A stretch of DNA of 32,844 nt from Tannerella sp. (GTDB lineage: Bacteria; Bacteroidota; Bacteroidia; Bacteroidales; Tannerellaceae): NCBI GenBank assembly GCA_031255595.1, contig JAIRSF010000060.1, forward strand, positions 1 through 32,844. The letters are read 5' to 3'. The notes below the pieces were generated by a model. That model had not been told where the DNA came from and searched no databases. It worked only from the letters and a program-made list of their open reading frames with translations. Positions 1 through 32,844 of this stretch are shown here, in pieces (position 1 is the stretch's first letter; each line of letters starts with the position of its first letter). Position numbers and translations under genes: made by a program.

Positions 1-2
1 GG

Positions 3-296
3 TATTTTCCGGGCATAAAGTTTACCGCTGTTTTCGGACAACGCGAAAACATACCCGTAAAACCGGATCCCGCCATCGTACATGAAATTCTCAGGATAGC
101 GGACATTCCGGCAACCGAAACCGTATACGTCGGGGATTCGGGCGTTGACATGCAAACCGCCGCCCATAGCGGTTTGAGGTCTATTGGCGTTACATGGGGT
201 TTTCGTCCGCGCTCCGAACTCGAAACATTCGGCGCAACGCATATCGTAGACTCTACAAAAGAAATTTTTCACCTTTTATCTTCATCTCAATTATAG
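3..296 (+). CDS. HAD-family hydrolase, phosphoglycolate phosphatase-like (C-terminal part, 5' truncated by window)
   Basis: Frame 3 reads YFPGIKFTAVFGQRENIPVKPDPAIVHEIL...ETVYVGDSGVDMQTAAHSGLRSIGVTWGFRPRSEL...IVDSTKEIFHLL*; KPDP and VGDSGVDMQTA are HAD motifs. Confidence 0.85.
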   Translation, partial: YFPGIKFTAVFGQRENIPVKPDPAIVHEILRIADIPATETVYVGDSGVDMQTAAHSGLRSIGVTWGFRPRSELETFGATHIVDSTKEIFHLLSSSQL

Positions 297-388
297 TTGG
301 GAGGAATATCCCCCGCTTTCGTCGACAAAAAGCGACAAAATTGCGATTTATTGACAAGTTTGTAACTGCAAATACAATTCTTACCGGC

Positions 389-396
389 TAAATTTG
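389..396 (+). promoter_or_regulatory. Bacteroidetes-type -7 box (TAAATTTG) upstream of the glycosidase pair
   Basis: TAnnTTTG match in the 297-508 intergenic region; no well-spaced -33 TTTG found. Confidence 0.35.
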
Positions 397-508
397 CAGG
401 AGTATAACCCGGTGTGTCAAAAGTTCCCTGTTCACTCTTTCCAACAACGACCGGAAGGAGTAATAACTGCCGGAAACAGCTTTTGATACACCCTCTAAAT
501 AAATATTT

Positions 509-2356
509 ATGAAAAAAACGATGTTATCCGCCTGCCTTTTGCTATATGCAATGGGGGCGTTGTGCGGCGAAGTGATTCCTGTTGCCGACTGGGGCATACA
601 ACCCAATACATTTGAGGATGTTACGGAAAAAATGCAACAAATCATAGCCGCTTGCAAAGACAAACCGGACGTAATCCTTTCTTTTCCTGCCGGACGATAT
701 GATTTTTACCCCGATAAGGCAATACAAAGGGAATATTACATATCCAACACATCGTCCGAGAGCGAGTGTCCGTCGAAAATAAAAACGATCGGCCTGCTGC
801 TTGAGAAACTGAAAAATATAACCCTCGAAGGCAATGGCTCTTTGTTCGTTTTCCATGGAAAAATGATCACCCTGGCCATCGACCGTTGCGAAAACATAGA
901 AATCCGCAACCTCTCTTTTGACTTCGAAAGACCGTCGATGAGCGAAATAACCATAGACGAACTGTATCCCGATTCCATCATTGCGTCGGTGCATCCGGAC
1001 TCCAGATACGCCATCATCGACGGCAAAGTGCATTTCTACGGCGAAAACTGGAGCATGGACGAGCATTTTTTCAGTATCCTGACCGATACCATACAAGGCA
1101 CCCAGGTCTACACCTCCTGGGATCCTGTCAGGGAAAGCAAAGCGACCGAACGGGCGCCGTTCAAACTGAAATTTGAAAACAATTTCAGCCGTACCAATTA
1201 CAAAGCCGGACAAACAATTACAATCCGGAAGCACATACGCGACCAGGTAGGCCTGTTTGTAGACCGGTCGAAAAACATCCGGATGGAAAACATCAATCTC
1301 CACTACATGCATGGATTAGGAATCATATCGCAATTCTCCGAAAACCTGGCATACAGGCATGTAAACATATCTCCGTCGCGACAGAGAACCATTGCCGCTT
1401 TTGCCGATGGAATGCACTTTTCCGGATGCAAGGGACATATAGAGATAGACAATTGCCTTTTCAAAGGCTTGCACGACGACCCGGTAAACGTACATGGCAC
1501 TTACCTGAAAATAGAAAAAACGGACAGCCCCGACAAGCTCACATTACGCTTCATGCACCCGCAGACGTACGGTATGCAAGCTTTTTTCGTAAACGACACC
1601 GTAGCTTTCATCCGTTCCGAAACATTGCAAAAAACCGGACAGGCCATCGTAACCAACGTTCAACGCTTGTCGGAAAGGGAACTGCAAATAAGCTTAGACC
1701 GTCCCCTGCCCAAAGAAATCACAACGGGCGACTGCATCGAAAACATAACCTGCACCCCCTCACTGCATATCAGCAACTGCCGTTTGGAGAGTACCAACAC
1801 CAGGGGATTATTAGTTACAACCCCCAAAAAAGTCATAATCGAAAACAATCACTTCTACCGCACCGGCATGTATGCCATCCTGATCGCAGCCGACGCCAAT
1901 AGCTGGTACGAATCGGGAGCCGTTCGGGATGTCATTATACGCAACAATACGTTCGAAGCCTGCGGATACAATCTCTACGGTGATAACAACCATTACGCCA
2001 TAGCCGTCGTACCGGAAAACCACAAGCAAGTAAAAAATCATTGGGTACACAGCAACATCCTCATCTACAATAATATATTCAAAGTGTTCGGCAACAATCC
2101 GGTTATCAAAGCCAAAAGCGTAGACAACCTCGATTTCCAAAACAACACAATAGAAAACATTCCCCTGCTTCCCCACCTGCCGGAACAACAGGGTGAAAAC
2201 AGCAGCGCCTCTTTCCTTTTCGATAACTGCACGCACGTCAGGATTCGAAACAACACCTACCGGCTTTCGGAAAAAAATGCCGCCGTAAAATGTTTCAACA
2301 TGCGGAAATCCGATATAAAAAGCTCCGACGGTAAACCAATAATCCACCTATTATAA
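509..2356 (+). CDS. Right-handed parallel beta-helix glycosidase, GH110-like (alpha-1,3-galactosidase-like), with signal peptide
   Basis: 615 aa; N-terminal MKKTMLSACLLLYAMGALCG signal; segment FADGMHFSGCKGHIEIDNCLFKGLHDDPVNVHGTYL resembles GH110; repeated beta-helix segments (IEIRNLSF, LHISNCRLES, VIIENNHFY, VIIRNNTFE). Confidence 0.75.
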   Translation: MKKTMLSACLLLYAMGALCGEVIPVADWGIQPNTFEDVTEKMQQIIAACKDKPDVILSFPAGRYDFYPDKAIQREYYISNTSSESECPSKIKTIGLLLEKLKNITLEGNGSLFVFHGKMITLAIDRCENIEIRNLSFDFERPSMSEITIDELYPDSIIASVHPDSRYAIIDGKVHFYGENWSMDEHFFSILTDTIQGTQVYTSWDPVRESKATERAPFKLKFENNFSRTNYKAGQTITIRKHIRDQVGLFVDRSKNIRMENINLHYMHGLGIISQFSENLAYRHVNISPSRQRTIAAFADGMHFSGCKGHIEIDNCLFKGLHDDPVNVHGTYLKIEKTDSPDKLTLRFMHPQTYGMQAFFVNDTVAFIRSETLQKTGQAIVTNVQRLSERELQISLDRPLPKEITTGDCIENITCTPSLHISNCRLESTNTRGLLVTTPKKVIIENNHFYRTGMYAILIAADANSWYESGAVRDVIIRNNTFEACGYNLYGDNNHYAIAVVPENHKQVKNHWVHSNILIYNNIFKVFGNNPVIKAKSVDNLDFQNNTIENIPLLPHLPEQQGENSSASFLFDNCTHVRIRNNTYRLSEKNAAVKCFNMRKSDIKSSDGKPIIHLL

Positions 2357-2371
2357 CTTCACATTCAACGT

Positions 2372-4651
2372 ATGAAAACCGTAAAAAACATTCTATCATG
2401 CTTACTCCTCCTATCATGTCCATCCATTTCGATGCAGGCGGAAACAGTCCCTTTACCCAAAGGAAAACATCTTCTATGGTACAAACAACCGGCTGTCGAG
2501 TGGATGACCTCCGCCCTCCCCATCGGAAACGGACGCCTTGGCGCCATGATATTCGGCGGCGTAGAAAAGGAGCACATACAATTTAATGACAAAACCTTAT
2601 GGACGGGAAGCAAAACCGACCGGGGAGGATACCAGAATTTCGGAGATGTTTTTATCCGATTCGAAAACGAGGCGCCTCATACGGCTTATACGCGCAGCCT
2701 GGATCTGGATAATGCAACCGCCACAGTCCATTACCGGATAGCCGGCGTTTCTTATTCAAGGGAATACTTCGCCTCCTTTCCCGACGATGCAATCGTCATG
2801 CGTTTCACCGCAAGCAAAAAGGGGAAAATCAGCTTCACCCTTTCCCTGGCGGATGCGCACAAAAGTACGGCAGTTGCGGAGCAGAACCGGATATCCGTCA
2901 ACGGAAAACTGACCTTGCTCTCTTACCGCGCCACCCTGCAAGTATTGAACGAAGGCGGAAGTATTTCCTCCAAAGACTCTACTATCGTTGTGAACAAGGC
3001 CGATGCAGTTACTCTGCTGTTAGTTGCAGGAACGGATTATGACCCGCGCACACCGGATTACCTCACGAAAAACGACTGGGAGAAAAAACTGGAAGCAACC
3101 GGAGAGGCTGCAAGCCGAAAGTCATACCATCAATTAAAAAGCCGCCACACCGCCGACTACCAAGCGCTGTTTAACCGCGTATACCTCTCCCTGAACGATA
3201 AAAAGCCGACAATCTCAACCGATAAACTACTGCAGAACTACAACAACGGCCTGTACGATCCCGCATTAGACGTCCTGTTTTTCCAATATGGCCGCTACCT
3301 GACCATTGCCTCCTCCCGTAGCGGAATGGATTTACCCTCCAACCTGCAGGGTTTGTGGAACAACAGTAACTCCCCACCCTGGGGCGGCGATATCCATTCC
3401 AATATCAACATCCAGATGAATTACTGGTCGGCAGAAGTCGGCAACCTGGCCGAATGTCACTTGCCGTTTATCAATTACATATACAACGAAGCGCTGGAGC
3501 ATGAATCGTGGCATAATATGGCGGCGGCGCTGGGTTGCAGGGGCTGGACTTTAAAGACACAAAACAACATTTTCGGATATTCGGATTTTGTCTATAATCG
3601 TCCGGCCAACGGCTGGTATTGTATGCACGTATGGGACAAGTATTTGTTTAACCCGGAACGGGAATATTTAGAAAATACGGCATATCCCGTCATGAAATCA
3701 GCCGTTGAGTTTTGGATAGACAGGCTCTTCTTAGACGACGACGGCAAATGGACGGTCGTCAATGAATGGTCGCCGGAACATGGGCCTTGGGAAAACGGAG
3801 CTGCTTATGCACAACAAATCGTGTGGGATCTGTTTGCCAATACGATCGAGGCCGGTAAAATAGTAGGCAAGGATACGGACTTTATCCGTTTACTGGAACA
3901 GAAATTCGCCTCGTTGGACAATGGACTGAAAATCGGGGATTGGGGACAATTGCGGGAATGGAAGCATACGGCCGACGATCCGGAAGATAAACACCGGCAC
4001 GTTTCGCACCTTATCGCCCTGTATCCGGGCAAAGGCATATCACCGGTACATACCCCCTCCATTGCCGCAGCCGCCCGGAAAACATTGGAAAGGAGAGGCG
4101 ACAGCGGAACCGGCTGGAGCAGAGTATGGAAAATTGCATTTTGGGCGCGTTTATTAGACGGTAACCATGCGCACAAACTCCTGCAAAATGCGTTGACGCT
4201 AACCGATGATAAAGGCATGGATTACATGGACAAGGGCGGCGTCTATGAAAATCTGCTCGACGCTCACCCGCCTTTTCAGATAGACGGAAATCTCGGCGCC
4301 ACAGCCTGTATGTCGGAATTGCTCTTGCAAAGTCATCTCGGCGAACTGCATTTATTGCCCGCTTTACCGGATCTTTGGGAAAAGGGCGAAGTAAAAGGCC
4401 TTCGGGCAAGAGGCGCCTTTGAGGTGGATATCGAATGGGAGAATAACAAACTCAAATTCGCTCAAATCAAGTCATTACAAGGCGGCATTTGCAGGTTGCG
4501 AACCTCTGTTCCTGTAAAAATCGCCGGGCAAAATGCCGTTTCCGAAAAAGACGATGCCGGATATTATGTTACGGTTGTAAATACGGAAGCGCAAATGAGT
4601 TATCAGGTCACGCCGATAACCTTGTCTTTCAAACGCTCCCATTTCAAATAA
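2372..4651 (+). CDS. Glycoside hydrolase family 95-like alpha-L-fucosidase, secreted
   Basis: 759 aa; [70 protein letters not shown] and [11 protein letters not shown] are GH95-type signatures. Confidence 0.9.
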
Positions 4652-4672
4652 CATTAATTCTCACGATAACGG

Positions 4673-4712
4673 ACAACGGCGAATCTGCAAACGATTTGCC
4701 GTTGTTTTGTTT
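4673..4712 (+). terminator. Probable intrinsic terminator after the GH95 gene
   Basis: ACAACGGC(4673-4680)...GCCGTTGT(4698-4705) perfect 8-bp arms, extended inward by AAT/ATT, then TTTGTTT. Confidence 0.65.
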
Positions 4713-4871
4713 AATATTTTTCACTTCCCGTTTCCGGATAAAATGAAATTCCTTTATTTTTAAACTTAAATACCTAATAATTTTATAATTATAATATAAT
4801 TAGTCGAAAAATCAGCAAATATATTTGAAAATTGCGAAATATCTAAACGAATAAAAAAATAAACGGCTCAT

Positions 4872-4902
4872 TTTGTATTTTTCTTAACTTGTACTATCTT
4901 TG
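4872..4902 (+). promoter_or_regulatory. Canonical Bacteroidetes promoter for the CoA-transferase gene
   Basis: TTTG (4872-4875), 19-nt spacer, TATCTTTG (4895-4902); ATG at 4947. Confidence 0.7.
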
Positions 4903-4946
4903 CAGGCGTTTTTTTATAGGTACAGGATACATTAATTATAAATATT

Positions 4947-6440
4947 ATGAGATTTAAAAAAATAACGGCAGAAGAAGCCGCTTCCTACGTAAAGAATGAT
5001 GACAATGTGGGATTCAGCGGGTTTACTCCGGCGGGTTGTCCGAAAGCGGTTCCGGCAGAAATTGCAAAAAAAGCGGAAATAGAACATCAAAACGGAAACC
5101 CTTTTCGTATCGGTATTTTCACCGGGGCGTCAACCGGCGACCATATTGACGGCGCTTTAGCCAGGGCAAACGCTATAAAGTTCCGTACTCCGTATCAATC
5201 CAACAAAGATTTGCGTACATTATTAAATGCCGACGGAACAGCCTATTTCGACATGCACCTTTCCGAGTTGGCGCAAAGTCTTCGTTACGGGTTTTTAGGT
5301 AAAGTGGACATCGCGGTCATTGAAGCGGCAGATATAACGGACGACGGCGAGATCATCCCGACCGAAGGGGTCGGTATTGCACCGACGATCTGTCGCCTGG
5401 CAGATAAGATCATTGTCGAGTTGAATCATTTTCATCCGAAAGAAATACGCGGCATGCACGATATTTATGAACCGGCAGATCCGCCTTTGCGCCGGGAAAT
5501 CCCTATCTATACACCTTCCGACCGCATCGGACAGCCTTCTATCAAAGTTGATCCGAACAAAATTATCGGTGTGGTGGAAACAAACAATGACGCCGACGGC
5601 AGTGTGTTTTCACCGCTTGACGACGTGACGTTGGCTATCGGCAAAAACGTTTCGGATTTTCTCGTTAATGAAATAAAAGCAGGTCGTATCCCGGCTTCAT
5701 TCCTCCCCGTACAAAGCGGTGTAGGCAACGTGGCCAATGCCGTACTGGGCGCTATGGGGGCAAACAAAGAGATTCCGCCCTTCAACATCTATACCGAAGT
5801 CATACAGGATGCCGTAATCAAATTAATGAAAGAAGGGCGCGTCAAATTTGCCAGCGGATGCTCTTTAAGCGTAAGCCTCGACGTATTGAAAGAGATTTAC
5901 GCCGATCTTCGCTTTTTTAAGGATAAAATTTTATTGCGTCCCGAAGAGATTTCCAATAATCCGGAGATCGCCCGCCGCTTAGGATTAATCACCATCAATA
6001 CGGCGCTTGAGGCGGATATCTTCGGAAATATCAATTCGACACACGTCTTAGGCACAAAAATGATGAACGGACTTGGCGGTTCCGGAGATTTTACGCGCGC
6101 CGCCTACCTGTCGATCTTCACGACGCCGTCCACTGCAAAAGACGGCAAGATCAGCGCCTTTGTTCCGATGGTATCACATCTTGACCATAGCGAACACTCG
6201 GTTAAAATCATCATAACCGAACATGGCGTAGCCGACCTGCGTGGAAAATCACCCAGGCAACGTGCGCAGGCAATCATTGAAAACTGCGTAGATCCGAGCT
6301 ATCGTCCGCTGCTTAACGACTATCTCAACATGGGCGTAAAAGGACATACGCCCCAAAATCTCAAAGATTGCTTTGCCTTCCATCTGGAATTTACGGAAAG
6401 CGGGGATATGCACAACGTCGATTGGAAAAATCGGTTATGA
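4947..6440 (+). CDS. Acetyl-CoA hydrolase/transferase family protein (succinate CoA-transferase-like)
   Basis: 497 aa; FSGFTPAGCPKAVPAEIAKKAE, QSGVGNVANAVLGAM, NTALEADIFGNINSTHVLGTKMMNGLGGSGDFTRAAYLSIFTTPSTAKDGKIS, TEHGVADLRGKSPRQRA. Confidence 0.92.
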   Translation: MRFKKITAEEAASYVKNDDNVGFSGFTPAGCPKAVPAEIAKKAEIEHQNGNPFRIGIFTGASTGDHIDGALARANAIKFRTPYQSNKDLRTLLNADGTAYFDMHLSELAQSLRYGFLGKVDIAVIEAADITDDGEIIPTEGVGIAPTICRLADKIIVELNHFHPKEIRGMHDIYEPADPPLRREIPIYTPSDRIGQPSIKVDPNKIIGVVETNNDADGSVFSPLDDVTLAIGKNVSDFLVNEIKAGRIPASFLPVQSGVGNVANAVLGAMGANKEIPPFNIYTEVIQDAVIKLMKEGRVKFASGCSLSVSLDVLKEIYADLRFFKDKILLRPEEISNNPEIARRLGLITINTALEADIFGNINSTHVLGTKMMNGLGGSGDFTRAAYLSIFTTPSTAKDGKISAFVPMVSHLDHSEHSVKIIITEHGVADLRGKSPRQRAQAIIENCVDPSYRPLLNDYLNMGVKGHTPQNLKDCFAFHLEFTESGDMHNVDWKNRL

Positions 6441-6467
6441 AAAATAAACGTTATTTTTTATTATAAT

Positions 6468-6507
6468 AAAAAATGCCTCTCTTGCCCTAAAAGAGAGGCA
6501 TTTTTTT
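6468..6507. terminator. Strong bidirectional intrinsic terminator
   Basis: AAAAAATGCCTCTCTT (6468-6483), loop GCCCTAA, AAGAGAGGCATTTTTT (6491-6506): perfect 16-bp inverted repeat with A-tract/T-tract flanks. Confidence 0.9.
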
Positions 6508-6540
6508 ATCTTGCCGGTGAGCTTCTATTTTTGGATTGGC

Positions 6541-6577
6541 TTTAAAAAAGTAAATGCTACCTATTGGTAGCATTTAC
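6541..6577 (-). terminator. Probable minus-strand intrinsic terminator
   Basis: GTAAATGCTACC (6550-6561), loop TATT, GGTAGCATTTAC (6566-6577); on the minus strand the stem is followed by TTTTTTAAA. Confidence 0.65.
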
Positions 6578-6979
6578 CCAATTGCGATATTTCTGAAATC
6601 TTACACGTTTCACAACGAGCATATTTCCACGGGTGTATATAAATTTGATTAGTTACTAAAACTACTATTATCTCTTTCCTGTCCTGTCACAACAATATAT
6701 TTATTCTATTTTATCAAAATATCAAATCGAGTTTTTGAAACTTACTACAACCGACGCATCTTGAATTTCATAAGATTCATCCGCCGTTATTACAGATTGA
6801 TTACTCATTTCTTGATTCCATCCATCTCTCTACAACAACATACAAGCAAACCTTTAATACACACCGGTATATAGTAAAACTCTCATCTTATTTCATTCTC
6901 ATTATTTATAACAATTCATTTACTTGTGCAAATATCCGAATTATTTTAAAAAAAAAAGAAATTTGAGTGTTAATTATCA

Positions 6980-7912
6980 TTAAAAACCTGTTTTTTTATC
7001 AATTATGTACTCAGGACGCCCTTTGATTTCATCAAAAAGGATACCTATATATTGACCGAGAACGCCAATCGTCAGCAATTGTACGCCTCCGAAAAAGACT
7101 ACGACCGTAATAATCGAAGTCCAGCCGGTTTCGGCGTTACTGTATCCGTAAATTTTGCCGAACGCTACCCAAATAGCAAGTACGATCCCGATAATTACGG
7201 CTAAGAACCCCAATCCGACGGCTATAAGCAACGGTTTCTTGGAAAAGTAAAACAGGGCGGTAGATGCAAATTTCATCATTTTGGCCAACGGATATTTCGT
7301 TTCTCCGGCAAAACGGGCTTTCCGCTCATAATAAAAGGGCACTTGCTTAAATCCCATCCAACTGATTAAGCCGCGTATATATTTACTATGTTCGCGCAAG
7401 CGGCAAAACTGATCCATCACCTTACGGTCTATGAGCCTGAAATCTCCGGTGTCCAAAGGAAATTCCACTTCGCTCATCCGGTTCATAAAACGATAAAAGA
7501 GCTTTGCGGAACTACGCTTAAAAAGGCTTTCCTTATCCCTCAATGTACGGACACAGTAGACCACGTTTGCCTGTTCCTGCTCATGGAACCTGAGCAGCTC
7601 CGGGATCAACTCGGGAGGATCCTGCAAATCGGCGTCCATAATAATTGCCAGATCCGCATTACAATGGTGTATCCCTGCCGAAACAGCCGGTTGATGACCG
7701 AAATTCCGCGAAAAATGCAAGACTTTAACCAATCGATCCGCCGAAGCGATCTCATTCAGCAAATCGTAAGTCCGGTCGGTACTGCCGTCGTTTATATAGA
7801 TAATCTCCGAATCATAGGAAAGCCCGTCCAGGACGGATTTTGTATGTTTATACGATTCAACGATAACCGCCTCCTCATTATAACATGGAATAATAATAGA
7901 TAATTTCGGCAT
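6980..7912 (-). CDS. Family 2 glycosyltransferase (polyprenyl-phosphate glycosyltransferase / GtrB-like) with C-terminal TM helices
   Basis: 310 aa; LSIIIPCYNEEAVI, INDGSTDRT, IIMDADLQDPPELIPEL, two C-terminal hydrophobic helices. Confidence 0.9.
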   Translation of the reverse strand: MPKLSIIIPCYNEEAVIVESYKHTKSVLDGLSYDSEIIYINDGSTDRTYDLLNEIASADRLVKVLHFSRNFGHQPAVSAGIHHCNADLAIIMDADLQDPPELIPELLRFHEQEQANVVYCVRTLRDKESLFKRSSAKLFYRFMNRMSEVEFPLDTGDFRLIDRKVMDQFCRLREHSKYIRGLISWMGFKQVPFYYERKARFAGETKYPLAKMMKFASTALFYFSKKPLLIAVGLGFLAVIIGIVLAIWVAFGKIYGYSNAETGWTSIITVVVFFGGVQLLTIGVLGQYIGILFDEIKGRPEYIIDKKTGF

Positions 7913-7919
7913 AACAGTA

Positions 7920-8351
7920 TTATTTTTTAAATGTATAATATTTATTAATCAAAAAGTTAAGCGCTGTATAGACAACCATGGACAGGATTTGAATATAAAA
8001 CAGCGCATCTATTTTCAAAACGTTCAAGACCGGCTCAAGTAATGAATACAACGGGGGATTATGTGGTGTATACCGGTTCAGGCATAATAAGACCCCCAAT
8101 TGTAACAAATAGCAAACGGCAAAAACAAGAAAAAACCGGATGCCGCTCCCCACTACATTGGCCGTACTGTTAAATGTCCACCTGCGATTCAGGAAAAAAC
8201 TATTCATCAACCCGACAAAATATCCGACGAAATTGGAACTTGCTTCCGTACATCCGAACTTCTTTGTCATAAGCCATATTATAACAAGCGATAAGAGGGT
8301 ATTTCCCAACCCCACGATGCCATATTTAACGGCCTGTTTTATCCAGTCCAT
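7920..8351 (-). CDS. GtrA-like membrane protein
   Basis: MDWIKQAVKYGIVGLGNTLLSLVIIWLMTKKFG...NFVGYFVGLMNSFFLNRRWTF...NFLINKYYTFKK, four-TM GtrA pattern; ATG at 8351 preferred over the TTG at 8363 used in the ORF track. Confidence 0.85.
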   Translation of the reverse strand: MDWIKQAVKYGIVGLGNTLLSLVIIWLMTKKFGCTEASSNFVGYFVGLMNSFFLNRRWTFNSTANVVGSGIRFFLVFAVCYLLQLGVLLCLNRYTPHNPPLYSLLEPVLNVLKIDALFYIQILSMVVYTALNFLINKYYTFKK

Positions 8352-9147
8352 ATTTTTCCACAATCCGGCTTACTTCCTCCGGGCTAAGTTCTTTTACGTT
8401 CGTAACCGTAAAGATTTCCGACAAAAAATCTCCATACAAATTACATTCACGTATCACATCTTCCAGCATTTTTTTTATGTCTACTTTCACCGGCGTCAGA
8501 AAAACAAGTTCCACATATTTATATCCTATCGTAAGGCGCTCTATTTCACAGTCTTCTTTAGGCAAAGCGTATCCAAATTCTTTCTCTATGACCTTGCGTT
8601 GATAATCGAGGAAAGGCATACCTTCGGAAGATAATATCAGAACATAAAAGCGCAGTTTTTGTCCTTTACCGCCTAAGCCCGTAGATATGTAAATCTGCTT
8701 TTCCCCCGACAATTCCGACTCAAGTGTAATGCGGCTTTCCATCAAGGCCATGTATGCCCAGTTGACAAGCTCCGGATCGGGATGTTGTTGTGCATATCGT
8801 TCCAGAAGCCTGTATGCCCGGACTTGTTTCGACGATGCCAGGATGGAAAGGACATGTTTTTTTTCGTCCCCCGACAATTCGTTATCCCGCAAATCCATCA
8901 TATATTTTTCATAATCCATATCATTCATCTCATGAACTTCTTTTCGTATACGATCCGAATATTTAAAATACTCCATCTGTTGTTCCACCGGAACACGATG
9001 TTCAAGAATATGAAAATGTCCGCCCATATTCCGGAAAGATTCGTAAAACCGCTTAAATACATCTTCCTGCCCTTTCATACCCATCTCTCCTTTTCTTTTC
9101 TTGAAAATGAATAAAAATAATCCCGCAACAAAAATACATTTTTTCAT
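8326..9147 (-). CDS. Conserved-looking hypothetical protein of unknown family, possible N-terminal membrane anchor or signal
   Basis: ATG at 9147 (MKKCIFVAGLFLFIFKKRKGEMG...); long ORF overlapping the GtrA start by 26 nt; internal segment reminiscent of HEAT-like helices. Confidence 0.7.
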   Translation of the reverse strand: MKKCIFVAGLFLFIFKKRKGEMGMKGQEDVFKRFYESFRNMGGHFHILEHRVPVEQQMEYFKYSDRIRKEVHEMNDMDYEKYMMDLRDNELSGDEKKHVLSILASSKQVRAYRLLERYAQQHPDPELVNWAYMALMESRITLESELSGEKQIYISTGLGGKGQKLRFYVLILSSEGMPFLDYQRKVIEKEFGYALPKEDCEIERLTIGYKYVELVFLTPVKVDIKKMLEDVIRECNLYGDFLSEIFTVTNVKELSPEEVSRIVEKYGLDKTGR

Positions 9148-9261
9148 CAAAAATAGCAAATCAGGAAAAAAGGCCTTATCTTCGCAATTGTTAAAAAACA
9201 GCGCAAATATGGAAGTTAAAACAACTGTTTTTATTGTAAAACACTGATAACAAACTAAGAA

Positions 9262-10713
9262 ATGAACAGCTATATTGTACTTTTCGTCATACTTTTTTAT
9301 TTTTTTGTGTTAGTATTTATCTCATGGCTCACAGGGCGGAAAGGTACGGATAACGAAGCCTTTTTCCTTGGGAACCGGCGTTCGCCCTGGTACATCGTAG
9401 CCATCGGGATGATCGGATCCTCTCTTTCCGGGGTATCGTTCGTATCCGTACCCGGATGGGTTCGTTCTATTGACATGACGTATATGCAGATGATTTTCGG
9501 CTTCTTTTTCGGTTACATCATCATCGCCAAAGTATTGCTTCCCGTCTATTACAAACTGAAATTGACTTCAATTTATGAATACCTTAACGGTCGTATGGGC
9601 GTTAGAAGCTACAAAACGGGGGCTTCGTTCTTCCTGTTATCCAAAATGATCGGGGCGGCGGCGCGTTTTTACCTCGTTATGATGATTCTTCAGATTTATG
9701 TGTTCGACCAGTGGAAGGTTCCTTTTATCGTGACCGTAACGGCCGGCGTTCTCCTGATATGGCTTTATACCTATCGAAGCGGCATACGGACTATTATATG
9801 GACGGATACGCTCCAGGCGTTGTGCCTTGTGGGCATGCTTATTGTCATCATCTGGAAAGTAAAGGATTATTTGGGATTTGATATGGCGGAAACGGTGCAT
9901 GCACTGTATGAAAGCCCACATTTCCGCCTGTTTGAGTTTGAAGACTGGAGCAGTAAACAGCATTTTGTGAAGCAGTTCCTGAGTGGAATTTTTATCCCGG
10001 TAGTGATGACCGGATTAGATCAGGACATGATGCAAAAAAACCTGTCATGCAGGAATCTCAGAGATGCGCAGAAAAATATGTATGTATATGGTTTTTTATT
10101 TATCCCGATCAATTTTCTGTTCCTTTGCCTGGGCATATTATTCATCACATTCGCCTCGCAATCGAATATCACACTTCCGGCTGCAGGGGACGATATCCTG
10201 CCGATGTTATGCACATCCGGCGTTTTGGGCACATCGATCCTCATATTTTTCATCATCGGTATTATCGCCGCTGCGTTCAGTAGTGCGGATTCGGCATTAA
10301 CGGCGTTAACGACTTCTTTCTGTGTAGATATCTTAGGCATGGAAAAAGAAGAAGCCCGGAAAACAAAAAAAACCAGGTTCAAAGTGCATTTTTTCATTAC
10401 AATCGTATTCACGCTGGTCATTCTTCTGTTCAGGGCGGTAAACGACCGCAGTGTGATTGACGCTATTTATACGATCGCATCTTATACGTACGGCCCTTTA
10501 CTCGGACTTTTCGCCCTGGGCCTGTTTACCAAACAGAAACCGAACGACAAATACGTACCGTACATCTGCATCGCTACGCCTGTGATCTGCCTGATTTCAG
10601 ATTATCTTTTCCTGCGGTATACGGGTTATCATTTCGGGTATGAGCTGCTTATATTCAATGGTTTTCTTACATTCATGGGACTATGGTACGGCAGGAAAAG
10701 AGGCGTCCGCTGA
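9262..10713 (+). CDS. Sodium:solute symporter (SSS family)
   Basis: 483 aa polytopic protein; FLGNRRSPWYIVAIGMIGSSLSGVSFVSVPGWV, GLDQDMMQKNLSC, AAAFSSADSALTALTTSFCVDILG. Confidence 0.92.
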   Translation: MNSYIVLFVILFYFFVLVFISWLTGRKGTDNEAFFLGNRRSPWYIVAIGMIGSSLSGVSFVSVPGWVRSIDMTYMQMIFGFFFGYIIIAKVLLPVYYKLKLTSIYEYLNGRMGVRSYKTGASFFLLSKMIGAAARFYLVMMILQIYVFDQWKVPFIVTVTAGVLLIWLYTYRSGIRTIIWTDTLQALCLVGMLIVIIWKVKDYLGFDMAETVHALYESPHFRLFEFEDWSSKQHFVKQFLSGIFIPVVMTGLDQDMMQKNLSCRNLRDAQKNMYVYGFLFIPINFLFLCLGILFITFASQSNITLPAAGDDILPMLCTSGVLGTSILIFFIIGIIAAAFSSADSALTALTTSFCVDILGMEKEEARKTKKTRFKVHFFITIVFTLVILLFRAVNDRSVIDAIYTIASYTYGPLLGLFALGLFTKQKPNDKYVPYICIATPVICLISDYLFLRYTGYHFGYELLIFNGFLTFMGLWYGRKRGVR

Positions 10714-10733
10714 AATCCCGCCACAGGATTTTT
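10713..10733 (+). terminator. Possible weak terminator after the symporter
   Basis: AAATCC (10713-10718)/GGATTT (10726-10731) followed by TT. Confidence 0.35.
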
Positions 10734-10770
10734 ATGAATACGTGTTTGTGTATAATTGAAGATTTTATGC

Positions 10771-10778
10771 TAACTTTG
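10771..10778 (+). promoter_or_regulatory. -7 box TAACTTTG upstream of engB
   Basis: TAnnTTTG match; TTTG at 10745-10748 is a possible -33 with 22-nt spacing; ATG 10798. Confidence 0.5.
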
Positions 10779-10797
10779 CTTTCCTAATTATTGATTT

Positions 10798-11403
10798 ATG
10801 GAAATAAAAAGCGCCAGATTTGTTATTAGTAATACGGATGTTGAGAAGTGTCCGGAGGGAACGGTACCGGAATATGCCTTCATCGGACGTTCCAATGTGG
10901 GCAAGTCGTCCCTCATCAACATGTTGACCAACCATAAAGGATTGGCGATGACCTCTCAAAAACCGGGTAAAACGCAATTGATCAACCATTTTATCATCAA
11001 CGACAAGTGGTACCTGGTCGATTTGCCGGGCTACGGATACGCGCAAAGAGGGAAGGCCGGACGCGAGAGTATACGGAAAATAATAGAGGATTATATCCTT
11101 GAACGTGAGCAGTTGACAAACCTTTTCGTATTGATCGACTGTCGGCATGAACCGCAAAAAATAGACCTTGAGTTTATGGAATGGCTCGGGGAAAACGATA
11201 TTCCTTTTTCGATCATTTTTACGAAAACAGATAAAATCGGTAAAAATAAACTGTCGGAAAACCTGGAAGCATATCGGAATAAAATGTTTGAAACGTGGGA
11301 AGAACTTCCTCCCATCTTAGTTTCTTCCTCCGAGAAACGGGAGGGTAGGGAAGAAATTCTGCAATATATAGAAGATATTAATGACATGCTTCGCACAAGA
11401 TAA
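10798..11403 (+). CDS. engB: Ribosome biogenesis GTPase YihA/YsxC/EngB
   Basis: [47 protein letters not shown]. Confidence 0.95.
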
Positions 11404-11435
11404 AAAACGTTTCCCGATGTTGGAATCCCAAAAGG

Positions 11436-11466
11436 GGTCGCTTTTGTTTCGTTTCGTAAAGCGACC
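11436..11466. repeat. Intergenic inverted repeat (hairpin) between engB and topB
   Basis: GGTCGCTTT (11436-11444) / AAAGCGACC (11458-11466), 13-nt loop, no T-tract. Confidence 0.55.
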
Positions 11467-11525
11467 GGTGATTCTCAAAGGGAAGCAGATACGGACAATG
11501 GGAAAATTAATTACGAATCGCTGAA

Positions 11526-13664
11526 ATGAAAGTATGCATCGCCGAAAAGCCGAGTGTAGCGCGTGAGATTGCGGGAGTGCTCGGCGCTACGCAAAAAAAA
11601 GACGGCTATATCGAAGGAAACGGATACCAGGTGTCCTGGACATTCGGGCATTTGTGTACGCTCAAAGAGCCGCATGACTATACCGCAGACTGGAAATCCT
11701 GGAACATACGTTTCCTGCCCATGATTCCCCCGCGCTTTGGCATCAAACTGATTGATAATCCTACCTACCGGAAACAATTCAAAATACTTGAATCGCTTAT
11801 TCAAAATGCCGAAGAAGTTATTAACTGCGGTGACGCCGGTCTGGAAGGAGAACTGATACAACGCTGGGTGCTGCAGAAAGCGGGATGCAAATGCCCCGTA
11901 CGCCGCCTGTGGATATCATCGTTAACGGAAGAATCCATACGGGACGGGTTTCAGAGATTGAAAGACCAGTCGGAATACCGGCCTCTTTATGAAGCCGGAT
12001 TATCACGCGCCATCGGGGACTGGATTCTCGGTATGAACGCAACACGCTTATATACGCTTCGTTACGGTCAAAACAAACAGGTCTTATCTATTGGGCGCGT
12101 TCAGACTCCCACGCTTGCGCTGATCGTAAAACGCCGGAAAGAAATCGAAAATTTCAAACCGGAACCTTACTGGGAATTAAAAACGGTCTACCGCGAAACG
12201 ACATTTTCGTCCACACAGGGAAAATTTTCCCAAAAGGAAGAAGGAGAAGACCTTTTGCAAAGAATAACGGATAAGCTTTTTACGATCACCGAAATAAATA
12301 AAAAGAAAGGAAAAGAATCCGCACCGCGCCTGTTCGACCTGACTTCTTTGCAAGTGGAATGTAATAAGAAATTTTCGTTTTCGGCCGACGACACGCTGAA
12401 ACTGATACAATCCTTATACGAGAAAAAAGTGACGACCTATCCGCGTGTCGACACCACATTCCTGAGTGAAGATATCTATCCCAAGGTGCCGCAGACATTG
12501 CAGGGATTAGTTGACTATGCCCTGCTCACAGCGCCGTTGCTGGCTGCCAAAATTCCAAAATCGAAAAAAGTATTCGATAACTCTAAAGTAACGGATCACC
12601 ATGCGATCATCCCGACCGGCGTACCGGCGCGTAATCTGACCGACAACGAGCGCAAGGTGTACGACCTTGTCGCAAGGCGCTTTATCGCCGCGTTCTATCC
12701 CGATTGCGAAGTGTCGACGACAACGGTATTGGGAGAGGTGGAAGATGTGAAATTCAAAGTTACCGGCAAACAAATTCTTAGTCCCGGATGGCGTGTCGTG
12801 TTTGAAAAAGAGGACAAGGAACAGGCCGAACAGCCGGATAACTCCTCGCAAAACGACGACAAACAAAACCCGGAAGAAAACTCCGCACTGCCCGAATTTA
12901 TCAAAGGCGAGAGCGGCCCGCACACACCCGATTTTGCGGAAAAATGGACAACACCCCCCAAACCGTACACCGAAGCAACTTTGCTGAGGGCGATGGAAAC
13001 CGCCGGAAAACTTGTTGAAGACGATGAGTTGAGGGATGCACTCAAAGAAAACGGGATCGGGCGCCCGTCCACACGCGCCGCCATCATCGAAACCTTATTC
13101 AAACGTAATTATATACGTAAGGAACGGAAAAACCTGTATGCGACCCCGACCGGTGTAGAACTGATCGACACCATCCGGGAAGAATTACTGAAAAGCGCCG
13201 AACTGACGGGTCGGTGGGAGAAAAAATTACGCCGGATAGAACAGGGCGATTACGAAGCCGGACTGTTTATCGGGGAACTGAAGGAAATGATGGAAGAAAT
13301 CGTCCGGAATGTACTCTCCGACAAGAGCGCCCATACCATCACCATTGATGAAGATGCGATCGGGAAAAGTATGCAAAATACGGAAAGATCAAATGACCCC
13401 GGCGGCGCCTCATCCGGCAAGACAAAGGCGCCGTCCGCCCGGAACGCCTCCGAAACAAAAGGAGAAGAAAAGCCCAAACGTAAGGCTCCGGCAAAACCTC
13501 CGGTTTGTCCCCTCTGCAAACAGGGTCACATCATCCGGGGAAAAACGGCTTACGGATGCTCCGAATATATGAACGGCTGCACCTTTCGCCTTCCATACGA
13601 AAAATATGGAAACGGTTTAAGCGATGCGGAACTTAAAAAAATCATCAAAAATCCAGATAAATAA
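11526..13664 (+). CDS. topB: DNA topoisomerase III
   Basis: 712 aa; MKVCIAEKPSVAREIAGVLG, LSIGRVQTPTLALIV, ENGIGRPSTRAAIIETLFKRNYI, C-terminal zinc finger CPLCKQGHIIRGKTAYGCSEYMNGC. Confidence 0.95.
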   Translation: MKVCIAEKPSVAREIAGVLGATQKKDGYIEGNGYQVSWTFGHLCTLKEPHDYTADWKSWNIRFLPMIPPRFGIKLIDNPTYRKQFKILESLIQNAEEVINCGDAGLEGELIQRWVLQKAGCKCPVRRLWISSLTEESIRDGFQRLKDQSEYRPLYEAGLSRAIGDWILGMNATRLYTLRYGQNKQVLSIGRVQTPTLALIVKRRKEIENFKPEPYWELKTVYRETTFSSTQGKFSQKEEGEDLLQRITDKLFTITEINKKKGKESAPRLFDLTSLQVECNKKFSFSADDTLKLIQSLYEKKVTTYPRVDTTFLSEDIYPKVPQTLQGLVDYALLTAPLLAAKIPKSKKVFDNSKVTDHHAIIPTGVPARNLTDNERKVYDLVARRFIAAFYPDCEVSTTTVLGEVEDVKFKVTGKQILSPGWRVVFEKEDKEQAEQPDNSSQNDDKQNPEENSALPEFIKGESGPHTPDFAEKWTTPPKPYTEATLLRAMETAGKLVEDDELRDALKENGIGRPSTRAAIIETLFKRNYIRKERKNLYATPTGVELIDTIREELLKSAELTGRWEKKLRRIEQGDYEAGLFIGELKEMMEEIVRNVLSDKSAHTITIDEDAIGKSMQNTERSNDPGGASSGKTKAPSARNASETKGEEKPKRKAPAKPPVCPLCKQGHIIRGKTAYGCSEYMNGCTFRLPYEKYGNGLSDAELKKIIKNPDK

Positions 13665-13686
13665 TACACCCTTTAATCCGAAAGCT

Positions 13687-15087
13687 ATGAATAGAACATT
13701 AGTCAAAGCAACGATATATTGCTTCATCGCATGGTTTGTTACCACTACAGGCATGACCGCTGCCCCCGACAGTCCTTTAGTCTATAAAATAGACATTAAA
13801 AAAGAGATTGACAAAACATCACAGATATACCTTTACAAAGGACTTACGGAAGCCCAAGCGCTTGGCGCCGACGCCATACTCCTCCACCTGAACACATACG
13901 GGGGATTATTGGAATCGGCCGACTCCATGCGTACAGCTATATTATACAGTCCCATACCCGTATATGTTTTCGTTGATAACAACGCCGCTTCGGCAGGAGC
14001 GCTCATCTCAATCGCCTGTAAAAAAATATACATGCGTAAAGGCGCGAGTATCGGGGCGGCTACGGTCGTCATCCAGACCGGAGAGGGGATGCCCGACAAA
14101 TACCAGTCTTATATGCGCTCCATGATGCGCGCCACAGCGGAAGCGCATGGGAAAGACACCCTCATACATGGTCGGGATACCACCTTTGAATGGATACGTG
14201 ATCCGAAAATCGCAGAAGCTATGGTCGATAACCGTATCTCTATCCCGCACTTGGTCGACTCGGGAAAGACGCTGACACTGACGTCCGAAGAGGCCCTGAA
14301 ATGGGGATTTTGCGACGGCATTGCCGAATCTGTGGATGATGTTATCACAAAATACATGCAATACGATACCTATAAATTAAAAACTTATACACCTTCCTGG
14401 CTTGATAACCTGAAAGGATTCCTGATGAACCCGATTCTTCAATCCCTGTTGATTATGATTATTATCGGAGGCATCTATTTTGAACTTCAGACGCCGGGCG
14501 TCGGTTTTCCATCCATCGCAGCGATAACGGCCGCCGTATTATATTTCGCCCCGTTGTATGTCGAAGGGCTTGCGGCTAATTGGGAGATACTCGTCTTTGT
14601 TATAGGGTTGCTTCTCATCGTTTTCGAGCTGTTTGTCATTCCCGGACTCGGAGTAGCCGGGATCGCCGGTGCGTTATTGGTCATAACCGGGCTTACCCTC
14701 GCCCTTGTGAACAATATGAACTTCGACTTCGAACAGGTCAACGGCTTTGAGATCGGACGCTCCATCCTTGTCGTATTAGTCGGCGTCACCGTCGGGTTCG
14801 GCGCTATGTTATGGGTATCGAGCCGGATAGGAGCCAAAGGGGCTTTACGCAAATTGGCATTAGTAGCCGATCTTGAAGAAGCCGTATCTTCACCGGTCTT
14901 GTCTGCGCTCATCGGAAAAGAGGGCAAAACCGCTACTGTCCTTCGCCCGTCCGGAAAAGTGATCATCGACGGCGTCTACTACGATGGCGTTTCGGAATCC
15001 GGGTTTATTGAAAAAGGCGCAAATGTGGTTGTCGTACGCTTCGGAAACGCCCAGGTATATGTAGAAATATCGGACGCAAACAAATAA
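13687..15087 (+). CDS. Long NfeD-family protein (ClpP-like serine protease + TM + OB domain)
   Basis: ATG at 13687 preferred (13624 overlaps topB); VYVFVDNNAASAGALISIACKKIYMRKGASIGAATVV protease motif, TM block, C-terminal GKEGKTATVLRPSGKVIIDGVYYDGVSESGFIEKGANVVVV. Confidence 0.92.
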   Translation: MNRTLVKATIYCFIAWFVTTTGMTAAPDSPLVYKIDIKKEIDKTSQIYLYKGLTEAQALGADAILLHLNTYGGLLESADSMRTAILYSPIPVYVFVDNNAASAGALISIACKKIYMRKGASIGAATVVIQTGEGMPDKYQSYMRSMMRATAEAHGKDTLIHGRDTTFEWIRDPKIAEAMVDNRISIPHLVDSGKTLTLTSEEALKWGFCDGIAESVDDVITKYMQYDTYKLKTYTPSWLDNLKGFLMNPILQSLLIMIIIGGIYFELQTPGVGFPSIAAITAAVLYFAPLYVEGLAANWEILVFVIGLLLIVFELFVIPGLGVAGIAGALLVITGLTLALVNNMNFDFEQVNGFEIGRSILVVLVGVTVGFGAMLWVSSRIGAKGALRKLALVADLEEAVSSPVLSALIGKEGKTATVLRPSGKVIIDGVYYDGVSESGFIEKGANVVVVRFGNAQVYVEISDANK

Positions 15088-15088
15088 T

Positions 15089-15553
15089 TCACATTCCGGC
15101 AAAACGAAAAGGCAACAGGTCTTTCGCAGAAGAAACGATGACCGTTTCATCACTTCCGCACATCAGGATGCGCACCGGTTTTCCGTACCGCTGTTCCGTT
15201 TCGAGTATCACCTGGCGACAAGCGCCACAGGGAGATATCGATCGCTGGAGAACGCCCTCTTTTATAGCGACGATCGCCAACGACAGTACCGGTATCCGGG
15301 GAAAGGAGGCTCCGGCATGAAACAAAGCGACACGTTCGGCGCACAAACCGGACGGATAAGCTCTATTTTCCTGGTTGCTTCCTTCCACAATCACGCCATC
15401 CTCCAACATAACCGCCGCCCCAACCTGAAACCGGGAATAAGGAGCATAGGCGCGTCCGGCCGCAGAAACAGCGGCGGCACGCAACCGGCTATCTTCCGGC
15501 GACAAGCTTTCCGTCTTCAATATGTTGACACATAATTCTATTTTTTCTTCCAT
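15089..15553 (-). CDS. cdd: Cytidine deaminase
   Basis: GRAYAPYSRFQVGAAVMLEDG, LCAERVALFHA, SPCGACRQVILE. Confidence 0.93.
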   Translation of the reverse strand: MEEKIELCVNILKTESLSPEDSRLRAAAVSAAGRAYAPYSRFQVGAAVMLEDGVIVEGSNQENRAYPSGLCAERVALFHAGASFPRIPVLSLAIVAIKEGVLQRSISPCGACRQVILETEQRYGKPVRILMCGSDETVIVSSAKDLLPFRFAGM

Positions 15554-15749
15554 AGTGAATGCAAAATAATTAAAATGTTACCGGTTCAATAACACCGCCC
15601 GTTCCCGATGTGAAAAATGAACCGTTGTAAAAGCAAAATTACATGAAAATTCGCATACCGCATACAACAAACGACTAAAAATTTCCGGCAAAATGTGCGG
15701 AAAATATACTTTTCTTATCAAATTGCACGTTTTTTTTATTTGTAAATCG

Positions 15750-15757
15750 TATATTTG
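15750..15757 (+). promoter_or_regulatory. -7 box TATATTTG upstream of the GH73-like/LysM gene
   Basis: TAnnTTTG match followed by C; no clearly spaced -33. Confidence 0.4.
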
Positions 15758-15871
15758 CAGCCGTTTTATTTTTATTGAATGAATTAGTGATCCTCGTCTG
15801 TGTTCTCTCGTTAAAAATTAAGAAAGAACAGGGGATGTTTGGATTGCAATATAAAAGTGAAGATGTGAATT

Positions 15872-16837
15872 ATGAAACGACATACACGATTGTTTTTTAC
15901 AGGCCTTTTGCTTGCTGTAAATTTTCTCCCTGTACAGGGACAAAAGCGCAATGCAAAAAACCCTAATTATGAACAGTATATAGAAAAATATAAAATTTTG
16001 GCTATCAAGCAGCAGCATGAATATAAGATACCTGCAAGTATTACATTAGCCCAGGGACTTTTAGAATCGAATGCAGGCAACAGCCGGCTGGCGCGCTTGG
16101 GAAATAATCACTTTGGGATAAAATGTAAGCCGGAGTGGCGTGGCGGACGCATTTACCATGACGATGATGAAAAAAACGAATGTTTCCGCACATACAAATC
16201 CGTAGAAGAATCGTATATCGATCATTCCTTATTTCTTGCCAAAAGAAAATATTATGTATCTTTGTTTGATCTGGATATACACGACTATAAAGGATGGGCG
16301 CATGGACTGCAGAAGTGTGGTTATGCAACCGACAAATCCTACGGGCCGAAGTTGGTCGGACTTATTGAAACCTATGAATTGTATAAATACGACAAGGCGA
16401 GAATTTTAGATAAAACACCGATCATTGACGATATCTATGAAATAAAGATCCACACGCCCGAAACCGACAAACGTCGTCCGGCCGTTGTCAACTGGAGGCG
16501 CAGGATTCTTAAAACAAACGAAATCCATTATATTGAAGCGCAGGAAAATGACTCGTACGAATTTATTGCGTATGATACGCGCATGAAACTGAAAAGATTG
16601 CTGAAATATAATGAGGTAACAAAAGATCATAAATTAAAAGAAGGCGACCGGATCTATCTTCAGGGGAAAAGGAGATATGCAAGCAAAGACAACGGTATTC
16701 ATGTCGTTAAAGCCGGAGAATCGTTACACAGCATCTCTCAATTGTATGGTATGAAGTTAAACTCTTTATACAAACTGAACAGGATAAAAGAAAGTTATAC
16801 TCCCAAACCGGGAGATACACTGAAAGTCCACAAATAA
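15872..16837 (+). CDS. Glucosaminidase-domain (GH73-like) protein with C-terminal LysM
   Basis: Signal peptide; IPASITLAQGLLESNAGNSRLARLGNNHFGIKC; C-terminal GIHVVKAGESLHSISQLYGMKLNSLYKLNRI...PKPGDTLKV. Confidence 0.9.
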   Translation: MKRHTRLFFTGLLLAVNFLPVQGQKRNAKNPNYEQYIEKYKILAIKQQHEYKIPASITLAQGLLESNAGNSRLARLGNNHFGIKCKPEWRGGRIYHDDDEKNECFRTYKSVEESYIDHSLFLAKRKYYVSLFDLDIHDYKGWAHGLQKCGYATDKSYGPKLVGLIETYELYKYDKARILDKTPIIDDIYEIKIHTPETDKRRPAVVNWRRRILKTNEIHYIEAQENDSYEFIAYDTRMKLKRLLKYNEVTKDHKLKEGDRIYLQGKRRYASKDNGIHVVKAGESLHSISQLYGMKLNSLYKLNRIKESYTPKPGDTLKVHK

Positions 16838-16852
16838 ATATAGACGGATTTT

Positions 16853-18022
16853 ATGAGCGGACAGAGATATAACCTGCGCGGCGTAAGCGCATCCAAAGAA
16901 GATGTGCACAACGCCATAAAAAACATAGACAAAGGGCTTTATCCGAAAGCTTTCTGCAAAATCATCCCCGATATACTGGGAGGAGATCCGGATTACTGTA
17001 ACATCATGCATGCGGACGGCGCCGGAACCAAATCATCCTTAGCCTACGTCTATTGGCGCGAAACCGGAGATTTATCCGTATGGAAAGGGATCGCCCAGGA
17101 TGCGCTGATCATGAATATAGACGACCTGCTCTGTGTCGGTGCGACCGACAATATACTCGTATCAAGCACGATCGGTCGGAATAAGATGCTCATACCGGGA
17201 GAAGTTATCTCCGCCGTTATAAACGGTACGGACGAACTGCTTGCCGAACTGCGCCGTATGGGGGTCGGCGTTTATGCCACAGGAGGCGAAACGGCCGATG
17301 TGGGCGATCTGGTCAGGACTATTATTGTGGACAGTACCGTTACCTGCCGGATGAAACGCAGCGATGTGATTGATAACGCAAAGATACGCCCCGGTGATGT
17401 GATCGTCGGATTAGCGTCGTACGGACAGGCCGCATACGAAAAATCGTATAACGGAGGCATGGGCAGTAACGGACTGACGTCCGCACGACACGATGTTTTT
17501 GCAAAATACCTTGCCGCAAAATACCCGGAAAGTTTTGATGCTTCCGTACCGGATGAATTAGTCTATTCGGGCAATCTGCACCTGACCGGCGCCATCGATG
17601 GCGTTCCCGTCGACGCCGGCAAATTGGTATTGTCGCCAACCCGCACCTATGCTCCCATTATCAAAAAAATACTGGACGCCATGCGTGCCGGTATTCATGG
17701 AATGATTCATTGTTCGGGAGGCGCACAAACAAAAATACTGCATTTTGTGGACAATCTCCGCGTAGTGAAAGACCGGATGTTTCCCGTTCCGCCGCTTTTC
17801 GGAACGATTCATGAGCAAAGCGGAACCGACTGGGCGGAAATGTATAAGGTCTTCAACATGGGGCATCGTATGGAAATCTATCTGGATGAAGAAAACGCCG
17901 GAGAGATCATAAAAATAAGTAAATCATTCGGCGTCGACGCCCGGATTGTGGGACATGTGGAAGCTTCCGATAAGAAAGAGTTGATTATAAAGAGTGAGTT
18001 TGGAGAATTTTTCTACAATTAA
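16853..18022 (+). CDS. purM: Phosphoribosylformylglycinamidine cyclo-ligase (AIR synthase)
   Basis: HADGAGTKSSLAY, DLLCVGATDNILVSSTIGRNKM, YATGGETADVGDL, VFNMGHRMEIY. Confidence 0.9.
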   Translation: MSGQRYNLRGVSASKEDVHNAIKNIDKGLYPKAFCKIIPDILGGDPDYCNIMHADGAGTKSSLAYVYWRETGDLSVWKGIAQDALIMNIDDLLCVGATDNILVSSTIGRNKMLIPGEVISAVINGTDELLAELRRMGVGVYATGGETADVGDLVRTIIVDSTVTCRMKRSDVIDNAKIRPGDVIVGLASYGQAAYEKSYNGGMGSNGLTSARHDVFAKYLAAKYPESFDASVPDELVYSGNLHLTGAIDGVPVDAGKLVLSPTRTYAPIIKKILDAMRAGIHGMIHCSGGAQTKILHFVDNLRVVKDRMFPVPPLFGTIHEQSGTDWAEMYKVFNMGHRMEIYLDEENAGEIIKISKSFGVDARIVGHVEASDKKELIIKSEFGEFFYN

Positions 18023-18026
18023 AAAT

Positions 18027-19139
18027 ATGTCTGATAACCACAATATTTTACAAAAACTTGACGGATTAGCCGGTCGTTTTGAGGAGGTATCCACCCTCAT
18101 AACAGACCCGTCGGTCATTGCCGACCAGAAACGCTATGTCCGCCTCACAAAAGAATACAAGGAACTCGAGCGCCTGATGGACGCGCGTAAAAAATATATA
18201 CAAACACTTGGTAATATGGAGGAAGCAAAGGCTATCCTCGCTTCCGAACAGGATCAGGAGATGCGCAAAATGGCGAGCGATGAATTGGAATCAAGCCAGC
18301 AATACCTACCCCTCCTGGAAGAAGAAATAAAACTGCTGCTGATTCCCGCAGATCCCGAAGACGGGAAAAATGCCATCGTCGAGATTCGCGGCGGTACGGG
18401 AGGGGATGAAGCCGCCCTGTTTGCCGGCGATTTATTCCGTATGTATTCCAAATATTGCGAGATAAAAGGCTGGAACGTCGCCATATCGAGCAATAGCGAG
18501 GGGGCATCCGGCGGTTTTAAAGAAATTATATTCACCGTATCCGGCGACAATGTCTACGGTTTGCTGAAATATGAATCGGGCGTACATCGTGTGCAACGTG
18601 TGCCGCAAACGGAAACACAGGGACGTGTGCACACCTCCGCAGCAACGGTGGCCGTATTGCCTGAAGCCGACGAGTTTGACGTTGAAATCAAAGAAGGTGA
18701 AATCAAATGGGACACGTTCCGCTCCAGTGGCGCCGGCGGGCAAAATGTGAACAAAGTGGAGTCCGGCGTCCGGCTGCGTTACATGTGGAAAAACCCGAAT
18801 ACCGGCATTACCGAAGAAATTTTGATTGAATGTACGGAAACAAGGGATCAGCCTAAAAATAAGGAAAGAGCATTGAGCCGCCTGCGTTCGTTTATCTATG
18901 ATAAAGAACACCAGAAATACATTGACGATATTTCTTCAAGGCGCAAAACAATGGTTTCGACCGGCGACCGCTCTGCAAAGATACGCACGTACAACTATCC
19001 GCAGGGACGCATCACCGATCATCGCATCAATTACACCATTTATAATCTTGCCACATTCATGAACGGCGACATACAGGATTGTATAGATCGCCTGATCGTA
19101 GCGGAAAACACAGAAAGAATAAAAGAAAGCGAGTTGTGA
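18027..19139 (+). CDS. prfA: Peptide chain release factor 1
   Basis: EIRGGTGGDEAALFAGDLFRMY; GGQ motif SSGAGGQNVNKVESGVRLRY; ATG at 18027 (MSDNHNIL). Confidence 0.95.
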   Translation: MSDNHNILQKLDGLAGRFEEVSTLITDPSVIADQKRYVRLTKEYKELERLMDARKKYIQTLGNMEEAKAILASEQDQEMRKMASDELESSQQYLPLLEEEIKLLLIPADPEDGKNAIVEIRGGTGGDEAALFAGDLFRMYSKYCEIKGWNVAISSNSEGASGGFKEIIFTVSGDNVYGLLKYESGVHRVQRVPQTETQGRVHTSAATVAVLPEADEFDVEIKEGEIKWDTFRSSGAGGQNVNKVESGVRLRYMWKNPNTGITEEILIECTETRDQPKNKERALSRLRSFIYDKEHQKYIDDISSRRKTMVSTGDRSAKIRTYNYPQGRITDHRINYTIYNLATFMNGDIQDCIDRLIVAENTERIKESEL

Positions 19140-19167
19140 CGTTGCGCTTTCTGCAAAGTCACAACTC
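19131..19167. repeat. Strong inverted repeat spanning the prfA stop codon
   Basis: GAGTTGTGAC (19131-19140) / GTCACAACTC (19158-19167), inner TTGC/GCAA extends the stem; stop TGA at 19137-19139; no T-tract. Confidence 0.75.
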
Positions 19168-19225
19168 ACAATAGACTCTTAATCGCCAAACAATAATTAA
19201 TCACAAACCCTATACCACCTTTTCC

Positions 19226-20056
19226 ATGAACAAAAAAGAACTTTTCGAAAACATCAGACGCAAAAAGTCATTCCTGTGTGTGGGATTAGATACGGATATC
19301 AAAAAGATACCCCCTCACCTGCTGAAAGAGGACGATCCGGTTTTCGCTTTTAATAAGGCGATTATCGACGCTACGGCAGATTATTGTGTTGCCTACAAGC
19401 CGAATCTGGCATTTTACGAATGTGGAGGCGCCGGAGGATGGCTCTCGCTTGAAAAAACAGTGGGGTACATCAAAACCCATTACCCGGATCAGTTTATCAT
19501 AGCCGACGCCAAACGCGGCGATATCGGCAATACATCGACCCTGTACGCCCGAACGTTTTTCGTTGAGATGGACGTCGACGCGCTGACCGTAGCTCCTTAT
19601 ATGGGAGAAGACAGCATAACGCCGTTCCTTAACTATGAAAGGAAATGGGTGATTCTCCTCGCTCTTACGTCGAACAAAGGATCCCACGATTTTCAACTAA
19701 CCGAAAATGCTGAGAAAGAACGCCTTTTTGAAAAAGTGTTACGCGTTTCGCAAAAATGGGGGAATGATGAAAATATGATGTATGTGGTCGGCGCAACACA
19801 AGGCCGGATGTTTGAAGATATACGCAACATAGTTCCCGACCACTTCCTGCTTGTGCCGGGAATCGGAGCGCAGGGAGGCTCTCTGGAAGAGGTTTGCCGC
19901 TATGGAATGAACCGTACGTGCGGACTGATTGTTAATTCATCCCGCTCCATCCTGTATGCGGATAATACGGAAGATTATGCGTCGAAAGCCCGTATGGAGG
20001 CACGTTCGGTTCGGGAAGAAATGGAATATCAACTGTCCGCAAGAGGAATTATTTAA
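19226..20056 (+). CDS. pyrF: Orotidine 5'-phosphate decarboxylase
   Basis: [57 protein letters not shown]. Confidence 0.94.
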
Positions 20057-20106
20057 TCAAAAACGTGAATTATTTCATATAAATTTCCGGCATTTTATTT
20101 TTTTGC

Positions 20107-20114
20107 TAACTTTG
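20107..20114 (+). promoter_or_regulatory. -7 box TAACTTTG upstream of the lpx cluster
   Basis: TAnnTTTG in the pyrF-lpxD intergenic region. Confidence 0.45.
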
Positions 20115-20205
20115 TAGGCTAAAAATATAATCAAAAGCGGAAACAATATATGAATTTTATAGTTATTTTGCGACAGGATTATAAAAAATAACAATTAATA
20201 AAAAA

Positions 20206-21243
20206 ATGGAGTTTACGGCTCAACAGATTGCTGATTTTTTAAAAGGAAGTGTGGTAGGTGACCCGGCCACAAAAGTCAATAACTTCTCCAGGATTGAAGA
20301 AGGAACGCCCGGAACGATCACTTTTCTTGCAAATCCGAAGTACGAACACTTCATTTATGAAACGAAGGCAAGTATAGTATTAGTTAATGAAAGTTTCTCG
20401 CCGACTTCGGAAATCAGGGCGACCTTGATCAGGGTATCAAACGCCTATAGCTCCTTAGCCGTATTGCTTAACCTTGTGGAACAGTCAAAAACCAAAAAAA
20501 ACGGTATCGATGCATCCGCTTTTATTGCCCGGACGGCTATTGTCGGCGAAAACTGCTACGTCGGAACATTAGCCTATATCGGAGAGAAAACGGAGATCGG
20601 AAAAGGATGCGTGATCTATCCTTATACCTATATCGGCGATCATGTCAAAATCGGCGATAATACCGTCATCTATCCGCATGCTACGATATACGACGGATGC
20701 GTGATCGGGAATAATTGTATTCTCCATGCCGGTTCGGTCGTCGGCGCAGATGGTTTCGGTTTCGCACCGGAAGGCGGGGAATATAAAAAAATCCCCCAGT
20801 TAGGAAATGTAATCCTTGAAGACGATGTGGAGGTCGGCGCAAATACAACCATAGACCGGGCCGTTATGGGATCTACCATGATCCATAAAGGCGTAAAATT
20901 AGATAACCTCATACAGGTGGCGCATAATGTGGAGATAGGAGAAAATACGGTAATGGCTTCGCAAGTAGGTGTTGCAGGCTCAACAAAAGTAGGCTCCAAT
21001 TGTGTGCTCGGTGGACAGGTCGGACTGGGAGGCCATATCAAAATAGGCAGTAACTCGCAGATCGGCGCGCAATCGGGAATCATCAGCAATGTCGGAGAAA
21101 ACGCACAACTGATGGGTTATCCGGCAATACCCGTCAAAAATTTTATGCGTTCAAGCATTATTATCAGAAAATTACCGGAAATATATCAGACTCTTATCCG
21201 ATTGGAGAAGGAGATAGAGGAATTGAAAAAAAATAAACCGTAA
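20206..21243 (+). CDS. lpxD: UDP-3-O-acylglucosamine N-acyltransferase
   Basis: N-terminal LpxD domain, left-handed beta-helix hexapeptides, [46 protein letters not shown]. Confidence 0.95.
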
Positions 21244-21248
21244 AAGAT

Positions 21249-22634
21249 ATGCAGAAACAAAAAACATTAGCTTCTGAATTTTCATTAAAAGGTAAAGGAC
21301 TTCATACCGGACTGAATGTCAATGTGACATTCAAACCCGCTCCTGAAAATCATGGATACAAAATAAAACGCATCGATATAAAAGAACAACCCGTCATCGA
21401 TGCATTAGCCGAAAACGTAGTGAATACACAAAGGGGAACGGTGCTGTCGAAAGGCGATGTGCAGGTGAGTACTGTGGAACATGCACTTGCCGCCCTGTAT
21501 GCATGGGGTATCGATAACTGCCTGATAGAAGTAGATGCCCCGGAATTTCCGATCCTCGACGGAAGCGCGCGTTTTTTCTCCGAAAATATTGAAAAAGCCG
21601 GTATTACGGAACAAAATGCACCCAAAGATTATTATATCGTACGCCATAAAATAGAAGTAAAAGATGAAAAAACCGGTTCGTCGCTGATCATTCTTCCCGA
21701 CGATAGGTTCAGTATCAATGTGTTGATCGAGTTTGACTCTCCCGTATTGCCCAATCAATATGCTTCTATGACCAATATCTGCGAGTTCCCCGAAAAATTT
21801 GCTTCTTCACGCACATTTGTCTTTGTCCGGGAAATAGAAATGTTGTTGCAGAATAACCTGATAAAAGGGGGAGATTTAGATAATGCGATCGTTATCTACG
21901 ACAAAAAGATGGAACAGGAGGAGATGAACCGCCTGGCTGACACATTGGGTTTGCCCCACACGAATGTGAAGGATTTCGGATTTGTGAACAACAAACCGCT
22001 TGTTTTTCCGAACGAACCCGCCAGGCACAAGCTGATAGACGTTATAGGCGACCTGGCTCTTATCGGGAAACCGATCAGAGGGCATGTCACCGCAACACGT
22101 CCCGGACATAAAATCAATAACCAGTTAGCGCGCTTAATACGCAAAGATATTAAACTGAACGATGTACAAGCGCCCATATATGATACGTTGGAAGAACCCG
22201 TCATGGACATCAACCGGATCCGCGAGCTGCTACCGCACCGTTATCCGTTCCTGCTGGTCGACAAAATCATAGAGATCGGAGGGGATTACATTGTCGGTAT
22301 AAAAAATGTTACCGTCAATGAACCGTTTTTTCAGGGACATTTCCCGCAGGAACCCGTCATGCCCGGCGTATTACTCGTCGAAGCGATGGCGCAGACCGGA
22401 GGGTTGCTGGTACTGAACTCGGTCGACGAACCGGAACGCTACTCTACCTACTTCATGAAAATAGACGGCGTAAAATTCCGTCAAAAAGTCGTTCCGGGAG
22501 ATACACTTATCTTCCGGTTACAACTGTTAGCTCCGATGCGCCGGGGTATATCAACGATGAAAGGCTATGTTTTTGTTGGAGAAAAAATAGTCTGCGAAGC
22601 TGAGTTCATGGCACAAATCATTAAAAACAAATAA
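21249..22634 (+). CDS. lpxC/fabZ: Bifunctional UDP-3-O-acyl-GlcNAc deacetylase / 3-hydroxyacyl-ACP dehydratase (LpxC-FabZ fusion)
   Basis: LpxC part: [54 protein letters not shown]; FabZ part: [44 protein letters not shown]. Confidence 0.95.
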
Positions 22635-22637
22635 TAT

Positions 22638-23420
22638 ATGCATTCACCATTAGCCGTTATCCACCCGGATGCAAAAATAGGGAATAATGTGACGATCGAT
22701 CCCTTTGCCGTAATTGAAAAAAATGTGATAATCGGAGATAATTGCCGTATCTATTCACACACAGCCGTCTTAGACGGAGCCCGTATAGGCTCCGGTTGTA
22801 GCATATTTCCGGGAGCCGTCATTGCCGGTATTCCGCAAGACCTGAAATTTGCCGGAGAAGATTCGGTCGTAGAAATAGGCGATCGCACGACGATACGTGA
22901 GTGCGCCACCGTCAACCGGGGAACAGCGTCAAAAAGAAAAACCGTAATAGGTAACGACTGCCTGATTATGGCTTACGCCCATGTTGCACACGATTGTGTT
23001 ATTAATAATAATGTAATCATCGGGAATGCTTCCCAACTCGCCGGCGAAGTGATGGTCGATGATTTTGCAATCATAAGCGGCGGATCGCTGGTACATCAGT
23101 TCACGCGCATATCGAAACACGTAATGATTCAGGGCGGATCGCGTGTAGGTAAAGATATCCCGCCGTATACGCTTATCGGTCGTGAACCGATAACATACTG
23201 CGGAATCAACATTGTAGGATTACGCAGGCGCGGATTTACGGACAATCAGGTTTTCCTGATACAGGATATATACCGGACATTATATACACGCGGGCTTAAC
23301 AATACGGAAGCGCTGCATGCGATCGAAACGGAATACGAACCCTGCGCAGAACGCGACCTGATCCTCAATTTTATAAAAACATCCCAAAGAGGTATTGTCA
23401 GGGGGTCTATCGACGATTAG
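22638..23420 (+). CDS. lpxA: UDP-N-acetylglucosamine acyltransferase
   Basis: Hexapeptide repeats; AHVAHDCVINNNVIIGNASQLAGEVMVDDFAIISGGSLVHQF. Confidence 0.95.
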   Translation: MHSPLAVIHPDAKIGNNVTIDPFAVIEKNVIIGDNCRIYSHTAVLDGARIGSGCSIFPGAVIAGIPQDLKFAGEDSVVEIGDRTTIRECATVNRGTASKRKTVIGNDCLIMAYAHVAHDCVINNNVIIGNASQLAGEVMVDDFAIISGGSLVHQFTRISKHVMIQGGSRVGKDIPPYTLIGREPITYCGINIVGLRRRGFTDNQVFLIQDIYRTLYTRGLNNTEALHAIETEYEPCAERDLILNFIKTSQRGIVRGSIDD

Positions 23421-23512
23421 CCGGAAAATGAAAAAAAATGTCCGTTTTTCTTTATTATTCCATATTTTATTCACATATTTGCACCTCACCTCATTAGCAT
23501 AATTAATTATTT

Positions 23513-24055
23513 ATGGTATACAGATTTTTATTATTGTCGGACGAAAGCGACAACTTTAAAAGAGAAATACAAATAAGTGCGCAGGCTACATTTTATGATT
23601 TTCACCAGGAAATCCTTCGCACAACAGGATACGATAAGCAACAGATGTACTCGTTCTTTATTTGCGGAGATGACTGGAGTAAGCACACCGAAATTACGTT
23701 GATAGAAATGGATACATCGTCGGAAGAAGACAGCTATGTTATGAGCCAAACGATTCTTGAAGATTTGCTCGAAGAAGAACACCAGAAGCTGCTTTACGTA
23801 TTCGACCAGTTGACGGAACGTGTTTTCTTTATCGAACTTCGTGAAATAATAACCGGGAAGGATCTGAAAGATCCCTTGTGTACAAAAGCGGTCGGCGACC
23901 CTCCGAAACAATTCATCGATTTTGAGGTCATTTCCGGTGATATCGGTTCGGATTTGGGCGAAACTTTTTACGGAGAGGATGAATTTGACGATGAAGATCT
24001 GGATGGTTTGGACGAAGGCTCATTTGATGACGAATCGTTGAACGACCGCTTCTGA
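23513..24055 (+). CDS. Plasmid pRiA4b ORF-3-like domain protein with acidic C-terminal tail
   Basis: ATFYDFHQEILRTTGYDKQQMYSFFICGDDWSKHTEITL; tail FYGEDEFDDEDLDGLDEGSFDDESLNDRF. Confidence 0.6.
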   Translation: MVYRFLLLSDESDNFKREIQISAQATFYDFHQEILRTTGYDKQQMYSFFICGDDWSKHTEITLIEMDTSSEEDSYVMSQTILEDLLEEEHQKLLYVFDQLTERVFFIELREIITGKDLKDPLCTKAVGDPPKQFIDFEVISGDIGSDLGETFYGEDEFDDEDLDGLDEGSFDDESLNDRF

Positions 24056-24964
24056 ATGAAGATACTGTTTGTTTTACTCGGGCCGACAGGGGTCGGAAAA
24101 ACAGCGCTAAGTATCCATATCGCCCGTCATATAGGAAGTCCCGTCATATCTGCCGATTCACGCCAGATATATAAAGAATTACCGATAGGAACGGCCGCTC
24201 CCACACCCGGACAATTAAACCTTGTCGGGCACTATTTTATTGCAACACACTCCATAACGGATTATTACAGTGCCAGTATATTCGAAGAAGAAGCGATTCC
24301 CCTGATAAACAAACTGCACGAATCACAACCTCATCTGCTGCTTTGCGGCGGCTCTATGATGTATATAGATGCGGTCTGCAAAGGTATTGATGATATGCCG
24401 ACGATCACACCGGAAATACGCAATGCCTTATGGGAACAATACAGCCGGGAGGGGCTTTCCCCGATACTGGAAGAATTAAAAAAAGCGGATCCCGTACATT
24501 ACCATGAAGTAGACCGTATGAATCACCGGCGCGTGATCCATGCGGTGGAAATATGCCGTATGACCGGAAAACCTTATTCTTCTTTCCGGACGAACCGGAT
24601 AAAAGAGCGACCTTTCAAAATCTGCAAAATAGGTCTTACGCGGGAACGACCGGAACTGTTCGAACGGATTAACCGGCGCGTGGACGAAATGATAAACGAA
24701 GGTTTCGTGGAAGAAGCGCGACACCTTTATCCGATGCGGAAACTGAACTCCCTGAACACCGTAGGGTATAAAGAATTATTTTCTTATTTCGATGGAATCT
24801 ATACGCTGGAGGAGGCTGTGGAAAAAATAAAGAGGAACACCCGCGTATATGCGCGCAAGCAAATAACCTGGTTCAAACGCGATCCTCAAATAAAATGGTT
24901 TAATCCTGATAATAAGGAAGATGTAATTTCATGTATAGACGACCTGCGCTATGCCGCGCCATAA
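24056..24964 (+). CDS. miaA: tRNA dimethylallyltransferase
   Basis: LLGPTGVGKTALSIHIARHIGSPVISADSRQIYKELPIGTAAPTP, LLCGGSMMYIDAVCKGID, NTVGYKELFSYFDG. Confidence 0.95.
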   Translation: MKILFVLLGPTGVGKTALSIHIARHIGSPVISADSRQIYKELPIGTAAPTPGQLNLVGHYFIATHSITDYYSASIFEEEAIPLINKLHESQPHLLLCGGSMMYIDAVCKGIDDMPTITPEIRNALWEQYSREGLSPILEELKKADPVHYHEVDRMNHRRVIHAVEICRMTGKPYSSFRTNRIKERPFKICKIGLTRERPELFERINRRVDEMINEGFVEEARHLYPMRKLNSLNTVGYKELFSYFDGIYTLEEAVEKIKRNTRVYARKQITWFKRDPQIKWFNPDNKEDVISCIDDLRYAAP

Positions 24965-25047
24965 TTTATATTTTTTTAATACGTCAATTTGACTTTTTTC
25001 TCTATCTTTACGAGAAATAATATGTTGTAATTTACTTGCATATACGA

Positions 25048-26484
25048 ATGATACGAAAGTTTTCTAAAATATTTTTTGCGTTTATCTATTTGTCGATAAG
25101 TTTTTACGGATATACACAAAGCCTTGACCAGGCAAAGATCTTGTACAACGAAGGCGAATACGGGGAGGCTAAGCCGGTATTTGAAAAACTTGTCAGGCAA
25201 TCGCCGAATAATTCTTCTTACAATCAATGGTATGGCGTATGCTGCTACGAAACCGGCGACCTGGAAAATGCGGAAAAATACCTGTTGGTTGCAAACAAAC
25301 GCAAGGTGATGGAATCATACCGCTACCTTGCATATCTTTATGCGGATCTATACCGCTTCGATAAGGCGGCCGAAATGTGGGAAGGGTATATTGAGATGCA
25401 GAAAAAGAAAAAAGACGATACCGCGGAATCGGAACAAAAACTCCGGCAGGCGCATAATCTGCACCGTATGCAGGAAAAAACGGAAGATGTACAAATCATT
25501 GACAGTATGGTGATCGATAAGGAAGATTTTCTGAATGTGTACAGCCTGAGTGAAGAAAGCGGCAGCCTGATGCGTTACAACGAGTTCTTCGATACGCCGG
25601 AGAAATTGCCTTCCGTCGTTTATCGGAATCAGAAAGGAGATAAAATTTATTATGCACAGCCTGCCGAAAACGGCGTTTTTACCCTCTACTCCCAAAACAA
25701 ACTGCTGGATGCCTGGGGAGATGAGAAAATGCTTATGCCGGACCATTCGAAAGACCATAACTACCCTTTCGTTTTATCGGATGGCGTTACCCTGTATTTC
25801 TCGTCCAAAGACAACGAATCCATAGGGGGATATGATATTTTTATCACACGTTACAATACGAATATAAATGCATATCTGGCGCCGGAACAAATGGGGATGC
25901 CGTTCAACTCTCCCGCAAACGATTATATGATGGTCATCGACGAAACGAAAGGATTGGGCTGGTTCGTTTCCGACCGGAATCAACCGGAAGATAAGGTGTG
26001 CGTTTATCTTTTCATACCCGACCCGTCACGCAAACGTATAGAAGATACGGAAGACGTCGACAAACTGATAAGACGCGCCTCCCTTGCCTCCATAAGCGAT
26101 ACCTGGAAAGAGGGGGCGGATTATGCCGACCTGATTAAACTTGCACATACGGATCTGACAACGAACGAGAAAAAGAAAGAGCGCGATTTCATTTTTGTCG
26201 TAAACGATAAAACAACGTATTATACGCTGAATGAAATAAAAAGCCATGAGGCAAAAGACCTTTATTCGGAGTTAATCGGTATGAACCGGCAAATAGAAAC
26301 GTTGAGGAACAAATTAGACGAGATACGCAGTTCGTACGCAAAAGGGAATACGTCTACGCGTAACCAACTGAAACCGACCATCCTACAGATGGAAAACCAA
26401 CTTTATGACTGGATGGCAAAGGCCGGGGTTCAGGAAAAGAAAGCGCGTAACGCGGAAAATCGCCAGATAGGAGTTAAATACTAA
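25048..26484 (+). CDS. Secreted TPR / PD40-like beta-propeller protein, function unknown
   Basis: ATG 25048 (25036 is TTG); signal-like N-terminus; TPR-like LDQAKILYNEGEYGEAKPVFEKLV...; LSDGVTLYFSSKDNESIGGYDIFITRYN...FNSPANDYMMVIDETKGLGWFVSDRN. Confidence 0.75.
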   Translation: MIRKFSKIFFAFIYLSISFYGYTQSLDQAKILYNEGEYGEAKPVFEKLVRQSPNNSSYNQWYGVCCYETGDLENAEKYLLVANKRKVMESYRYLAYLYADLYRFDKAAEMWEGYIEMQKKKKDDTAESEQKLRQAHNLHRMQEKTEDVQIIDSMVIDKEDFLNVYSLSEESGSLMRYNEFFDTPEKLPSVVYRNQKGDKIYYAQPAENGVFTLYSQNKLLDAWGDEKMLMPDHSKDHNYPFVLSDGVTLYFSSKDNESIGGYDIFITRYNTNINAYLAPEQMGMPFNSPANDYMMVIDETKGLGWFVSDRNQPEDKVCVYLFIPDPSRKRIEDTEDVDKLIRRASLASISDTWKEGADYADLIKLAHTDLTTNEKKKERDFIFVVNDKTTYYTLNEIKSHEAKDLYSELIGMNRQIETLRNKLDEIRSSYAKGNTSTRNQLKPTILQMENQLYDWMAKAGVQEKKARNAENRQIGVKY

Positions 26485-26494
26485 ATATTATTTT

Positions 26495-27001
26495 ATGGTA
26501 ACAGATATCATCATTATTGTTTTCCTGATGGCCGCGGCCATATTTCTGATCCTGGCGGAGATATTCCTGTTGCCGGGCATCACCATTGCAGGAATCGGTG
26601 GGGTTTTATTTGCCATTGGAGGAGTAGCATACGCATACTCTGCAGGTGGTATAATGATGGGTAACATAACGCTCGGCTCCTCTATCGCCGTTTTCGGTGG
26701 ACTCTTCTTCTGGTTGTTACGACGGGATTCGTTCAGTCGTGTCGCCCTCAAAACAGACGTCGATTCGACCCTGTCTTCTCCTAAAGACGAAAATTTGCAG
26801 ATAGGCGACGAAGGAATTACGTTGTCCCGCCTGGCTCCTATCGGAAAAGCACGCTTCAAAGATATTACCGTCGAAGCGAAATCGGTAAACGACTTTATTG
26901 ATGAAAACACACCCGTAGTAATTTTACAAATAGAAGGGTATAATGTGATCGTTGAATCGAAGATCGGCTTAGGCCAAAATAAACACAATATTAATTCTTA
27001 A
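26495..27001 (+). CDS. Short NfeD-family protein
   Basis: TM-rich N-terminus, C-terminal OB-like [28 protein letters not shown]; adjacent to flotillin-like gene. Confidence 0.82.
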
Positions 27002-27005
27002 AATT

Positions 27006-27992
27006 ATGGATCTATTACTTCTTGTCACAATTGGTATAGCGTTTGTAATGCTATGCATTTTCTTTTATTATGTACCGTTCCTGATGTGGATCTCGGCCAA
27101 AGTATCCGGCGTGAACATATCGCTTGTACAACTGTTCCTGATGCGCATACGTAAAGTTCCGCCGGGAGTCATCACCCGGGCAATGATCGAGGCGCACAAA
27201 GCCGGACTGAAAAGTCTGACCCGCGACGAACTGGAAGCTCATTATCTGGCGGGCGGACATGTGGAAAGAGTCGTTCACGCGCTCGTTTCGGCCTCCAAAG
27301 CAAACATTGACCTGACCTTCCAGATGGCTACAGCGATCGACCTGGCCGGACGCGACGTTTTTCAGGCCGTACAGATGTCTGTCAACCCGAAAGTGATTGA
27401 CACGCCTCCCGTTACCGCAGTTGCCAAAGACGGTATTCAGTTGATCGCCAAAGCGCGCGTCACCGTACGCGCCAACATCAAACAATTAGTCGGAGGAGCC
27501 GGCGAAGAAACGATTCTGGCACGTGTAGGCGAGGGGATTGTATCCTCCATCGGTTCGTCGGAAAGCCACAAAACCGTATTGGAAAATCCCGATTCCATAT
27601 CTAAACTCGTACTGCGCAAAGGATTGGATGCCGGTACGGCATTTGAAATTCTGTCCATTGATATTGCGGATATTGATATAGGTAAAAACATCGGAGCCGT
27701 ACTGCAGATGGATCAGGCGCAGGCAGATAAGAATATTGCACAGGCTAAAGCAGAAGAACGCCGCGCCATGGCCGTAGCCCTTGAGCAGGAAATGAAAGCA
27801 AAAGCACAGGAGGCACGCGCCAAAGTGATCGAAGCCGAAGCCGAAGTGCCCAAAGCTATGGCCGAAGCATTCCGCAGCGGAAACCTGGGTATCATGGACT
27901 ATTACCGGATGAAAAATATCGAAGCGGATACTTCCATGCGCGACGCCATATCCAAACCCGTCGAAGGAAATCAAAACAAACCGATAAAATAG
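27006..27992 (+). CDS. floA: Flotillin-like protein FloA (UPF0365)
   Basis: [52 protein letters not shown], coiled-coil [47 protein letters not shown]. Confidence 0.93.
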
Positions 27993-28106
27993 TGCATAAC
28001 CATGCGTTTCACGCAAACGCATAAGGAATCATTAACAGCCGATGGTCTTTTTGCTTCATTCCGCAAAGAGATCATCGGTTTACAAAGCGAAACACCCCTC
28101 CATTTC

Positions 28107-28976
28107 ATGAAACATATTGCGGCATCGGAACTGATTATCAATGAGGACGGTAGCGTGTTCCATCTTCATATAAAACCGGAACACCTTGCCGATCGCATCA
28201 TCCTTTGCGGAGATCCGGCGCGCGTATCCCTGATTGCCGGGTATTTCGACACCAAAGAATGTGACATATCCAACCGCGAGTTTTACACCATTACCGGAAC
28301 CTATGAAGGCAAACGGATCTCTGTCGTATCCCATGGTATCGGATGCGATAACATAGATATCGTGATCAACGAACTCGACGCACTCGCCAATATTGACTTT
28401 GCAACACGCACCGTCCGTCCCGTATTTCGTCAACTCACCCTGGTACGTATCGGCACATCGGGCGGTTTGCAGCCATACACACCGGTCGGTTCCTATGTAG
28501 CCGCCGAAAAATCAATCGGGTTCGACGGGGTGATTTACTTTTACAAAGACCACGAAAAAGTCCGGGATATACGTATGGAAGACGAACTGATCCGTCAGTT
28601 GGACTGGGATATTACCGGTATCCGCCCGTATGTCGTTTCGGCGGATACTTCGCTGATTGAACAGATTACCAAAGACGATATTATCCGCGGCATGACCATT
28701 GCTGCCAACGGCTTCTACGGCCCGCAGGGACGGGAATTACGTCTTCCGCTTAACGACCCGGAGCTAAACCGCAAAATAGAAGCCTTCCATTTCGAAGACC
28801 GCCACATCACCAATTTTGAAATGGAGAGTTCCGCACTCGCCGGCCTGGCCACCCTGATGGGACATCGCGCCATGACCGTCTGCTGCATCATCGCCGGACG
28901 GGTAGACAAAACGATGAATACGGATTACAAAAACAGCCTTCCGATACTGATAAAAAAAGTGCTGAACAGAATTTAA
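28107..28976 (+). CDS. Nucleoside phosphorylase (uridine phosphorylase-like)
   Basis: ADRIILCGDPARVSLIAGYFD, VSHGIGCDNIDIVINEL, LVRIGTSGGLQP, NFEMESSALAGLATLMGHRAMTVCCIIA; start M36 of the listed ORF (ATG 28107) preferred. Confidence 0.88.
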   Translation: MKHIAASELIINEDGSVFHLHIKPEHLADRIILCGDPARVSLIAGYFDTKECDISNREFYTITGTYEGKRISVVSHGIGCDNIDIVINELDALANIDFATRTVRPVFRQLTLVRIGTSGGLQPYTPVGSYVAAEKSIGFDGVIYFYKDHEKVRDIRMEDELIRQLDWDITGIRPYVVSADTSLIEQITKDDIIRGMTIAANGFYGPQGRELRLPLNDPELNRKIEAFHFEDRHITNFEMESSALAGLATLMGHRAMTVCCIIAGRVDKTMNTDYKNSLPILIKKVLNRI

Positions 28977-29069
28977 ACAGAATTGTCGTCATCTACTGCC
29001 GGATACAGCTAAAGTAAAGACTTATGAAAATAAGTTACCGGAAGTTTTACCGGCGGACACACGAATCTC

Positions 29070-29168
29070 CCCCCGATTTGAAACAAAATCAAAACATTTT
29101 CACCCCCGATTTGAAACAAATTATCCAAGCATAAACCCCCGATTTGAAACAAAAAACACTATCTTTGC
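29070..29168 (+). repeat. Tandem iteron-like array 1: three 33-bp units with identical 18-bp core CCCCCGATTTGAAACAAA
   Basis: Core at 29070-29087, 29103-29120 and 29136-29153; exact 33-bp period; unit 3 spacer ends in TATCTTTGC; directly upstream of the ATPase gene at 29184. Confidence 0.95.
29160..29167 (+). promoter_or_regulatory. -7 box TATCTTTG at the end of array-1 unit 3
   Basis: TAnnTTTG match 17 nt before ATG 29184; the repeat core occupies the place of the -33 element. Confidence 0.65.
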
Positions 29169-29183
29169 AAAAAACAAGTGCGT

Positions 29184-30536
29184 ATGTTTAAAAGAAATAT
29201 TCTTACGGAATTGAGACAATGGGCTGCGACGAAAAATCGCAAACCGCTAATACTGAGAGGATCTCGCCAAGTAGGCAAAACTACGCTTGTAGATAGTTTT
29301 GCGCCGTATTTTGATAGTTATCTTTATTTGAATCTTGAAAAAAGCCCAAGCGCAATCGCCCTGTTTGAAAAAGAACAGGAGATGAGTCATCTTTTGGCAG
29401 AAATTTTTCTTTTTTGCAACAAGGAAAATAAGCCGGGAAAAACGCTTTTATTTATTGATGAAATTCAATATTCAAAAACGGCAATCACAAAACTTCGTTA
29501 CTTTTACGAAGCAAAGCTATCTGATTTATACATCATTGCCGCTGGTTCATTATTGGAAACTGTGTTGAATAAAAACATTTCGTTCCCTGTCGGACGAGTA
29601 GAATATTTAGCTGTTCATCCCTGCGTATTCAACGAATTCTTACGGGCTATCGACGAAACACAACTTGAAAAAGCATTATTTGATTGCCGGATACCCGAAG
29701 CTTTGCATACCAAAACAATGAATCTTTTCAATACGTTCACACTCATTGGCGGTATGCCCGAAGTGGTTGCCGATTATGCTGAAAACAAAAACTATGTCGG
29801 TTTGAACCGTATTTATGAAAGTTTACTTACAAGTTATCGTAATGATGTTGAAAAATATGCCCGAAACGAAACAATGAATCAAACGATTCGTTATATTTTG
29901 CAGTACGGTTGGAAGTTTACGGCAGAACGCATAACATTGGGCGGGTTTGCCGGTTCTTCTTATAAGTCGCGTGAAATGGGAGAAGCATTTCGCACATTGG
30001 AAAAGACGTTCACTCTGGAACTTTGCTATCCGACAACCGATTGCGTTGTGCCGATAACGAAAGATCTGAAACGTTCTCCAAAATTATTCTGGCTTGATTG
30101 CGGTTTGGTTAATTATGCTGCAAATGTGCAAAAGGAAGTGTTCGGAGCATCCGATATTCTGGATGCATGGAGAGGAAAAATTGCCGAACAAATTGTTGCT
30201 CAGGAATTACTCGCAATAGATAGCCGCGTCTCAAATCAGCGGAATTTTTGGGTGCGAAATAAAAAAGATTCGGATGCAGAAGTCGATTTTGTTTTACAAT
30301 ACGATGGCAAAGTGATTCCGGTAGAGGTAAAATCGGGACATAACACAAAACTTCGCTCTTTGCATTTATTTATGGACGAAGCGCCTCATAATATAGCTGT
30401 AAGAGTCTGGTCGCAGCCTTTTTCAATAAATGAAGTGACAACACTCGGAGGTAAGAAATTCAAACTAATCAACTTGCCATTTTATTATGTTGGAAGACTT
30501 GAAACTATATTGAAAAATGCATTGCCGGCTCGTTAA
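29184..30536 (+). CDS. P-loop ATPase, AAA_14 + DUF4143 type with PD-(D/E)xK-like C-terminal motif (ATPase 1)
   Basis: Walker A RGSRQVGKTTLV, Walker B TLLFIDEIQ, AAGSLLE sensor, GGMPEVVADY, C-terminal DAEVDFVLQYDGKVIPVEVKSG; ATG 29184 preferred over GTG 29178. Confidence 0.9.
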   Translation: MFKRNILTELRQWAATKNRKPLILRGSRQVGKTTLVDSFAPYFDSYLYLNLEKSPSAIALFEKEQEMSHLLAEIFLFCNKENKPGKTLLFIDEIQYSKTAITKLRYFYEAKLSDLYIIAAGSLLETVLNKNISFPVGRVEYLAVHPCVFNEFLRAIDETQLEKALFDCRIPEALHTKTMNLFNTFTLIGGMPEVVADYAENKNYVGLNRIYESLLTSYRNDVEKYARNETMNQTIRYILQYGWKFTAERITLGGFAGSSYKSREMGEAFRTLEKTFTLELCYPTTDCVVPITKDLKRSPKLFWLDCGLVNYAANVQKEVFGASDILDAWRGKIAEQIVAQELLAIDSRVSNQRNFWVRNKKDSDAEVDFVLQYDGKVIPVEVKSGHNTKLRSLHLFMDEAPHNIAVRVWSQPFSINEVTTLGGKKFKLINLPFYYVGRLETILKNALPAR

Positions 30537-30794
30537 CTCCTTCTTTGCCTTTTTCATCATTTTGTATTCATTGAGAATGCTACAGAACATGATTTGTTGT
30601 TTATATAAAGGAATAACGCTTGATTTTGCGAATAGAAGTGTTGAAGAAATTGATCTGAATGACCCGGACTTTACCATTGTATATGATGGAACCTCGACCT
30701 TTATCACTAACTTATAAGTGCAACCGGGCACCACAACTATCGACGCAGGTAGTTTCCCGAAAGGCATTACTTTTAAAAAAAAATCGCCAATCAA

Positions 30795-30890
30795 CACAAA
30801 AAGTCGTTCCACTTTTTGTATATTTGCACAAAAAGTCGTTCCACTTTTTGTGTATTGACACAGAAAGTCGTTCGAATAAATGTATACTCT
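30795..30890 (+). repeat. Tandem iteron-like array 2: three 32-bp units abutting the ATPase 2 start codon
   Basis: Units: CACAAAAAGTCGTTCCACTTTTTGT-ATATTTG (30795), CACAAAAAGTCGTTCCACTTTTTGT-GTATTGA (30827), CACAGAAAGTCGTTCGAATAAATGT-ATACTCT (30859); core has 9-bp inverted arms ACAAAAAGT/ACTTTTTGT. Confidence 0.95.
30819..30826 (+). promoter_or_regulatory. -7 box TATATTTG at the end of array-2 unit 1
   Basis: TAnnTTTG followed by C; if used, units 2 and 3 fall mostly in the 5' UTR. Confidence 0.55.
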
Positions 30891-32195
30891 ATGGAAAGAT
30901 TTGCTTATAAAGACTTGCTCGAATGGAAGAATAAGGCGAAAAGAAAACCTTTGATTGTCCGAGGCGCACGTCAGGTTGGAAAAACGTGGCTGATAAAAGA
31001 ATTTGGAAAAAAAGAATATAAACAATTGGCTTATATAAACTTTGAAACCTCGGTGAAATTAAGTACGCTTTTTATGCAGGACTTTGATCTGAACCGCATA
31101 TTAACAGCAATAAAACTCGAAACCGGGATTCAGGTTGTCGCAGACAATACCTTAATTGTATTTGATGAAATTCAGGAAGTGGAACGCGGACTTACCGCCT
31201 TGAAGTATTTCTATGAAAATGCGCCTGAGTATCACGTGATCGCAGCCGGCTCCTTATTGGGAGTGGCACTTCATCACGCTACCTCTTTCCCGGTGGGGAA
31301 AGTAAGTTTTCTGGATATTTATCCGCTTGATTTTTCCGAATTTCTGCTTGCAAAAGGACAAAAATCATTACTCGATTTATTGGAAAGCCTTGACTGGACA
31401 CTGATAAAAACGTTCAAACACAGATATATCGAACTCCTGAAACAATACTATTATGTAGGCGGTATGCCGGAAGTCGTATTGTCGTTCGTTGAAAATAACG
31501 ACTATGATGAAGTCCGCGTACTTCAACATGAAATTTTAACGTCCTACGAACAGGATTTTTCCAAACATGCACCTTTCGACATGGTTCCGAGAATACGAAT
31601 GTTGTGGAATTCCATACCGGCTCAATTAGCAAAAGAAAACAAAAAATTCCTGTACGGCCTCATTAAAAAAGGCGCCAGAGCGCGGGAGTACGAATTAGCC
31701 TTATCCTGGCTAATTGACAGCGGACTCATCTACAAAACGGATCGCATCTCTAAACCCGGTATCCCTTTAAAAAGTTATGCCGACAGCAGCGCATTCAAAT
31801 TATATCTCGTTGACGTAGGATTGCTCGGCGCCTTAGGCGAAATAGATGCAGGAACATTGCTTGACGGAAATAAAATTTTTGAAGAATTTAAAGGCGCATT
31901 GACCGAACAATATGTCCTCCAACAACTTATAAAAAAACATACACAATCTGTTTTTTACTGGTCTGCCGAAGGAGGAAAAGCCGAAGTAGATTTTATTCTT
32001 CAATATACCGGCAAAGTGATACCCATCGAAGTAAAAGCGGAAGAAAACCTCCAATCCAAAAGTCTAAAGTCATATATCCGGAAATACGCCCCCGAAACAG
32101 CGATCCGCACCTCCATGTCCGACTTCCGAAAAGAAGAACAATTGACGAATATCCCCTTATATGCCGTCTTGTTAGTTAACGTTGTTAGTGAATAG
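30891..32195 (+). CDS. P-loop ATPase, AAA_14 + DUF4143 type with PD-(D/E)xK-like C-terminal motif (ATPase 2, paralogue of ATPase 1)
   Basis: Walker A RGARQVGKTWLI, Walker B TLIVFDEIQ, AAGSLLG, GGMPEVVLSF, C-terminal KAEVDFILQYTGKVIPIEVKAE; ATG 30891 preferred because the listed 30816 start translates the repeats. Confidence 0.9.
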   Translation: MERFAYKDLLEWKNKAKRKPLIVRGARQVGKTWLIKEFGKKEYKQLAYINFETSVKLSTLFMQDFDLNRILTAIKLETGIQVVADNTLIVFDEIQEVERGLTALKYFYENAPEYHVIAAGSLLGVALHHATSFPVGKVSFLDIYPLDFSEFLLAKGQKSLLDLLESLDWTLIKTFKHRYIELLKQYYYVGGMPEVVLSFVENNDYDEVRVLQHEILTSYEQDFSKHAPFDMVPRIRMLWNSIPAQLAKENKKFLYGLIKKGARAREYELALSWLIDSGLIYKTDRISKPGIPLKSYADSSAFKLYLVDVGLLGALGEIDAGTLLDGNKIFEEFKGALTEQYVLQQLIKKHTQSVFYWSAEGGKAEVDFILQYTGKVIPIEVKAEENLQSKSLKSYIRKYAPETAIRTSMSDFRKEEQLTNIPLYAVLLVNVVSE

Positions 32196-32276
32196 TGAAT
32201 AATCCGGTACACAGTGTTAATTACGAACAACGGAAAGTAGCATAACGAATTTTCAGTATGATAAAAACCGCGGCTC

Positions 32277-32337
32277 ATTTTGGAAAATTGAAAATAATGA
32301 TGATCTTTACATCCTCATTTCAAACATTTTCCAAAAC
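32277..32337. repeat. Inverted repeat pair upstream of ATPase 3
   Basis: TTTTGGAAAAT (32278-32288) vs ATTTTCCAAAA (32326-32336), perfect 11-bp inverted arms, with additional inner TTGAAA/TTTCAA. Confidence 0.75.
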
Positions 32338-32356
32338 CTATTAAAAACAAGCAACG

Positions 32357-32844
32357 ATGAGATACTTTAACATAGCAGGGCCTTGCAACAGCATAAAGCA
32401 TTACATGATAGAGGCCACCACGCGCCTGCAAGGTGTGGAACAGTTGATTGATGAGGAACAGTATTTTGTGATTCACGCCGCACGCCAGAGCGGAAAAACA
32501 ACTTACCTGAAAGATCTGGCGGACAGGCTGAACGCCGGCGGAACATATTATGCCCTGTACTATTCGATGGAAAAAGCTCAAAACGTTATTGACCCGAAAG
32601 AAGGCATACCGGCGATCGTGCGGAATATGAAAAACAAACTCAAAGGTACAAATATTCCATACGGTGCGGAATTTGCTAAAAATGCGGATTATGAAGATTT
32701 TATAGGCGTTCTGGGAACTGCGCTTTCACAATTTTGTGAACTGTTGGACAAACCGTTGGTAATCCTTTTCGACGAAGCCGACTGCCTGAGCGAAGGAACA
32801 TTAATCTCTTTTCTCCGGCAACTGCGCGACGGTTACAACAGCCG
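32357..32844 (+). CDS. P-loop ATPase/AAA-like ATP-binding protein, different family from ATPases 1-2 (3' truncated by window)
   Basis: MRYFNIAGPCNSIKHYMIEATTRLQGVEQLIDEEQYFVIHAARQSGKTTYLKDLADRL...; Walker A ARQSGKTT, Walker B LVILFDEAD; open to window end. Confidence 0.85.
   Translation, partial: MRYFNIAGPCNSIKHYMIEATTRLQGVEQLIDEEQYFVIHAARQSGKTTYLKDLADRLNAGGTYYALYYSMEKAQNVIDPKEGIPAIVRNMKNKLKGTNIPYGAEFAKNADYEDFIGVLGTALSQFCELLDKPLVILFDEADCLSEGTLISFLRQLRDGYNS

Follow-up and report, generated by a model that had tools for sequence, protein, structure and literature searches.

Private repeat arrays over the promoters of many PDC-S01-type ATPase genes change with the protein and are probable autoregulatory operators

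Introduction

Helically phased direct repeats that lie over a promoter and serve autoregulation are familiar from plasmid Rep iterons, partition ParA promoters and toxin-antitoxin operators. Type III toxin-antitoxin systems (ToxIN) carry tandem repeats of ~35 bp just upstream of the gene, and Tn7-like elements bring together site arrays and proteins of the AAA and nuclease-fold kinds. The locus presented here lies in a contig of Tannerella sp. (JAIRSF010000060.1:1-32844; "the window" below is this whole 32,844-nt stretch) and holds two ATPase genes with a tandem array just upstream of each. Like iterons and autoregulatory operators, the arrays are helically spaced (22-23 and 31-33 bp in the family) and lie over a promoter, and the gene product is presumed to be bound. 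Three marks of such operators are met: spacing in helical multiples, promoter overlap in a fixed phase, and co-diversification of unit and product. The difference is that the arrays here belong to a numerous paralogous family of nuclease-fold ATPases, each with a private sequence, and that no replication origin or antitoxin partner was found. The position just upstream of the gene is shared with ToxIN. However, because the -7 box falls within the array or downstream of it, transcription does not cover the whole array, unlike in ToxIN, and the proteins are ATPases; an array acting at the RNA level was rejected. No Rfam family reached its gathering score in 28900-31000.

Both proteins match the models of PDC-S01 end to end. 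PADLOC-DB enters PDC-S01 as a single-gene phage defence candidate made of AAA_14 (PF13173) and DUF4143 (PF13635). The available portion of PMC12988326 describes it as a candidate defence family, identified through guilt-by-embedding, in which an ATPase is joined to a PD-(D/E)xK-superfamily domain, and, in a 2026 survey, as the fourth most common (candidate) defence across prokaryotes, most such candidates still awaiting validation. The available portion of PMC13356809 puts it first by frequency among single loci in rumen genomes. As far as these portions go, the two papers cover prevalence, and that of PMC12988326 makes no mention of repeats, operators or promoters. In the openly licensed literature DUF4143, COG1373 and PDC-S01 are rarely named, and a description elsewhere is not excluded.

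Results

Both genes and their arrays, described in an earlier note on this DNA as two paralogous ATPase genes each with its own upstream array, were confirmed in position by TRF and by exact units:

29070..29154, + strand: array 1, three units (C)CCCCGATTTGAAACAAA at 29071, 29104 and 29137, period 33 (TRF and sequence)
29160..29168, + strand: Bacteroidota -7 element TATCTTTGC, shortly after unit 3 of array 1 (sequence)
29184..30536, + strand: ATPase 1, AAA_14 + DUF4143, 450 aa; PDC-S01 (PDLC04788, 2e-180 over 1-445)
30796..30883, + strand: array 2, units at 30796, 30828 and 30860, period 32 (TRF, unit search and matrix)
30819..30827, + strand: -7 element TATATTTGC, which takes up the spacer separating the first two units of array 2 (sequence)
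30891..32195, + strand: ATPase 2, AAA_14 + DUF4143, 434 aa; PDC-S01 (PDLC04786, 1.8e-188 over 1-429)
32052..32054, + strand: codon of Q388 of ATPase 2, which covaries with unit base 8

Over the whole 32.8-kb window TRF reported three arrays: these two, at 29070-29154 (period 33) and 30794-30873 (period 32), with a 26-bp array at 23455 as the third. Array 2 has ACAAAAAGTCGTTCCACTTTTTGT at 30796 and 30828 and a diverged third unit, ACAGAAAGTCGTTCGAATAAATGT, at 30860; a matrix trained on other genomes alone, without the window, gives the units 22.4, 22.4 and 26.6 bits. The three units and the spacings of 33 and 32 bp given in the earlier note therefore stand, with two minor corrections: the third ATPase-2 unit is degenerate, and the units resemble palindromes more than simple direct repeats. 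The same note called the arrays completely different, which is correct for this pair and can be refined, since they are unrelated because ATPase 1 and ATPase 2 belong to different subfamilies, each with its own conserved putative operator. Between the two genes a short open frame (30577-30717, ~46 codons) resembles a gene remnant. Directly 3' of ATPase 2 a third ATPase gene (AAA_22-like, 32357-32844) runs off the contig, and TRF reported no array upstream of it.

In the window's 2.73-Mb genome (77% complete) there is no further copy of CCCCGATTTGAAACAAA at up to 1 mismatch, nor of ACAAAAAGTCGTTCCACTTTTTGT at up to 3. At 2 mismatches, CCCCGATTTGAAACAAA has two sites elsewhere in the genome, and the reversed control gives one. 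The lack of close copies in this 77%-complete genome argues against a dispersed target or copy-control site, and a dispersed-target reading was ruled out on this ground.

DUF4143 matches number 10 in the window's genome, and at least one is present in 40/41 congeneric genomes, with a maximum of 30. For the DUF4143 genes of the genus, direct repeats were scored in the 200 bp upstream. As a rule the start codon closest to 78 nt before the P-loop was taken, which makes positions counted from it approximate at some loci, and many genomes in the comparison are metagenome bins. A score of at least 12 was reached by 55/106 family genes as against 8/530 dinucleotide shuffles. The lags concentrate at 22-23 and 31-33, with 66 as the double step. 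Helical lags (21-24, 31-34 or 66 bp) were found in 48/104 family genes and in 5/173 other genes of the same genomes, all of which have an upstream intergenic stretch of 80 bp or more (Fisher p 4.6e-19); no lag of 31-34 occurred among these 173. The pattern recurs across the genus and beyond: 25/69 genes in a Bacteroidota sample outside it score at least 12, and 20 of the 25 do so at lags 22, 23, 32 or 33. The expected enrichment of 31-34-bp arrays upstream of homologues is thus met. An array at each homologue, on the other hand, is a general pattern and not a universal one, as repeat scoring detects none at about half of the homologues in the genus, among them entire clades. These may carry single or degenerate sites, or none.

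Several observations were made alongside. Two paralogues in the window's genome (G000:C120; L003 and L005) are divergent and share one intergenic region, in which repeat scoring found no clear array. The complete genome G003 has direct repeats of 41-42 bp upstream of or near unrelated genes (L129, L130, L131, L132 and L134), a separate genome-specific class that accounts for much of the background signal. Upstream of a minus-strand gene (L144:1240-2643) period-21 repeats (TACGTTTCTGCAATACGTAG-like) score 70; the start of this gene resembles, in our reading, a nucleotide-binding oxidoreductase and does not look like AAA_14.

Relatives of ATPase 2 were taken from 80 genome-collection loci at 56-68% identity, in Bacteroidota, Firmicutes and a few others, some of the loci outside these two phyla coming from metagenome bins. 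Where upstream DNA sufficed, 45/79 score at least 12, with every lag 32, 33, 64 or 65. A matrix trained on these relatives, ACAAAAAGTCGTTcGAAAAAaTGT, is present in 73/78 loci, with at least two units in 63, and elsewhere in ATPase-2 loci gives 73 matches per 845,000 positions. Neighbouring units (102 cases) are spaced mostly 32 bp (78) or 33 bp (18). The units hold 0.81 bits per base and the adjoining 8-bp spacers only 0.13-0.15, which implies that selection acts on the units. They are also one-sided: past the start codons, only 6 matches reach 12 bits in 78 ATPase-2 genes. Among 18 relatives of ATPase 1 from genus and phylum, 51 units were found in 17, with consensus TTACCCTtAcTTTGTtACAA and period 32-33; the window form CCCCCGATTTGAAACAAA is a variant of this consensus.

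Unit sequence was expected to track protein subclade, and it does. The period is clade-specific on the protein tree: it is 33 throughout the ATPase 1 clade, 22 wherever an array is visible in a clade with core TTGAGTAA, and 23 in the clade of L046, L049, L050 and L070. Array similarity follows protein identity when arrays are compared on the same strand (rho 0.22, Mantel p 0.0005) but not on the reverse strand (rho 0.03), with a curve that is flat at low protein identity and steep above 60%. Array-bearing paralogue pairs within a genome that are less than 60% identical have alike arrays in just 1/80 cases. Pairs between genomes below 60% are equally unlike, so this reflects distinctness and not selection for distinctness. 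The suggestion that gene and cognate array co-diversify is supported by this tracking, by the subfamily operators and by the covariation of residue 388 described below.

The arrays are also held in phase with promoters. In the relatives L098, L111, L094 and L118 a TATCTTTGC follows the last unit at a near-constant distance (by eye). When 42 Bacteroidota ATPase-2 loci with units were searched for the -7 element as TAnnTTTG[CT], 18/23 elements started at unit offset -9 or +23, which is a single phase and also that of the window element at 30819. In most Firmicutes loci the last unit has TTTGACTTTTGTG or similar as its second half, which forms a TTGACT -35 box, with a TATAAT-like box ~17 nt beyond (spacing by eye). 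Two promoter types phase-locked to one array are as predicted for an autoregulatory operator.

Turning to the proteins, Pfam AAA_14/DUF4143 scores are 86.5/71.3 bits for ATPase 1 and 101.7/133.7 bits for ATPase 2 (gathering cut-offs 27/28.1). The full-length match to PDC-S01 models (PADLOC-DB) seen for both extends to 10/10 further tested homologues, which match too. ATPase 1 has the P-loop GSRQVGKT, the Walker B motif FIDEIQ and the nuclease-fold motif EVDF...VEVK. In ATPase 2 Walker A/B (K31, D92, E93) and D..ExK (D367, E380, K382) are intact, with equivalents in ATPase 1. All 104 genus homologues tested have the Walker A lysine and the Walker B D/E, and of the 47 array-bearing genes all retain D367, 44 retain E380 and 43 retain K382. 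The D/E/K residues would be superfluous in a plain repressor, so their retention in array-bearing genes makes an additional enzymatic role probable; conservation of E380 and K382 suggests an active nuclease, for which there are no activity data.

The AlphaFold2 model of ATPase 2 is confident (pLDDT 90.1). It divides into an AAA core (~1-190), helices, a winged-helix-like domain (~227-308) and a PD-(D/E)xK-like fold (~328-408), names and boundaries being our reading of the predicted secondary structure. No PDB relative was found by sequence. The best PDB fold match is the Pyrococcus abyssi Walker ATPase 2qen (E 1.2e-8, TMt 0.52), followed by ORC and Cdc6/Orc1 on origin DNA. Despite this likeness to 2qen and ORC1/Cdc6 initiators, whole-chain superposition is poor (query-normalised TM-score 0.43 for 2qen, ~0.3 for other matches) and a common function is not established.

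Protein columns were compared with unit positions over 73 loci, and residue 388 against base 8 gave z 15.5, the next residue 8.4. Residue 388 is nearly the only strongly variable position of the loop ENL-x-(A/S)KSL, just after E380/K382. Of 48 cases of Q388, 42 have G at base 8; all 19 cases of K or R have T or A, and H is mixed. On the tree 6/6 supported independent pairs agree and none is opposite (p 0.031), a marginal value that represents one post hoc choice among many tests. Later sequences fit the rule: L329, L330 and L338 (K, T), L331 (R, T) and L339 (Q, G). These are only five agreements, the units of L329 and L330 were read from the shorter copies L179 and L177, and the loops of L329 and L330 are identical. 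Links of T53, Y108, K259, G362 and other residues to bases mostly vanish on the tree; R265 against bases 22-24 is suggestive (5 pairs, none opposite). In the ATPase-1 family (17 loci with units) no clear residue-388 code was seen. We read the covariation as a possible contact of the nuclease-fold domain with base 8, in the absence of binding data, and it predicts that a single mutation would switch specificity.

Viral carriage looks rare. An IMG/VR pattern scan confirmed no relative, 13 unverified fecal "phage" clones carry relatives, and so do 58/72,556 plasmids. In one such clone (L341, MT836768.1) a 60%-identical relative has a period-33 array that is apparently reversed, while G at base 8 and Q at residue 388 are unchanged (by eye). 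Matches at ~50% identity lie on many gut Bacteroides and Parabacteroides plasmids. WP_005868811.1 is a homologue encoded on a B. thetaiotaomicron plasmid. On the B. thetaiotaomicron plasmid NZ_CP143942.1 a 50%-identical relative (L337:3001-4281) stands beside two HipA-type toxin genes and has upstream repeats like AAGTGCGGATAAATGTAT, 66 bp apart.

Discussion

We consider it probable that each gene is a self-contained module whose product regulates itself by binding the array in its own promoter. Both binding and repression are inferred, and the sign of regulation is deduced from promoter overlap. Of the functions proposed in the earlier note, autoregulation is favoured by the promoter phase lock and the one-sided units, whereas the want of close copies speaks against a dispersed target or copy-control role. 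The module would comprise an AAA ATPase, a winged helix and a PD-(D/E)xK-fold domain, together with an operator array across its own promoter. The protein would bind its own units, probably as an oligomer whose subunits line up along a single face of the helix at steps of two or three turns, a geometry that is likewise inferred. Bound protein would shut off RNA polymerase, probably cooperatively along that face, so that expression would stay low and be set by how much of the protein is present. The nuclease-fold domain may help to read the site (residue 388 with base 8), probably together with the winged helix.

It is conceivable that the array is mainly a functional target, on which the ATPase-nuclease is parked as a sensor or self-marking platform until an invader frees it, with promoter overlap coupling expression. 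Displacement by invading DNA or a phage product would fit the listing of PDC-S01 as an anti-phage candidate in the available portion of PMC12988326, and the invariant Walker motifs, the D/E/K motif kept in most array-bearing genes and the nuclease-fold residue that covaries with the unit are all compatible with it. We nevertheless think it unlikely, as the phase lock to two promoter types is an operator prediction and superfluous for a platform, and nothing in this analysis indicates that the AAA_14/DUF4143 family acts on phage.

Much less can be said for arrays as ends or target sites of a Tn7-like mobile element encoded by the gene. Copy number is variable (1 to 30 matches in 40/41 congeneric genomes) and the window pair occupies a variable position behind a conserved nucleosidase gene. 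The DNA after this gene differs among the 11 relatives examined, and no clean empty site for the ATPase pair was found. Against such an element, which we regard as very improbable, the window units have no close second copy in the genome, the module has no transposase-type protein, and units are one-sided, with almost none downstream of genes, where Tn7-like transposon ends would have arrays on both sides. A host regulator rather than the gene product could in principle bind the arrays. We found no support for this and give it scarcely any credence, given that ATPase-2 units are conserved across phyla along with the protein, that unit sequence follows product identity and that the covarying residue belongs to the product. 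Chance, slippage or generic Bacteroidota promoter repeats can be discounted, for although TAnnTTTG stands at many promoters, intergenic DNA is AT-rich and some background genes have repeats, the shuffles and background genes rule out generic AT-rich or promoter repeats, conservation is confined to the units, and Firmicutes ATPase-2 loci carry the same unit.

Going further than autoregulation, the PD-(D/E)xK domain might be a programmable sequence reader, which we offer as a doubtful but possible extension. The protein would keep an ATP-dependent hold on its private array, and loss of binding, for instance by titration on invading DNA, would both derepress the gene and activate the nuclease. 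Residue 388 would be one position of the code, with Q recognising G at base 8 and K or R recognising T or A there. Titration of the protein by infection or foreign DNA, or a switch to cutting brought about by either, is speculative.

With autoregulation by private operators, protein and operator change together, and we propose that many paralogues can thereby coexist in a genome without cross-talk. PDC-S01 is reported to be very common and mostly unvalidated, going by the available portion of PMC12988326, and private operators would provide a handle on what its proteins bind. For many paralogues the putative DNA ligand can be read from the genome, so that binding, ATP dependence and nuclease activity become testable at once.

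What the first reader, a model, noticed from the sequence alone, without database searches (positions are those of the whole stretch)
29070..29168. Array 1: exact 33-bp periodic iterons upstream of ATPase 1
Three identical 18-mers CCCCCGATTTGAAACAAA start at 29070, 29103 and 29136, with unrelated 15-nt spacers (ATCAAAACATTTTCA, TTATCCAAGCATAAA, AAACACTATCTTTGC). Identical cores with divergent spacers suggest selection on the core and its phasing rather than recent slippage. Sites on one DNA face fit cooperative protein binding.
Basis: partly seen in the sequence, partly recalled or inferred. Interest (0 to 1): 0.7.

Follow-up and report, generated by a model that had tools for sequence, protein, structure and literature searches.

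The report
Defence-candidate ATPases with self-addressed DNA repeats
The three spaced repeats sit in the promoter of a gene for a candidate anti-phage ATPase-nuclease, and its relatives in Bacteroidales and several other phyla carry arrays at the same 32-33 bp spacing whose letters change in step with the protein's predicted DNA-reading parts, which suggests that each protein recognises, and probably controls, its own gene through a private DNA address.

Summary
Confirmed and far more general than reported. CCCCCGATTTGAAACAAA occurs exactly at 29070, 29103 and 29136 and nowhere else in the genome (2 mismatches allowed). The downstream gene (29184-30536) is an AAA_14+DUF4143 ATPase, PADLOC family PDC-S01, an unvalidated but very common defence candidate. 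Arrays with 32-33 bp pitch precede nearly all orthologues in Bacteroidales and some in Pseudomonadota and Chlamydiota plasmids; PF09820 ATPase genes and neighbouring genes lack them. In 99 orthologous arrays 168 of 192 unit spacings are exactly 33 bp. Cores differ between paralogues, are near-identical within an array, and drift with the protein; spacers are random. In three clades covariation points to the same two protein regions: a predicted winged-helix recognition helix (residues ~252-263) with the core's 3' half, and a nuclease-domain loop (~353-366) with its 5' half. In one clade arrays are flipped relative to the gene with the pitch kept, so these are double-stranded DNA sites. Best explanation: each ATPase-nuclease binds its own promoter iterons cooperatively and autoregulates. 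Self-binding is strongly supported by sequence; sign of regulation, role of ATP and immune function are inferred. No report of these arrays was found.

The parts
29070..29087 (+). iteron 1 of array 1 (CCCCCGATTTGAAACAAA)
29103..29120 (+). iteron 2 of array 1
   Evidence: spacing 33
29136..29153 (+). iteron 3 of array 1; covers the expected -33 region of the promoter
   Evidence: in the modal class of relatives the -7 box starts 24-26 bp after the start of the last unit
29160..29167 (+). predicted Bacteroidota -7 promoter box TATCTTTG
   Evidence: consensus match; positional enrichment in orthologues
29184..30536 (+). ATPase 1: AAA_14 + DUF4143 (winged helix + PD-(D/E)XK), PDC-S01 family
29937..30005 (+). 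codons 252-274: turn and recognition helix of the predicted winged helix; covaries with the 3' half of the iteron core
30249..30281 (+). codons 356-366: nuclease-domain hairpin loop; covaries with the 5' half of the iteron core
30795..30890 (+). array 2: three 32-bp units, different core (CACAAAAAGTCGTTCCACTTTTTGT...); -7-like box TATATTTG at 30819-30826
30891..32195 (+). ATPase 2: AAA_14 + DUF4143, PDC-S01 family, about 31% identical to ATPase 1

Best explanation
Array 1 is an autogenous operator. The ATPase-nuclease encoded just downstream binds each 18-20 bp core. Its winged-helix recognition helix reads the 3' half and a loop of its PD-(D/E)XK domain reads the 5' half. The 33-bp pitch lets neighbouring protomers or oligomers assemble side by side on the promoter. 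Bound protein covers the -33 region and so most likely represses its own gene, holding a potentially dangerous ATPase-nuclease at low level; an infection signal or ATP turnover would release it. Each paralogue has its own core, so several copies in one cell do not cross-regulate. Shown by sequence: the arrays, their pitch, gene-specific cores, core-protein covariation, family-wide occurrence and orientation flips. Inferred: direct binding, cooperativity, repression, ATP control and an immune role.
For: Direct repeats at a lag of 32-33 bp or twice that in 74 of 87 DUF4143 genes of relatives, against 6 of 99 control genes, all six being the same arrays seen from a divergent neighbour. In 79 orthologues from GTDB genomes the best lag was 33 in 60, 32 in 3 and 65-67 in 10. 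Unit spacings: 33 in 168, 32 in 18, 34 in 4, 31 in 2. Within-array identity is 0.75-0.95 over the core and 0.32-0.35 in the spacer; core distance grows with protein distance (Mantel r 0.25, none of 2000 permutations) while spacer distance stays at 0.55-0.62. Strongest protein-core mutual information: S262, G253 and L252 with core positions 13-14 (Z 8.6-11) and K361, N359 and D364 with positions 4-8 (Z 6-9). The same two regions rank first or second of about 417 windows in two further clades; both ranks together were reached in 0 of 300 free shuffles in each. AF2 model (pLDDT 93) puts the first region at a winged-helix recognition helix (262-274) and the second in a loop between nuclease strands. 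Arrays keep the pitch when flipped relative to the gene and occur with plasmid-borne relatives in other phyla. PF09820 AAA-ATPases in the same genomes have none.
Against: No binding or expression data exist. With tight cluster-preserving shuffles (50% distance) the covariation ranks are less decisive: 25 of 300 in clade 2 and 4 of 300 in clade 3. In the discovery clade the highest single Z was exceeded under the tightest shuffle, and its two regions were chosen after the fact. Array position relative to the -7 box varies, and some arrays run into the start codon, so steric repression may not be universal. One DUF4143 clade has a palindrome at the start codon instead. A few orthologues show no array.
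Confidence: 0.72

Rival explanations
1. The ATPase binds its own iterons but as an activator, like the STAND-type activator MalT on its arrays of boxes: oligomerisation on the array after a signal switches the gene on (positive feedback).
For: The fold resembles STAND/NB-ARC ATPases with a winged helix, and MalT is a Foldseek hit. In the modal class the last core ends just upstream of the -7 box, a place where an activator could also sit. Multiple upstream sites are typical of activators.
Against: In a number of orthologues cores overlap the start codon or lie downstream of the -7 box, where activation is unlikely. Orientation flips with no change of pitch fit occlusion more easily.
Confidence: 0.15
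2. The array is the site of action, not only a regulator: a DNA scaffold on which the AAA+ nuclease is stored, or nicks or remodels DNA (recombination, replication or a self-cleaving alarm), like ORC/Cdc6 boxes or Rep iterons.
For: The nuclease domain itself seems to read half of each core, and the PD-(D/E)XK motif is conserved. ORC/Cdc6-DNA complexes are among the structural matches.
Against: Cores lie only at the 5' side of the gene, at the promoter; no 3' copies were found. Regulation explains the location more simply.
Confidence: 0.08
3. A separate host regulator binds the array.
For: Three to four tandem sites in a promoter are typical of ordinary operators; RptR controls an E. coli defence island through three direct repeats (PMC12255303).
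Against: Each paralogue has its own core even within one genome, the core drifts with the ATPase, specific ATPase residues covary with it, and arrays occur with relatives in other phyla.
Confidence: 0.04
4. Slippage-generated tandem repeat, CRISPR-like array or structured RNA leader without a protein partner.
For: Equal spacing and identical repeats look superficially similar.
Against: Spacers are unrelated. No Rfam match above threshold. Arrays flip strand between subclades and mostly lie upstream of the -7 box. Shuffles never reach the score.
Confidence: 0.01

Closest known systems
PDC-S01 (PADLOC phage-defence candidate, single gene; AAA_14 + DUF4143)
   Same: Both window ATPases match its models over nearly full length (E 2e-180 and 2e-188). 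The family is described as an ATPase fused to a PD-(D/E)XK domain and as the fourth most common defence across prokaryotes (PMC12988326).
   Different: No promoter array or autoregulation was mentioned in the passages read; antiviral function is unvalidated.
RptR operator of an E. coli defence island (PMC12255303)
   Same: [quoted passage not shown] full repression needs at least two sites.
   Different: RptR is a separate small regulator with a single conserved 9-bp repeat (TTTAGCTAA). Here the likely binder is the ATPase-nuclease itself, sites are 18-20 bp at 33-bp pitch, and each gene has its own sequence.
Rep-iteron systems of plasmids
   Same: Winged-helix protein, direct repeats of about 20 bp beside its own gene, autoregulation (general knowledge).
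   Different: Different protein family, no origin features sought or seen, chromosomal setting, sites separated by free spacers.
Archaeal ATPases PABY2304 (2qen) and SSO1545 (2fna); ORC1/Cdc6 (2qby)
   Same: Same AAA+ plus winged-helix arrangement over residues 1-314 (Z 15.4, 14.3, 10.8).
   Different: No operator arrays are known to me for the first two; ORC/Cdc6 binds origins.

Membership tests
PDC-S01 / AAA_14-DUF4143 ATPases | AAA_14 and DUF4143 domains above curated cut-offs | tested here: met
   86.5 and 71.3 bits for ATPase 1; 101.7 and 133.7 for ATPase 2
PDC-S01 / AAA_14-DUF4143 ATPases | PADLOC PDC-S01 model match | tested here: met
PDC-S01 / AAA_14-DUF4143 ATPases | Walker A/B and PD-(D/E)XK catalytic residues | tested here: met
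   G31, K32, D92, E93, D368 and K383 invariant; E366 and E381 at least 90% in 77 sequences
PDC-S01 / AAA_14-DUF4143 ATPases | anti-phage activity | not testable with these tools
   experimental validation pending for most such candidates according to PMC12988326
Autogenous iteron operator (works like) | repeated cores with free spacers at a conserved pitch in the gene's own promoter | tested here: met
Autogenous iteron operator (works like) | the gene product binds the repeats | tested here: inconclusive
   covariation at predicted DNA-reading residues in three clades; no binding assay
Autogenous iteron operator (works like) | binding changes the gene's own transcription | not testable with these tools
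   needs reporter assays
Plasmid Rep-iteron replication origin | replication initiator gene next to the iterons | tested here: not met
   gene is AAA_14-DUF4143; contig carries topoisomerase, lpxC and floA genes
RptR operator | TTTAGCTAA 9-bp repeats | tested here: not met
   core is CCCCCGATTTGAAACAAA
CRISPR array | repeats of 23 nt or more with longer unique spacers, cas genes nearby | tested here: not met
   18-bp repeats, 15-bp spacers in promoter position; repeats differ by gene; no cas gene recognised among the window proteins scanned

The most novel reading that the evidence does not exclude
A widespread immune-type AAA+ ATPase-nuclease family uses a two-part, evolvable protein-DNA code, half read by its winged helix and half by its nuclease domain, to assemble at 33-bp pitch on its own promoter. 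The array acts as a built-in sensor or storage scaffold that couples the state of the nuclease to its own expression, and keeps up to a dozen paralogues in one cell orthogonal.
Probability: 0.35. Interest if true: 0.9.

Novelty: new variant of a known kind. Interest (0 to 1): 0.8.

Why it matters
PDC-S01 is reported as one of the most frequent defence candidates in prokaryotes, yet its function and control are unknown. A family-wide, gene-specific DNA address gives a direct handle: it predicts a ligand (the array DNA) for every member that has one, a binding assay that can be run at once, residues that set specificity, and a testable link between the ATPase-nuclease and its own expression. It also offers many natural protein-site pairs from which a recognition code for two coupled DNA-reading elements could be learned.

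Tried and rejected
Rfam: only sub-threshold chance matches. NCBIfam: no model. PDB by sequence: none. Phage origin of the core: the 18-mer has no exact match in 2.9 million viral contigs. AAA-ATPase_like (PF09820) genes as a possible second carrier: no 33-bp arrays in 27 genes. DUF4143 genes of distant Bacteroidota classes (about 390-aa clade): no direct arrays, but an inverted repeat ending near the start codon in most (22 of 27 with score 9 or more against 20 of 99 controls); not pursued. In-core TAnnTTTG boxes as the reason for the repeats: present in a subset only (24 units), so promoter duplication does not explain the arrays. Literature: one paper in the library names DUF4143; three name PDC-S01. 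The two on defence landscapes were read only at the passages naming it, and none of those mentions repeats; bioRxiv is not held.

Full report
OBSERVATION. The sequence at 29070-29168 is as described: CCCCCGATTTGAAACAAA at 29070, 29103 and 29136. The window lies in a 2.73-Mb, 77% complete assembly of 288 contigs, and the 18-mer occurs nowhere else in it even with two mismatches. Lag-33 self-similarity of the 200 bp before the gene was never reached in 1000 dinucleotide shuffles. The third 'spacer' contains TATCTTTG (29160-29167), the Bacteroidota -7 box. The next gene has its own array, period 32, at 30795-30890 with a different core.

THE GENES. Both genes encode AAA_14 + DUF4143 proteins that match PADLOC's PDC-S01 models over nearly their full length. 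A 2026 survey calls PDC-S01 the fourth most common defence across prokaryotes and describes it as an ATPase fused to a PD-(D/E)XK domain, with experimental validation still pending for most such candidates (PMC12988326). An AlphaFold2 model of ATPase 1 from 77 orthologues has mean pLDDT 93. It shows an AAA+ domain, a winged helix (helix 229-245, short helix 255-257, recognition helix 262-274, strands 278-281 and 300-303; domain assignment is mine) and a nuclease-type domain whose strands 354-357 and 366-373 are joined by a loop. Residues 1-314 match the archaeal ATPases PABY2304 and SSO1545 best (Z 15.4 and 14.3), then NLR/STAND proteins and, lower, ORC/Cdc6. Walker and PD-(D/E)XK residues are conserved.

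THE ARRAY IS FAMILY-WIDE. Among 87 DUF4143 genes from Bacteroidales relatives, 78 have a direct repeat scoring at least 10 in the 200 bp before the start: lag 33 in 59, 32 in 6, 64-68 in 9. Of 99 other genes in the same loci, six score at lag 32-33; inspection shows that these are the ATPase arrays seen from divergent neighbours. An overlapping but mostly new set of 79 orthologues from GTDB genomes gives 33 in 60, 32 in 3 and 65-67 in 10. In 99 orthologous arrays with a common core model, units number up to 5 (mostly 3) and spacings are 33 (168), 32 (18), 34 (4) and 31 (2). AAA-ATPase_like (PF09820) genes of the same genomes show no such arrays. Relatives outside Bacteroidota also have arrays at this pitch or twice it: plasmids of Acinetobacter junii, Vibrio coralliilyticus, Criblamydia and Glaesserella; a human-gut phage contig carries a 58% identical orthologue with a 33-bp array. 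A Segatella copri plasmid orthologue shows none.

SELECTION ON THE CORE. Within arrays, pairwise identity is about 0.75-0.95 over the core and falls to 0.32-0.35 in the spacer. Core distance rises with protein distance (0.22 at under 25% protein distance, about 0.45 above 45%; Mantel r 0.25), whereas spacer distance is 0.55-0.62 throughout. In the close relative L164 all three copies share a 5' variant (TGCTCCCG) that differs from the window's, a concerted change with independent spacers. Paralogues in one genome carry different cores (for example L016 and L044, or L017 and L045).

WHO READS IT. Mutual information with average-product correction between protein columns and core positions (91 arrays, effective number 64) gave as strongest pairs S262, G253 and L252 with core positions 13-14, and K361, N359 and D364 with core positions 4-8. 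On the AF2 model these are the turn and start of the recognition helix and the nuclease-domain loop. Because these regions were picked after the fact, two other clades were tested with the core halves fixed in the script beforehand. In the ATPase-2 clade (72 genes, effective number 55) the best of about 417 twelve-residue windows (P0001 numbering) started at 351 for the 5' half and at 256 for the 3' half. In a third clade (31 genes) the best started at 361, with 360 tied, for the 5' half and at 254 for the 3' half. Both ranks together were reached in 0 of 300 free shuffles in each clade, in 1 of 300 when only broad clusters were preserved, and in 25 and 4 of 300 when tight clusters were preserved. 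The tight control also keeps real between-cluster signal, so it is conservative, but it shows that phylogeny is not fully excluded. A rough Fisher combination of four first-rank results, each taken as 1 in 35, gives p about 4e-4.

DNA, NOT RNA. In the ATPase-2 clade the cores point along the gene in 47 genes with two to four hits and against it in 13, with the same 32-33 bp pitch; 12 convergent pairs lie 24-25 bp apart. A flip with constant pitch is expected for protein sites on double-stranded DNA. No Rfam family matches.

MECHANISM. In the modal class the -7 box starts 24-26 bp after the start of the last unit (37 of 64 arrays that have such a box), so the last unit occupies the -33 region. 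I conclude that the ATPase most likely binds and represses its own promoter cooperatively. Direct self-binding is well supported by sequence; the sign of regulation, ATP control and an immune role are inference. Rivals are listed separately; self-activation is the strongest.

COMPARISON. It works like autogenous iteron operators and like RptR's direct-repeat operator (PMC12255303), but the presumed binder is the effector ATPase-nuclease itself, the sites are gene-specific, and the pitch is conserved across the family. No paper in the held library was found to describe these arrays.

Noticed in passing
window 30795-30890: Second array, three 32-bp units, each of the first two also a near-palindrome (AAAAAGT-CGTTCC-ACTTTTT), upstream of the second PDC-S01 ATPase.
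   Followed up: yes
L104-L133: A different DUF4143 clade (about 390 aa, distant Bacteroidota classes) lacks direct arrays but mostly has an inverted repeat of about 31-43 bp at or just before the start codon (e.g. TATTTACAGATTCGGAATTGAATTCCGAATCTGTAAATA in L129); possibly the same self-binding in another geometry.
   Followed up: partly
L299, L301, L305, L308, L318 and similar: In one ATPase-2 subclade whole arrays are inverted relative to the gene while the 33-bp pitch is kept.
   Followed up: partly
L212, L213, L223, L229, L230, L235-L238: In several orthologues (Sphingobacteria and others) the last core runs straight into the start codon, and the core contains a TAnnTTTG match; suggests leaderless transcripts or translation-level occlusion.
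   Followed up: no
window 32357-32844: A third ATPase-like gene (AAA_22, weak AAA_14) follows the two PDC-S01 genes and is cut by the contig end; no array was seen before it.
   Followed up: no
L339 (Glaesserella parasuis plasmid): PDC-S01 relative with a repeat at a 66-bp lag lies directly before a type III restriction-modification locus.
   Followed up: no
L334 (MT835779.1, human gut phage contig): Orthologue of ATPase 1 at 58% identity with a three-unit 33-bp array nearly identical to that of Bacteroides xylanisolvens L177.
   Followed up: no
L004, L013 (own genome): Two further DUF4143-type genes of the same genome have repeats at a 33-bp lag with unrelated palindromic cores.
   Followed up: partly
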